Notes under the pieces: generated by a model | What the model was told of the DNA's origin: nothing | The model's database searches: none | Seen by the model: the letters and a program-made list of their open reading frames with translations, nothing else | Translations under genes and position numbers: made by a program | Assembly (NCBI GenBank): GCA_016124845.1 | Contig: WGMW01000032.1 | Coordinates: 1-46,189 of the forward strand | Direction of reading: 5' to 3' | Origin: Flavobacteriales bacterium | GTDB taxonomy: Bacteria; Bacteroidota; Bacteroidia; UBA10329 | DNA length: 46,189 nt | Shown: positions 1-46,189 of the stretch, piece by piece | Layout of the letters: every line of letters begins with the position of its first letter | Position numbering within the stretch: the stretch's first letter is position 1

Positions 1-304
1 GTATTTCTTCCAGTAATTGAATACACTTTTTCTGTGTATTGTATTTTCTATGTATCGCTATCAAATTCATGCTACAATCCTTTATTTGTAAGGGTTTCAA
101 TTATCTTGCCATCCGTTATAGGGAGACGCGCGTTTTATTTTATCAAAGATAAGTTGTGTTACTCCCAAACTAAAGTTGCGTTTTAATATTCCCCGCAAGT
201 GTTCCAACGGATAACGTGTGTGGCTACAAAAACGGTCAGTTATTAACTGATCTCATACAAAGCATTCCATTCTAATTCTCCTTATCTCCTTATCTCTTTT
301 CTCT
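1..304. other. Intergenic stretch with no gene seen
   Basis: No convincing reading frame, RNA gene or strong terminator is visible. An inverted ATCCGTT / AACGGAT pair (about 110-116 and 207-213) spaced by about 90 bases was noted, but it does not fit an integron attC site. The sequence is AT-rich and precedes the repeat block. Confidence 0.5.
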
Positions 305-703
305 TTGTCTCTGTATCTCTGTGTGAAACAGATCAGCGAGCACGCGAGCCAATTTGCACCTTGGCGCCTTTGCGAGAAACCAATCCCAGCGAGCGCAGCG
401 AGCTCCTCCGTGCAAAAATCCATCACTCTTTTCTCTGCGTCTCCGACCCTCTGCGTGAAAAAACATGAGCGAAGCGAATCATTCTCCGTGCAAAAATCCC
501 TTTCCCTCTTCGCGCCTTCGCGCCTTTGCGAGAAACCAATCCCAGCGAGCCAAGCGAGCTCCTCCGTGCAAAAATCCCTTACTCTTTTCTCTGCGTCTCC
601 GCCCCTCTGCGTGAAAAAACATGAGCGAAGCGAATCATTCTCCGTGCAAAAATCCCTGATTCCCCTTCCCTACATCTACTACTCTCTGTGTGAAAAAATA
701 TAA
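305..703 (+). repeat. Degenerate interspersed repeat array, family A ('CTTTGCGAGAAACC / CTCTGCGTGAAA')
   Basis: A mosaic of short phrases repeated several times: CTCCGTGCAAAAATCCC (four copies), CTTTGCGAGAAACCAATCCC, CCCAGCGAGCNNAGCGAGC, CTCTGCGTGAAAAAACATG and GAGCGAAGCGAATCATTC. One frame stays open across it for 132 codons, but its product only translates the DNA repeat unit over and over, so I do not call a gene. The same phrases return at 2185-2705. Repeats built on CTTTGCG...GTGAAA occur in the intergenic DNA of many Bacteroidota (general knowledge); their function is not settled. Confidence 0.85.
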
Positions 704-727
704 TCACGGAAAACACCCGACAAAACT

Positions 728-832
728 GCCATATAGTCCTTTCTTCATGTCATAAAGTCCTTCTAAAGCCCCATAACCCCTTTCTAAAAGCCCATAAGTT
801 GTTTCTAAAGGCCCATAGGCCCTTTCTAAAAT
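728..832 (+). repeat. Five tandem ~21-bp units upstream of the 1059 gene
   Basis: Units of the form CCCATAAGnCCTTTCTAAAGG follow head to tail at 728-749, 750-769, 770-790, 791-811 and 812-832. The last three are exactly 21 bp; the first two are more degenerate. The period equals two helical turns, so the same face of the DNA is presented each time. No reading frame uses it. It lies about 230 bp before the start at 1059 and is distinct from repeat family A. Confidence 0.75.
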
Positions 833-1058
833 AAAATACCCTGTTTATCAACATAGATAAACATTTTTCTTACTATCCATACAATAATCTGAAAACACAA
901 AAGTTATGTTCATCAGGTAATAGCAGCAATCTGAAACGGGTAACAGCAAAAACCTAAAAGGCACATACACACAATAAAAGACCTTGCGCATGTAAATACA
1001 CGGTACTTGGACAAACAGCCTGCAAAGGCATTTTATGAACAACTAAAATTTCAAAGTC
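833..1058. other. Leader region before the 1059 gene
   Basis: AT-rich and without a supported gene. A 64-codon minus-strand frame at 848-1042 is rich in Cys, Tyr and Phe, has no recognisable family and is not called. No clean TAnnTTTG promoter box was found. Confidence 0.4.
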
Positions 1059-2075
1059 ATGTCAGATCCAAGACCACAGGCGTTGTATAACTGTTCGCAA
1101 AGCGAACTCTACGCCATCTGCTCCATCGGTTGGACCAGCTACAATGAGAACCAGGCCGATTTCGAAGCATTCAAAACCATTTACACCGCCACTTATGGCA
1201 CAGATGCCATGGCCGAAGTAGAGGCCGCGGCCAACCTTCCCGGCTTTCAAGAACGGAACGAGGCCGCTGAGACCGCATACATTCAAATGGTCTCCGCCCA
1301 TGCCGAGTGCCTCACAAAATGGAAAACCCTGCGCAGCTACATCAAAAGCTCCTTCCCTCCCGCACTTCAAAAACCCAAGATCGAATCGGCCGGGTACGAT
1401 CATTACACCAAGGCCGCAAACCGAAACTGGGATCAGACCTTTGCCCTGCTCACTGCCGGTCAGCACTTCATCGACAACAACACGGCCGACCTCACCGCTG
1501 GTGGCATGCCCGCCACATTTGCAGCCGACTACGCCTTGGCCAAAGACAACTTCGGCACCCTGTACGGTCAGTTCACAGATTTCGAGCAGGATGAGGAAGA
1601 GGCAACCGATACCAAGGTCATGGCAAACAATGCCATCTACCGTAAACTCAGTGCCATGTTCGAAGATGCCCAGATCATCTACGAGCACAATGCCGCCAAG
1701 CGCAATCGCTTCGTCTTTGCACAGGTAAAGGCCATGATCACAACAAAACCCGGCCCAGATACAGTTCCCTCAGATAGCATCATCATTTTCGGAAAAGTGC
1801 TGGATGCGGCCACCTCCACCGCATTGGCAAATGCATCCGTTAACACAACACCCGATGGCAGCACGCAGACCTTCAGCGCGGTTACCGGAGAAGACGGCAA
1901 GTACGAAATGACTGTATCAGGATTGCAAACCACATCTGCAGGCACACTCATGATCAATGCCGAGGCCCTGGACCACGAACCCAAATCCCAACCCCTCAAT
2001 TACGAGACGGGAAACAGATACGAATTGAGCTTCGAGCTATTGGAGTTCACCCCACCTCCAGAACCAGCTCCCTGA
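1059..2075 (+). CDS. Hypothetical protein with C-terminal carboxypeptidase-regulatory-like domain
   Basis: 338 residues starting at an ATG. No signal peptide is visible (begins MSDPRPQALYNC), so it is probably cytoplasmic or exported by another route. Residues 1 to about 230 look mainly alpha-helical and Ala/Glu/Thr-rich, with repeated Ala-Ala-containing helices; I recognise no family. Residues about 240-330 resemble a carboxypeptidase-regulatory-like beta-sandwich: IIIFGKVLDAATSTALANA, then a GEDGKYEMTVSG turn, as in CarboxypepD_reg/CNA-B folds. It ends in a Pro-rich tail. It stands alone between two blocks of repeat family A, with a strong hairpin just after the stop. Similar alpha-helical proteins with such a domain occur in Bacteroidota, often uncharacterised. 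Function unknown. Confidence 0.8.
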   Translation: MSDPRPQALYNCSQSELYAICSIGWTSYNENQADFEAFKTIYTATYGTDAMAEVEAAANLPGFQERNEAAETAYIQMVSAHAECLTKWKTLRSYIKSSFPPALQKPKIESAGYDHYTKAANRNWDQTFALLTAGQHFIDNNTADLTAGGMPATFAADYALAKDNFGTLYGQFTDFEQDEEEATDTKVMANNAIYRKLSAMFEDAQIIYEHNAAKRNRFVFAQVKAMITTKPGPDTVPSDSIIIFGKVLDAATSTALANASVNTTPDGSTQTFSAVTGEDGKYEMTVSGLQTTSAGTLMINAEALDHEPKSQPLNYETGNRYELSFELLEFTPPPEPAP

Positions 2076-2120
2076 CTCCAGCAGGCAGTACAGCCTGAAT
2101 GGAGTATTCACCTGATACAG

Positions 2121-2146
2121 ACCGAGGCGGCCCTGGCCGCCTCGGT
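2121..2146 (+). terminator. GC-rich hairpin after the 1059 gene
   Basis: Perfect 11-bp stem ACCGAGGCGGC / GCCGCCTCGGT with loop CCTG, 45 bp after the stop codon at 2075. Only a weak T-run follows, so it is a strong structure but not a canonical intrinsic terminator. Confidence 0.6.
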
Positions 2147-2184
2147 TCGCTTATAGAATCTACCCTCCATATCTCAGCCCCTCC

Positions 2185-2705
2185 CATCTCAGTATGAAAC
2201 AAAATCCCAACGAGTGTAGCAAATCCCTTTCTCTCTTTGCACCTTGGCACCTTTGCGAGAAAACAATCCAATCGAGCGTAGCGAGCCCCTCCGTGCATCT
2301 CCCCAACTCCAATACCCTCCGTGCAAAAACCCCTCACTGTTTTCTCTGCGTCTCTGCCCCTCTGCGTGAAAAAACATGAGCGAAGCGAGTCATTCTCCGT
2401 GCAATAATCCCTTTCCCTCTTTGCGCCTTAGCGCCTTTGCGAGAACCAACCCCAGCGAGCCAAGCGAGCCTCTCCGTGCATCTCTCTCACTCAATCATTC
2501 TCTGTGCAAAAATCACTTATCTCTTTTCTCTGCATCTCCGCCCCTCTGCGTGAAAGAACATGAGCGAAGCGAATCATTCTCCATGCAACAATCCCTTTCC
2601 CTCTTCGCGTCTTAGCGCCCTTGCGAGAAACCAATTCCAGCGAGCGTAGCGAGCACCTCCGTGCAACTCTCCTACTCAATAAACCTCTGTGAAAGAATCT
2701 AACCG
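2185..2705 (+). repeat. Second block of repeat family A
   Basis: The same phrases as at 305-703 recur in the same orientation: CTTTGCACCTTGGCACCTTT, CTTTGCGCCTTAGCGCC, GAGCGAAGCGAGTCATTC, CTCTGCGTGAAAAAACATG and several CTCCGTGCA variants. The two blocks bracket the 1059 gene. The short frames inside (for example 2376-2615) translate only the repeats and are not called. Confidence 0.8.
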
Positions 2706-2724
2706 CAGTCTCTCCAGATTAACC

Positions 2725-4347
2725 TCACTCAACCTCCTTGCTCAAGAACAACAACAGATCATCCCGAAGCCTCATCTCTTTGAAATCCTTCTTCGACATC
2801 GGTACCGAGGTCCATTCCTTATTGGTCACCAGCACACGCTTCTGCCCCTCCGAAGGCGTTTCATAGATCAACGGCATTCGGAAACCTTCCGCATCCGCTT
2901 TCCAACGTAGTTCAAGGTTCTTCTTGTCCCAGCGGTATTCCAACACCGGAACATCCGAAAACTTCAGATACTGTTCGAACAGAGGCATGTAATTGTACTT
3001 CGCGCGGCCGTTGATGTAATTCACGATCTCCTCGCCATCCACCGTTCGGTACGCGAACTCCTGCGCAATGCCTTTCAGAATACTTCGGAAAAGCGAATCG
3101 TTGTTCAACACATTTCGGAACGTATGGATCATCCAAGCGCCCTTGTAATACATATCGCCACTGTTGCCCTCGTGGTTCAATCCGTAAACCCCATAAATGG
3201 GCGTACGGTTGTTGATCATGTATTTCTGATTCTTAAGATATTCCAACATGCTATCATAACCATACCTGCACTCCACATACACCGATTCAGAATACGTGCA
3301 GAAACTCTCGTGGATCCACATATCGGCCGCATCCTTCATGCTCACGCTGTTGCCCCACCATTCGTGTCCCGTTTCGTGGATGATGATGTAGTCGAAATCC
3401 ATGTCTTTCGGATAGCGCCCCCAATAGCCCTTCATATACTTGTTTCCGTAGGCAATGGCCCCCTGATGTTCCATGCCTGCATAAGGCGTTTCCACCAAGG
3501 CATAGCCATCATTGTAGAAAGGATAAGGGCCGAATGCCTCTTCAAAGCAATCCATCATCTTTGGCACCTGCTTGAACTGCTCTTTCGCCTTGTCCAAGTT
3601 CTCCTTCAGCACGTAATAGTCCAATTTCAGTGAATCGCCCTGCGCGTTCGCATAAACACCACCAAAATGCGCGTAATCGGCAATGTTCAAGGTCACATTG
3701 TAGTTGTTGATGGGATAGCTGATCTTCCAAACCCATTCCATTCCATCCGACTGCAAATTCCTCGACTCCAACTCTCCGTTCGAAACACACATCAGCCCGT
3801 TCGGAACCGTGCATCTCACCCGCATGCTGTCCGGTTCATCCGAAAGATGGTCCTTGTTCGGCCACCAAAGACTTGCTCCGGTTCCTTCGCATGCCACTCC
3901 GACCCATGGTTTACCAGACCCGTCCTTTGTCCACACAAAACCACCATCCCAAGGCGCGCGTTTGGCTATGGTCGGTTGCCCGTGATAGTAAACGGAAACA
4001 ACCCCATCTTCCCCCGCCTTCATCGTCTCTGGGAAACGCACAAAAAACGCATCGAACAAACGCGAAAAACCCAATTGCTTCCCATGGTAGAGAACGCTGT
4101 CAATGGTCATGTTCGCGAACAGATCCAATTGCAGACTGTCAAAATCCGTCATGGTCTGAAAATGAATCTCATTCACACCCGAAATAGACTTCCCTTCAAT
4201 GTCAACCTTCAATTGAAGGTCATAATACGTTACATCGAAACACGCACGTATCGGAGAAAGCGTTCCGCGCAGCGTATCCGCCAACGTAAATTCCTGGGCA
4301 TTTGCCGCAAACGGAAGAATCAGAACAAGTAGTAAGAGATTTCTCAT
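2725..4347 (-). CDS. M1 family metallopeptidase (secreted aminopeptidase)
   Basis: 540 residues. Signal peptide MRNLLLLVLILPFAANAQ sends it to the periplasm or outside. The M1 zinc site is complete: HETGH at 324-328 (zinc ligands H324 and H328, catalytic E325), with the third ligand E347 in WIHESFCTY, giving the HEXXH-X18-E spacing. The exopeptidase motif is GMEHQGAIAYG at 291-301 (classical GxMEN, with His for Asn). A Tyr pair at 400-401 may hold the transition-state tyrosine. It is shorter than full M1 enzymes and lacks the long C-terminal helical domain, as in many Bacteroidota M1 paralogues. It likely trims peptides for amino acid supply. Its 3' end borders repeat block 2185-2705. Confidence 0.93.
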   Translation of the reverse strand: MRNLLLLVLILPFAANAQEFTLADTLRGTLSPIRACFDVTYYDLQLKVDIEGKSISGVNEIHFQTMTDFDSLQLDLFANMTIDSVLYHGKQLGFSRLFDAFFVRFPETMKAGEDGVVSVYYHGQPTIAKRAPWDGGFVWTKDGSGKPWVGVACEGTGASLWWPNKDHLSDEPDSMRVRCTVPNGLMCVSNGELESRNLQSDGMEWVWKISYPINNYNVTLNIADYAHFGGVYANAQGDSLKLDYYVLKENLDKAKEQFKQVPKMMDCFEEAFGPYPFYNDGYALVETPYAGMEHQGAIAYGNKYMKGYWGRYPKDMDFDYIIIHETGHEWWGNSVSMKDAADMWIHESFCTYSESVYVECRYGYDSMLEYLKNQKYMINNRTPIYGVYGLNHEGNSGDMYYKGAWMIHTFRNVLNNDSLFRSILKGIAQEFAYRTVDGEEIVNYINGRAKYNYMPLFEQYLKFSDVPVLEYRWDKKNLELRWKADAEGFRMPLIYETPSEGQKRVLVTNKEWTSVPMSKKDFKEMRLRDDLLLFLSKEVE

Positions 4348-4484
4348 GGTCTCAAAGAAAGTAAATCATCAGCCTCAGAATATTGAATAGTTTTTCACTC
4401 TTCCGCTCCCAAAAAAAACGTCCTGAAAATGAAGGTTGCAGAACAGATGCCGACCCTCATGTAAACCTCAAAAGGACACTCTTT

Positions 4485-4568
4485 GGCTACAGAAACACAG
4501 ATTTCACAGAGGTCTTAAAATCTCTCTGTGAAATCTGTGAAAATCTGTGTCTCTGTGGCTATTTCATG
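4485..4568 (+). repeat. Interspersed repeat family B ('CACAGATTTTCACAGA...CTGTGGCTATTTCATG')
   Basis: Imperfect inverted and direct repetition of ATCTGTGAAAATCTGTG ends in CTCTGTGGCTATTTCATG. Related copies lie at 19606-19699 and 21041-21121. All sit between genes. This phrase family is common in Bacteroidota intergenic DNA (general knowledge). Confidence 0.8.
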
Positions 4569-4576
4569 TGGAGCAT

Positions 4577-4622
4577 AAAAAACAAAAACGCTGCCACCAG
4601 AATCATACTGATGGCAGCGTTT
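4577..4622 (-). terminator. Rho-independent terminator of rpmB
   Basis: On the minus strand an 11-bp perfect stem (AAACGCTGCCA / TGGCAGCGTTT, at 4612-4622 and 4586-4596) is followed by a T-rich tract read from 4588 down to 4577. It begins about 20 bp after the rpmB stop, so rpmB is probably monocistronic. Confidence 0.85.
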
Positions 4623-4642
4623 GAATAGCTTAAAATCTGTTT

Positions 4643-4876
4643 TTACAAGAAGCCTTTCTCCTTTGCATTCTTCAATGCAGCCTCAATGCCATTTTTGTTG
4701 ATGGTTCTCAACCCGTTGGCAGAAACCTTCAATGTTACAGTCTCACCTGTCGATGGAACGAAGAACTTCTTCTTGAAAAGGTTTGGAAGGAATTTCCGCT
4801 TCGTTTTCGCATTCGAGTGAGAAACATTGTTCCCAACCATCACTTTCTTTCCTGTTATCTGACAAACCTTAGACAT
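4643..4876 (-). CDS. rpmB: 50S ribosomal protein L28
   Basis: 77 residues, the usual full length of L28. The N-terminus [20 protein letters not shown] followed by the basic run [13 protein letters not shown] is the L28 signature; the tail [20 protein letters not shown] also fits. It is part of the large ribosomal subunit. A near-consensus promoter lies at 4912-4942 and a strong terminator at 4577-4622, so it is a single-gene unit. In most Bacteroidota rpmB is followed by rpmG, DUF4295 and ftsY after cinA; here rpmG and the rest are absent and a FISUMP lipoprotein separates it from cinA. Confidence 0.97.
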
Positions 4877-4911
4877 GGCTTCTGTGCTTAATAGTTCAAA
4901 ATTTCGGGCTG

Positions 4912-4942
4912 CAAATGTAGAAGTATTTTATCAGAACACAAA
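4912..4942 (-). promoter_or_regulatory. Bacteroidota-type promoter of rpmB
   Basis: On the minus strand: -33 box TTTG (4939-4942), 19-bp spacer, -7 box TACATTTG (4912-4919), an exact match to TAnnTTTG. The start codon lies 35 bp further on. Confidence 0.75.
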
Positions 4943-4955
4943 CACTATTTATTTG

Positions 4956-5909
4956 TCAATCCTTCACACATCGACAGGAAAATCCGCTTTGCTTGTAAAT
5001 GTATGTGCGGAAAGCATCTTCACTATTGTAAGTGAGTGTAAGGAAGTACGCCAACGATTCGCTTTCTCTTCTGGCAGACCAGAACAACCCGTTCCTTCCT
5101 TCTTGATCGAACTGTCCTTCGCGATAACGCATGCCACCGGGCAATCCTGTCCAGCCACTGGTGTTGGAACCGCCCGTGTTCGGGTCTTCCCAATGGGTTG
5201 TTCCGTCTTCTTTCAAACGGCCTCCAGCCACACCATCTGAAGCACCCAAGTAATCGACCAAGGTTTTGAACTCGCTGTCCTGCGGCACGTGCCATCCATC
5301 TGGACAAATTCCACTACTATCATTGATCGCATACCAGTTGTAGAGCTTTCCATAAGTAGCCTCAAAGGAATTATCGTTCTTATAGAAGCAATAGGCTCCA
5401 GTCTGCAGATATTTCCATTGGGTACTGTCAGAAACCTCTGCAATGGCACTTCCATCGCGGTAATGAGAAGTCTTCAAGTTCTCGCCCATCCAGCATTGCG
5501 TGCCAATGGTAACAACCGAGTAAACGTTTCCGTCAATATCCGTGACCGTGGTCAGATCACCGCAACCACCATCTGGAACCGTCACTACGATATAACCGGT
5601 TTTCGTCTCGGTAGACTTTCCCGCATCGGTGGTAATGGTCAGCGTTACATCGTAGGTCCCTGCTTCGGTATAAAGAATCCCATCAGGGTCTTTGACCGAT
5701 GCCGTGCTTGGTGTTCCTCCATCAAATGACCATTCCCAAGCCGTTACTGCTCCAATGGAATTGTCTTCGAAATTCACGGCCTGACCAACGCCAATATTGG
5801 TCATGCTCGCTTCAAAATCAGCGGCATAGTTCTTCGTTTCCTGCTTACAGCCCGAAGCAAATGCCATAATTGTCACTATAAAAGCAACACTTGTAAACTG
5901 TCTGATCAT
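4956..5909 (-). CDS. PKD-domain FISUMP lipoprotein
   Basis: 317 residues. Lipoprotein signal with lipobox AFASGC (Cys21), so it is anchored in a membrane, likely the outer one. Residues about 28-110 form a PKD domain (WEWSFDGGTPST and YTEAGTYDVTLTIT). Residues about 118-316 form a 'Fibrobacter succinogenes major paralogous' (FISUMP, TIGR02145-type) domain: DIDGNVYSVVTIGTQCWM, MGENLKTSHYRDG, YGKLYNWYA, CPDGWHVPQDSEF and the closing GFSCRCVKD. The family is widespread in Bacteroidota and Fibrobacter surface proteins, probably a C-type-lectin-like fold, with no established reaction. It sits between cinA and rpmB, interrupting a usually conserved gene pair. Confidence 0.93.
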   Translation of the reverse strand: MIRQFTSVAFIVTIMAFASGCKQETKNYAADFEASMTNIGVGQAVNFEDNSIGAVTAWEWSFDGGTPSTASVKDPDGILYTEAGTYDVTLTITTDAGKSTETKTGYIVVTVPDGGCGDLTTVTDIDGNVYSVVTIGTQCWMGENLKTSHYRDGSAIAEVSDSTQWKYLQTGAYCFYKNDNSFEATYGKLYNWYAINDSSGICPDGWHVPQDSEFKTLVDYLGASDGVAGGRLKEDGTTHWEDPNTGGSNTSGWTGLPGGMRYREGQFDQEGRNGLFWSARRESESLAYFLTLTYNSEDAFRTYIYKQSGFSCRCVKD

Positions 5910-5932
5910 CTAATTGGTTTTAGGGTTGAACC

Positions 5933-5940
5933 CAAATGTA
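5933..5940 (-). promoter_or_regulatory. -7 box of the FISUMP lipoprotein gene
   Basis: TACATTTG on the minus strand matches TAnnTTTG and is identical to the rpmB box. It lies 23 bp before the start codon. No clear TTG occurs 19 bp upstream, so the -33 element is weak. Confidence 0.55.
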
Positions 5941-5967
5941 GAAATGTTATGCAATAGTTAACCGATT

Positions 5968-7203
5968 TCAGATCAACTGTTTGCGCAACATGTTCAGAGC
6001 CGTGTTCGCGCTCATCTCAATATTCCGCTCGCGGTTATGCCCAAAAAGATATTTCTTGGCAATGGTCTCCGATGGAGTTGCAACTGCAAGCCAAACGGTT
6101 CCAACAGGTTTTTCGGCCGTTCCGCCATCTGGGCCTGCAATTCCTGAAGTTGCAATACTGTAATCGGTTTTCATCTTTTCGCGCACACCTTCCGCCATTT
6201 GGCGCACCACTTCCTCGCTCACCGCCCCGAAGTTTTTCAGGTTTTCCTCCGAAACCCCCAATTCATCCATTTTCACCTCATTGGCATACGAAACCACCGA
6301 TCCCAAATAATAATCGGACGAACCTGATACAGACGTGATCTTATGAGCAATGAGACCTCCCGTACAGCTCTCAGCGGTGCTCACGGTCTTTCCAAGTTTC
6401 CGCAAATGATCCCCAACCACCGACTCAATGGTGTCATCATCAAAACCATAAACAAGTTCTGGGATCAGCGTCAGCAGCTTCAATACTTCTGCTTCAAGTG
6501 TCTCAGAAACCGAATGTTCGTCATTTCCAATAGCGGTAAGTCGCAACCTTACCCTTCCGGGTGAAGGCAGATACGCAAGTTTGATTCCTTTCGGCAAAGC
6601 ATCTTCCCAATTGGCAATGCGCTCTGAAAGCCAGCTTTCACCCATTCCCATCGTTAGTACCGTTCGGTGCAGAATGGTCGGCATGCTGTATTTTTCCTTC
6701 AACCGAGGCAACACATGCTCGCGCATGATGCCTTTCATTTCGTAAGGAACGCCAGGCATGCTTACGAACACCGTTCGGTCTTTCCCAAACCACATTCCAG
6801 GAGCCGTTCCTTGATTGTTCTGCAAGGGTTCGCATGCCGTTGGAAGCTCTGCCTGCAATCGGTTCAACTCGCTCATTTCCCTCCCGAACCGTGCAAACAA
6901 TTCTGCTATGTGGTCAGCTATTTCTGGATAAAATGTGAATCCGCAGTTGAAATACTTCGCCAAAGCTTTCTTGGTCACATCATCTTTTGTCGGCCCCAAA
7001 CCTCCGGTTATCAGCACCACATCGGCTCGGTCCTGCGCATCTTTCAATGCGTCCAGAATATCATCCAATCCATCCGAAATGGTGGTGATGCGCTCCACTT
7101 TCGCACCAATGTCATTGAGCTTCTGCGCCATCCAAGCAGAGTTCGTGTCCACGATCTGACCGATCAGAATCTCATCTCCTATCGTAATTATTTCAACCCT
7201 CAT
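5968..7203 (-). CDS. cinA: CinA-like nicotinamide-nucleotide amidohydrolase
   Basis: 411 residues from the ATG at 7203. An in-frame ATG 21 bp upstream would add the odd stretch MWFLCGA, so I chose the start giving the family-typical MRVEIITIGDEILIGQIVDT. Residues 1 to about 170 are the molybdopterin-binding-like (MoCF/COG1058) domain with GGLGPTKDD and PGVPYEMKGIM. The C-terminal domain (about 250-411) is the NMN deamidase (PncC) with STAESCTGG, SGIAGPDGGT and KPVGTVW. The protein is full length and cytosolic, recycling NMN and related pyridine nucleotides in NAD metabolism. It is divergent from the DUF885 gene with only 50 bp between start codons. Confidence 0.96.
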   Translation of the reverse strand: MRVEIITIGDEILIGQIVDTNSAWMAQKLNDIGAKVERITTISDGLDDILDALKDAQDRADVVLITGGLGPTKDDVTKKALAKYFNCGFTFYPEIADHIAELFARFGREMSELNRLQAELPTACEPLQNNQGTAPGMWFGKDRTVFVSMPGVPYEMKGIMREHVLPRLKEKYSMPTILHRTVLTMGMGESWLSERIANWEDALPKGIKLAYLPSPGRVRLRLTAIGNDEHSVSETLEAEVLKLLTLIPELVYGFDDDTIESVVGDHLRKLGKTVSTAESCTGGLIAHKITSVSGSSDYYLGSVVSYANEVKMDELGVSEENLKNFGAVSEEVVRQMAEGVREKMKTDYSIATSGIAGPDGGTAEKPVGTVWLAVATPSETIAKKYLFGHNRERNIEMSANTALNMLRKQLI

Positions 7204-7253
7204 TGCTCCGCAAAGAAACCACATTCCTGCAGCAATTGTTTACTTTGAGGAAC

Positions 7254-9044
7254 ATGCGGAAAGCGACCTTCATACTGCTCATATTAGGAAGTGCGCTACT
7301 GCTGTTTTTTGGCATCTGGTTCGCCAAACTGGTTTGGTTCAAACCGATCAATATCGACCACTTTTTTGAACGTGTTTACATCGAATTCCTTTGGGATGAC
7401 CCCGAAGCGCTTACTCAAACAGGCGTTCTGAAACCATTTTGGATAAGCGGCTACAAAAGCGAGCTGACCGATATTTCGCCAAAGGCCACGGAACGCTTGG
7501 CCGAGGTTGGACGAAAGAACCTCAACCTGTTAGAGGAATATGACCGTTCTAAACTCAACGAAAGTCAAAAAGTGTCTTACGATGTGCTGCATTGGTTTCT
7601 GAAAACGGGCGTGGCTGCCGAGCCATTTCTGTTTCATGATTACCCGATCACACACATTTCCGGGGCGCATATCGAAGTGCCGCAGTTCATGAACAGTCTT
7701 CCACTTCAATCACGAAATGATATTGAAAATTACCTGAGTCGACTGGAAAAGATCGATGAGAAATTCGGTTCGGTGATCGATGCGTTGGAAGAACGCAAGA
7801 AGCGAGGAATCGTTCCTCCCACCCATATTCTAAAGGAGGCCATCCTTTTCTGTGACCATTTCTACCAAACGCCAGTTGAGGAAAATGTACTGTTCACCTC
7901 CTTCCAAAAGAAACTGAATGCCATTGGGTTGCTGGAACCGACCAAACGCGACCGCTACATTGCGCAATGCCGCGAAACCATTCAAGGAGAGGTCATTCCT
8001 GCCTACCGCAGACTTTCCCAGTATTTGCTTCAACTGGAACGTAGCTCGCTGAACATAGCGGGTGTTTGGCAATTGCCCAATGGCGATGCCTATTACCGAA
8101 GTTGCCTCCTGCAACAGACCACGCTGAAACTCGACCCTGATAGTCTTTATGAATGGGGAAAGACCGAGATGGAACGGTTGAATGCCGAACTCTCCAAACT
8201 TCAGGTTTTCACAAAAGGTGCTGTGGTTGACAGCTTTCGCACTGACTCTTTGGGCAGATTGCAGACCATTCAATATTTCAGTGAAGTTTCGGATGCGATG
8301 AAACCGTTGCTTCCCTCCTATTTCAATCGGCTGCCATCAACCGAATTGGAAATCTTGGAATTGCCAGCGTATAGAGCAAACAACAGCACGTTTGCGTTTT
8401 ACATTCCACCACGTGGCGAACCAAGACGCAACGGAAAGGTGTATGTGAACACGTGGAAAGCGGAGCAATTCCCAAAGTATCTGGCCAAAACGTTCGCGTA
8501 TCACGAAGGGATTCCTGGTCATCATATCCAAAAGGGAATTCAGGCCGATCTGACGGAATTGCCCACGTTTCGAAGATTCATTCCTTTTTCTGCTTACACC
8601 GAAGGCTGGGGCATGTATGCCGAACAACTTGGTCATGAAATGACAGGAACGTTGGACGCTTTTGACCAGATGGGACAGGTACAGTCGGAACTTTTCCGAA
8701 CGGCACGAATGATGGCCGACATTGGCATTCACCACAAAAAATGGCTGCGCGAACAGGCCATTACATTCATGATGGAAAATGCGAGCCTTTCGGAATCAGA
8801 AGCTGCGGATGAAGTGGACCGCTACATCGTTTGGCCTGGACAAGGTTGTGCGTATAAGGTCGGTTTGATGAAATTCCGAGAGCTGCGCCAACGTGCGGAA
8901 TCACAAATTTCTGATTTTGACATCAAAGAATTCCACGGAGTATTATTGAATGAAGGCGCAATGCCTTTAGAGATCTTGGAGCAACGGGTGGATGCTTACA
9001 TCAGTTCAAAGCAGGACAAATCAAAACCATCCGCGTCACCCTGA
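7254..9044 (+). CDS. DUF885 family (M1-like HExxGHH) putative metallopeptidase
   Basis: 596 residues from ATG 7254 (preceded by TGAGG; an upstream frame to 7203 would overlap the cinA start). The N-terminal hydrophobic segment ATFILLILGSALLLFFGIW is a membrane anchor or uncleaved signal, placing the bulk in the periplasm. The DUF885 hallmark is AYHEGIPGHHIQ, a zinc-protease-like motif, with a following EGWGMYAEQL segment (possible third ligand Glu) and the conserved tail GAMPLEILEQRVDAYI. The family is predicted to hydrolyse peptides; substrates are poorly known. The stop codon TGA (9042-9044) lies inside a hairpin repeat, so the last residues (SASP) are encoded by that repeat. Confidence 0.92.
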   Translation: MRKATFILLILGSALLLFFGIWFAKLVWFKPINIDHFFERVYIEFLWDDPEALTQTGVLKPFWISGYKSELTDISPKATERLAEVGRKNLNLLEEYDRSKLNESQKVSYDVLHWFLKTGVAAEPFLFHDYPITHISGAHIEVPQFMNSLPLQSRNDIENYLSRLEKIDEKFGSVIDALEERKKRGIVPPTHILKEAILFCDHFYQTPVEENVLFTSFQKKLNAIGLLEPTKRDRYIAQCRETIQGEVIPAYRRLSQYLLQLERSSLNIAGVWQLPNGDAYYRSCLLQQTTLKLDPDSLYEWGKTEMERLNAELSKLQVFTKGAVVDSFRTDSLGRLQTIQYFSEVSDAMKPLLPSYFNRLPSTELEILELPAYRANNSTFAFYIPPRGEPRRNGKVYVNTWKAEQFPKYLAKTFAYHEGIPGHHIQKGIQADLTELPTFRRFIPFSAYTEGWGMYAEQLGHEMTGTLDAFDQMGQVQSELFRTARMMADIGIHHKKWLREQAITFMMENASLSESEAADEVDRYIVWPGQGCAYKVGLMKFRELRQRAESQISDFDIKEFHGVLLNEGAMPLEILEQRVDAYISSKQDKSKPSASP

Positions 9045-9090
9045 ACTTGTTTCAGGGTCTAAACTGTAGATTCCGAAACAAGTTCGGAAT
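9038..9090. repeat. Paired-hairpin repeat (REPIN-like), copy 1
   Basis: Two perfect stem-loops in opposite loop orientation. The first has stem ACCCTGAA / TTCAGGGT (9038-9045, 9051-9058) with loop CTTGT. The second has stem ATTCCGAA / TTCGGAAT (9070-9077, 9083-9090) with loop ACAAG, the reverse complement of CTTGT. It lies between convergent genes (DUF885 and marR) and probably serves both as a transcription end. See copy 2 at 10683-10734. Confidence 0.85.
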
Positions 9091-9094
9091 GACC

Positions 9095-9547
9095 TCAACC
9101 ACGCAGCTTGTCAAGAATCGAGTTCAGGGTTGCCGCTTCCTCTTCGGTGATGGTCACCACTTTCTTGTTGAAGTTCTCCATCTGCACATCAATGGCCTCC
9201 AGCAACTTCAAGCCTGCTTTGGTAATAAACACATCCACCAAACGCTTGTCTACCGAACACGTTTTGCGGCTTACCAGACCTTTCTGCACCAATCTGTCCA
9301 CAATACGCGAAGCGTCTGACATCTTGTCCAACATTCGTCCGCGGATGCATGACGTACTCAGCGGCTTCGGTGTACTTCCGCGCAGAATACGAAGCACATT
9401 ATATTGCTGATTGGTGAGCTTGTGCGGTTTCAGCAGGTCATTCAACATGCTTCGGATCCAACTGTCGGTAAACATGATATTCACCACGGCTTTATGACGC
9501 TCGCTCGAAAAGCCTTTCTCCTGCTTTATTTCCTCTTCTAATTTCAT
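9095..9547 (-). CDS. MarR-family transcriptional regulator
   Basis: 150 residues from the ATG at 9547. A further ATG at 9565 is in frame, but MKLEEEIKQEKGF is the usual start in this Bacteroidota group and a GGAG lies just before it. Winged helix-turn-helix: LLKPHKLTNQQYNVLRILRG, recognition region MLDKMSDASRIVDRLVQKGLV, wing SRKTCSVDKRLVDVFIT, then a C-terminal dimerisation helix. A single Cys in the wing (SRKTCS) could sense oxidants or electrophiles; this is inference. Its own promoter (-7 box 9582-9589) is overlapped by a palindrome at 9593-9610 that recurs at the start of the ygiD-like gene (17901-17920), which predicts autorepression and control of that gene. Confidence 0.93.
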   Translation of the reverse strand: MKLEEEIKQEKGFSSERHKAVVNIMFTDSWIRSMLNDLLKPHKLTNQQYNVLRILRGSTPKPLSTSCIRGRMLDKMSDASRIVDRLVQKGLVSRKTCSVDKRLVDVFITKAGLKLLEAIDVQMENFNKKVVTITEEEAATLNSILDKLRG

Positions 9548-9581
9548 GGACTCCAATGCCTGCATCGTATCACAGACAACC

Positions 9582-9589
9582 CAAATATA
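9582..9589 (-). promoter_or_regulatory. -7 box of marR
   Basis: TATATTTG on the minus strand, an exact TAnnTTTG match, 34 bp before ATG 9547. The operator palindrome lies immediately upstream, in the spacer between the -7 and -33 positions. Confidence 0.65.
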
Positions 9590-9592
9590 AGA

Positions 9593-9610
9593 TCAATGTT
9601 CAAACGTTGA
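9593..9610. promoter_or_regulatory. Candidate MarR operator at its own promoter
   Basis: TCAATGTTCAAACGTTGA, an imperfect 18-bp palindrome (TCAAYGTT-nn-AACRTTGA). It matches 16 of 18 bases of the site at 17902-17919. Size and symmetry fit MarR-family operators, and its place between the promoter elements fits repression. Confidence 0.65.
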
Positions 9611-9631
9611 GTTCGCCACCCGCTCAACAAC

Positions 9632-10645
9632 TTATTTATTGAGTGGGACCTGCAGAATATACGGGTTGAAAACCTGTGAGATATAAAGATTCCCGTTATA
9701 GATCAGTCCAGTGGAAGCTGCGCTGAGAATGGTTCCCGCGTCCACGTAAAGGGTGTCGATGGCTTCGGTTTCAAGATTTACCGTATAAACCGCGCAGGGC
9801 GAAGGTTTATCGGCATGCTTCACGTGCTTCATGAATTTCAGGAAATCCAAGTGTGCGGTGGTCACGATCTCATTTCCGTGAAACGTAATGTTGTCGTTGC
9901 CTTTCAAACACGGGATTTCCTTCTTATCCGAATACGAACCATCTGCATTGATCGCATACGAGATGATGTTTTTCTCTTGCGTTCCTGTGATGTACAATCG
10001 TCCATCCTTCACGCCAACTCCGTTCGCATATTTCAGTTTATCGCCTACGGCAGACCAAGAATTTCCATCATAATGAATTACGAAGCTGCGCTTGAGTTCG
10101 AAGAGTTTTTCCCAGATGCCGTTGCGCTTGCCGCTATCGTTGCTCACGTAAATGCCACCTTGGTGATCCGTGCAGACATCATTCGGTGAAATGATGAGTT
10201 CGGAGGTCAACTGCTGTTTGAAAACCACCTTGTCATCCAGCAATTCAAAAACCAGAATGCTCTGTCTTCCTGTCGGAGGAAAATCAGCCTCGTTCTTCTC
10301 GTGGTTTACGCTGTAAATGAGTTTTTCTCCGTTCACCACGCCAATATCAATACCATGCGGACGGAACGCAATCGATTCTGGCAGGCCTTCCATTGGCAGT
10401 TTCACCAGTTTCCCTGAGGAGATGTTGTAATCGTAAAATCCATTCTTGGAATAATCTTCAGAGCGTCTTTCCGAACATGAAATGATCAACCGTTCGTTGC
10501 CACCCATGGTATCTAAGGCAATATCCTCTGGCCCTCGACCGACCTCGATACGTGTGTAATCTCCTGTGAATGTTGGGTACTTCCCGCATGAAACAAGGAG
10601 AACCGAAAAAAGAAAAAAGAAAAAACGGATCAGATATGAATTCAC
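9632..10645 (-). CDS. SMP-30/arylesterase-like beta-propeller lipoprotein
   Basis: 337 residues with lipoprotein signal and lipobox LVSC (Cys20). The rest shows spaced motifs of the paraoxonase/SMP-30/gluconolactonase six-bladed propeller: VGRGPEDIALD, FRPHGIDIG, SPNDVCTDHQGGIYVSND, LKYANGVGVKDGRLYIT and GNDNITFHGNEI. The Asn and Asp residues in PNDV, ANGV and GNDNI correspond to calcium ligands in that family. It probably acts as a membrane-anchored lactonase/esterase, or is a non-catalytic propeller; the substrate cannot be told. It is a single gene, with a paired-hairpin repeat upstream and marR downstream in the same direction. Confidence 0.85.
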   Translation of the reverse strand: MNSYLIRFFFFLFSVLLVSCGKYPTFTGDYTRIEVGRGPEDIALDTMGGNERLIISCSERRSEDYSKNGFYDYNISSGKLVKLPMEGLPESIAFRPHGIDIGVVNGEKLIYSVNHEKNEADFPPTGRQSILVFELLDDKVVFKQQLTSELIISPNDVCTDHQGGIYVSNDSGKRNGIWEKLFELKRSFVIHYDGNSWSAVGDKLKYANGVGVKDGRLYITGTQEKNIISYAINADGSYSDKKEIPCLKGNDNITFHGNEIVTTAHLDFLKFMKHVKHADKPSPCAVYTVNLETEAIDTLYVDAGTILSAASTGLIYNGNLYISQVFNPYILQVPLNK

Positions 10646-10682
10646 AGTATCAAGGTTAAATCAAAGCGTTCTACTTCAGGTC

Positions 10683-10734
10683 ATGCTGAACTTGTTTCAG
10701 CATCTATCAACAGACCCTGAAACAAGTTCAGGGT
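10683..10734. repeat. Paired-hairpin repeat (REPIN-like), copy 2
   Basis: First hairpin: stem ATGCTGAA / TTCAGCAT (10683-10690, 10696-10703), loop CTTGT. Second: stem ACCCTGAA / TTCAGGGT (10714-10721, 10727-10734), loop ACAAG. The design matches copy 1 at 9038-9090, with stems that differ by paired changes. It follows elbB and precedes the lipoprotein gene. Confidence 0.85.
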
Positions 10735-10744
10735 AACTGACACA

Positions 10745-11440
10745 TCAACCCTCTTCCAACATCTCAAACAATTGATCGATGGCCTGCTTGATGTTGTCTC
10801 GGATGTCCGAGATAGAAGCTTCCATCATGTAGCATGGCGCGGTGATGATGCGGTTCTCCGTGTCCACGGAAATCTCGTGTACCGTCTTCATTTCGGCCAC
10901 GGCACCCGTCTTCACCATTCCTGCGCTGATGGCACCGATCTCATAAGGCGAAGCTTCTTGGGTTGTTCCAACCGTGAGATGCTCATTTAATCCTGCTCCT
11001 TCCAATGCTTTGGCGATAACGGTCGGCCCCATGCAAAGCCCAACGATCGGTTTATTGGCATTCACCATTTCATTGATGATGCGTTTCACTTCTTCATTAA
11101 TCTCGCCATCTGGACCGTTGAACGCCCACGTGGTAAGGTTCTTGGCTGCTCCAAAACCGCCTGGAATGACCAACGCATCCATATCGGCTGAACTCATATC
11201 GGCCAGATCGGAAATGGCTCCACGGGCAATGCGGGCGGCTTCCACCATGACGTTGCGCTTCTCCTGCATCTCATCTCCAGAAATGTGGTTGATCACGTGA
11301 TACTGATCCACATTTGGAGCCATGCAGATAGCCTCGCCCCTGTTCTCATCGATGGCCAAAAGCGTGAACACGCTCTCGTGAATTTCCGACCCGTCATACA
11401 CTCCATTGCCAGAAAGCAACACTCCTATTTTATAACTCAT
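10745..11440 (-). CDS. elbB: ElbB-type glyoxalase (DJ-1/PfpI superfamily)
   Basis: 231 residues, full length. The start MSYKIGVLLSGNGVYDGSEI and the sequence HESVFTLLAIDENRG are specific to ElbB (isoprenoid biosynthesis protein with amidotransferase-like domain). The nucleophile elbow is VGLCMGPTVIA with the conserved Cys; VIPGGFGAAKNL and GAVAEMKTVHEISVD are further family blocks. E. coli ElbB has glyoxalase activity on small dicarbonyls; a role in isoprenoid synthesis was proposed but is uncertain. Cytosolic. It lies 105 bp downstream of the mscS gene in the same direction and might be read through from that operon. Confidence 0.93.
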   Translation of the reverse strand: MSYKIGVLLSGNGVYDGSEIHESVFTLLAIDENRGEAICMAPNVDQYHVINHISGDEMQEKRNVMVEAARIARGAISDLADMSSADMDALVIPGGFGAAKNLTTWAFNGPDGEINEEVKRIINEMVNANKPIVGLCMGPTVIAKALEGAGLNEHLTVGTTQEASPYEIGAISAGMVKTGAVAEMKTVHEISVDTENRIITAPCYMMEASISDIRDNIKQAIDQLFEMLEEG

Positions 11441-11545
11441 TGTTCTCTGTTTGCCGTGAAATTAGTGATTCGAAAAGTGTACCTGAAAAACCGATGTTTC
11501 AAACGGTTGCAAAATCAGATGATCTCTGAGTTTCAACAACAATTT

Positions 11546-12442
11546 TCAGTTTGAATCGGATTTCACAATGCTTGTAACCTCCGAAGTTGTAGTTGCAATG
11601 CCGATGTTCTCATGCTTACCGATCTCATCGAGCAAAGCCGTGTAAATGCGGTCCTTGGTACTTCTTCTGCTCTTGTAATCCACAATATACCGCAAGGTGA
11701 AGGTGATCCAATTCTCATCAAAACGAAGCGTGACCGTAGGAAGCACCCGCGCTTCCTCCACTCTGAACTTGTTGGCCAATCGTTTCCAATCCTTCTGACT
11801 TTTGAGCGCATAATCCTGGCACACGTCATTCACCACATCGGTAAATATCTTGCGCGCCAGCGCATGGTCGCTTTCCGTCCGAACGGGAACTTGTATCTCA
11901 TCCCACAGAAAAGGAAATTCTGCAGAGTAGTTGCTTACCAACTGCTTGAAAACGTAGCTGTTTGCCATGGTAATGATGCGCCCGTTGTAGAGGTCGCCAT
12001 CCACCCAATCTCCGATCTCCATGATGGTGGTTTTCATCACACCAATGTCAATGATGTCGCCTTTCGCCTCACCGATCTTCACGCGCTGTCCTACGCTTGG
12101 CGTTCCTGAAAGGATGATGTTCAGCCAACCTGCAAAACTGACGATCACTTCCTGTAGCGCGAAGGTGATCCCTGCGCCTGCCAACCCCAAGGCCACACCC
12201 AAATTCCCCAGTTTATCGGCATACACAACCAATGTGATGAGAACGATCAGCAGATAGCCGATAAAGTTCACCGCCTTTCGCACGCGATAGCGATGATCCG
12301 TGTTGGTGATGTTGGTATTGACGATCCGCTTGAGAAATGCCGTGAGAATGATGACGACCACAATTCCCAATCCCACATACACCAATCGGTTGAAAGCCGC
12401 GTTGTGCAACCAAGTGTCAAGCGTATCGAGGAAACTGTTCAT
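11546..12442 (-). CDS. MscS-family mechanosensitive ion channel
   Basis: 298 residues. N-terminal hydrophobic helices at about 18-38 and 58-80; then the pore-lining helix and beta domain typical of MscS: LGVALGLAGAGITFALQEVI, GWLNIILSGTPSVGQRVKIG and GDIIDIGVMKTTIMEIGDW. The C-terminal part is cytoplasmic. It should open on membrane tension and release solutes during osmotic downshock. It is the last gene of the minus-strand racemase operon, 41 bp after its neighbour; a channel here could vent accumulated amino acids, but that is inference. Confidence 0.93.
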   Translation of the reverse strand: MNSFLDTLDTWLHNAAFNRLVYVGLGIVVVIILTAFLKRIVNTNITNTDHRYRVRKAVNFIGYLLIVLITLVVYADKLGNLGVALGLAGAGITFALQEVIVSFAGWLNIILSGTPSVGQRVKIGEAKGDIIDIGVMKTTIMEIGDWVDGDLYNGRIITMANSYVFKQLVSNYSAEFPFLWDEIQVPVRTESDHALARKIFTDVVNDVCQDYALKSQKDWKRLANKFRVEEARVLPTVTLRFDENWITFTLRYIVDYKSRRSTKDRIYTALLDEIGKHENIGIATTTSEVTSIVKSDSN

Positions 12443-12483
12443 TCGGTGAGATGCATGACGAAGTTACAACCGAAACCCGTCTT

Positions 12484-13554
12484 TCAAACCAACCGTTTTT
12501 CGATATAATCGGAATTGAGCAGTCCGAGCGCGCCCATGTATTTGAGACGGAAAGAGACAATGTCACCCACTTTGTATTCCTTCTCGCTGTTGCTGATATC
12601 GATGACCAGCATGTCCGAACTGGCACCGACAACCTCAATATGCTCATCCTCAGGAATGAGGAAATCGGTCGAAATATCCAGCAGACCAATATCAAGAATG
12701 GCGCGGTGCATATTCTCACCGAAGTCATTTTCATCCACTTTAAACACTTCGCCCGAAGGGTTCTCCGCCAAATAACCGATCGGCACTTTGGGCTTTTCGG
12801 TTATCTCAATGATCTCCGTAAAAAGTTTGATCACATCGGGTTTCATGCCGTCAATGGTTTCCTCGGTAAGCAGGTTATTGCCGAAATAGAGTGTTTCGCC
12901 CACGCGGAAATGATTGACGCCATCGGGTACCTGATGCTGCAACAGCAACGGAATAATAACCGAAGTACCGCCCGTTACCCAAGGAATATCGCGATTGAAT
13001 TTGAACTCAACCAACTGCTGATACAAGCTCAATTGAATGAGTTTATCCTGCGATGGCAGCACTCCATTGAGGCAGTTGAGATTGGTGCCGATACCCGAAA
13101 TTTCAATGTTCGGTAGTTTGAAGATGCTGTCGTAAAAGTCGATGAGGTGATCGCCCATGATACCTTCGCGCAGGTCTCCCAACTCGATCATGATGATGAC
13201 CTTGTGCGTCTTGTTCTGCTTCACAGCCTCCTCCGACAGCATTTTGATGGTCGCGAATTCCGTATTGAAACTCACATCGGCATACTTCACCACCTTGTCT
13301 ATGCTTCGCTTGGCGGGCGGTTTGATGTACACCGTCTGCACACTCGGATCAATTTCCTTCACCACTTTCAGGTTGCTGATGCGCGAATCGCACAGTTCTG
13401 TTGCTCCGAGTTTGATGATCTCTTGGATGTACGTTCGGTTGCCGCAAAGCATTTTGGTCACCACCGCCCATTCCTTTCCATACTCCTTGAAGAGTTCATC
13501 GAGGAAATGATAGTTGTTTGCCAGTCGGTCTTTGTAAAGTTCAATGTAAGCCAT
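12484..13554 (-). CDS. Alanine/ornithine racemase-family PLP enzyme
   Basis: 356 residues, fold-type III PLP enzyme with an alanine-racemase N-terminal barrel. The PLP lysine is expected at K34 in VVTKMLCGN. Other blocks: VQTVYIKPP, IIMIELGDLREGIM, GIGTNLNCLNGVLPS, PWVTGGTSVIIPLLLQHQVP and HFRVGETLYFGN, which match the ornithine/alanine racemase (Orr, YhfX-like) group rather than classic Alr. Predicted to interconvert L and D forms of an amino acid, possibly ornithine or a related basic one. It starts 3 bp after the stop of the alr-like gene, so the two are cotranscribed. Confidence 0.88.
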   Translation of the reverse strand: MAYIELYKDRLANNYHFLDELFKEYGKEWAVVTKMLCGNRTYIQEIIKLGATELCDSRISNLKVVKEIDPSVQTVYIKPPAKRSIDKVVKYADVSFNTEFATIKMLSEEAVKQNKTHKVIIMIELGDLREGIMGDHLIDFYDSIFKLPNIEISGIGTNLNCLNGVLPSQDKLIQLSLYQQLVEFKFNRDIPWVTGGTSVIIPLLLQHQVPDGVNHFRVGETLYFGNNLLTEETIDGMKPDVIKLFTEIIEITEKPKVPIGYLAENPSGEVFKVDENDFGENMHRAILDIGLLDISTDFLIPEDEHIEVVGASSDMLVIDISNSEKEYKVGDIVSFRLKYMGALGLLNSDYIEKRLV

Positions 13555-13557
13555 GGT

Positions 13558-14709
13558 TCATGGGGTTATGATGCGCGGAATGTCGTGCGGCAACCGCGTG
13601 AGTAGTTCGTAATTGAGCTGGGCGCTGAGTTCACCGAAGGATGAAACGCTGATGCCCATATCACCCTGTCTGCCTATCAGCACCACTTCATCGCCAATGC
13701 TGGTTTCGGGAACGTTGGAAACATCAGCAATAAGCATGTTCATGTTCACCACGCCTATCACGCTTACGCGAGCACCTCTGATAAGAATGCGGCCCGTGTT
13801 GCTGAGCGAGCGGCTGTAGCCTTGTGCATAACCGACAGGCACCACGGCCACTTTCATATCCTGTTCGGCCATGTAACTGGTGCCGTAACCGACAAACTCG
13901 CCCGCATGCACCAAGTGTGTGGTCATCACACGGCTCTTCCAAGTTATTACCTGCTTTAGCGGATCTTCTTTTTCGCGCTTGCCGCCAATGAAATTGATGT
14001 GCGTCTCGCGACTTGGCCAATAGCCGTACTGCATGATGCCGATACGCGCCATGTCCATGCGTGTTTTCGGGTACGAAATGGCAGCTGCAGAACATGCCGT
14101 ATGCAGGCGTATCGGCTCAATTCCCTTCTCTGAAAGCCATCGTTTGTACTTATTAAAAAGTTTGTATTGCTGACTGACGCGCACGTGGTTGGCAATACTT
14201 TCCGCGCCTGCATAGTGCGTGCAAAGACCTTCGACAATGAAGTACTTTGCGTGCTTGGTCAGAAACTCGACAACCGTTCGCAGTTGCTTTTTGGTGTAAC
14301 CAGTTCGGTTCAGGCCTGTGTCCAATTCAATGTGGATACGAGCAGGGATCTTGATCCGTTTGGCCACTTCCAAGGCGTTTTCCAAACGAGTAATGTCGAA
14401 CACAAAAAAGGAAATATGGTTGCGGACGGCCCATTCAATGTCAGCCTTATCGATCATTCCCATGATCATCACCTCGCTGTTGCTGCTTAGCACTTCCTTT
14501 GCCTGAAATGCTTCCTGTGCGCTGAAAACCGAGAAATGCCGCACTCCGCATTCTTCTGCCAGCGGCACAAACTGACCGATGCCGTGGCCGTAGGCATTTC
14601 CCTTCACCACCGAAGAGAGTTCGCAGCCATCGCCAAGCAGATCTTTGATAAAACCAACGTTCGCTTTCAATGCGCTTTGGCTGATCTCTATGGTGGAAGT
14701 ATGAACCAT
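13558..14709 (-). CDS. alr: Alanine racemase-like PLP enzyme
   Basis: 383 residues, complete Alr fold: barrel with the PLP lysine K36 in SSVVKGNAYGHG, substrate-side Arg in DTGLNRTGY, and a C-terminal beta domain with the catalytic-Tyr region GEFVGYGTSYMA and VPVGYAQGYSR. The usual carboxylate-contacting 'MD' of the GRxxMD block reads NMNM here (Asp to Asn), which may shift substrate preference. D-alanine for peptidoglycan is the default role, but its place in an operon with a second racemase, an M20 amidohydrolase and a symporter suggests a catabolic or specialised role. It ends 3 bp before the second racemase and starts 1 bp after the amidohydrolase stop. Confidence 0.9.
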   Translation of the reverse strand: MVHTSTIEISQSALKANVGFIKDLLGDGCELSSVVKGNAYGHGIGQFVPLAEECGVRHFSVFSAQEAFQAKEVLSSNSEVMIMGMIDKADIEWAVRNHISFFVFDITRLENALEVAKRIKIPARIHIELDTGLNRTGYTKKQLRTVVEFLTKHAKYFIVEGLCTHYAGAESIANHVRVSQQYKLFNKYKRWLSEKGIEPIRLHTACSAAAISYPKTRMDMARIGIMQYGYWPSRETHINFIGGKREKEDPLKQVITWKSRVMTTHLVHAGEFVGYGTSYMAEQDMKVAVVPVGYAQGYSRSLSNTGRILIRGARVSVIGVVNMNMLIADVSNVPETSIGDEVVLIGRQGDMGISVSSFGELSAQLNYELLTRLPHDIPRIITP

Positions 14710-14710
14710 C

Positions 14711-15862
14711 TTATTTGCTCAAGATCAGATCGACAATTGTGCTGAACATCTTCACACCCGTTGGTGTGATCTCATCGGGGAAATCGTAATCGGGATTGTG
14801 CAGCGCAGGTGTTTTTTCGCCAGCTCCAATACCGAACATGGCTCCCTTGAACTGCTCGGTGAAGAGTCCGAAATCCTCGCCCCAGCGGAAGGGTTCCTGC
14901 TTCTCTTCAAATTCGAACCCGTTTGTTTTGGCCGCTTCGCGAACGACCTCCACCATCTCAGCTCCGTTCTGGTTGGCCGAGAAGAACTGCGTCCAGTCGA
15001 TCTCTACTTTCAGTTTGTATTTCTTACCGATCTTCTGCGCCAGCTTTTCGCAATCAGCCGCAAGTTCTTCCATGGTCTCACTGTCCCACGTGCGGATGGT
15101 GAGTTTCACCTCGCCATAACCTGCCGAAATGCCGTAGGCTTCTTCTCCCATTTCTATCTGAATGGGCGTTACCTGCTTAAAACCTTTCTCCTCCTTCGGG
15201 ACCTGCAACTTGTTCGTTTTCTGAAGAATTTCGGCTATCGCGAGGGCAGGATTTATTCCAAGATCGGGTTCGCCTGCGTGCGAGGTCTTTCCATGTAATT
15301 TAATGATGATGCTTTGAACCGAAGCGGTGAAACTACCAGCACAGCAGACGATCTTGTGCATCGGGTAGCCAGGAAGATTATGCAGCGCGAAAACGTAATC
15401 GGGTCTGATCTCGTCAAACTTCGGGTCTTCCAGCACCGCTTTGGCACCTTCGCCATTTTCCTCGGCAGGCTGAAAAAGCAACACCACCTTGCCCACCTTC
15501 GGACGGTTCTTGCTGAAGTGAACTGCCAACCCCGCCAGAATGCTCATGTGGCCGTCATGTCCGCATTTGTGCGAAACATGTTCATCTTCCGAGCGATGCT
15601 CGAACGTGTTGATCTCTTCAATGGGCAGCGCGTCCAACTCGCAACGGATAAGCACCGTTGGCCCCGAACCGAAATACGAGTAAACGGCCGCAACACCATT
15701 GCCGCCAATGCCATCAATGAGCTTGGTCGGTTTGTAGGAACTCAGAAAACCAGAAATGCGCTTGGCCGTTTCCGTCTCCTGTCCAGACAGCTCTGGATAA
15801 CGGTGCAACAGCTTACGCAGCTTGATCAATAGTTTCGTTGGTACATGTGTTTTTGTGGCCAT
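14711..15862 (-). CDS. M20 family amidohydrolase
   Basis: 383 residues, family-typical length and no signal peptide, so cytosolic. Metal-site motifs: HKCGHDGHMSIL (Cys/His/Asp ligands), PAEENGEGAKAVLED (paired Glu), FALHNLPGYP and, near the end, PALHNPDYDFPDE. This is the aminoacylase/IAA-amino acid hydrolase branch of M20 (N-acyl-L-amino acid or N-acetyl-diaminopimelate type). It would release a free amino acid from an acylated or peptide substrate. It lies directly downstream of the symporter gene (start and stop adjacent) and upstream of two racemases, which suggests import, deacylation and racemisation in sequence. Confidence 0.92.
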   Translation of the reverse strand: MATKTHVPTKLLIKLRKLLHRYPELSGQETETAKRISGFLSSYKPTKLIDGIGGNGVAAVYSYFGSGPTVLIRCELDALPIEEINTFEHRSEDEHVSHKCGHDGHMSILAGLAVHFSKNRPKVGKVVLLFQPAEENGEGAKAVLEDPKFDEIRPDYVFALHNLPGYPMHKIVCCAGSFTASVQSIIIKLHGKTSHAGEPDLGINPALAIAEILQKTNKLQVPKEEKGFKQVTPIQIEMGEEAYGISAGYGEVKLTIRTWDSETMEELAADCEKLAQKIGKKYKLKVEIDWTQFFSANQNGAEMVEVVREAAKTNGFEFEEKQEPFRWGEDFGLFTEQFKGAMFGIGAGEKTPALHNPDYDFPDEITPTGVKMFSTIVDLILSK

Positions 15863-17305
15863 CTATAAGGTGGTTTTAGTTCGGTCTGAAGAGAAGAATT
15901 GAACAAGGACGAAACTGGCGGCAGAAACCGAAATCCCGAAGAAATTCTCGTCCAATCCGAATGGAAGCTCCAAATCGGATACGATGAGTACAAGGGTAGT
16001 CATTCCTCCCGAGACCATGGCAACAAGTGCCGCCAATGATGATGGCCTCTTCAGCATCAACATGCCCAGAACAGGCACAAAAAGCCCCGAAACCATGAAC
16101 GCGTACGAGTACAGCATCAAATCCAGCACGTTCTGCATCATGGTGGCAAGAAGAATGGCAATGACACCAATGGCCAGCGTGGTCAGTTGCGACCAACGCA
16201 AACTGGTGTTGCTGCCGTGTTTCACCTTGCCGAGAACATCTGTAAGGAAGTTGCCTGATGCTGCCATCAAACAACTGTCTGCCGTGGACATGATGGCCGA
16301 GAAATAGGCCGACATCATCAACCCCATCAAACCGATAGGTAGAATATTGCTCAGCAACAGCGGCAGACCGAGTTCGGCATCCAAATGACCTGTTGCGGGA
16401 TAACCGACCGCTTCGAACATCCCTTGTTCAAACGCCACGCGACCGAAAAGCCCAAGTATCACACCCATAAAGGCCATCACGGGCCATTCGAAAAGTCCTG
16501 CCACGCGCCACGCTTTCTTGGCCGTTTGCTCATCGCGGCACGCATATATGCGTTGGTAGAGCGTCATTCCCACAAACCATATCGGTACAATGGTTATCGC
16601 CCAATTGAAGAATTGCATGAACGAAAGATTGGAGAGTTGCAGCATTTCGGGTTCCGCAATGGAACTGATCGCTTCCCAGCCGCCCACTTTCACGTAACCG
16701 ATGGGAATACCGATAAAAACCAGTCCGCACATGAGAATGATCCATTGAATTGTGTCGGTGTAGATGACCGCTTTGATGCCACCAATGACCGTGTATGCCA
16801 CGGCAATTATGCCCATCATCAGCACCGCTTGCGGAATGGAAATGCTGGGAAAAGTGGCCGCAGCCAACTTCGCGCCAGCCAACACCTGCGAACTTGTAAA
16901 CCCGACATAACCGATCAGCGAGATGATGCCTGCGATGAACGCCACTTTCGAATCGTAGAAATGTTCCAGCATTTCTGGAAAGCTGAGCAGGTTCTTTTTT
17001 CGAGCGATGGGATAAACCTTTGGAATGAGGAAAACCGCGCTGAGCCAAGCACCCAGCAATCCTGTAAAGAGCATCCAACTGCCCGAGATGCCCATCATGA
17101 AACCAAGGCCTCCCAACCCGATGGAAAACCCACCACCGACATCGGTGGCAACCACAGAAAGCCCCACATGGCCCGCGCCCATGGTTCTGCCGCCCACATA
17201 GTAGTCTTCTTCCGAAGTGTTCTTGTTGAGGAAGTAAACACCCACCCCAAGCATGGCCAGGAGATAGGTGATGAATATGGTCAGATCAACCCAATGTATG
17301 CCCAT
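15863..17305 (-). CDS. Sodium:solute symporter (SSS family)
   Basis: 480 residues with about 13 hydrophobic segments, an inner-membrane secondary transporter. The start MGIHWVDLTIFITYLLAMLG, GGRTMGAGHVGLSVVATDVGG and the repeated GIIAVAYTVIGGIKAVIYTD are typical SSSF blocks; the last is the family signature around helices 5-6. It moves an organic solute with sodium ions. The operon (amidohydrolase and two racemases directly downstream) points to an amino acid, acyl amino acid or dipeptide as cargo. It starts 6 bp after the GNAT stop. Confidence 0.93.
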   Translation of the reverse strand: MGIHWVDLTIFITYLLAMLGVGVYFLNKNTSEEDYYVGGRTMGAGHVGLSVVATDVGGGFSIGLGGLGFMMGISGSWMLFTGLLGAWLSAVFLIPKVYPIARKKNLLSFPEMLEHFYDSKVAFIAGIISLIGYVGFTSSQVLAGAKLAAATFPSISIPQAVLMMGIIAVAYTVIGGIKAVIYTDTIQWIILMCGLVFIGIPIGYVKVGGWEAISSIAEPEMLQLSNLSFMQFFNWAITIVPIWFVGMTLYQRIYACRDEQTAKKAWRVAGLFEWPVMAFMGVILGLFGRVAFEQGMFEAVGYPATGHLDAELGLPLLLSNILPIGLMGLMMSAYFSAIMSTADSCLMAASGNFLTDVLGKVKHGSNTSLRWSQLTTLAIGVIAILLATMMQNVLDLMLYSYAFMVSGLFVPVLGMLMLKRPSSLAALVAMVSGGMTTLVLIVSDLELPFGLDENFFGISVSAASFVLVQFFSSDRTKTTL

Positions 17306-17311
17306 ATCGGA

Positions 17312-17767
17312 TCATCGCTTTAGGCGCATCTCCAGATACGGGTTGGTAAAACCGAACTTCTCGTAAAGTTTCTTTGCAGGATTGTTGTGCTCCACATGCA
17401 AGGCAATATCGCCTTTGGCGAAACTCAGTGTCTCCTCCATCAGCTTCTTGCCAATGCCCTGCCCTCGGTAGTCTTGATGCGTGGCGATGTAAACCAAAAT
17501 GTTCTCTGGAATGTAGCCACCCATGCCTGTTCGGTTCACAATCACGGCACCTGTGACCTTGTCCTTATCGTACGAGACAATGACAAACCCACCGAATGAT
17601 GTGGTTTCCTTCACCGCGAAGTTGAGGCACCTTAGAATCTGCTCCTTCGGGTCTCCGTATTCCTGAAGATGTTCGTGAAGAAAATCAACTATTTCGCGCT
17701 TCTGAAGTTCAGACGGACGCTCCAGCGCATCGAACACCCGTGTTTCTATAGAATTTGAAATGATCAT
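17312..17767 (-). CDS. GNAT-family N-acetyltransferase
   Basis: 151 residues, a single GNAT fold. The acetyl-CoA pyrophosphate loop is seen as HQDYRGQGIGKKLMEE (Q/RxxGxG/A pattern), after the beta-strand PENILVYIAT; the final part LHVEHNNPAKKLYEKFGF is the usual C-terminal GNAT block. Target unknown. As first gene of the symporter-amidohydrolase-racemase operon it may acetylate an amino acid or amine handled by the others, working against the M20 enzyme; this is inference. The upstream 150 bp to the divergent ygiD-like gene must hold the operon promoter, but I see no perfect TAnnTTTG box for it. Confidence 0.9.
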   Translation of the reverse strand: MIISNSIETRVFDALERPSELQKREIVDFLHEHLQEYGDPKEQILRCLNFAVKETTSFGGFVIVSYDKDKVTGAVIVNRTGMGGYIPENILVYIATHQDYRGQGIGKKLMEETLSFAKGDIALHVEHNNPAKKLYEKFGFTNPYLEMRLKR

Positions 17768-17900
17768 CCGCCCATTGTAACATCATTAAGCGGAATTCCA
17801 AATTTTCAGGGTTATTTCTTTGATCCATCAAACGGAAACCAGATCGGTTTTGCTTAAATCGGAGAGCATCGCTACCCGACATTTCAAACATTTCCATAAT

Positions 17901-17920
17901 TTCAATGTTTAAACATTGAA
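17901..17920. promoter_or_regulatory. Perfect 20-bp palindrome at the ygiD start, candidate MarR operator
   Basis: TTCAATGTTTAAACATTGAA is a perfect palindrome that runs into the start codon (A of ATG is 17920). Its core at 17902-17919 differs from the marR-promoter site at 9593-9610 in only two of 18 bases. A repressor bound here would block transcription or early elongation of the dioxygenase gene. Confidence 0.75.
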
Positions 17921-18801
17921 TGAAACGGAAATCCTTCATAAAAGCGCTGTCCGCAGCTCCAATCGCACTCTCAATGAATCCACTCAATAGTCTTAGATCG
18001 TTTACAGCAACCTTTTCTTCTACTGAGAAAATGCCCGTGCTTTTTCTGGGTCATGGAAGCCCAATGAACGCCATTGAGGAAAACGACTTCGTACAGAATT
18101 TCCGAAAACTTGGAAGGGAATTGCCGCAACCGAATGCCATTCTGTGTATTTCCGCGCATTGGTACACCAAAGGAACCATGGTCACGGCCATGGAACAACC
18201 AAGAACAATTCACGATTTTGGAGGGTTCCTACAAACGTTGTTCGATGTGCAATATCCAGCTCCAGGTTCACCAGAATTGGCCGTTCAAACACAACGTTTA
18301 TTGGGTAAACATGTCGGGCTCGACCAAGACTGGGGCTTGGATCACGGTACTTGGTCTGTGGTAAAGCATCTTTATCCGAATGCGGATGTACCAGTAATTC
18401 AACTCAGCATCGATTATACTAAACCGCCAGAATATCATTTCCAGTTGGCTTCAAAGCTTCAATCGCTACGCGAAAAGGGCGTTCTGATAATTGGCAGCGG
18501 AAATATTGTTCACAATCTGCGCATGGTAGATTGGCCGAACATCAACAAGGAAAACCACGGATACGATTGGGCCATGGAAGCGCGCACCAGCATCAATTCT
18601 CACATACTGGATGACGATTTCAAACCACTATTGGATTACCGAGATCAAGGAAAAGCCTATCAATTGGCCATTCCAACTCCTGATCACTTTCTTCCGCTTA
18701 TCTACACACTCGGACTGAAAGGAAAATCTGAAGATCTGGAACTCTTCAACGATAAACTGATGGCAGGCTCGCTGAGCATGACCTCGGTGAAGATCGGTTA
18801 G
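17920..18801 (+). CDS. ygiD: 4,5-DOPA dioxygenase extradiol-like protein (LigB family)
   Basis: 293 residues. An N-terminal extension (KRKSFIKALSAAPIALSMNP) looks like a degenerate secretion/Tat-type leader, then the YgiD core begins at MPVLFLGHGSPMNAIEEN. Class III extradiol dioxygenase signs: GHGSPMNAI, SAHWYTKGT, QPRTIHDFGGF, WGLDHGTWSVV, GSGNIVHNLR and PTPDHFLPL, carrying the His residues of the metal site. It would open catechol rings such as DOPA; the physiological substrate in bacteria is unclear. The upstream palindrome suggests control by the window's MarR protein. Its stop overlaps the stop of the convergent methyltransferase gene by a few bases. Confidence 0.93.
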   Translation: MKRKSFIKALSAAPIALSMNPLNSLRSFTATFSSTEKMPVLFLGHGSPMNAIEENDFVQNFRKLGRELPQPNAILCISAHWYTKGTMVTAMEQPRTIHDFGGFLQTLFDVQYPAPGSPELAVQTQRLLGKHVGLDQDWGLDHGTWSVVKHLYPNADVPVIQLSIDYTKPPEYHFQLASKLQSLREKGVLIIGSGNIVHNLRMVDWPNINKENHGYDWAMEARTSINSHILDDDFKPLLDYRDQGKAYQLAIPTPDHFLPLIYTLGLKGKSEDLELFNDKLMAGSLSMTSVKIG

Positions 18802-19562
18802 CTTTTATCCACCCGATAGACCTTGTCGCCATACCCTAAGCGGTAGCGGTCGCGGAGTTCATCGCCTACCTCTTCTGCCATATCGATGCGCTGCGCGTTG
18901 AAGCCGACCACTTCCAATTTTGAGGGATAGTCCATTCCGTACAGACGCACATGGTCTTTCTGCCAATAGTATTTCACTCGATCTTCCTCAGAAGTGATAT
19001 TTGGGTCTTCCAGCGTGGTTTCATTCGTATAATCGATCGGAACTTGGAAAATGCCGAATCCGCCTGGTTTCATCACGCGGTAGAGCTCGCTCATGGCTTT
19101 GTGGTCATCATCCACATGCTCCAAAACATGGTTACAGAAAATGACATCGAAGGTGTTGTCCTCAAACGGCATGTCCTGAATATCGCACTTCACATCCGCC
19201 AAAGGCGAAAAGAGATCGGCCGTGGTCAGATCCAAATGTTTCATCTTCCTAAAACGACCTAAAAAGGGTTGCTCGGGCGCGATGTGCAACATCTTTCGAG
19301 GCTTGGTAAAGAAGTCCGTTCGTTCTTTGAGATAAAGCCAAAGCACACGGTGTCTTTCAAGCGTTAAGCACTTAGGGCAAAGCACGTTCTCACGTTTGGC
19401 AGCACCATCATAACCATACGGTAAAAACTTACGGAAATGGCCTTCGCAAACGGGACATTCGTACTTGTTCCCACCATAAAAAACAGGCGAAAAGAAACTG
19501 AAGATGTAGCTCAGTCTAATGAGGATTGGGCGCGGGATGGTTCTGAGCAGGAAATGAAACAA
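18798..19562 (-). CDS. Class I SAM-dependent methyltransferase with N-terminal zinc-ribbon-like motif
   Basis: 254 residues. Near the N-terminus two Cys pairs, ECPVCEGHF and VLCPKCLTLERHR, are spaced like a small zinc knuckle. Residues about 85-190 form a Methyltransf_11 domain: MLHIAPEQPFLGRFRK (an altered SAM-binding motif I), DVKCDIQDMPFEDNTFDVIF and CNHVLEHVDDDHKAMSELYRV, with VMKPGGFGIFQVP after it. Substrate unknown. Proteins of this architecture occur beside map in other Bacteroidota (from memory), and map lies 141 bp upstream here, separated by a family B repeat. Confidence 0.88.
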   Translation of the reverse strand: MFHFLLRTIPRPILIRLSYIFSFFSPVFYGGNKYECPVCEGHFRKFLPYGYDGAAKRENVLCPKCLTLERHRVLWLYLKERTDFFTKPRKMLHIAPEQPFLGRFRKMKHLDLTTADLFSPLADVKCDIQDMPFEDNTFDVIFCNHVLEHVDDDHKAMSELYRVMKPGGFGIFQVPIDYTNETTLEDPNITSEEDRVKYYWQKDHVRLYGMDYPSKLEVVGFNAQRIDMAEEVGDELRDRYRLGYGDKVYRVDKS

Positions 19563-19605
19563 CCTTCGGAATTATTAATTGATAATTATGAGTGAAATTC
19601 GTTTG

Positions 19606-19699
19606 GTCACGGATGCGCAGATTGCCACAGATTTTCACGGAGAGAACTTAAATCATCACTGAAATCAGAGCAAATCTGTGCATCTGTGGCTATTTCATG
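19606..19699 (+). repeat. Repeat family B copy
   Basis: CACGGATGCGCAGATTGCC, CACAGATTTTCACGGAGAG and AAATCTGTGCATCTGTGGC, ending in TATTTCATG exactly as the copy at 4485-4568 does. It fills the gap between map and the methyltransferase gene. Confidence 0.8.
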
Positions 19700-19703
19700 T
19701 TCA

Positions 19704-20528
19704 TCATTTCTCTACTGGAGTTTGATAAAACGATTGTCTGTCTTTGAACGGATCTTCCAAACCAAGTGCATCATACACGTACTTGAACGTGGAAAGAATC
19801 TCAGGTTTTCCACCAACGATGGCCACATCATGCTCGAAGTGTGCGGAAGGTTTTCCATCCAATGTAACGATGGTCCAGCCATCTTCCAATTGTGCAACAT
19901 CGGCTGTTCCAAGATTGATCATCGGCTCAATGGCCAACACCAGACCTTCCTTCATCTTTTTACCATCTCCTCGCTTTCCATAGTTCGGAAGTTCGGGATC
20001 TTCGTGCATGCTCTTGCCCAGACCATGACCTACCAATTCCCTCACAACTCCGTAACCATGTTTTTCGGCATGATGCTGCACCGCGTAGCCCACATCTCCA
20101 ATTCGATTTCCAGATCGGATCTGCTCAATTCCGAGGTAAAGACTTTCTTCTGTCACTTTCAGAAGCTTCTTCACTTCATCCTTGATCTCACCAACGGCAA
20201 ATGTGAACGCATGATCGCCATAGTAACCGTTCAGAATCGCGCCACAGTCAACAGAAATGATGTCGCCTTCTTCCAGCGCTTTATCGGAAGGAATTCCATG
20301 GACCACCTGCTCGTTTACAGAAGTACAAAGCGTATTCGGGAAACCACCGTAACCTAAAAACCCTGGCACGGCACCTTGGTCGCGGATGTATTCTTCGGCC
20401 ACTTTATCCAATTCCAATGGCGTAACGCCTGGTCTGATGAGTTTGGCCACTTCGCCCAACGTGCGCGAAACCACCAAGGCGCTCTCCCGCATCAATTCAA
20501 TCTGCTCTTTCGTCTTCAGTACTGCCAT
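19704..20528 (-). CDS. map: Type I methionyl aminopeptidase
   Basis: 274 residues, standard type I length. The start MAVLKTKEQIELMRESALVV is typical. Two-metal site: DCGAILNGYYGDHAFTF (both Asp), the His of ELVGHGLGKSMHEDP, Glu in LAIEPMINLG and Glu in FEHDVAIVGG. It removes the initiator methionine from nascent proteins in the cytosol. Its ATG overlaps the stop of the HAD gene in a TAATG junction, so the two are translationally coupled. Confidence 0.97.
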   Translation of the reverse strand: MAVLKTKEQIELMRESALVVSRTLGEVAKLIRPGVTPLELDKVAEEYIRDQGAVPGFLGYGGFPNTLCTSVNEQVVHGIPSDKALEEGDIISVDCGAILNGYYGDHAFTFAVGEIKDEVKKLLKVTEESLYLGIEQIRSGNRIGDVGYAVQHHAEKHGYGVVRELVGHGLGKSMHEDPELPNYGKRGDGKKMKEGLVLAIEPMINLGTADVAQLEDGWTIVTLDGKPSAHFEHDVAIVGGKPEILSTFKYVYDALGLEDPFKDRQSFYQTPVEK

Positions 20529-20962
20529 TATCCTCCAAACAATTTTCCGAACATTCCTTTACTCTTCTGCTTCGGCTGATGCATCTGTTCGCCAGCCGCT
20601 TCTGGATGAATGATTCTGAATATCTCGCCCCAACCGATAAATCCACCTACGTTCCGATCATCAATGAACAGATCGCAATCAATTTTGCGGCTGGCTTCAT
20701 TCGAATCAAACTGCTCTTCGGGAAAACTTCTGTTCACCGCATAGAACTCAATTCCGTTCTGACGGCAGTATTCCACGGCTTCATCCAAGGTTTTTCCATG
20801 GCGGAACGTCCATAGAATTAATCTGTGACCGCGTTTCTGAAGTTCCTTCAGCGTAGCAAACGCAAAGGGCATTTCTTTGCCAATAGCAGGGTATTTGTGC
20901 TCCACCACGGTTCCGTCAAAATCGACCGCAATGACCAGCGATTTGCCCATCATCATATCCAT
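20528..20962 (-). CDS. HAD-family hydrolase of the BT0820 type
   Basis: 144 residues. HAD motif I is AVDFDGTVVEHKYPAIG (D14 and D16), motif II region is HRLILWTFRHG, and the closing acidic motif is CDLFIDDRNVGGFIGW. It lacks a cap domain and matches the small BT_0820-like HAD group of Bacteroidota; the substrate is unknown. Several ATGs occur at the start (MDMMMGK), so the exact initiation may be up to 12 bp later. A family A repeat lies upstream. Confidence 0.9.
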   Translation of the reverse strand: MDMMMGKSLVIAVDFDGTVVEHKYPAIGKEMPFAFATLKELQKRGHRLILWTFRHGKTLDEAVEYCRQNGIEFYAVNRSFPEEQFDSNEASRKIDCDLFIDDRNVGGFIGWGEIFRIIHPEAAGEQMHQPKQKSKGMFGKLFGG

Positions 20963-20985
20963 GCCGCGAAGTTAGGTATTGTGTT

Positions 20986-21013
20986 CCTCACGCAAAGGCG
21001 CAAAGACGCTAAG
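20986..21013 (-). repeat. Short copy of repeat family A
   Basis: Contains TCACGCAAAGGCGCAAAGAC, the reverse of the GCGTCTTTGCGCCTTTGCGTGA phrase that occurs widely in Bacteroidota intergenic DNA. Followed at once by a family B copy. Confidence 0.75.
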
Positions 21014-21040
21014 TGTACAATTGCTTTGAAAACATGAATT

Positions 21041-21121
21041 CGCCACGGATGCACAGATTTTCTCGGATTTCTCTGACTCATCTCTGTGAAAATCTGTGGT
21101 AATCTGTGCATCAGTGGCTAA
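21041..21121 (+). repeat. Repeat family B copy
   Basis: CGCCACGGATGCACAGATTT, then CTCTGTGAAAATCTGTGG and TAATCTGTGCATCAGTGGC. Together with 20986-21013 it fills the space between gpmA and the HAD gene. Confidence 0.8.
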
Positions 21122-21129
21122 ATAATGTC

Positions 21130-21744
21130 TTAGATGTAATCTGTCCGAATTACGTTCAGATCCTTATCGAACTCGTACAGCTTCGGTTTACCTGTTGGCA
21201 CTTCCGTTTTCAGGATTTCCTCTGGAGACAGTTTTTCGAGATACATGATCAATGCACGAAGGCTGTTTCCATGAGCCGCAATGATAATGGTCTTGCCTGC
21301 TTTCAGTTCTGGTTCAATCACCTCTTTGAAATAAGGCAGTACGCGGTCGGCCGTTCCTTTCAGACTTTCACCTCCCGGAGGTGGTGTATCGAAACTTCTT
21401 CTCCAAATATGAACCTGCTCTGCACCGAACTGTGCCCGTGCCTCGTCCTTGTTCATGCCTTGCAGGTCGCCATACATGCGCTCGTTCAGGGCTTCATTCT
21501 CAACTACTTCAAGATCAGGTTGACCAATCACTTCCAAAATATTCTTCAGCGTATTCTGAGCACGCACCAAGGCTGAGGTGAAACCCTTGTCGAATTTGTA
21601 ACCTTTCAGTTTCTCGCCAGCTTCCTTTGCTTCCGCAACTCCTTTCGGAGCAAGGTCAACGTTGACCCAACCCGTAAAGCGGTTCTCTGCGTTCCATTGC
21701 GATTGTCCGTGGCGGACGATGACCAGTTTTGCGTATGGTTTCAT
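21130..21744 (-). CDS. gpmA: 2,3-bisphosphoglycerate-dependent phosphoglycerate mutase
   Basis: 204 residues, the short form of dPGM. RHGQSQWNAENRFTGW carries the phospho-accepting H12; further blocks are TSALVRAQNTL, NEALNERMYGDLQGMNKDEA, IWRRSFDTPPPGGESL and the second His in IIAAHGNSLRALI. It interconverts 3- and 2-phosphoglycerate in glycolysis and gluconeogenesis. A single-gene unit with repeats on both sides. Confidence 0.97.
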   Translation of the reverse strand: MKPYAKLVIVRHGQSQWNAENRFTGWVNVDLAPKGVAEAKEAGEKLKGYKFDKGFTSALVRAQNTLKNILEVIGQPDLEVVENEALNERMYGDLQGMNKDEARAQFGAEQVHIWRRSFDTPPPGGESLKGTADRVLPYFKEVIEPELKAGKTIIIAAHGNSLRALIMYLEKLSPEEILKTEVPTGKPKLYEFDKDLNVIRTDYI

Positions 21745-21894
21745 TTAGTATTCAGTTGATTAGTTGACCAGTTAATTAGTTTGTATGGGTAGCGAATAAC
21801 GAATAAGTACGAATATGCGAATACGTCAAAACCAACAGAATTGCTATTGAATTCAACTTTATAAACTCCGTCAACTCTGTAAACTTATCTCTTG
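21745..21894. repeat. Micro-repeat cluster: GCGAATAAC words and AACTNNGTAAAC words
   Basis: Three phrase types in a row: GTTGATTAGTTGACCAGTTAA; four spaced GAATA words (GCGAATAACGAATAAGTAC, then GAATATGCGAATACG); and AACTTTATAAACTCCGTCAAC with CTCTGTAAAC. No gene is visible. Similar phrase repeats are scattered in Bacteroidota genomes (general knowledge). Confidence 0.55.
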
Positions 21895-22434
21895 TCACTC
21901 GTCCCACTCCAAAGAGTATTTCGTTTCAATTTTGCGTTCCGCGATGCGCTTCAAGTGTCCTTTTACTGAACGCTGCCGATGCGTGTTCAATCGATCGATG
22001 AGCGTGATTCCGTTCAGTTGATCGATACCCTGCTGCACCAAACGGGCCGCAAGGTCGGAAAACGTTGCCGTTTGTTCCTTCAGATCCCCATCAAAAAAAC
22101 AGACCTCTATTTGTTTTGGCCGTTCGATGGAAACCGACAGCCTCGGAAGACTAATATCTTCTTCCAATCCTGAAACCAACGGAGCTTTACTCGAAATCAG
22201 CTTCGGATTGATGAAAACAGCCTCAAAATCTTCAGGTTTTGGACGTGCATAATTGAGGTTGATGATAAATGCCTGCAAATTCAGTCCAACGTGCTTGGCC
22301 GAAACCAACGGACAGGCCAATTGCTTCTGTAGATTTTGCATTTCAAGAATCAGTTCAGCAGCATTCGTTGCATCACCGATAGGCAAAGCCACCGAACGAT
22401 AGATCGCGTTTCCGTACGCCTGCACGTTCGCCAT
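21895..22434 (-). CDS. Peptide deformylase-like protein lacking the active site
   Basis: 179 residues from ATG 22434, whose first base is shared with the last base of the leucyl aminopeptidase stop (TAATG). An upstream extension of the frame to 22557 lies inside that gene and is rejected. Length and order match peptide deformylase throughout: VQAYGNAIYRSVALPI, FEAVFINPKLISSKA, the tail FDGDLKEQTATFSDLAARLV and GITLIDRLN. Yet all three active motifs are ruined: GxGLAxxQ reads HVGLNLQ (48-54), EGCLS reads EEDISLP (91-97, metal Cys gone), and HExDH reads QGIDQ (135-139, both metal His and the catalytic Glu gone). It cannot be a normal metallo-deformylase. It may bind nascent peptides or ribosomes, or have a new role. 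Confidence 0.88.
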   Translation of the reverse strand: MANVQAYGNAIYRSVALPIGDATNAAELILEMQNLQKQLACPLVSAKHVGLNLQAFIINLNYARPKPEDFEAVFINPKLISSKAPLVSGLEEDISLPRLSVSIERPKQIEVCFFDGDLKEQTATFSDLAARLVQQGIDQLNGITLIDRLNTHRQRSVKGHLKRIAERKIETKYSLEWDE

Positions 22435-23867
22435 TAGGCGTAATTGTTCTTGATGAAATGGTACAACAATCGCACGCCCGTTCCCGTGCCGCCCTTCAAC
22501 CGATAATCCTTGGTGCTGTCCATGAACGCGGGTCCCGCAATATCCAAGTGGATCCAAGGATAATCCGTGAAATGATGGAGGAATGTTGCAGCCGTGATAT
22601 TACCACCTGCTGCACCTCCAATATTCTTAATATCAGCCACTTCCGACTTTATCGCATCGTGGAACTCCTTCCACATCGGGAACTCCATCAAACGCTCGTA
22701 GACGGTTTCGCCACTCGCTTTCAATTGTTCCTTTTGAGGTGCTTTATCGGCACACATGGAAATTCCGTGATAATCGGTTATTCGAGCCGCAGCGCCTGTC
22801 AAGGTCGCCAGGTCGATAACCAGTTCAGGCTTGTATTGCTTGGCGTAATGCAGCGCATCGGCCAGAATCAAACGGCCTTCCGCATCGGTGTTCAAAACCT
22901 CCACGGTCGAACCGCTCATCATGGTAATGACATCATCGGCCACCAGCGCTTTTCCATCAATGCGATTGTCCGTTGCGGGAATAAGACCGATCACGTGAAC
23001 AGGCAACTTATTGGCCGAAATGGCTGCCATCGTTCCGCACACGGCCGCGCCACCGCCCATATCGCATTTCATATTGGCCATCTGAACGGTCTTTACGTTG
23101 TAACCACCTGTGTCATAAACAACGCCTTTACCTACCAGAACGATCGGCTTCTTGTTCTTGGCATTCTTCGGTTTCCATTCGAGGATGTTGAAGGTCGGTG
23201 GCTCCACCGAACCTTTGTTCACACCCAAAAGACCGCCCATTTTCAGCTTCTCGATCTTCTTCTTGTCGAAGGTGGTTGTGGTAAAACCTGTGGCTTTCCC
23301 GAGTTCACCTATGCGTTTGCTCCATTCGGTCGCAGTAAGCGTAATGACGGGTTCATTCACAAAATCGCGCGCAGCGAAAACGGCCGAAAGCAATCCTGAA
23401 AGTTCATCCAATTCCTTTTGAGACAGATCGGAAACCACACTCAGTTTCTGAAGCGTGTTCGGTTTCTTTCCATCGCCTGTTTTGTAGGTAAGAAACTGAT
23501 AGTTTGAAAGTGCAATTCCTTCCAAAACCGCCAACAGCTCATCTTTCTCAAGACCCAAATTCACGATACTGGCCGATTTCGATCTCTCGCGATTGAGAAG
23601 CGTCTTCAGCTTGGTTCCGAGCACACGCGCATGCTGCAAACGATAGCTGTTCTCCGCGTCCTTCTTCGGTTTGGCAACTGCCATTCCATCCTGAGATGAA
23701 GGAACAAAAAACACCAGTTCATCATCTCCAACCCGTTCTTCCACTTTGGTTTTCAGGTCTCCAAGTGCATCTATCTTTCCAAGATCATCTTTGGACGAAA
23801 CCAAATAAATGACCGCACCACTTGGCTTGGATGCTTTCTTCAATTCAATCAATCCACTACTCTTCAT
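22434..23867 (-). CDS. Leucyl aminopeptidase family protein (M17)
   Basis: 477 residues from ATG 23867; an alternative start 42 bp upstream adds MVAIGYLARPKNQR, which does not look like family sequence. The N-terminal domain (1 to about 160) is divergent. The catalytic domain has the two-zinc site: VGKGVVYDTGGYNVK (K247, D252), MKCDMGGGAAV (D269) and NTDAEGRLILADAL (D328, E330, R332). It removes N-terminal residues from peptides in the cytosol, probably as a hexamer. The last codon overlaps the start of the deformylase-like gene, so both are made together. Confidence 0.95.
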   Translation of the reverse strand: MKSSGLIELKKASKPSGAVIYLVSSKDDLGKIDALGDLKTKVEERVGDDELVFFVPSSQDGMAVAKPKKDAENSYRLQHARVLGTKLKTLLNRERSKSASIVNLGLEKDELLAVLEGIALSNYQFLTYKTGDGKKPNTLQKLSVVSDLSQKELDELSGLLSAVFAARDFVNEPVITLTATEWSKRIGELGKATGFTTTTFDKKKIEKLKMGGLLGVNKGSVEPPTFNILEWKPKNAKNKKPIVLVGKGVVYDTGGYNVKTVQMANMKCDMGGGAAVCGTMAAISANKLPVHVIGLIPATDNRIDGKALVADDVITMMSGSTVEVLNTDAEGRLILADALHYAKQYKPELVIDLATLTGAAARITDYHGISMCADKAPQKEQLKASGETVYERLMEFPMWKEFHDAIKSEVADIKNIGGAAGGNITAATFLHHFTDYPWIHLDIAGPAFMDSTKDYRLKGGTGTGVRLLYHFIKNNYA

Positions 23868-23982
23868 TCGCTGATTTTTAGGGCGCGCAAGGTAACCAAT
23901 TGCAACCAAGCCGTTACCAATACCTTACCTATTGTTAAAGTCGTTGCCAATTTGGCTTCTGAAACTGGTTTCATCGCCACAA

Positions 23983-24000
23983 TTTTAGACAAGGCTAAAA
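23983..24000. promoter_or_regulatory. Candidate DtxR/MntR operator
   Basis: TTTTAGACAAGGCTAAAA is an imperfect palindrome; 7 of 9 positions in each half agree (TTTTAGnCn). It resembles DtxR-family operators (TTAGG...CCTAA type) and lies 38 bp before the mntR start codon, just upstream of the -7 box. Confidence 0.55.
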
Positions 24001-24021
24001 ATAATATTAGATAAATAAAAT

Positions 24022-24029
24022 TACCTTTG
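24022..24029 (+). promoter_or_regulatory. -7 box of mntR
   Basis: TACCTTTG, exact match to TAnnTTTG, only 8 bp before the ATG at 24038. Transcription would start at or within a few bases of the start codon, giving a very short or absent leader. Confidence 0.55.
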
Positions 24030-24037
24030 TGTTCCAA

Positions 24038-24694
24038 ATGGCCAATTCATTCACGGAGGAAAATTACCTCAAGCAGATATACAAGCTCTCGAAGAAATCC
24101 GACAAGGGTGTGAGCACCAATGCGCTGGCAGAGCGATTGGACACGAAAGCTTCATCGGTTACGGATATGCTTCAGAAATTGGCAGCTAAAAAATTTGTCA
24201 ACTACCAGAAATATCAGGGCGTTACTCTCACGAAAAAGGGACAGAAGATCGCGGTGAACATCATCCGAAAGCATCGCCTTTGGGAAGTTTTTCTTGTGGA
24301 TAATCTTGGTTTTGGCTGGGATGAAGTGCATGACGTTGCCGAAGAGTTGGAGCACATCAATTCAGATGTTCTGGTGGAACGGCTGGATAGATTTTTAGGC
24401 TTCCCGAAATATGACCCGCATGGCGGACCGATTCCTGACAGCGAAGGGAATTTCCCCGCTCCAGCACGTGTAAAATTGGATGAATTTGAGGTTGGAAAGC
24501 AATCGAAAGTGATGGGAATAACGGAGCACTCTGAAAGCTTTCTGGCATACATGAAGAAGATCGGACTGGACCTTGGCGTGGAGTTCAAACTCACAGAACG
24601 CCACGACTTCGACCGATCGGTAGAAATTGAACTGAACGGGAAAATCGTTCAACTCAGCCACGAAGTGGCGAAAAACATATTTGTTGCTTATTGA
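24038..24694 (+). CDS. DtxR/MntR-family metal-dependent regulator
   Basis: 218 residues from ATG 24038 (a GTG nine bases earlier is in frame but would lie at the promoter box). N-terminal winged helix: FTEENYLKQIYKLSKK, STNALAERLDTKASSVTDMLQKL; then the dimerisation/metal domain with LWEVFLVDNLGFGWDEVHDVAEELEHINSD and FPKYDPHGGPIPDSEGNF, holding the Glu and His ligands expected for manganese or iron; a C-terminal FeoA-like part follows (about 150-218). It likely represses the downstream transporter when metal is plentiful, via the palindrome at 23983-24000. Its stop lies one base before the mntH ATG. Confidence 0.93.
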   Translation: MANSFTEENYLKQIYKLSKKSDKGVSTNALAERLDTKASSVTDMLQKLAAKKFVNYQKYQGVTLTKKGQKIAVNIIRKHRLWEVFLVDNLGFGWDEVHDVAEELEHINSDVLVERLDRFLGFPKYDPHGGPIPDSEGNFPAPARVKLDEFEVGKQSKVMGITEHSESFLAYMKKIGLDLGVEFKLTERHDFDRSVEIELNGKIVQLSHEVAKNIFVAY

Positions 24695-24695
24695 A

Positions 24696-26579
24696 ATGAA
24701 GCATACACACGCAGGAAAGTCATTGGAAGAGGTTCATCAGTCGGTGAACACTATGGAGAAAAAAGGCTTTTTCAAGAAGCTTTTGGCCTTTATGGGACCT
24801 GCTTACCTGATCAGTGTCGGCTACATGGATCCAGGCAATTGGGCCACAGACATCGCGGGTGGAAGCCAATACGGTTACACACTCATTTGGGTGCTACTGA
24901 TGTCGAACATCATGGCCCTGCTACTCCAAAGTCTTTCAGCCCGACTTGGCATTGTAAGTGGCCGCGACCTGGCACAGGCATCCAAGGAAACTTACCTGCC
25001 GTTTGTCAACTTCATGCTTTACATTCTGGCCGAAGTGGCCATTGCCGCCTGCGATCTGGCCGAAGTGCTGGGAATGGCCATCGGACTTCAATTACTGTTC
25101 GGACTGCCATTGATCTGGGGCGTTTGCCTGACGGTGCTGGATACATTCATACTCCTCTTCCTGATCAATAATGGGATGAGACGCATGGAAGCTTTCATAT
25201 TGGCGTTAGTTGCCATTATCGGTGCGGCCTTTTTGGTGGAAATGGTGCTTGCACAACCATCTTTGGGCGAAATCGCAACGGGGTTTGCCCCTTCCATCCC
25301 CGACAATGCAGCCCTTTACATTGCCATCGGGATCATCGGTGCCACGGTAATGCCGCACAATCTTTATCTGCACTCATCTCTTGTTCAAACAAGAAAATAT
25401 GAGCGAACGGAACGTGGCATGAAAAAAGCCATCCGCTTCAACCTAATTGACACTACCATTGCGCTGAACCTGGCCTTTTTCGTCAATGCCGCCATCCTGA
25501 TACTTGCGGCCGCCACCTTCTTTAAAAATGGCATGTTCGATGTGGCCGAAATTCAGGACGCACACCAGTTCTTAGAACCCATTCTCGGTTCAAAATTGGC
25601 ACCGATACTTTTTGCTGTTGCATTAATCGCAGCTGGACAGAGTTCCACACTTACGGGCACTCTTGCGGGGCAAATAGTTATGGAAGGTTATTTGAATCTG
25701 CGGATTCAACCATGGATCAGGCGGATCATTACACGTTTGCTCGCCATCATTCCTGCTTTGGTGGCCATCATCCTTTTTGGCGAAAGTTCAACCAACGACC
25801 TCCTGATCCTGAGTCAAGTTGTACTCAGCCTTCAACTTGGTTTCGCCATCATTCCACTTATTCATTTTGTGAGCGATAAGAAACGGATGGGGCCGTTCAC
25901 GATCGGTCGTTTGACACAATTCGGAGCGTGGGTGTGCGCGGTCATTATCGTTGGTCTGAATGTGAAATTGGTATATGAGGAAATTGCCAGTTGGATGGCA
26001 AACTCGCAGGACAGCCTGATTCTTTGGTTGACCGTGGTCCCCATCGCCATTGGATTCGGCCTATTGCTGGTCTGGGTGGCGTTCCGACCTTTGATCATCA
26101 AATACTTGAACCGACCGATCAAACTACCGCACGGTGTGGCAAAGGAAATGGAACCACGGACACGCCCCGAATACAAGAAGATCGCGCTTGCCATCGACTT
26201 TAGCGATACCGATGAGGTCATCCTCGGCCACGCGCTTCCGTTGGGAAATGAAAACACGGAATTCCTACTTCTTCACGTAGTTGAAACCGCAGGAGCACTC
26301 TACTTGGGAAGTGAGATCAAGGATTTTGAAACATCAGAGGATACCGAAAATCTGGAACGGTACGCACAACGCCTCCGATCGGAAGGTTATCAAGTAACCA
26401 CCAAACTCGGTTATGGAAACCCAAAGAAGAGTATTCCCGAATTAGTGAAGGCTTTCGATGCCGACCTTTTGGTCATGGGTGCTCATGGCCACCGCATATT
26501 GAAAGACCTGTTGTTCGGAACAACCATTGATGCCGTTCGCCATGAAGTGGGTATTCCCGTGTTGGTAGTTCAGGCGTAA
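24696..26579 (+). CDS. mntH: NRAMP divalent metal transporter fused to a universal stress protein domain
   Basis: 627 residues. The first about 450 form an NRAMP carrier with eleven or so membrane helices, the metal-binding DPGN in GYMDPGNWATD (helix 1) and MPHN in TVMPHNLYLHSS (helix 6). The C-terminal about 150 residues are cytoplasmic and form a UspA domain: YKKIALAIDFSDTDEVIL at its start and the ATP-binding-type loop MGAHGHRILKDLLFG, then GIPVLVVQ. It imports manganese or iron with protons; the Usp part may tune activity by nucleotide. It is cotranscribed with the DtxR-type regulator (1 bp between stop and ATG). Such fusions are known in Bacteroidota. It ends 6 bp before the convergent lipoprotein stop. 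Confidence 0.95.
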   Translation: MKHTHAGKSLEEVHQSVNTMEKKGFFKKLLAFMGPAYLISVGYMDPGNWATDIAGGSQYGYTLIWVLLMSNIMALLLQSLSARLGIVSGRDLAQASKETYLPFVNFMLYILAEVAIAACDLAEVLGMAIGLQLLFGLPLIWGVCLTVLDTFILLFLINNGMRRMEAFILALVAIIGAAFLVEMVLAQPSLGEIATGFAPSIPDNAALYIAIGIIGATVMPHNLYLHSSLVQTRKYERTERGMKKAIRFNLIDTTIALNLAFFVNAAILILAAATFFKNGMFDVAEIQDAHQFLEPILGSKLAPILFAVALIAAGQSSTLTGTLAGQIVMEGYLNLRIQPWIRRIITRLLAIIPALVAIILFGESSTNDLLILSQVVLSLQLGFAIIPLIHFVSDKKRMGPFTIGRLTQFGAWVCAVIIVGLNVKLVYEEIASWMANSQDSLILWLTVVPIAIGFGLLLVWVAFRPLIIKYLNRPIKLPHGVAKEMEPRTRPEYKKIALAIDFSDTDEVILGHALPLGNENTEFLLLHVVETAGALYLGSEIKDFETSEDTENLERYAQRLRSEGYQVTTKLGYGNPKKSIPELVKAFDADLLVMGAHGHRILKDLLFGTTIDAVRHEVGIPVLVVQA

Positions 26580-26585
26580 TTGCGC

Positions 26586-26978
26586 TCAATCCACCTGCTC
26601 ATACTTTTCGCGGCAAGGCTCAATGCACGGATAGTTGAGAATAAGAAACTGCCCCTCCATCTGATAGGTCATCGGATAGGGCAGCTGATTGCCGCAGCCA
26701 TCAACGGTGATCGTACTGTCGGTAGTATTGTAAGTTCCAGTAGAACCGCTGCCAACTTCGGTGTTCATGGTACAAAGTGAACCGTTTGATGAAACCGTTC
26801 CATCGTTGAAAAACTGAATGGTCTTTTCGCTGTCCACAGGTTGAAACGTGCCACTTCCATCACCAGGATCTGCAAGCTGCTCGATCAAATGCCACTTGTT
26901 CAGCAGGTCAACCTCATCTTTATGCTTACACGCGGCAAACAAAAACATCATCCCAATCGCTGCATACTTCAATCTCAT
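26586..26978 (-). CDS. Small lipoprotein, lipocalin-like
   Basis: 130 residues. Lipoprotein signal MRLKYAAIGMMFLFAAC with lipobox FAAC (Cys17). The mature part begins with LLNKWHLIEQL and continues with TIQFFNDGTVSSNG and FLILNYPCIEPCREKYEQ, the layout of small Bacteroidota 'lipocalin-like' lipoproteins (one short beta-barrel). Five Cys beyond the lipid Cys suggest disulfides and a periplasm-facing or surface location. Function unknown. Confidence 0.8.
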   Translation of the reverse strand: MRLKYAAIGMMFLFAACKHKDEVDLLNKWHLIEQLADPGDGSGTFQPVDSEKTIQFFNDGTVSSNGSLCTMNTEVGSGSTGTYNTTDSTITVDGCGNQLPYPMTYQMEGQFLILNYPCIEPCREKYEQVD

Positions 26979-27026
26979 AACGTCAACGTTTACTTACAAA
27001 TGTAGCCAATAGAATACCTTAGCAAA

Positions 27027-28187
27027 ATGAAGAAGCTCGCTTACCTCCTCCTTGGCCTTGGTCTGATCTACTGGCTCATCACGCTGATCGTTCCAGGAAT
27101 TGTCGATGATAAATTCAACACGGTCATAGATAAAGGGCCGTATGTAGTTTCAAAAGAGGCGCAAACCCTGTACAACAGTCTTGATTTTGTGGGCGACCTG
27201 CATTGCGATGCGCTGCTTTGGGATAGAAACCTGTTGAAACGAAACGATCACGGACAGGTGGATATTCCACGGATGTTGGAAGGAAACGTGGCGTTGCAGG
27301 CGTTTACCATTGTGACCAAATCGCCCAAAGGGCAGAACATGCAGGAGAACACGGGCGAAACAGACAACATCACTACGCTGGTCATTGCCCAAGGTCGGGG
27401 CATTGATAGTTGGTTCAGTCTGTACGAACGCGCCATCGATCAATGTGAAGCTTTACACAGGTTTGCCAGGAAATCGGATGGAAAATTCCGTGTGATCCAT
27501 GACAGAAATGAACTTGAAGGATTCCTGAAGGACAGAAGCAAAGACCGACAATTGGCTTCGGGCTATCTGGGCGTTGAAGGTGCGCATTGCCTGGAAGGAA
27601 AACTGGAAAATGTGGATGGTCTTTGGAACGCTGGCGTGCGCATGATGGGGCCTACTCACTTTTTCGATAACGAACTTGGTGGTTCGGCACATGGTGTTTC
27701 CAATGCGGGATTGACCGACTTCGGGAAGCAGGTGATCAAACGCATGAACGAGCTTGGGATGATCATCGATGTGGCACATTCGTCACCAGCAATTATTGAT
27801 GATGTATTGGCCATGACCACCAGACCGATCCTCACTTCACATACGGGCGTAAGAGGCATGGTCGATTCGCAACGCAATCTCTCAGACGCGCACCTGAAAG
27901 GAATTGCAGCCACAGGCGGCCTCATCGGCATTGCCTTCTTTCCAGAGGCTATCGGTGATCCATCGGCAAAGAATATTGTGAAGACCATGAAGTACGTGAA
28001 AGACCTTGTCGGTTACCAGTATGTTGCTTTGGGCTCCGATTTCGATGGCTCGGTGAAAACACAGTTCGACTGCACGGGATTTCCGCTTTTGGTGGAAGAA
28101 ATGCTGAAACAAGGATTCACAGAAGAAGAGATTCGGGGAATTATGGGTGAGAACCTGAAGCGATTTTTGCTTGAAAATCTGCCTTGA
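27027..28187 (+). CDS. M19 family membrane dipeptidase
   Basis: 386 residues. The N-terminal hydrophobic segment KKLAYLLLGLGLIYWLITLI anchors it in the membrane with the catalytic part outside the cytosol. Dizinc site: H59 and D61 in GDLHCDALL, E184 in LGVEGAHCLEG, H251 in IDVAHSSP and H272 in SHTGVRG; the D of ALGSDFDGS is the conserved acidic residue. It hydrolyses dipeptides, including those with a D-residue at the C-terminal side in this family. A TACCTTAG box (27015-27022) sits 4 bp before the ATG, suggesting a near-leaderless mRNA. Confidence 0.95.
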   Translation: MKKLAYLLLGLGLIYWLITLIVPGIVDDKFNTVIDKGPYVVSKEAQTLYNSLDFVGDLHCDALLWDRNLLKRNDHGQVDIPRMLEGNVALQAFTIVTKSPKGQNMQENTGETDNITTLVIAQGRGIDSWFSLYERAIDQCEALHRFARKSDGKFRVIHDRNELEGFLKDRSKDRQLASGYLGVEGAHCLEGKLENVDGLWNAGVRMMGPTHFFDNELGGSAHGVSNAGLTDFGKQVIKRMNELGMIIDVAHSSPAIIDDVLAMTTRPILTSHTGVRGMVDSQRNLSDAHLKGIAATGGLIGIAFFPEAIGDPSAKNIVKTMKYVKDLVGYQYVALGSDFDGSVKTQFDCTGFPLLVEEMLKQGFTEEEIRGIMGENLKRFLLENLP

Positions 28188-28189
28188 GT

Positions 28190-28300
28190 TTTTGCACAGA
28201 GAATTTGTTGAGGAGAAGAGACGCACCGAGAAAAAGTGAAATCCCTGATTCGCTCATTCTCAAATCTCCGCGAAACTCAAACCCTCCAATTTTTTCTGTG
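28190..28300 (-). repeat. Degraded repeat family A copy
   Basis: GCACAGAGAATTTG, GAGAAGAGACGCACCGAGAA and CTCCGCGAAACTCAAA recall the CTCTGCG...GTGAAA phrases in reverse. It fills the gap between the dipeptidase and vsr. Confidence 0.45.
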
Positions 28301-28315
28301 TAATACCTTCGCATT

Positions 28316-28774
28316 GTGGCGAAGAAGTCTGCAAAACCATATAGTCGTGACAACCGCTCTCCGAAACCGCTGAACGAAACGGTGAGCAAATACATGCGCT
28401 CCAACAAGAGCAAGAACACCAAGCCAGAGATCCTTTTCAGAAAAGCACTTTGGGAAGCAGGCATCCGTGGTTACCGCCTCCATTGGAAGAAAGCGCCAGG
28501 CAAACCTGATATTGCTTTTCCTGGAAGAAAGATCGCCATCTTTTTGAACGGCTGTTTCTGGCATCGCTGTCCCAAATGCCATCTCGGAATGCCCAAACAC
28601 AATTCTGAATTCTGGGAGGCGAAATTCGCCCGCAATGTTCAGCGCGATAAAGAAAAACTGGCAGCTTTGAAGAATGAAGGTTGGACGGTTCTCGTAATTT
28701 GGGAATGTGAAATGAAAGAAGACCTGAAGGCCCAAATTGAACGTGTCCGTCAATTATTGATTTCCATAAGATGA
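28316..28774 (+). CDS. vsr: Very short patch repair (Vsr) DNA endonuclease
   Basis: 152 residues starting at GTG 28316. Vsr signature throughout: VSKYMRSNKSKNTKPEILFR, GYRLHWKKAPGKPDIAFPG (catalytic D65), IAIFLNGCFWHRCPKC (C80, H83 and further Cys for the structural zinc) and ARNVQRDKEKLAALKNEGW with VLVIWECE (C131). It nicks T:G mismatches formed by deamination of 5-methylcytosine. Vsr is normally paired with a cytosine methylase such as Dcm; none is present in the window. The downstream repeat protein overlaps by ATGA, making a two-gene unit. A TACCTTCG box lies 4 bp before the start. Confidence 0.94.
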   Translation: MAKKSAKPYSRDNRSPKPLNETVSKYMRSNKSKNTKPEILFRKALWEAGIRGYRLHWKKAPGKPDIAFPGRKIAIFLNGCFWHRCPKCHLGMPKHNSEFWEAKFARNVQRDKEKLAALKNEGWTVLVIWECEMKEDLKAQIERVRQLLISIR

Positions 28775-29181
28775 ATTATCCATCCAAAATATTGGTGGCG
28801 TGGGCCGAAGCCATTGGTGGTAATAAGAAGATTCGCGATTGGCTGCTCGCCAACGGCTACAGGGAATTGGGACTTTTTGTGTTTGCGCTGTACCATAACG
28901 AAGAAGCCAGAAAGTGGCTGATGGACAATGGTTTTCAAGCATTGATGGCCACTATCCGTGGTGCCGAAGGAGACCCGAAAGCAGTAGCTTGGTTACTGGC
29001 GAATGGTTTTGAACCGCTTGCAAAAGTGGCTTTGGTGGGAGATGGTGACGAAGCGGCTTTCGCATGGTTGAAAGCCAACGGACACATGGAACTATCGCTC
29101 ATTGCCAAACGGATAGAGGCGGTGAAGGACGAAATAGAGCGCGACAATACCGACCACCATTCCATCAACAAATACAGCTAA
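28771..29181 (+). CDS. Hypothetical protein of exact 25-residue WLxxNG repeats
   Basis: 136 residues, translationally coupled to vsr (ATGA overlap). Tandem repeats begin at W24, W49, W74 and W99, each exactly 25 residues: WLLANGY, WLMDNGF, WLLANGF, WLKANGH. The repeat consensus is WLxANGFxxLxxxxxxxxGDxxAxx; residues 8-23 look like the end of an earlier, degenerate unit. Predicted to be helix-turn-helix hairpins stacking into a small solenoid, likely for protein contact. No signal peptide, no catalytic motif and no family recognised. The link to vsr suggests a DNA-repair-related partner, but that is inference. It ends by overlapping the stop of the convergent GNAT gene. Confidence 0.85.
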   Translation: MNYPSKILVAWAEAIGGNKKIRDWLLANGYRELGLFVFALYHNEEARKWLMDNGFQALMATIRGAEGDPKAVAWLLANGFEPLAKVALVGDGDEAAFAWLKANGHMELSLIAKRIEAVKDEIERDNTDHHSINKYS

Positions 29182-29774
29182 TCCAATTTCAACTTCTGTT
29201 GAACGAACATCATCGTCTTTCTAAGACCTGCCAGTTGAGGATGATCGGACATTTCCTTTGCCGAAGCAAATACATGCGTTTCTTTGATATAGACGCCACT
29301 TTCAACATGGCTTGAAAGAATTCCCAGCTTCTTTAAGCTGTTGTTCGCAACCGAATTCTGATGAAGCACATGATGCCGAAATCGCTTGATCCCTAACTCG
29401 CTCGCAAGCAGATTCATTACCGAAAAGGCGACCTTGGAAAGTCCTTGCCCCTGATAACTATCGATAACGGTAATGGCCACTTCCGCCACTTCTGGGTCGT
29501 CCTTCAATCTGATGAACCGCATGGCACAAACGCCTCGATGAGGAGAAAAGGTGGTGTCCAAAATGGCCCAGGCCACATGATTCACTCCGTCTGGATGGGT
29601 AAGATATTCCAGTTGATAATCGCTTAGGCGACTTGCCGACTGAAAGAAGCGCATGTACTTGGATTGTGGCGAGAGCTCCTTGAAGGCCAAATCAAGAATC
29701 GGTCGGTCTTCAGGAACAATTGGCCTGACCAAGAATCTTCCCTGCTCATTCGGGTATCGAAAACCGTGATGCAT
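29178..29774 (-). CDS. GNAT-family N-acetyltransferase, protein-acetyltransferase-like
   Basis: 198 residues from ATG 29774; the frame extends upstream to a GTG at 29810, over the promoter of the divergent gene, so the ATG is preferred. The segment FKELSPQSKYMRFFQ with RLSDYQLEYLTHPDG resembles the acetyltransferase domain of Pat/YfiQ-type enzymes that modify acetyl-CoA synthetase. The acetyl-CoA loop is VIDSYQGQGLSKVAFSVM and the C-terminal block is HHVLHQNSVANNSLKKLGI. Target unknown. Confidence 0.88.
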   Translation of the reverse strand: MHHGFRYPNEQGRFLVRPIVPEDRPILDLAFKELSPQSKYMRFFQSASRLSDYQLEYLTHPDGVNHVAWAILDTTFSPHRGVCAMRFIRLKDDPEVAEVAITVIDSYQGQGLSKVAFSVMNLLASELGIKRFRHHVLHQNSVANNSLKKLGILSSHVESGVYIKETHVFASAKEMSDHPQLAGLRKTMMFVQQKLKLD

Positions 29775-29798
29775 TCTGCAATATCTGAAAGTTCGGAA

Positions 29799-29828
29799 TT
29801 GGTAGAACACACCGACCTTCTATTTTTG
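29799..29828 (+). promoter_or_regulatory. Promoter of the 29849 gene
   Basis: TTG (29799-29801), 19-bp spacer, TATTTTTG (29821-29828), an exact -33/-7 Bacteroidota promoter. The start codon follows 20 bp later. Confidence 0.7.
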
Positions 29829-29848
29829 AGGACTCGAAACCACCACAG

Positions 29849-30274
29849 ATGTCCGAAAACAAGATCAACGGTTCGGCAAGCCGAAAATACCTTCCAACGC
29901 TGAGTGAACTTATTGACCGATTGAGCATCGTTCAGCTCAAAGAGGTTTTCATCGCTGAAAACAAGGAAGCATACGCCAAGGAGATTGCCGATATCGTACA
30001 CGACATCGACCTTCTTCTGAAGGAAAATCAGGACAAGATCAATGGTGAAAGCATCCGAGCAATGGTCGTTCTATCTCAAATGAACCTTCACATTTGGCAC
30101 AACGAAAGTGAGGTGAGAAAAGATGGGGGCGATGGCAAACTCGAACTCACGCATGGACTGAACGGTATTCGAAATACAGCGAAAAACAAGATCGAGGAGA
30201 CCTTCGGTGGCCGAAAGGACTACAAAACGGATTGCCTCGCGGCTGAGTTCAAAGATTGGGAAGTTTCTTGGTGA
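29849..30274 (+). CDS. Conserved-looking hypothetical protein
   Basis: 141 residues, soluble and charged, with no signal peptide or membrane segment. Recognisable conserved-type blocks are YLPTLSELIDRLSIVQLKEVFI, MVVLSQMNLHIWHNESEVRK and ELTHGLNGIRNTAKNKI. The LSELIDRLSIxxLK and NxxIWHxE pattern recalls small helical proteins found near glycosyltransferase genes (DUF4254-like), but I am not sure of this. No active site is evident. Read from its own strong promoter; its stop abuts the GH28 stop from the other strand (TGATCA). Confidence 0.8.
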   Translation: MSENKINGSASRKYLPTLSELIDRLSIVQLKEVFIAENKEAYAKEIADIVHDIDLLLKENQDKINGESIRAMVVLSQMNLHIWHNESEVRKDGGDGKLELTHGLNGIRNTAKNKIEETFGGRKDYKTDCLAAEFKDWEVSW

Positions 30275-31888
30275 TCAGAGAACGAATTTCAACGCCTTCT
30301 GACCGTTTCCGCAACTGATCTTCGCTACATAAACTCCTGCTGCGAGTTCGGGCAGAGAATGGACTCCTGCGCGAAGATTTCGGCTCAGAACCGTTTTCCC
30401 ATCCAAACTTTGCAGTTCAAATTGAAGCAAGCGGTTCTGAGAATCTATGATGTGCAGGTTTCTATCATAACCGACCCAGAAGCTCACCTCGGTAAGCATC
30501 TCGCGGATTCCCGAAGCAACTTCTACGCAACCGCCATCAGTACCCGAAACCACCGTATAATTTGGCGTATTCGTTACGTCATCTAAAATGATTCCTGGTC
30601 GAGCATCCGAATCTTGCCACGTGAAGCAGACATTGCTCAACTGTAGGCTGTCCACGTGGCGGACATACAGGCCAAACGATGGAAGCGTCTGTCCGAAAAT
30701 ATCGTTATCGGGTTTGGCATCCTCATTCTCAGGCACAACGAATGCCGAACCAGGATCACTTGCCCCGCCAGGGAAATTGACCGAAATATTCTCCAACGAA
30801 ATGTTGGAAGCGTAATGGTCAGGAATTCCTGTGATGGAAGAAGTGACATTGCTTTCCACCGTGGCCTGCACATTTCGAACAACCACATTACGAAGAGAAC
30901 CTACAGAAGGCGTTGGCAGCCCATCTTCCCAAACATGGCCGCGATCTCCGAGACGGATCAGCATGGCGGTCTCAATGCCTTCCATCGTCACATTCTCAAC
31001 AATCACATTTTCCATGAAACCACCATCCACAATGGCCAAGTTGATGCCGCAACTGCCCACTCCCACAAATGGTGGGAATGCCAATGAACTCCACTCCACC
31101 GTGATGTCGTGGATGTGAACGTTCCGAAAACCAGCATGCGTTTCCGTCCCGATCTTAATGGCACGGGCCCATGTTGCAACCGTACAATTTCGAATCTCAA
31201 TATCTTCACAATCGGCTGGGCCTGTTGTTTTCAAAACCAAAGGGTCATCGTTACAGTCCACCGTACAGTTTTCAATCAGAACGTTCCTGCATCCATCAAT
31301 GCTCAATCCATCGTTGTTGCTGTTTCCTTGGTTGTAAATGTCCACGTTTCGGATAATGACCGAATCGCAATTGAAGTTGTGCATCATCCAAAACCCTGAG
31401 TTGCGAAGACTGACGTCCTCCACCAGCACATTGGAGCAAGACACGAAACGAAATCCGAACGGACGCTCGTTCTGTCCTAAAAACGAACTTCCCTGGCCAT
31501 CAAGTCTTCCTTCGCCAACAATCCCGAAATTCTCCTCGCCTTCTGCGTAGATCAACGTCTTCTTCGTGTAGTTATTCACGTAGGTCGGCAACTGCGGCAT
31601 CGTGTCGGGATAATCGGAAATGGACGTGCTGCCAAGGATCTTTGCCCCGTTTTGAATGTTCAGCAGCACATTACTCTTCAGAAAAATGGTTCCTGTGACG
31701 AAATCTCCGTCCGCAAAAACCACCTCTCCGCCACCATTCGCATGGCAAGAATCGATGGCTGACTGAATGGCTACAGTATTGACCGTGGAACCATCTCCAA
31801 CCGCGCCATAGTCCGTTACGCTGTAGGTCTGCGCCATTAGGTTGAAGGAGAAAAAAGAACAGATGACGAGTAAGTAGAGGTTTTTCAT
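30275..31888 (-). CDS. Glycoside hydrolase family 28-like secreted protein with T9SS sorting domain
   Basis: 537 residues. Signal peptide MKNLYLLVICSFFSFNLMAQ, then the right-handed beta-helix of GH28: VTDYGAVGDGSTVNTVAIQ (pectate-lyase-like start), WMMHNFNCDSVIIRNVDI, NSNNDGLSIDGC and CNDDPLVLKT, which hold the three Asp of the polygalacturonase site, and RAIKIGTET (an altered G-H-G/RIK region). The missing canonical His and Arg suggest a substrate other than homogalacturonan. The C-terminal about 75 residues are a type A T9SS domain, ending LPELAAGVYVAKISCGNGQK and LKFVL, so it is secreted or held on the surface. It likely degrades plant or algal uronate polysaccharide. Confidence 0.9.
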   Translation of the reverse strand: MKNLYLLVICSFFSFNLMAQTYSVTDYGAVGDGSTVNTVAIQSAIDSCHANGGGEVVFADGDFVTGTIFLKSNVLLNIQNGAKILGSTSISDYPDTMPQLPTYVNNYTKKTLIYAEGEENFGIVGEGRLDGQGSSFLGQNERPFGFRFVSCSNVLVEDVSLRNSGFWMMHNFNCDSVIIRNVDIYNQGNSNNDGLSIDGCRNVLIENCTVDCNDDPLVLKTTGPADCEDIEIRNCTVATWARAIKIGTETHAGFRNVHIHDITVEWSSLAFPPFVGVGSCGINLAIVDGGFMENVIVENVTMEGIETAMLIRLGDRGHVWEDGLPTPSVGSLRNVVVRNVQATVESNVTSSITGIPDHYASNISLENISVNFPGGASDPGSAFVVPENEDAKPDNDIFGQTLPSFGLYVRHVDSLQLSNVCFTWQDSDARPGIILDDVTNTPNYTVVSGTDGGCVEVASGIREMLTEVSFWVGYDRNLHIIDSQNRLLQFELQSLDGKTVLSRNLRAGVHSLPELAAGVYVAKISCGNGQKALKFVL

Positions 31889-32022
31889 GGGCGCAAGTTC
31901 AAACTCATTTGTAAACTGAAAATGAAGATTTCCTTGAGATGAGAAAGTTATACATCATTCATTGAATCCTGTAAAACCGTAGTTTCAAGGAATCGCCAAT
32001 TTTGAACAAACCAAAATCCATC

Positions 32023-33249
32023 ATGAAAAACGTTTGCCGCCTACTTTTCTCTGTCCTGCTCATCGGTACACTTGGCCTGAGCGCTGAAGCACAGGTCATC
32101 AACACCAGTTTGTTTGAACAGTCTTACATGACCGTAAGTCCAACGCTGGTCGGTTGCCAATTGGAGAACGGTTCTTCCACACAATGCTATCAGTTGAGTT
32201 TCATCAGCAATCCCGTTGCGTATGGGCCGTTCTGCCCAGAGACCACTTCGCAAACTGGTGGGCTTGGCGTTTATGATGGCACCACCAATCCTGGGCTGCG
32301 CGTGATGAACAACAGCCTTTGGACCGACATGGAGAATGACGGTTATGATATTGTGGACAATCAGGGAAATGTGCGCATCAATGATCCAGGGAGCGGTCAG
32401 ATGCCGAACATGCAGCTGAGTTACTGTTTGGAGGCAACGCCTGATGATCAACTGCAGTTGACATTTTTGATTCCAGCAACGCCTGAAAACCTAAGTTCTG
32501 TGAATCAGATAGATGCGGTAGAACTTATTGGTGTGTCGTTGGATGGGATTCCGATGAACGGTGATCCACCATCTGCTACTTCAGGTGGTCCTGGACCAGG
32601 CCCTGGCAGCAATAACGCATTGATCCCCGCCATCGATCCGTGTGGCGGCCACCAAGACCCAGCAGGTTATTATCACTGGCATTTTATTGCAGAGGCCATG
32701 AACAGCGTTCTGGCAGCTGAAGGAATCACAGAAGTTTCCTGCACCAATATGGGACAAGACCTGTCCGCCATTGTCGGATTTGCCAAAGATGGCTATCCGA
32801 TCTACGGACCGTATCACAATGGCTCTTTGCCAAATGACCTTGACCAATGTAGCGGCCACACGAGTTCAACCACGGAATATCCGAGCGGAGTTTATCACTA
32901 CCACGCGGTTGACCAAAGCGTAACGAACATGCCGCCATGTCTGAAAGGCGCAGCTGCGGTCAATTCGTTTACCTACGGATTTTATGCCGTTGGCGTGGAT
33001 AATGCTCCTGCTTCGAAGGATGTGAATGTCTATCCCAATCCAGCAAACAATGACGTCATTGTGATTGAGAACGTGGGGCAGTTCGTCCGCATGTTCGATC
33101 CACTGGGGCGTGAAGTGTTTCTACCGAACATGAAGGCCAACGCAAACCGAATGGTACGACTGGATGTTTCTTCGCTGCCCGCTGGCATGTATATCATTCA
33201 TGCGACTGAAGGACCGAACGTGAAGGTTAAACGTGTGATCATCAACTGA
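32023..33249 (+). CDS. YHYH-domain protein with T9SS sorting domain
   Basis: 408 residues from ATG 32023 (an upstream in-frame TTG at 32002 would precede the signal peptide). Signal peptide KNVCRLLFSVLLIGTLGLSA. The YHYH core is DPCGGHQDPAGYYHWHF, SAIVGFAKDGYPIYGPY, LDQCSGHTSSTTEYPSGVYH and YHAVD, with several His that may bind metal. The C-terminal about 75 residues are a type A T9SS domain (VNVYPNPANNDVIVIENV, LPAGMYIIHA, VKRVIIN). It is secreted or surface-held; the YHYH family has no known reaction. Its stop overlaps the next start (TGATG). Confidence 0.92.
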   Translation: MKNVCRLLFSVLLIGTLGLSAEAQVINTSLFEQSYMTVSPTLVGCQLENGSSTQCYQLSFISNPVAYGPFCPETTSQTGGLGVYDGTTNPGLRVMNNSLWTDMENDGYDIVDNQGNVRINDPGSGQMPNMQLSYCLEATPDDQLQLTFLIPATPENLSSVNQIDAVELIGVSLDGIPMNGDPPSATSGGPGPGPGSNNALIPAIDPCGGHQDPAGYYHWHFIAEAMNSVLAAEGITEVSCTNMGQDLSAIVGFAKDGYPIYGPYHNGSLPNDLDQCSGHTSSTTEYPSGVYHYHAVDQSVTNMPPCLKGAAAVNSFTYGFYAVGVDNAPASKDVNVYPNPANNDVIVIENVGQFVRMFDPLGREVFLPNMKANANRMVRLDVSSLPAGMYIIHATEGPNVKVKRVIIN

Positions 33250-33764
33250 TGCCACGGTTTATTACTACCGTTCTGTGCGTGATTGTGTTGGTTCAGAGCG
33301 GTTTTTCTCACGACCCGAATCTTGCCACGTTCACCATCAGTCAAAAGAAAGGTGTTTGGATCTTGGAAATGAGTTGTGCGCAAGAAGGTTTGGACAGAGC
33401 GATGCGAAAATTCAAACCAGAGGTTGCCAAACTTGGGTTTTCAGACCGATCTTACAAGGAAGCCGTAGTCGAATACCTCAAATCAACCATTTTCATTCAG
33501 GCAGATGATTTTGCTGAAGTAACGTTGGGGCAAGGCGCCATCAAACTCGGTGCCCACCAATCGAACGTGAAGTTTGAACTTTCGGGCATGCCCGATTCAC
33601 CCAAAAGGTTGAAACTCCGCTTGGCGAGCATGAGTGAGAATCCAGAGCATGTGAGTTTGGTCAAAGTGTTTCTACCAACCGAATTGAAAAGATTTTTGCT
33701 GGACAAGAACAATCACTTCGAGGTGGCGTTTGAGATGGATCGGAAGGATGCAACCGCTGACTGA
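33249..33764 (+). CDS. Hypothetical exported protein coupled to the YHYH gene
   Basis: 171 residues. Signal peptide MPRFITTVLCVIVLVQSGFS, cleaved before HDPNL. The mature part is a small mixed alpha/beta protein with no recognised motif; the segments TFTISQKKGVWILEMSCAQ and VKFELSGMPDSPKRLKLRL look like beta strands of a sandwich (DUF6702-like at best, not certain). Translated with the YHYH protein through a TGATG overlap, so both may act at the same place outside the cell. Confidence 0.82.
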   Translation: MPRFITTVLCVIVLVQSGFSHDPNLATFTISQKKGVWILEMSCAQEGLDRAMRKFKPEVAKLGFSDRSYKEAVVEYLKSTIFIQADDFAEVTLGQGAIKLGAHQSNVKFELSGMPDSPKRLKLRLASMSENPEHVSLVKVFLPTELKRFLLDKNNHFEVAFEMDRKDATAD

Positions 33765-33772
33765 GTTGGTTG

Positions 33773-33788
33773 TGTGACTTAGGTCACA
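33773..33788. promoter_or_regulatory. Perfect CRP/FNR-type palindrome upstream of the yeeE pair
   Basis: TGTGACTTAGGTCACA contains the exact CRP consensus TGTGA-N6-TCACA. It lies 43 bp before the ATG at 33832, and about 41 bp upstream of the start expected from the CATATTTG box at 33808-33815, the class II activator position. No CRP/FNR gene is in the window. Confidence 0.7.
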
Positions 33789-33831
33789 TTAATCAATGGG
33801 CGGTTTGCATATTTGCCGATCATCTACTTTG

Positions 33832-34395
33832 ATGGATTTTATCAGCGAACCGTGGCCGTGGTATGTGAGTGGCCCCCTGTTGGGGTTGATGGTTCCCGTT
33901 TTGTATTGGCTGGGCAGCAGTTTTGGTATTTCGAGCAATATCGATTCTATCTGTGGCATTATCGGTGGCGGCAAACTCTCCGAATATTTCCAATTCGATC
34001 TTAAAGAACGAACGCCTGGACTTCTCTTTGTAGTAGGTGCGATTTTGGGAGGATTTCTTGCTGCAAATTTCCTCACTGCCGACAACTACCATGTGGCCAT
34101 CTCGGATGCTACCATCCAATCCATCAACAAACTTGGTATCGATTACACGAGCGGACTTCTCCCCAAAGGACTTTTCAGTTGGCAATCGCTGCTTACGCTG
34201 AAAGGATTTGTCTCCATCGTTGTGGGAGGTTTCCTCGTTGGCTTTGGAACGCGTTATGCTGGCGGCTGCACTTCGGGTCATTCCATTACGGGCATCTGCA
34301 ACTTGCAAATTCCATCAATGGTTGCAACCGTGTTTTTCTTCGTTGGAGGACTGATAACCACGTTTCTAATTCTACCCATTCTGTTCCATTCATGA
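33832..34395 (+). CDS. YeeE/YedE-family sulfur transport protein, subunit 1
   Basis: 187 residues from ATG 33832 (an earlier start at 33796 would lie inside promoter sequence). Four or five hydrophobic segments, inner membrane. Hallmark Cys motif GGCTSGHSITG near the end (about residues 145-155), plus GPLLGLMVPVLYWLGSSFGIS and a GGFLVGFGTRYAGG pore-like stretch. YeeE/YedE proteins carry sulfur species such as thiosulfate via conserved Cys. It overlaps the next subunit by ATGA. A CRP/FNR-type site lies just upstream. Confidence 0.93.
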   Translation: MDFISEPWPWYVSGPLLGLMVPVLYWLGSSFGISSNIDSICGIIGGGKLSEYFQFDLKERTPGLLFVVGAILGGFLAANFLTADNYHVAISDATIQSINKLGIDYTSGLLPKGLFSWQSLLTLKGFVSIVVGGFLVGFGTRYAGGCTSGHSITGICNLQIPSMVATVFFFVGGLITTFLILPILFHS

Positions 34396-34805
34396 GAAAC
34401 CTTCTTTACATCATTGTTGGTATTCTCTTCGGAATCATCATGGTAAAATCCGAAGCGGTTTCATGGTTCCGTATTCAGGAAATGTTCCGATTTCAGAGCT
34501 TTCACATGTACGGCATCATCTGTTCGGCCATTGTTGTCGGTGTCATTTCCATGCAGCTGATCAAACGGTTCAATACGCGTTCCATCGACAATACCCCGAT
34601 CTCACCCAAAGCGCATTTGGGGCTTTATCGCTCGCGCATTATCGGTGGACTCCTCTTCGGACTTGGCTGGGCACTTACAGGAGCTTGTCCTGGGCCGTTG
34701 TTCGTAAATCTTGGAGCTGGTTACACGGTGATGATAGCCGCCATTGGGGCAGCGGTTCTTGGCGCATTGGTCCATGGATTGCTTCGGAAGAAACTGCCGC
34801 TCTGA
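34392..34805 (+). CDS. YeeE/YedE-family (DUF6691-type) sulfur transport protein, subunit 2
   Basis: 137 residues from the ATG at 34392 (ATGA overlap with subunit 1). Four hydrophobic segments; Cys motif GWALTGACPGPLFVNLGAG, equivalent to the GCxxGH of subunit 1. Together the pair corresponds to a split two-half YeeE transporter in the inner membrane. A longer in-frame extension upstream lies within the preceding gene and is not real. Confidence 0.92.
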   Translation: MRNLLYIIVGILFGIIMVKSEAVSWFRIQEMFRFQSFHMYGIICSAIVVGVISMQLIKRFNTRSIDNTPISPKAHLGLYRSRIIGGLLFGLGWALTGACPGPLFVNLGAGYTVMIAAIGAAVLGALVHGLLRKKLPL

Positions 34806-34811
34806 TACGGA

Positions 34812-36872
34812 TCATTCGTCCTGCTCGGGCAGGTATTCATCCTCCGAAAGTTCACCGATTATCTCAAACTCTGTTCTGCGGTTCAACGCTCTTCCTTCGG
34901 GATTGTCCGAACCGTCTTCGTGCTCATTTGGAGCCACAGGGCGCGTTTCGCCATACCCTTTGGCAACCAATCGCTTAGCAGGAATTCCCTTGGAGATCAT
35001 GTAATCGACCACGCTTTTGGCGCGTCTATCCGACAGTTTCAGGTTGTACTCATCCGAACCTTTGCTATCGGTGTGTGATGAGAGTTCGATGATGATCTGC
35101 GGATTTTCGGTCATGATGGGGTACAAACCGGTATCCAAACTTTCCTTCGCTGCGGGAGTGAGGTCGGCACTGTCATAACCGTAATTGATCCCATTGAGAA
35201 CGATCGGTGTCTTCGGGATCTTTTTCAGCACCAATTTCTTGTTGAGCGTATCTGCCGGTGTGAGGTTTTTGGTGCTGATGTCCAACACATCATTGAAGTA
35301 ACCCACCTTCTTGGCCTCGATGGTGTATTCTCTATCGGGTTCGAGCATGAAGAAGAACCTGCAAGGATTTCCCTTCAGCTCCTCCGCAAGGTATTTTTCT
35401 CCGGTAACGGGATCTTTCATGTACAAAAAGATGTCCACCTCGCTCAAACATGTGGAATCAATCACCTTTCCGTTCAGCGGTATGTTTACGTATTCCACAA
35501 ACTCGAACGCGTAAATGTCATCGCAACAGGTGGCATTGAGCAAGGCAACTCCACCTTCTCGGTTTGAGACCAGAAAACCCGTCTGCCGGTCCTTGTTCAA
35601 CACGAAATCGAAATCATCCGCAGGCGAATTGATGGCCTTGCCCATGTGCATGACCGAGTCCTTCTGCCACTTCGATTTCTCGCCTTCCACCTTGTACACA
35701 TCCAAACCGCCCAGACCACCTTTTCCGTCTGTGCTGTAATAAAGCGTGTGAGTGGCAAGGTCGTAGTATGGCGTGAATTCGGTTCCAGGCGTATTGATTA
35801 CGGCTCCCGCATTTTTCGGAGTGCGGAAACGTTTGGTGCGCGCATGAAATTCGGTATACCAAATATCGAGTCCACCCTTTCCTTCGGGTCTATCGGAAAC
35901 GAAGTAGATCACCTCTTGATTTCTTTTGGATTCTCTACCGATGGCGGGTTGCGTGGTGGTGTAGTTGGGCAGATTGATGTCGCTGCCCATCTCCACGGGC
36001 TCGCCCCACTTGCCATTTTCCTTGGTGGAATAGAATAGGTGGCAGATTATCTTTCCTTGAAAATTCTCCTGACACTTGGTAAAATAGAACCGTTCGCCAT
36101 CTGGCGAGAGCGCACCGTTTCCGATCTGCTCATTCACCGTACCTGTTGGTTCGGTGTATTCTCCCTTCGAACTCCACTTTCCATTTTCCTTTTTGGCCAG
36201 ATAGAATTTCCGTTTGGGCAAGGCCGTACTGTCCACTTCGTCCATATCGTAAAACTCCACGCCATCGCTTACCAACGAACCATAGATTATTGTGGAGGAA
36301 TCGACAGGAATTGGCGAAAACTCGATATGCGCCTTATTGATGCTTTCATCCAAATGCTCCACCTCGGCCGTGTTCACCGAATCTTTCATGGAAATGGCCA
36401 TTTCGCACCCTTCTATTTTGGAAAGGGTCATTTTCTTGAACCACGGGTCTTTCATGTCGCTTGCAAAACGCTTGAATTTGAGCAGGTTCTTTCTCGCATC
36501 CTCATACTTGCCGCATTGCATGTCCATGTCGCCCGCATAGAACAATGCCATCGGGTATTTATCGCCTCCTCCACTTTTCAATTTCAGCACCTTCCAATAT
36601 GCCTCCGAAGCATGGGCGTAATCTCTGGCTCCTCTGTAAAGATCTGCCAACTGATACATGACCGCATCGTTCTCTGGCTTCCGCTTCGCCCATTCCTTGT
36701 AGTATATCAGCGCTGAATAGGTGTCTCCCAAGCGAAGTGCGTTTGTCGCATACCCGCGTATTTTCCGCATGCTCAATTTTTCAGTTTCAGGCAAAGCCTG
36801 CTGCCCGATGGCACGCATGCCGAACAGGGAAAGCACAAGGACAAGGGCCGAAAAACTCAGAGTCTGTCGCAA
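34812..36872 (-). CDS. OmpA-family TPR/PD40 outer-membrane protein (T9SS PorE-like)
   Basis: 686 residues. Signal-like N-terminus RQTLSFSALVLVLSLFGMRA. Domains: TPR-type helices (about 35-160), PD40-type beta-propeller repeats (about 170-440: GALSPDGERFYFTKCQ, IYFVSDRPEGKGGLDIWYTE, LYYSTDGKGGLGGLDVYKVE), a carboxypeptidase-regulatory-like domain (about 455-560) and a C-terminal OmpA peptidoglycan-binding domain (about 565-675: ELSSHTDSKGSDEYNLKLSD and NRRTEFEI). It links an outer-membrane complex to peptidoglycan, as PorE does in T9SS. The only start that keeps the signal peptide is a TTG at 36872, overlapping the porP 3' end by 16 bp. Confidence 0.92.
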   Translation of the reverse strand: MRQTLSFSALVLVLSLFGMRAIGQQALPETEKLSMRKIRGYATNALRLGDTYSALIYYKEWAKRKPENDAVMYQLADLYRGARDYAHASEAYWKVLKLKSGGGDKYPMALFYAGDMDMQCGKYEDARKNLLKFKRFASDMKDPWFKKMTLSKIEGCEMAISMKDSVNTAEVEHLDESINKAHIEFSPIPVDSSTIIYGSLVSDGVEFYDMDEVDSTALPKRKFYLAKKENGKWSSKGEYTEPTGTVNEQIGNGALSPDGERFYFTKCQENFQGKIICHLFYSTKENGKWGEPVEMGSDINLPNYTTTQPAIGRESKRNQEVIYFVSDRPEGKGGLDIWYTEFHARTKRFRTPKNAGAVINTPGTEFTPYYDLATHTLYYSTDGKGGLGGLDVYKVEGEKSKWQKDSVMHMGKAINSPADDFDFVLNKDRQTGFLVSNREGGVALLNATCCDDIYAFEFVEYVNIPLNGKVIDSTCLSEVDIFLYMKDPVTGEKYLAEELKGNPCRFFFMLEPDREYTIEAKKVGYFNDVLDISTKNLTPADTLNKKLVLKKIPKTPIVLNGINYGYDSADLTPAAKESLDTGLYPIMTENPQIIIELSSHTDSKGSDEYNLKLSDRRAKSVVDYMISKGIPAKRLVAKGYGETRPVAPNEHEDGSDNPEGRALNRRTEFEIIGELSEDEYLPEQDE

Positions 36873-37861
36873 GGGATGGCGAGGTTTTTAGGAATGAAGA
36901 GCGGTGCCGTGTAGATCAGCGATATTTCGAAAGTCGTTTTCTGGCTGCTTTGCGCACTCAGTTTCGAAACATTGATGTCGTAGTTGAATCCCACATCGAA
37001 GTTCTTGATGTGAAAACCGACCACAGGTGCCACGGCATCGCTGTTCCGCCCAAAACCTCCACGGTAAAGGACTCCAAGGTAAACATTCTTGACCATGGCG
37101 TTTTTGATGTGGTACTTGATATTGGTGCCGATGACCATATCCTGCACCTTGGTGGTCCACATGTAAAGCAGTTTCGGCTCTGCCGAGAAGGAGCTGTTTA
37201 TCGGCACATCCACCATTATCTGAACCGACTGCCGTGTTCTTAGGCGTTCTACAGCAGAGCTGAAATATGTGTCCTTGGGTCTGTTCACATGGAAAATGGA
37301 AAACCCGACCGTTGGTTTGAACTTCTTGAACTGATGGCTCCACGCAAAGCCCAAGTTCATATCAAAGTAGCCTTGGGTCGCATTGAGGTTATCCTCCCCG
37401 TTGTAAACACTCGGATCGAATGTGCCTGTTTGATAGACCCATTGGTCGGGGAATGTCTGCGAACTGAGATCGGTGCTTTTGATCACGCCACCAAGTTGAA
37501 TACCGGCCCGTATCTCATGTCCTTTTATCACTTTTTTGTAAGCAGCGGTAAGGTAAATACGGAATGAATTGAGACTGAAACCTGAGTAGTTGTCATTTGC
37601 GATCAATATCCCAGCATCAATTTCATCCTTAAAAAAGAAGAACTTCTTATCGAACCCCACCAGCCCCGTGGTAATGGCCTTGTTGATCTGCGGCCATTGA
37701 TGGCGATAATTTCCAACGGCACGGTACGCACCGTCATACATTCCGACCATTCCTGGGTTCAGATTCTGTTGATTGGTGTAAAACTGCGACAGATGTATAT
37801 CCTGACCATTCACCGAAAGGCCGAAACAAACGAATACTATGAGGAGAATATGTACTCTCAT
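36857..37861 (-). CDS. PorP/SprF family type IX secretion membrane protein
   Basis: 334 residues from ATG 37861, which overlaps the M43 stop in TGATG. Signal peptide RVHILLIVFVCFGLSVNG, then the PorP/SprF hallmark QDIHLSQFYTNQQNLNPGMV, followed by alternating beta strands ending in FEISLIYTAPLFIPKNLA, an outer-membrane barrel. SprF-type proteins are needed to export or attach type B sorting-domain adhesins such as SprB. The divergent 1451-residue PKD gene encodes such a client, and M43 and OmpA genes flank porP. Confidence 0.95.
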   Translation of the reverse strand: MRVHILLIVFVCFGLSVNGQDIHLSQFYTNQQNLNPGMVGMYDGAYRAVGNYRHQWPQINKAITTGLVGFDKKFFFFKDEIDAGILIANDNYSGFSLNSFRIYLTAAYKKVIKGHEIRAGIQLGGVIKSTDLSSQTFPDQWVYQTGTFDPSVYNGEDNLNATQGYFDMNLGFAWSHQFKKFKPTVGFSIFHVNRPKDTYFSSAVERLRTRQSVQIMVDVPINSSFSAEPKLLYMWTTKVQDMVIGTNIKYHIKNAMVKNVYLGVLYRGGFGRNSDAVAPVVGFHIKNFDVGFNYDINVSKLSAQSSQKTTFEISLIYTAPLFIPKNLAIPCDRL

Positions 37862-38658
37862 CACCACATGGTCTGGCCATTAGGGGTCAGGTTATTCGTA
37901 TAGGTATTTGCCATATGCCAATATTGCTCGTACGAAAAGTGACAGGCGCAATCGTAGTAAGACATGATATTGCCGATGTCGGGGTCGTACCAATCTCCGT
38001 TCGGATCTTGAAGTTGAGCGGTGAAGATGCAGTTGGTTTCGTATTGGCTTGAAGGATTGAATTGAACGTATGGATCGGCCGGTGTGTCGCAGAAGCCGTC
38101 TCCTGCTGTTTGACAATTGCTACCATCTACCAGTTCAACACCATTTCCGGTCTCGAATGTATGGGGCAGTCCCCAATAATGTCCCATTTCGTGCGTGAGC
38201 GCACCTCCGGGTTTTACAATGCAGATTCCTCCTCCTTGCGTGTTGGTAATGCCTCCGAGGTCGGCAAAGCCGGCCACTCCTGGCGGATTGATGATGTGTT
38301 GCACATAAAACACATTTATACGGTATTCCTGATGATATGCGGTGAGCATCTGGTTCCATTCCACGCCTCCGACCGCATCAAGCGTGTCCCATTGAAAATT
38401 GTCGATGTAATTGAACTCACATATCTCGAACGAAACGCATATGTTGCTCCAAAGGGCATTTGCCGCATCTACTTCCGCCTGAATGGCGGACTCGGTCACA
38501 TTGGCCTGCCCCAAACTATCGCGCACAATATGGACCACTACCGCAAAGCGCTTATCCAAACATGGAAGTTCCTGCCGTGGAGAAAACCCAGTGGACAACA
38601 TGCCGAAGGAAGCAAAGATCAGAATGAGAATAAGGTTTGTCCGCCTGGTTGTATGCAT
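37861..38658 (-). CDS. M43 (pappalysin-type) zinc metalloprotease
   Basis: 265 residues from ATG 38658; the frame extends to a TTG 18 bp upstream, less likely. N-terminal membrane or signal segment TNLILILIFASFGMLSTGF. Active site LTHEMGHYWGLPHTF is the HExxHxxGxxH metzincin motif, and NIMSYYDCACHFSYEQ gives the Met-turn; CQTAGDGFCDTPADP is the M43B Cys/calcium block. Secreted; may process surface proteins of this locus. First gene of the M43-porP-ompA operon; no T9SS sorting domain is evident at its end (NLTPNGQTMW). Confidence 0.92.
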   Translation of the reverse strand: MHTTRRTNLILILIFASFGMLSTGFSPRQELPCLDKRFAVVVHIVRDSLGQANVTESAIQAEVDAANALWSNICVSFEICEFNYIDNFQWDTLDAVGGVEWNQMLTAYHQEYRINVFYVQHIINPPGVAGFADLGGITNTQGGGICIVKPGGALTHEMGHYWGLPHTFETGNGVELVDGSNCQTAGDGFCDTPADPYVQFNPSSQYETNCIFTAQLQDPNGDWYDPDIGNIMSYYDCACHFSYEQYWHMANTYTNNLTPNGQTMW

Positions 38659-38785
38659 ATCGTCAAATTTGAACAAGGTGGCGCCTAAATTACATTAATA
38701 GGCCTACATGTTTTACTTTAGCCCCATTCAATGTTAGTGCTTCCGCAGATATTGGCACGCAAAGAAAATCTATCCGAATCAGTTG

Positions 38786-41700
38786 ATGAGACACCTCTTT
38801 CTATTCCTTGGCCTGTTCCTTATCGGAAGTGCATTTCAGGAAACGAATGGACAGACGGCCAACATGAGTCAAGGATGTGCACCGCTCACGGTCAGTTTCA
38901 CCGCTCCCAGCGGTAGTGGGCCAACCCATTTTTGGGATTTTGGGGATGGTGCCACGGCAACCCTTCAGAACCCTCAGAACACATTCACCGATCCGGGAAC
39001 ATATACCGTTGAGTATCATGCTACGGCCAGCGGGCCAATTATAGGTACCGTAACGATCAATGTGTATGAACAACCGACCCCGGAATTCACTGCGGATCCC
39101 GAAACGGGCTGCCCGCCTCTGAATGTGTCATTTCAGGATGCGACCCAATTAGCCTCCGGAATCACGATCAGTTCCTATAATTGGGTTTTTGGAGATGGTG
39201 GAAGTGCCAACGGAGCTTCGCCCAATCATGTTTTCACCAATTCCGGATCTTTTTACGTGTCGTTGCAGATAACCACCAACATGCCCTCATGCAATGTGAC
39301 GCAACTGTATGATGATGCGATCGTGGTCACCAACGGACCCACGGTAAATTTCTCAACAGATCCGAACCCGGCCGTTTCCTGCGACCCACCGTTGACCGTC
39401 AGTTTCACGAACAACAGCAGTTCTCCCAACACACTTTCATACCAATGGGATTTCGGCAATGGCAACACCTCCTCGGTTGAAGACCCAGCGGCACAGACGT
39501 ATTCGCAGAACGGGAACTACATCGTTACACTTACTGCCACAGATCCTTCCGGATGTGCCAGCACCTATCAGCGGCCGGTGAATGTGGGTTCGCCCACAAC
39601 CGACTTTGTCATTCCCGACACGGTCTGCCTTGGGCAAAGCATACAGATGGACAACCAGTCTTCACCCGGATCATACCAATGGGTTTTCGCGGCCGGCACC
39701 ACACCTCCTTCCAGCAGCCAAATGGAACCTCTGGTCACGTTCAACACCGCTGGATTGCAAGATGTGACGTTGACCACTTATTCCGGGCAATGTTCAAGCA
39801 GTCTTACGGTGCAAATTTTTGTGGAGGAAGCCTCGGCAGCATTCACATCAACTCCTGAATATGCGTGTTCCCAACCAATGGATGTGCAGTTTACGCCCAA
39901 CAACACGGGATATTCAGAGTATCATTGGCTCTTTGGCGATTCGACCACCAGCAACCTCGTAAGCCCCGATCACACTTATTTCTTTCCCGACACACAGCAG
40001 TATTCGTGGAACGGCCTCGATACGCTGGTCACGCAGCTTATCGTGGTTTCATCTGCTGGATGTCGGGACACGGTCACCGTACGCGACACCCTTTGGCGGC
40101 CGAACGCAGTGTTCTTCCCCGATGTGGCCGAAGGGTGTGTTCCACTCACCGTCACCTTCTCAGACTCCAGCACCAGCAACGAGGATATTGTTGCATGGGA
40201 GTGGCATCTGGGAGACGGAACCGTGGTCAATGCATCCAACGGAAACCCGCAAACGGTAACATTTACGCAGGTGGGGCATTTTGCAAGCTACCTCATCATT
40301 ACCAATGCGGCAGGATGCAGAGATACCTCGTACAAGGTCATTACGATTGTGGGCGACCAGTTGACTCCCGATTTTTCGGTGGATGTGACAGAGGTCTGTC
40401 CGGGAGACCCCGTGCAGTTCACCAACCAAACGGCCATGTCAGACAGTATTGATGCATGGCACTACTATTCTGAAGGAAACAGGCAGTTCCACTGCTATGA
40501 CGACCCCAACCCGACCTGGACCTATACGGATGAAACAGGAATGATGGACGTGACGCTGATGGTGGGTTGGAACGGTTGCTATTCCAGTACTACCGTAAAT
40601 GACCTCATCAATGTAAAAGGCCCTATTGCAGAAATTCTGTTGAACTGCGAGTGCGATGCGCCCTATGATGTCGACTTCAGCAATGTGAGCCATGATTTCA
40701 CAACCATTTCGTGGGATTTTGGAGATGGAAGTACAAGTACGGACAGCACGCTGACGCACACCTATGCCGCCACGGGCGACTATACCGTGGTGCTGACCGC
40801 AAATAACAGCATAACCGGTTGTCCGACCTCTTACGACACCGCAATTGTCAAGATCCGCGATATTCAGGCATCGTTCAGTTCAGATTCGATCATCTGCCAA
40901 GGCCAGCCCTCGCCATTCAACGCAGGAGCTTCGCAAGATGTGTTCTCCGATTGCTGGGGCGGGTACACCTATCAGTTCGATGACCCCACAAAACGACCGA
41001 TCACAACTCCGAACGCCAACCAGCCCATCGGTTTCGATAACGTTGGAGATGTGGGCGTGACCTTGATCGTGAGAGATGTGAACGGTTGCCGCGATACGGC
41101 CCATGCCAACGTTTACATCACAGGTATCGATGCGGCATTCAGTCTCTCTGACACGTATATATGTACTCCATACGATGTGAGTTTCACCGACCTTAGCACA
41201 TCCGATACCACCATTACCGATTGGTTCTGGAGCTTCGGTGACTTTGGCACCAGTACCGATCAGAACCCCACACATACCTACACCAATAGCCAAGACAGCG
41301 TTACGGTGAATTTTGTCGTTACCACAGCTGCCGGATGTGTGGCTTCCTTGGACACGCTCATTACCATGTACTCGCCTTTCAGCAATATAGGTTCCACTCC
41401 TTCCTTTACAAACATCTGCGTAGGACAGACCGTCAGCTTTTCGGCCACGGATTATACCGCAGGAGGCTCCAACCTCTCTTTCGATTGGGACTTTATGGAT
41501 GGAGGTTCGAGCCAACTTCAGAACCCATCACACCAATTCGATCAGGCAGGCACCTTTACCGTTACCTTGAATTTTACGGAGAATGCTACCGGCTGTACCG
41601 GAAGTTCTATAAAGACGGTGAACGTTCAACCATACCCCGTGGCAGGTTTTTCCACTCCTGATGCCGATTCCTTAGGAGTGCTGTGCGCGCCCTCAAATGC

Positions 41701-43141
41701 CACATTTACAGACACAAGCGTGGTCAGCGGTACTCATTCCACCTTCTGGGACTTCGGCAACGGTTCCACATCATTCCAGAACCCCGGTAGTAGCGCCTAC
41801 ATCAGTGGCGACTATGAGGTGACCATGATCGTGAATTCATCTTTCGGCTGCTCAGATACGGCCCATCTGGACATCCATGCCATCAACCCGGAAGGCTCGT
41901 TCACCATCGATAAGAATACCATCTGCCGAGGCGAAACAATTACGTTTACACTGGAAGACACCAGTCAGGTCTATGATTACTTCTGGGATTTTGGAGACGG
42001 TAATTCCGCTTCGAATGTGAATCCGGTATCACATACCTACACGTTCGTGCCGCCATCTGGGCAAACGGTGGGCAAGTTGGTGGTTTCCGGTCTTTTCGGT
42101 GCCTGTCCCGATCAGTCCACTATTCCAATCAACATCCACGAAGTGGTGGCCAATTTCATACGTAATGATGGAATAGATACTGCGCTGTGCTTTCAGCCGT
42201 TCCCGATCACAAATACATCGCTCAATTCGGATGTGTTCTACTGGGATTTCGGCTTTGGCCAACCGACAACGATCGAAAATCCCGGTGTGGTGGATTTCCC
42301 CGGTCCGGGAGATTATGATGTGACGCTCGGTGTGCTCAATACGTTATTGGGCTGTAACGATACCATTGTCAAAACCGTCAGGCTGTTTCAAATTCCCACG
42401 GTTGAAGGATTGGGAGATACCATCTGCGAAGGAAACGTGGGAGACCTGCAAGTAGTGAACATTGAGCCGACCTCATCTTATGTTTGGCGGTCGACCGTGG
42501 AGGTGACCGACTCGACCGCAGCCATCACCACATCGGCCCCTTTGCTTACGGCAGATTATGAGGTGATGGTTGTTGATACCAATGGCTGTTCGGATGTGGA
42601 CACAGCCACCATTTTCGTGATCAATCCATTGGCGCTATCGGACTGGGACACCACCATTGTGATCGGTGATTCCGTCTGTCTGCCCATGAGTGCAGAGGCC
42701 GGCCTCTACATATTTACCTGGACCCCACCGGACGGATTGGACTGCGATACCTGCGGAAGCCCCTGTCTGCAACCGATGGAAAAGGTTACTTATTCGGTTT
42801 CTGTGAGTGACATTCTCGGCTGTTTTACGGCCCATGCCGATTACACCGTGGACATATATCCCGAAACATTCCTTGCCATGCCTACCACCTTCACGCCCAA
42901 CGGAGACGGCCACAACGATGTGGTATCTGTTGAAGGTTGGGGCATCAAAGAACTGGTGGAGTTCAGGATCTTTAACCGATGGGGCGAGGAGGTGTTCTCA
43001 ACCACCGACAAGCATCAGGGATGGGACGGACGCTTTAAAGGTGTGCTTCAGAACAATGATGTTTATGCCTACAGGATAAAAGCAACCACCTGGCGTGACG
43101 AATTGAAGACACTTGAAGGATACATCAACCTGTTAAGGTAA
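38786..43141 (+). CDS. Giant PKD-repeat surface protein with gliding-motility (type B T9SS) C-terminus
   Basis: 1451 residues from ATG 38786 (a TTG lies one codon upstream). Signal peptide MRHLFLFLGLFLIGSAFQ. About 13 PKD-type units follow, each marked by a turn such as FWDFGDG, YNWVFGDGG, YQWDFGNGN, WEWHLGDGT, ISWDFGDGS, FDWDFMDGG and YFWDFGDGN, with many Cys pairs between units. The C-terminal about 90 residues (AMPTTFTPNGDGHNDVVSV, FRIFNRWGEEVF, WDGRFKG, DVYAYRI) are the CHU_C/type B sorting domain. It is a secreted, surface-attached adhesin-like protein, divergent from the M43-porP-ompA operon that probably serves it. Confidence 0.95.
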   Translation: MRHLFLFLGLFLIGSAFQETNGQTANMSQGCAPLTVSFTAPSGSGPTHFWDFGDGATATLQNPQNTFTDPGTYTVEYHATASGPIIGTVTINVYEQPTPEFTADPETGCPPLNVSFQDATQLASGITISSYNWVFGDGGSANGASPNHVFTNSGSFYVSLQITTNMPSCNVTQLYDDAIVVTNGPTVNFSTDPNPAVSCDPPLTVSFTNNSSSPNTLSYQWDFGNGNTSSVEDPAAQTYSQNGNYIVTLTATDPSGCASTYQRPVNVGSPTTDFVIPDTVCLGQSIQMDNQSSPGSYQWVFAAGTTPPSSSQMEPLVTFNTAGLQDVTLTTYSGQCSSSLTVQIFVEEASAAFTSTPEYACSQPMDVQFTPNNTGYSEYHWLFGDSTTSNLVSPDHTYFFPDTQQYSWNGLDTLVTQLIVVSSAGCRDTVTVRDTLWRPNAVFFPDVAEGCVPLTVTFSDSSTSNEDIVAWEWHLGDGTVVNASNGNPQTVTFTQVGHFASYLIITNAAGCRDTSYKVITIVGDQLTPDFSVDVTEVCPGDPVQFTNQTAMSDSIDAWHYYSEGNRQFHCYDDPNPTWTYTDETGMMDVTLMVGWNGCYSSTTVNDLINVKGPIAEILLNCECDAPYDVDFSNVSHDFTTISWDFGDGSTSTDSTLTHTYAATGDYTVVLTANNSITGCPTSYDTAIVKIRDIQASFSSDSIICQGQPSPFNAGASQDVFSDCWGGYTYQFDDPTKRPITTPNANQPIGFDNVGDVGVTLIVRDVNGCRDTAHANVYITGIDAAFSLSDTYICTPYDVSFTDLSTSDTTITDWFWSFGDFGTSTDQNPTHTYTNSQDSVTVNFVVTTAAGCVASLDTLITMYSPFSNIGSTPSFTNICVGQTVSFSATDYTAGGSNLSFDWDFMDGGSSQLQNPSHQFDQAGTFTVTLNFTENATGCTGSSIKTVNVQPYPVAGFSTPDADSLGVLCAPSNATFTDTSVVSGTHSTFWDFGNGSTSFQNPGSSAYISGDYEVTMIVNSSFGCSDTAHLDIHAINPEGSFTIDKNTICRGETITFTLEDTSQVYDYFWDFGDGNSASNVNPVSHTYTFVPPSGQTVGKLVVSGLFGACPDQSTIPINIHEVVANFIRNDGIDTALCFQPFPITNTSLNSDVFYWDFGFGQPTTIENPGVVDFPGPGDYDVTLGVLNTLLGCNDTIVKTVRLFQIPTVEGLGDTICEGNVGDLQVVNIEPTSSYVWRSTVEVTDSTAAITTSAPLLTADYEVMVVDTNGCSDVDTATIFVINPLALSDWDTTIVIGDSVCLPMSAEAGLYIFTWTPPDGLDCDTCGSPCLQPMEKVTYSVSVSDILGCFTAHADYTVDIYPETFLAMPTTFTPNGDGHNDVVSVEGWGIKELVEFRIFNRWGEEVFSTTDKHQGWDGRFKGVLQNNDVYAYRIKATTWRDELKTLEGYINLLR

Positions 43142-43175
43142 TTCAGGTTAAATCGTCTTTCATAATTTGGCAGCT

Positions 43176-44057
43176 ATGAAAGAAGGCAAAGCCAGTTTCA
43201 GCGCAGAGATCATTGCCGCCATGCGGGCATTGGAATCCCGAAGACCCGAACACCTCCGTATCTGCTATGACCCGTATGCACGCGAACTCATCCGTTCACG
43301 GTTTCGGTTTGTGGCGCAGAGCAAATTGGTCACCAAGCTCATATTGCGTTATCTCGAAAAGAAAGCCCCTGGCCTACAGGCCGGCATTGCGGCCCGAACA
43401 CGTTACATTGATGATATTGTGAAGAAGGACGTGGCCGGAGCACAGCAGGTGGTCATCCTTGGTGCGGGGCTTGATATGCGTGCTTACCGGTTGGAAGAAT
43501 TGAAACACATTCCTGTATTTGAAGTGGATTTTCCGGCCACACAACAGCTGAAACGTTCCAAACTCAAACATTTGAAGCTGCCGCAACGCGATAAGTTGAC
43601 CTACGTGCCCATCGATTTCAACAAGCAACGATTGAAAGATGCCTTGGATGCAGCAGGCTATGATCCCACGCTCAAAACACTCTTTCTGTGGGAAGGCGTG
43701 ACCATGTATCTTGATGCAAATTCCATCGACATCACGTTGGCCTCCATCCGCGAAGATTCTCCTGCTGGAAGCACCCTCTTCTTCGATTACCTCTACAAAA
43801 AAGTATTGGACGGACTGAGCGGCCTCACCGAAGCAAAAGGTGTCTATCGGTCGCAGTCGTTTGCAGGACGCGGCACCGAACGATACACCTTTGGAATTGC
43901 CAAAGAGGACGTTCCGGAATTCTTGAAAGAGCGAGGGTTTGAACTGATGGAGCACATGAGTGGCGACTCGCTGAAAGAACGCTATTTCCATGGCGAAAAT
44001 GCCAAGCGTTACGTGTTCCGCGTCTGTGGTTTCGTACATGCCAGAACAATCGACTGA
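43176..44057 (+). CDS. LCM-type class I SAM methyltransferase
   Basis: 293 residues from ATG 43176 (a TTG nine bases upstream is in frame). The layout is that of the leucine carboxyl methyltransferase-like/TIGR00027 family: AMRALESRRPEHLRICYDPYA, AARTRYIDDIV, VVILGAGLDMRAYRLE (SAM-binding) and TLFLWEGVTMYLDANSIDIT. Substrate unknown; cytosolic. A TAATTTG box lies 6 bp before the ATG. It follows the PKD gene by 34 bp but has no clear functional link. Confidence 0.92.
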   Translation: MKEGKASFSAEIIAAMRALESRRPEHLRICYDPYARELIRSRFRFVAQSKLVTKLILRYLEKKAPGLQAGIAARTRYIDDIVKKDVAGAQQVVILGAGLDMRAYRLEELKHIPVFEVDFPATQQLKRSKLKHLKLPQRDKLTYVPIDFNKQRLKDALDAAGYDPTLKTLFLWEGVTMYLDANSIDITLASIREDSPAGSTLFFDYLYKKVLDGLSGLTEAKGVYRSQSFAGRGTERYTFGIAKEDVPEFLKERGFELMEHMSGDSLKERYFHGENAKRYVFRVCGFVHARTID

Positions 44058-44140
44058 CAGCCACTATTCCCAAACCTAACCGTTATCAGTTCGGATGAAA
44101 GTTCGACCTGATACATTCGCACCGGATCAACGAAAAGAAG

Positions 44141-44842
44141 ATGAGAAGCATAGTGATAATGATATTGTTTGTTTCAGGTTTTTACCTGAACGGATTGGCG
44201 CAACAGACGGTGAGCGTAGATATTTTCCGCGAACTGATAGGCAAACAGAAGTCGGTTCAGTTGCTTGATGTGCGCACCCCGCAGGAATTTGCTGGAGGGC
44301 ACTTGTCCAACGCCACCAATGCCGATGTGCGTAGTGACGCCTTTGTCGGCCAAACAGATAAATTGAAGAAAGACGAACCCGTTTTCGTGTACTGCCTTTC
44401 GGGCGGAAGAAGTGCCGGTGCTGCCAAGAAACTGGCAGGTCTTGGCTTTAAGGAGGTCTATGACATGAAAGGCGGCATTATGGCGTGGAAGAATGCTGGC
44501 CTTCCGATTGAAGCAGCTACCAATGCTCCGGACAGAAAAGGCATGAGCAAAGCAGATTACGACCATGCGATCTCGTCAGACATTCCTGTACTTGTAGATT
44601 TTTACGCCCCTTGGTGCGCCCCATGCAAAAAGATGTCGCCCATGTTGGATGAGATGACCTCAACGTACGGCAACGACTTTAAACTACTGAAGTTGAATGC
44701 CGATGAGAACGACATTCTGATGAAAGAACTTTCCATTACTCAGATACCGACATTTCTGATCTATAAGAATGGAAAAATGACATGGAAACATGTTGGAGCT
44801 ACCGAAAAGGAAACGCTGGTTACGGAACTTGGCCTGAAGTAA
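44141..44842 (+). CDS. Exported rhodanese-thioredoxin fusion
   Basis: 233 residues. Signal peptide MRSIVIMILFVSGFYLNGLA places it in the periplasm. Residues about 22-115 are a rhodanese domain (LLDVRTPQEFAGGHLSNATN; active Cys in FVYCLSGGRSAGAA). Residues about 125-233 are a thioredoxin domain with VLVDFYAPWCAPCKKMSPML (active site WCAPC) and the cis-Pro region ITQIPTFLIYKNG. It could receive sulfane sulfur on the rhodanese Cys and reduce it with the thioredoxin Cys pair. Single gene with an A-rich AAAAGAAG leader. Confidence 0.94.
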   Translation: MRSIVIMILFVSGFYLNGLAQQTVSVDIFRELIGKQKSVQLLDVRTPQEFAGGHLSNATNADVRSDAFVGQTDKLKKDEPVFVYCLSGGRSAGAAKKLAGLGFKEVYDMKGGIMAWKNAGLPIEAATNAPDRKGMSKADYDHAISSDIPVLVDFYAPWCAPCKKMSPMLDEMTSTYGNDFKLLKLNADENDILMKELSITQIPTFLIYKNGKMTWKHVGATEKETLVTELGLK

Positions 44843-44954
44843 TGGCCTACGCCAGTTTCATGACCGAAACATCGATTTCACTTACCCTATAGAGAATACA
44901 CTTCTTCTACGGTCCGATAACCTATACTTTAGGCTCGATAGCTCCTGCTTAATT

Positions 44955-44984
44955 GAGTCTGTTCAATAAACTGTGTCAGATGTC
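44955..44984. repeat. Candidate left end of the IS256-family element
   Basis: GAGTCTGTTCAATAAACTG followed by TGTCAGATG, about 38 bp before the transposase start, has the look of an IS256-type terminal inverted repeat (purine start, then TCTGTTCA-like core). The right end is outside the window, so the repeat and the target duplication cannot be matched. Confidence 0.35.
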
Positions 44985-45021
44985 AGATAGATAGATTTGA
45001 TAACCGATAGACACAGAAAAG

Positions 45022-46189
45022 ATGGAAGAACAGAAGAAAGACAGATTTGACTATGCCAACTTTGAGCGGGATGCGATAGAGGCCCTAAAGAACGGCAAAG
45101 AGCTTGGAGGCAAGGACGGAGTTCTGGCCCCCATGCTGAAGCGACTGCTTGAAGCAGCGATGGAGGGCGAGATGGACGCCCATCTGAAGGAGACGGACAC
45201 CCCCAACAGGCGCAACGGCAGGATGGGCAAGAAGGTGAAGACCGGCTTCGGCAGTATCGAAGTGAACACGCCCAGAGACCGTAACAGCAGCTTTGAGCCG
45301 GAGATACTTCCCAAGCGGCAGACCACCTTGGGCGCATCGTTGGACCACAAGGTGATAAGCCTGTACGGCATAGGCATGAGCTACGCGGACATCTGCGCTC
45401 ACTTGGAGGAACTCTACGGGGTTACCACCTCACCGGCCACATTGAGTGCCATCACCGACCGCGTGATAGACGAGGTGAAGGCCTGGCAGGGACGGCCATT
45501 GGAGAGCGTCTACCCGTTCGTATGGCTGGACGCGATACACTACAAGGTGAAGGAGAACGGAGGCATCCGCAGCAAGGCGGTGTACTGCATGCTGGGGGTG
45601 AACCGCGAAGGCATCAAGGAACTGCTGGGCATGTATGTGGGCGAGAACGAAGGCGCAAGGTTCTGGCTCAGCGTCATCAGCGACCTTCAGAACCGTGGTG
45701 TGAAGGACATCATCATTGCCAGTGTCGATAACCTCAAAGGCCTGTCCAACGCCATCAAAAGCGTGTTCCCCCATACCGAGGTGCAGCTCTGCATCGTACA
45801 TCAGATACGCAACTCCATGAAGAATGTACCCTATAAGCAAAGACCACAGGTCGTTGAGGCCCTCAAGGCCATATACACCGCCCCATCAAAGGATCAGGCA
45901 GAGGTGGCCCTTGCCAAGTTGGAAGAGAACTGGGGCGGGCAATATCCGGCCATGGTCAGAAGCTGGCTCAATAACTGGGAAGAGCTCAGCAACCACTTCA
46001 AGTACCCAGATGCCATCCGCAAGCGGATATACACCACCAACCCCATAAAGAGCTTCCACAGCCAGCTCAGAAAGGTCACCAAGACCAAGCGTGTGTTCCC
46101 TTCGGACATGGCACTGATGAAGCTACTGTACCTCGTGCAGGAAAACCTGTCTAAGAAGTGGAACACACCCGTCTTGGATTGGAAACAGA
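45022..46189 (+). mobile_element. IS256-family transposase, cut by the window edge
   Basis: 389 codons are visible with no stop before the edge; the family is about 400 residues, so little is missing. Mutator/IS256 blocks: MEGEMDAHLKETDTPNRRNG near the N-terminus, FVWLDAIHYKVKE (first Asp, D170), IASVDNLKGLSNAI (second Asp, D236) and the Cys/His region QLCIVHQIRNSMK. In the block that should read YTTNxIES it reads YTTNPIKSFHSQLRK: the position of the catalytic Glu (341 in IS256) is Lys343 here, so the copy may be inactive. The element's right end is not seen. Confidence 0.93.

Follow-up and report, generated by a model that had tools for sequence, protein, structure and literature searches.

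The stretch of DNA analysed here (46,189 nucleotides, hereafter the window) corresponds to contig 32 in a genome of 4.36 Mb. It carries, among others, the genes marR (positions 9095-9565, minus strand) and ygiD (17920-18801, plus strand), each with a palindrome at its start. The putative operator of marR, TCAATGTTCAAACGTTGA (9593-9610, not assigned to a strand), was identified by direct reading as an imperfect palindrome with 7 of 9 pairs matched. It lies in the gap between marR and the preceding ORF (9632-10645, minus strand), 28 bp before the marR start. The putative operator of ygiD (17901-17920, likewise unstranded) is a perfect 20-bp palindrome that overlaps the start codon, its final A being the A of the ygiD ATG; its core, TCAATGTTTAAACATTGA (17902-17919), is the window's sole perfect palindrome of 18 bp. 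The two 18-mers are identical at 16 bases and differ at two. Both palindromes, their agreement and the perfect symmetry at ygiD are as described in the initial annotation.

The initial annotation also placed the first palindrome between the promoter elements of marR, which holds for one side only. A putative sigma-A -7 box of the Bacteroidota type, TATATTTG (9582-9589, minus strand; direct reading), corresponds to the TAnnTTTG consensus described for F. psychrophilum (available portion of PMC9723704) and is located 3 bp from the palindrome, which would thus span roughly -33 to -16; on the other side, no clear -33 TTG is visible by eye upstream of this box. A scan for sigma-70 promoters reported no promoter at marR, a miss that is expected of such a scan in Bacteroidota.

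The product of marR (P0001, 156 aa), proposed here as an autoregulated repressor, possesses the domain of the MarR superfamily (Pfam PF01047, score: 33.1 bits; cut-off: 24.6). No NCBIfam equivalog matched P0001 at its cut-off; the best was HpaR, the regulator of the homoprotocatechuate operon (TIGR02337, score: 47.2 bits, far under the cut-off of 121.2). The nearest fold match (22oz) is also an HpaR, but no hpa genes were seen in the neighborhood of marR. The best PDB sequence match (7e-15) is 3u2r, a solved structure of a MarR protein from Planctomyces limnophilus whose title names no function. The AlphaFold model of P0001 exhibits the winged helix with flanking dimer helices of the superfamily (mean pLDDT: 91.4), and Foldseek matched it to MarR proteins. 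By our own reading, P0001 contains only two cysteines, at positions 73 and 103. In the model, Cys103 (codon 9257-9259, minus strand) is the residue with which the wing loop between strands 98-102 and 110-114 begins, in agreement with the earlier claim of a MarR protein with a Cys in its wing.

ygiD encodes a 293-aa member of the 4,5-DOPA-extradiol-dioxygenase family (LigB fold) with a hydrophobic leader (NCBIfam NF007914, score: 329.8 bits; cut-off: 233; Pfam LigB also matched). The annotated start is supported, because many homologs align from residue 1. The gene was not found in the 8 other genomes of the genus, the window's genome being the sole carrier among nine. Among 30 ygiD homologs with loci, a clear palindrome was found only before the window's ygiD and, in another form of the motif, before L132; the two closest homologs (72-73% identical) lack such a site. 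A distant YgiD gene (~52%, genome G084) is preceded by TTGATGTTTAAACATTGA. ygiD may be a recent recruit to the regulon discussed below.

Agreement at 16 of 18 bases is by itself weak evidence, since such pairs of 18-mers are frequent even in a shuffled window (about 24 arbitrary pairs at up to 2 mismatches in one shuffle of the 46 kb; the real window contains 934), and we rejected it as the sole argument for a shared operator. The same figure speaks for a chance resemblance without function, a reading to which we return below. Both palindromes stand out in being symmetrical and, at the same time, placed at the start of a gene. With up to 3 mismatches allowed, the window contains 4 matches (2 places on two strands), versus 0.36 expected per shuffled window.

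The genome-wide scan for the 18-mer proposed in the initial annotation identified TCAATGTTTAAACATTGA as a rare motif. At up to 2 mismatches it occurs in 6 places, versus 0 for the reversed control and 0 in 4.6 Mb of shuffled sequence (100 windows); on these counts we rejected the idea of a common genomic repeat. Two of the six places are those at ygiD and at the window's marR. Two more belong to a pirin gene and a YceI gene, at 9 and 20 bp, respectively, upstream of the start. The fifth is 41 bp upstream of a second marR (marR2) that heads an operon of HlyD-type efflux genes, and the sixth is 54 bp before a gene for an ECF-type sigma factor; the first five sites stand directly before the start codons of their genes. 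At up to 3 mismatches there are 8 places (control: 1), and of the two thus added one is within an ORF and the other intergenic with no obvious link. The exact sequence AATGTTNNAACATT is present in 5 places in the genome, namely at ygiD, pirin, YceI and marR2, and once inside a gene. The regulon initially proposed, which comprised marR and ygiD, therefore retains both members but was too small, since pirin, YceI and the second marR also carry sites.

Conservation of the sites was analyzed among 118 relatives, eight of them from the same genus. Each of the six pirin orthologs with at least 78% identity (G000, G001, G003, G004, G005 and G007) retains the site, in five of them 9 bp before the start and in G005 farther upstream, and the YceI site is kept in all three genus orthologs with upstream sequence (G000, G004, G007). 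For marR, the promoter-proximal half-site AACATTG is present in 5 of 6 close orthologs (L038, L039, L040, L042, L043) and degenerate in L041, while TATATTTG is likewise kept in 5 of 6 (L038-L042, not L043). In G006 and G008, marR follows a pirin-type gene and the core of the motif is found 30-31 bp before that gene; both genomes lack marR2. The excess over the control in the genome, the placement at promoters and the conservation at the pirin and YceI genes stand against the chance resemblance raised above, which we consider extremely improbable.

The sites could also belong to the product of marR2 (C21:82149-82622, ~31% identical to P0001), which would control or share those at ygiD, pirin and YceI. 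This is suggested by TCAATGT(T/C)TTAACAT, a site that contains the core of the motif: of the six genus orthologs of marR2, five (G000-G004) carry it 56-72 bp upstream of their start, and that of G007 lacks it. However, marR2 orthologs (at least 65% identity) are confined to G000-G004 and G007, and genomes without marR2 still keep sites, at pirin in G005 and at the pirin-type gene and YceI in G006, which makes P0001 the likelier regulator. Moreover, marR2 stood beside target genes at 0 of 48 loci examined, its sites have the center TTTTAA as opposed to TTTAAA or TTTGAA elsewhere, and marR2 may be one of the genes that P0001 controls. Control by marR2 thus appears to us distinctly unlikely.

Beyond the genus, MarR proteins of the P0001 type were detected in 91 of the 118 relatives (E-value of 0.001 or better) and, in GTDB genomes, in at least 593 stretches, with records in Ignavibacteria, Calditrichota and Kapaibacteria among them; apparently they form a large, uncharacterized MarR family. 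Analysis of the genomic neighborhood revealed that 47 of 88 loci of the family have a YceI, pirin, YgiD, FMN-reductase or MhqO gene no farther than 1.5 kb away (YceI: 38, pirin: 18, ygiD: 2, FMN reductase: 2, MhqO: 1), all but one of these neighbors being on the same strand, versus 0 of 48 control loci of other MarR proteins (some control genes being present twice). The remaining 41 family loci have none of the listed genes nearby. In a second set of 80 loci from named genomes, which partly overlaps the first (e.g. L414 and L199 are one locus; the union comprises 168 distinct genes), a target gene is nearby in 43 and MhqO-like genes are found near the marR homologs in 6, Algoriphagus among them. 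The gene order is marR-yceI-ygiD-pirin in G022 and marR-yceI-FMN reductase-ygiD in G097.

The sites share a core, ATGT-N4-ACAT, which was found upstream of marR in 25 members of the set of 88 (shuffles: 0.6 on average and at most 3; some start codons in this set may be misplaced by a few codons), in 24 of the 80 members of the second set (shuffles: mean 0.4, max 3) and in 47 of the 168 distinct genes of the merged set (expectation: ~1), upstream regions shorter than 60 bp having been dropped from the counts for the 88 and for the union. For 121 of the 168 family members no exact core was found within 150 bp upstream. Paired cores upstream of marR are spaced by exactly 15 bp in 13 of 14 instances, and in 32 of the 47 cases the core is followed by a TAnnTTTG box, mostly at one of two offsets that are themselves 15 bp apart. 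In 29 cases marR comes immediately after a target gene, and in 13 of these the core stands before the target, which locates the operator at the start of the operon.

A search with TATATGTANNTACATATA that was blind to the genome returned 58 sites, located before 19 YceI, 11 marR, 2 ygiD, 2 pirin and 1 FMN-reductase genes; as the pattern was derived from the upstream regions of some homologs, the recovery of marR is partly circular, while YceI was not used in deriving it. No gene from the reference families accompanies the other 23 sites: 9 fall within ORFs, 4 (at 3 loci) precede genes for HipB-like helix-turn-helix proteins, 1 precedes a nitroreductase gene and 1 a disulphide-isomerase-family gene, and the remainder are at other genes or none. 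At 25 further site loci, a target-type gene is present at the site in 18 and absent in 7 (L072, L076, L082, L085, L087, L103, L107). Four of these 18 genes (OYE, LLM, MhqO, FMN reductase) had been identified by eye, and 70-residue N-terminal pieces of them were compared with Pfam, of which those for OYE, glyoxalase/dioxygenase and FMN_red scored above the cut-off and that for LLM below it. In G077, from another family, 29 sites were found at up to 2 mismatches (control: 1); of these, 15 loci were inspected, of which none is before a target-family gene and some are within ORFs, and they were left out of the regulon count.

Palindromes of 18-20 bp are found outside the MarR proteins too, and an unrelated factor (e.g. 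of the TetR or FNR type) might bind those described here, the association with MarR then being indirect. Against this, the identical core recurs before P0001-type MarR genes and their neighbors across families of the class, and we regard such a factor as very improbable. Regulation by P0001, that is autoregulation together with control of ygiD by a MarR protein as initially proposed, appears to be the best reading and is well supported by the rare sites, the recurrent core and the adjacency of regulator and targets (47/88 versus 0/48).

Among known regulators, P0001 can be compared with MhqR of Bacillus subtilis and Staphylococcus aureus, with which it shares the MarR fold and, as far as the available text on MhqR describes it, an 18-bp palindrome beside the promoter, in P0001 as the putative operator. 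MhqR is autoregulated in S. aureus (mhqRED) and governs ring-cleavage dioxygenases and quinone and nitro reductases through its promoter-adjacent palindrome (PMC6798810, accessible portion). The putative targets of P0001 are in part alike, with ygiD here and genes for MhqO, FMN reductase, OYE and nitroreductase beside sites or homologs in relatives. However, the two proteins are only 25% identical (Foldseek rank: 13), the MhqR operator given in that portion of PMC6798810, TATCTCGAA-aTCGAaATA, differs by eye from TCAATGTTTAAACATTGA, and the targets of the P0001 family are led by YceI and pirin. The DUF24 regulators YodB, CatR and QsrR also act on dioxygenases and quinone reductases, and QsrR senses via S-alkylation of Cys5 (same portion of PMC6798810). 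These target types, dioxygenases and reductases, are shared with P0001, but the sensor Cys of the DUF24 regulators, going by that text, is N-terminal, whereas P0001 has no N-terminal Cys and its candidate is in the wing and is not universal.

In the alignment of 88 family members, column 103 contains Cys in 57, Asn in 14 and Ser in 11, and every other column has less than 20% Cys. On this distribution Cys103 would be a candidate sensor and no proven one, and since the position is Cys in just these 57 homologs, a ligand pocket as in MhqR seems at least as likely as sensing by the wing Cys. The quinone pocket of MhqR consists of F11, F39, E43 and H111 (excerpts of PMC12893000). By our own reading of the sequence, the His111 of those excerpts has no visible counterpart in P0001, which contains no His after the wing.

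No description of a MarR regulon that joins YceI, pirin and YgiD or other dioxygenases was found in the open-licence PMC papers searched, and the accessible portion of PMC11304471, on the pirins of Bacteroides fragilis, contains nothing on YceI or on MarR regulators. The target list as a whole (LigB- and VOC-fold dioxygenases, flavin-dependent reductases, pirin, YceI) runs parallel to those of MhqR and YodB/QsrR as the available texts describe them, while the operator and the family differ. The quinone reading is colored by two associations, that of YceI proteins with isoprenoid binding and that of pirin with quercetinase activity.

We propose, with a probability of roughly 0.8, that P0001 represses its own gene and a small number of scattered genes and is released by a compound of the catechol or quinone type. 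A dimer of P0001 would bind palindromes resembling TCAATGTTTAAACATTGA, with the core ATGT-N4-ACAT, located on or next to promoters. It would cover the region from about -33 to -16 at marR and that of the start codon at ygiD; it would also bind before the pirin and YceI genes of its own genome and probably before marR2 at the head of the efflux operon. Accumulation of a catechol- or quinone-type compound would cause the repressor to leave the DNA, and the enzymes would then be made. Binding by P0001 is what we infer from the sites, and repression (as opposed to activation) with relief by a quinone or catechol from the types of the target genes. Sequence comparison supports an autoregulated MarR stress regulon of a known sort, with a distinct operator and a target set that recurs in Bacteroidota. 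A broader possibility, which we find doubtful, is that the family is a dedicated regulator of quinone and catechol stress across Bacteroidota and neighboring phyla, controlling YceI, pirin and the ring-cleaving dioxygenase of the respective lineage (the LigB-fold YgiD or the VOC-fold MhqO) and sensing electrophiles by a Cys in the wing that touches the DNA.

Hundreds of Bacteroidota genomes carry a P0001-type MarR beside YceI and pirin genes. If the proposal is true, an operator and a set of targets could be assigned to these regulators, together with a class of inducer that can be tested, and YceI, pirin and two unrelated ring-cleaving dioxygenases would be joined in one response, organized as an operon in some lineages and as a scattered regulon in another, with the core of the operator unchanged.

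Upstream of a number of marR homologs, the operator core ATGT-N4-ACAT, the proposed target of the MarR protein encoded in the window, occurs in tandem (loci L199, L201, L225, L255, L266, L298 and L303, among others), and the spacing of the paired cores is exactly 15 bp in 13 of 14 cases. This tandem arrangement suggests that dimers bind side by side, phased to the -7 box (the Bacteroidota-type promoter element TAnnTTTG). In the window's own genome, one TCAATGTTTAAACATCCA site (L006, G000:C40:79649-79666) is located 54 bp upstream of a gene encoding an ECF-type sigma factor, a possible additional member of the regulon.

Palindromes resembling TATATGTAAATAGATATA were found upstream of helix-turn-helix genes that we take to be HipB-like (our own name for them) at L288 (G000:C33:85927-85944, in the window's genome), L279 and L261, in three genomes, one of which (G054) has two copies. 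These are probably autoregulatory sites of the genes themselves, unrelated to MarR. In genome G077, from another family, the motif allowing up to 2 mismatches occurs 29 times, vs once for the reversed-motif control; the sites (loci L088-L102 were inspected) are found upstream of unrelated genes and within ORFs, and may represent a different abundant element or regulon. Within the window, a 1452-aa ORF (38783-43141) encodes some ten PKD domains together with a type IX secretion signal of the CHU_C type; of the 934 pairs of 18-mers that differ at 2 positions or fewer, many may originate from the repeats of this ORF.

The ygiD gene (17920-18801) is present in the window's genome and in none of the eight other genomes of the genus searched, a pattern that may reflect gain or repeated loss. 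Related palindromes precede a gene of the disulphide-isomerase family (PF06491; L273, G114:C95) and a nitroreductase gene (L252, G058:C3), which hints at a theme of thiol and electrophile stress.

Follow-up and report, generated by a model that had tools for sequence, protein, structure and literature searches.

What can a peptide deformylase fold be kept for once its catalytic residues are gone? The question is raised by a gene on the minus strand of contig WGMW01000032.1 (assembly GCA_016124845.1, Flavobacteriales bacterium), whose full length of 46,189 nucleotides is called the window here. A sequence-only reading had proposed that its product follows deformylase from end to end while every catalytic motif is erased. 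Profile and structure searches agree with the first half of this claim. The 179-aa protein matches PF01327 (Pep_deformylase) with E = 2.6e-27 and 95.8 bits, over the cut-off of 22.8, and the alignment takes in the full length of the family (protein residues 2-153 versus profile positions 2-154 of 156). Pep_deformylase is its single significant Pfam family; NCBIfam deformylase models also match, each under its curated cut-off. A PDB sequence search gave 42 matches, all of them deformylases except, by name, the phage entry 3uwa, which carries another name in the sequence table but is given in the structure list as a probable deformylase. The AlphaFold model, built on eight aligned sequences, has a deformylase fold (mean pLDDT 74.8, pTM 0.72), and every structure match listed for it, 50 from Foldseek and 50 from VIA, is a deformylase (Z up to 20.2). 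The protein is confirmed as a deformylase homologue with a predicted deformylase fold.

Table 1. Features of the deformylase-like gene and its neighbours in the window
Feature	Positions	Strand	Details
Deformylase-like gene without catalytic residues	21895..22434	-	179 aa, ATG start; PF01327 match, deformylase fold, eight orthologous copies
C-terminal helix segment DRLNTHRQRSVKGHLKRI	21943..21996	-	Corresponds to the helix by which E. coli deformylase docks on the ribosome, from AlphaFold model and alignment
Motif III equivalent	22009..22035	-	Residues 134-142, QQGIDQLNG for QHEYDHLEG
Motif II equivalent	22150..22164	-	Residues 91-95, EEDIS for EGCLS; E91 kept in 8/8
Motif I equivalent	22291..22314	-	Residues 41-48, CPLVSAKH for GVGLAAPQ; K47 and H48 shared by all 8 orthologues
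M17 leucyl aminopeptidase (LAP), directly upstream	22434..23909	-	PF00883, E 4.1e-106; listed ORF, likely ATG start 23867
gpmA-like phosphoglycerate mutase, directly downstream	21130..21744	-	PF00300, E 2.9e-43; synteny
HAD-like hydrolase	20528..20962	-	Sequence motifs; linked in near relatives
Methionine aminopeptidase (map)	19704..20528	-	PF00557, E 7.9e-51; linked in near relatives

Catalytic positions were compared in an alignment of E. coli deformylase (verified with 1bs4 for sequence and numbering), 17 canonical Bacteroidia copies and the eight orthologues of the window gene; E. coli numbering is used for them below, and the motifs are restated in PMC5591237. Like canonical Bacteroidia deformylases (PF01327) in fold, length and C-terminal helix and tail, the window protein keeps E88, S92, D135 and G139 (E88 and G139 in all eight orthologues), but it lacks the metal Cys, the catalytic Glu, HExxH and the motif I Gln, and lies on a long branch. 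Lost are G43 and G45, as well as Q50 (now His), C90 (Asp), H132 (Gln), E133 (Gly) and H136 (Gln). Most of these changes run through the lineage: position 50 is His and position 49, P or T in canonical copies, is Lys in 8/8 orthologues, the metal Cys has become Asp in seven and Glu in one, the catalytic Glu is Gly in seven and Ala in one, and H136 is Gln in six and Leu in two. Seven of the eight keep the first His of HExxH, the exception being the window species with Gln; motif III of the relatives reads LHGIDQ, QHGIEQ, LHGIELL or LHAIELL. Thus all five of Cys90, His132, His136, Glu133 and Gln50 are replaced in the window protein, and at least four in every orthologue. The claim of erased motifs therefore stands for the loss of motifs I to III, with two corrections: the stretch HVGLNLQ that had been taken for motif I sits just downstream of its real equivalent, and the loss of both His of HExDH, true of the window species, does not extend to the seven orthologues that retain H132.

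A sequencing error that hides HExDH, which the same reading had named as a possible objection, is ruled out, since eight assemblies share the other replacements. The known deformylase mechanism requires Glu133 and the Cys/His/His metal site, so the window protein, to judge by its residues, cannot plausibly use it, and its deformylase activity is probably lost. An intact deformylase (G000:C6, E 1.7e-50), with GVGLAAPQ, EGCLS and HEYDH, is encoded by another gene of the same genome.

All orthologues of the gene belong to one GTDB genus. An order-level search gave nine genomes, all of this genus, of which seven hold an orthologue; the eighth copy lies on a chimeric contig (L048) binned as Alphaproteobacteria. 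When 395 Bacteroidia genomes from 197 genera were surveyed with a family profile, the seven orthologues scored 271-321 bits and everything else at most 103, so that no orthologue was found outside the lineage in this class-wide survey. A pattern-based alignment scan of 84,980 species genomes returned one ordinary deformylase (L051) besides six loci of the orthologue, and a single-sequence scan of genome contigs gave no match. The gene is present wherever the LAP-gpmA region is assembled. Of the two genomes without it, G003 is 76% complete and matches neither LAP nor gpmA, while in G007 the LAP match breaks off in a 255-aa frame (query residues 7-253) and gpmA gives no match; true gene loss is unsupported in both, because neither has an assembled LAP-gpmA region.

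The reading frame is open in all eight assemblies. Codon models gave a dN/dS of 0.154 for the deformylase-like gene versus 0.027 for the canonical deformylase, many pairwise dS values being saturated (closest pair, G001-G002: dN 0.091, dS 1.22). Orthologues share 35-67% identity, versus 71-91% for the canonical copy in the same five species, and 32 of 168 ungapped columns are invariant among them. The gene is clearly preserved by selection and is neither a sequencing error nor decaying. Its description as a maintained paralogue with an intact frame is borne out by this survey, the purifying selection and the intact second deformylase; that it is non-catalytic is what its residues suggest.

Concerning the copy binned as Alphaproteobacteria, contig L048 (3931-5433) reads as a chimera, in which LptF/LptG-like genes and the start of a pepA are fused inside pepA to a Bacteroidia region with LAP, the deformylase-like gene, gpmA and map. 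An alphaproteobacterial pepA start thus meets a Bacteroidia pepA end within one gene, and the contig probably arose by misassembly over a conserved part of pepA; horizontal spread to Alphaproteobacteria is rejected on this ground.

The altered positions are themselves conserved. Entropy at the former motif positions is 0.72 versus a protein average of 1.06 (permutation p 0.011), and twelve positions, K49, H50, acidic 90, G/A133 and H157 among them, are fixed or nearly so in the orthologues with a residue that differs from the one (near-)fixed in canonical copies. The new residues fixed in the orthologues include K49, H50, acidic 90, S153, H157 and R160. The C-terminal helix is likewise more conserved than the rest, with entropy 0.70 versus 1.06 (p 0.005). 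In E. coli deformylase, L149, K150, R153 and K157 of this helix contact uL22, and K160 and R163 contact 23S rRNA (PMC12690207). In the orthologues, positions 150, 153, 157 and 160 are invariant as R, S, H and R, position 149 is His in seven and Tyr in the other, and position 163 is mostly acidic. Of the six ribosome contacts, two thus stay basic (R150, R160), 157 has changed to His and three (149, 153, 163) are lost. The same face of the helix is constrained while its chemistry has changed, as would suit either a ribosome contact in altered form or another partner altogether; with only two contacts still basic, the helix may touch something other than the ribosome. For the sharing of nascent N-termini or ribosome sites that the sequence-only reading had suggested, the helix evidence drawn from the alignment is suggestive but mixed.

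The reading we favour, tentatively and at somewhat less than an even chance, is that of a maintained pseudo-deformylase re-selected as a binding protein. A housekeeping Bacteroidia deformylase would have been copied in the ancestor of the lineage, would have lost its deformylase chemistry while the fold was kept, and this fold would then have been re-selected for binding. Docking would most likely proceed via the conserved face of the C-terminal helix, and the ribosome, close to its exit tunnel, would be the likeliest site; deformylase and MAP compete for this place (PMC8712518). The reshaped pocket, with K47, H48, E91 and D93 of the window protein replacing the Fe site, may hold a ligand or a chain end, and once docked the protein could regulate N-terminal processing, or compete with the enzymes that carry it out, deformylase and methionine aminopeptidase. 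The intact canonical copy, the dN/dS values, the constraint on both the former motifs and the helix, the fixed contact positions and the competition for the ribosome site all point this way, as does the linkage of the gene to LAP and gpmA in all eight loci, even where other synteny is broken. Against it stand the change of all but two of the six basic or other ribosome contacts to residues that are not basic, the restriction to one GTDB genus, and the nature of the neighbours: the closest conserved ones are LAP and gpmA, and map is linked only in near relatives. Moreover, activity persists in some type 3 deformylases whose motifs are altered (T. brucei, cited in PMC12690207).

The main rival comes from the gene order. 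On the minus strand, LAP is followed by the deformylase-like gene, gpmA, a HAD-like gene (MDMMMGKSLVIAVDFDGT...) without a Pfam match at 0.001 that overlaps the start of map, and map itself. The first three genes are found together in 8/8 loci. In G006 (L049) the trio is kept, with neither HAD nor map found in ~7 kb of sequence past gpmA; the G008 contig (L050) stops soon after gpmA. At 22 LAP loci of other Bacteroidia genomes, no gpmA, HAD, map or deformylase-like gene was found in the 1.5 kb flanks, so this arrangement is specific to the lineage with the deformylase-like gene. In the window the two genes meet in TAATG, where the LAP stop TAA and the deformylase-like ATG share one base. This junction, from which coupling to the M17 aminopeptidase had been proposed, is seen in the window only: in the relatives the start is TTG, which overlaps the LAP stop or lies a few bases off, and in G006 and G008 the gap is wider. 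What holds of the proposal is the adjacency, conserved even in L049. A scan for promoters and terminators gave counts not above those of shuffled sequence. Elsewhere in the window, positions 24029-26579 (+) appear by eye to encode an MntR-like regulator followed by an NRAMP-type transporter, whose C-terminus resembles a universal-stress-protein domain.

This order would suit a protein that is a partner or regulator of LAP, translated in tandem and assembled with it, in which the dead fold controls how peptides reach the aminopeptidase hexamer. We regard it as unlikely, although in most species the start overlaps the LAP stop or is a few bases away, the trio persists without map or HAD nearby, and LAP loci elsewhere in the class lack these neighbours in their flanks. 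Its basis is gene adjacency, and by that measure gpmA is equally linked, with no evident functional link between gpmA and LAP; nor does it specifically explain why the helix face that docks on the ribosome should be constrained.

The binding-protein reading also has a narrower form, rather unlikely in our estimate, in which the former iron pocket (Lys49, His50, Glu88, acidic 90 and mostly His132) would have turned into a fixed site for binding something new. It could hold a metal in a displaced position or receive the N-terminus of a nascent chain, and the protein would regulate N-terminal processing and be made in tandem with an aminopeptidase. Were a metal indeed held there, the protein might still be an enzyme, with a two-His-one-carboxylate site of His50, Asp/Glu90 and His132 serving a different reaction or deformylation under special conditions. 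The candidate ligands are well kept (H50 and acidic 90 in 8/8, H132 in 7/8), and possible type 3 activity with alternative cofactors is discussed in PMC12690207. However, the catalytic Glu133 is Gly or Ala in all eight, and Gln at position 132 leaves the window species with two candidate ligands. By its residues, such a site appears possible in the relatives and weak in the window species, and we consider continued catalysis improbable. Residual deformylation is in any case unlikely as the role of the gene, given that the protein has no plausible mechanism and is under selection in a conserved gene order.

Inactive or weakly active accessory deformylases of type 3 have been described in S. aureus, S. 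pneumoniae, archaea and trypanosomatids, and their mark is substitution in motifs I and II (PMC12690207, PMC5591237). The window gene is like them in being an accessory homologue whose catalytic motifs are substituted and which accompanies an active copy, and it shares their mark, which would speak for a horizontally acquired member of that group instead of a lineage-specific duplicate. We find this quite improbable. In trees built from canonical and accessory Bacteroidia deformylases, the eight orthologues form one clade (100/100), which branches within the canonical Bacteroidia clade (98/90) on a very long stem (3.6 to 3.9 changes per column) and stays separate from the accessory clades that were sampled. 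That their sister is the canonical copy of the genus is neither rejected nor shown (AU p 0.41), and the C-terminal tail resembles the Bacteroidia form. Unlike type 3 proteins, the window protein has lost motif III too, its replacements are fixed across the lineage, and its gene sits in a LAP-gpmA unit. Judged by motifs and by a tree of Bacteroidia copies, it appears to be an independent, more extreme and lineage-specific case beside the known type 3. To our knowledge, no purpose has been established for the known inactive accessory deformylases, and no deformylase pseudoenzyme turned up in the literature covered.

Second deformylases were also sampled in 23 other Bacteroidia genomes, where they keep the metal Cys and HExxH, so the window lineage is the exception in this sample. 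Descent from the accessory Bacteroidia clades, whose copies retain these residues, is unsupported by the tree. Several Bacteroidia genomes (L131, L134, L137, L140 and L141) have copies of a second deformylase clade, in which motif II reads WDDCMSFP instead of EGCLS but Cys, HExxH and AAPQ are kept.

Among viral sequences, the scan returned a single degenerate match, a deformylase-like protein at 2923-3399 (+) of L071, an IMG/VR contig with recombination-nuclease-like genes. It shows the same triple change of HExDH to QGxDQ (QGMDQ) as the window protein, plus Cys to Ser in motif II, but keeps the motif I Gln. Its nearest named relative is Stenotrophomonas phage DLP6 (42% identity, motifs intact), and it groups with phage deformylases, of which the named records DLP6, Cr30, Phosso and S-SRM01 keep the metal ligands; its degeneration is an event independent of the window gene.

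Finally, a decaying functionless duplicate or an assembly artefact is extremely improbable: the fast evolution of the orthologues would suit decay, but the open frames, the dN/dS of 0.15, on which decay is rejected, the invariant columns and the presence of the gene in every assembled LAP-gpmA region speak against both.

The window gene thus encodes a protein that has no plausible deformylase mechanism and yet is selected in a conserved gene order. Automatic annotation as 'peptide deformylase' via PF01327 can fall on such probable non-enzymes, and the lineage offers a clean test case for a non-catalytic job of the deformylase fold, for example at the ribosome exit site.
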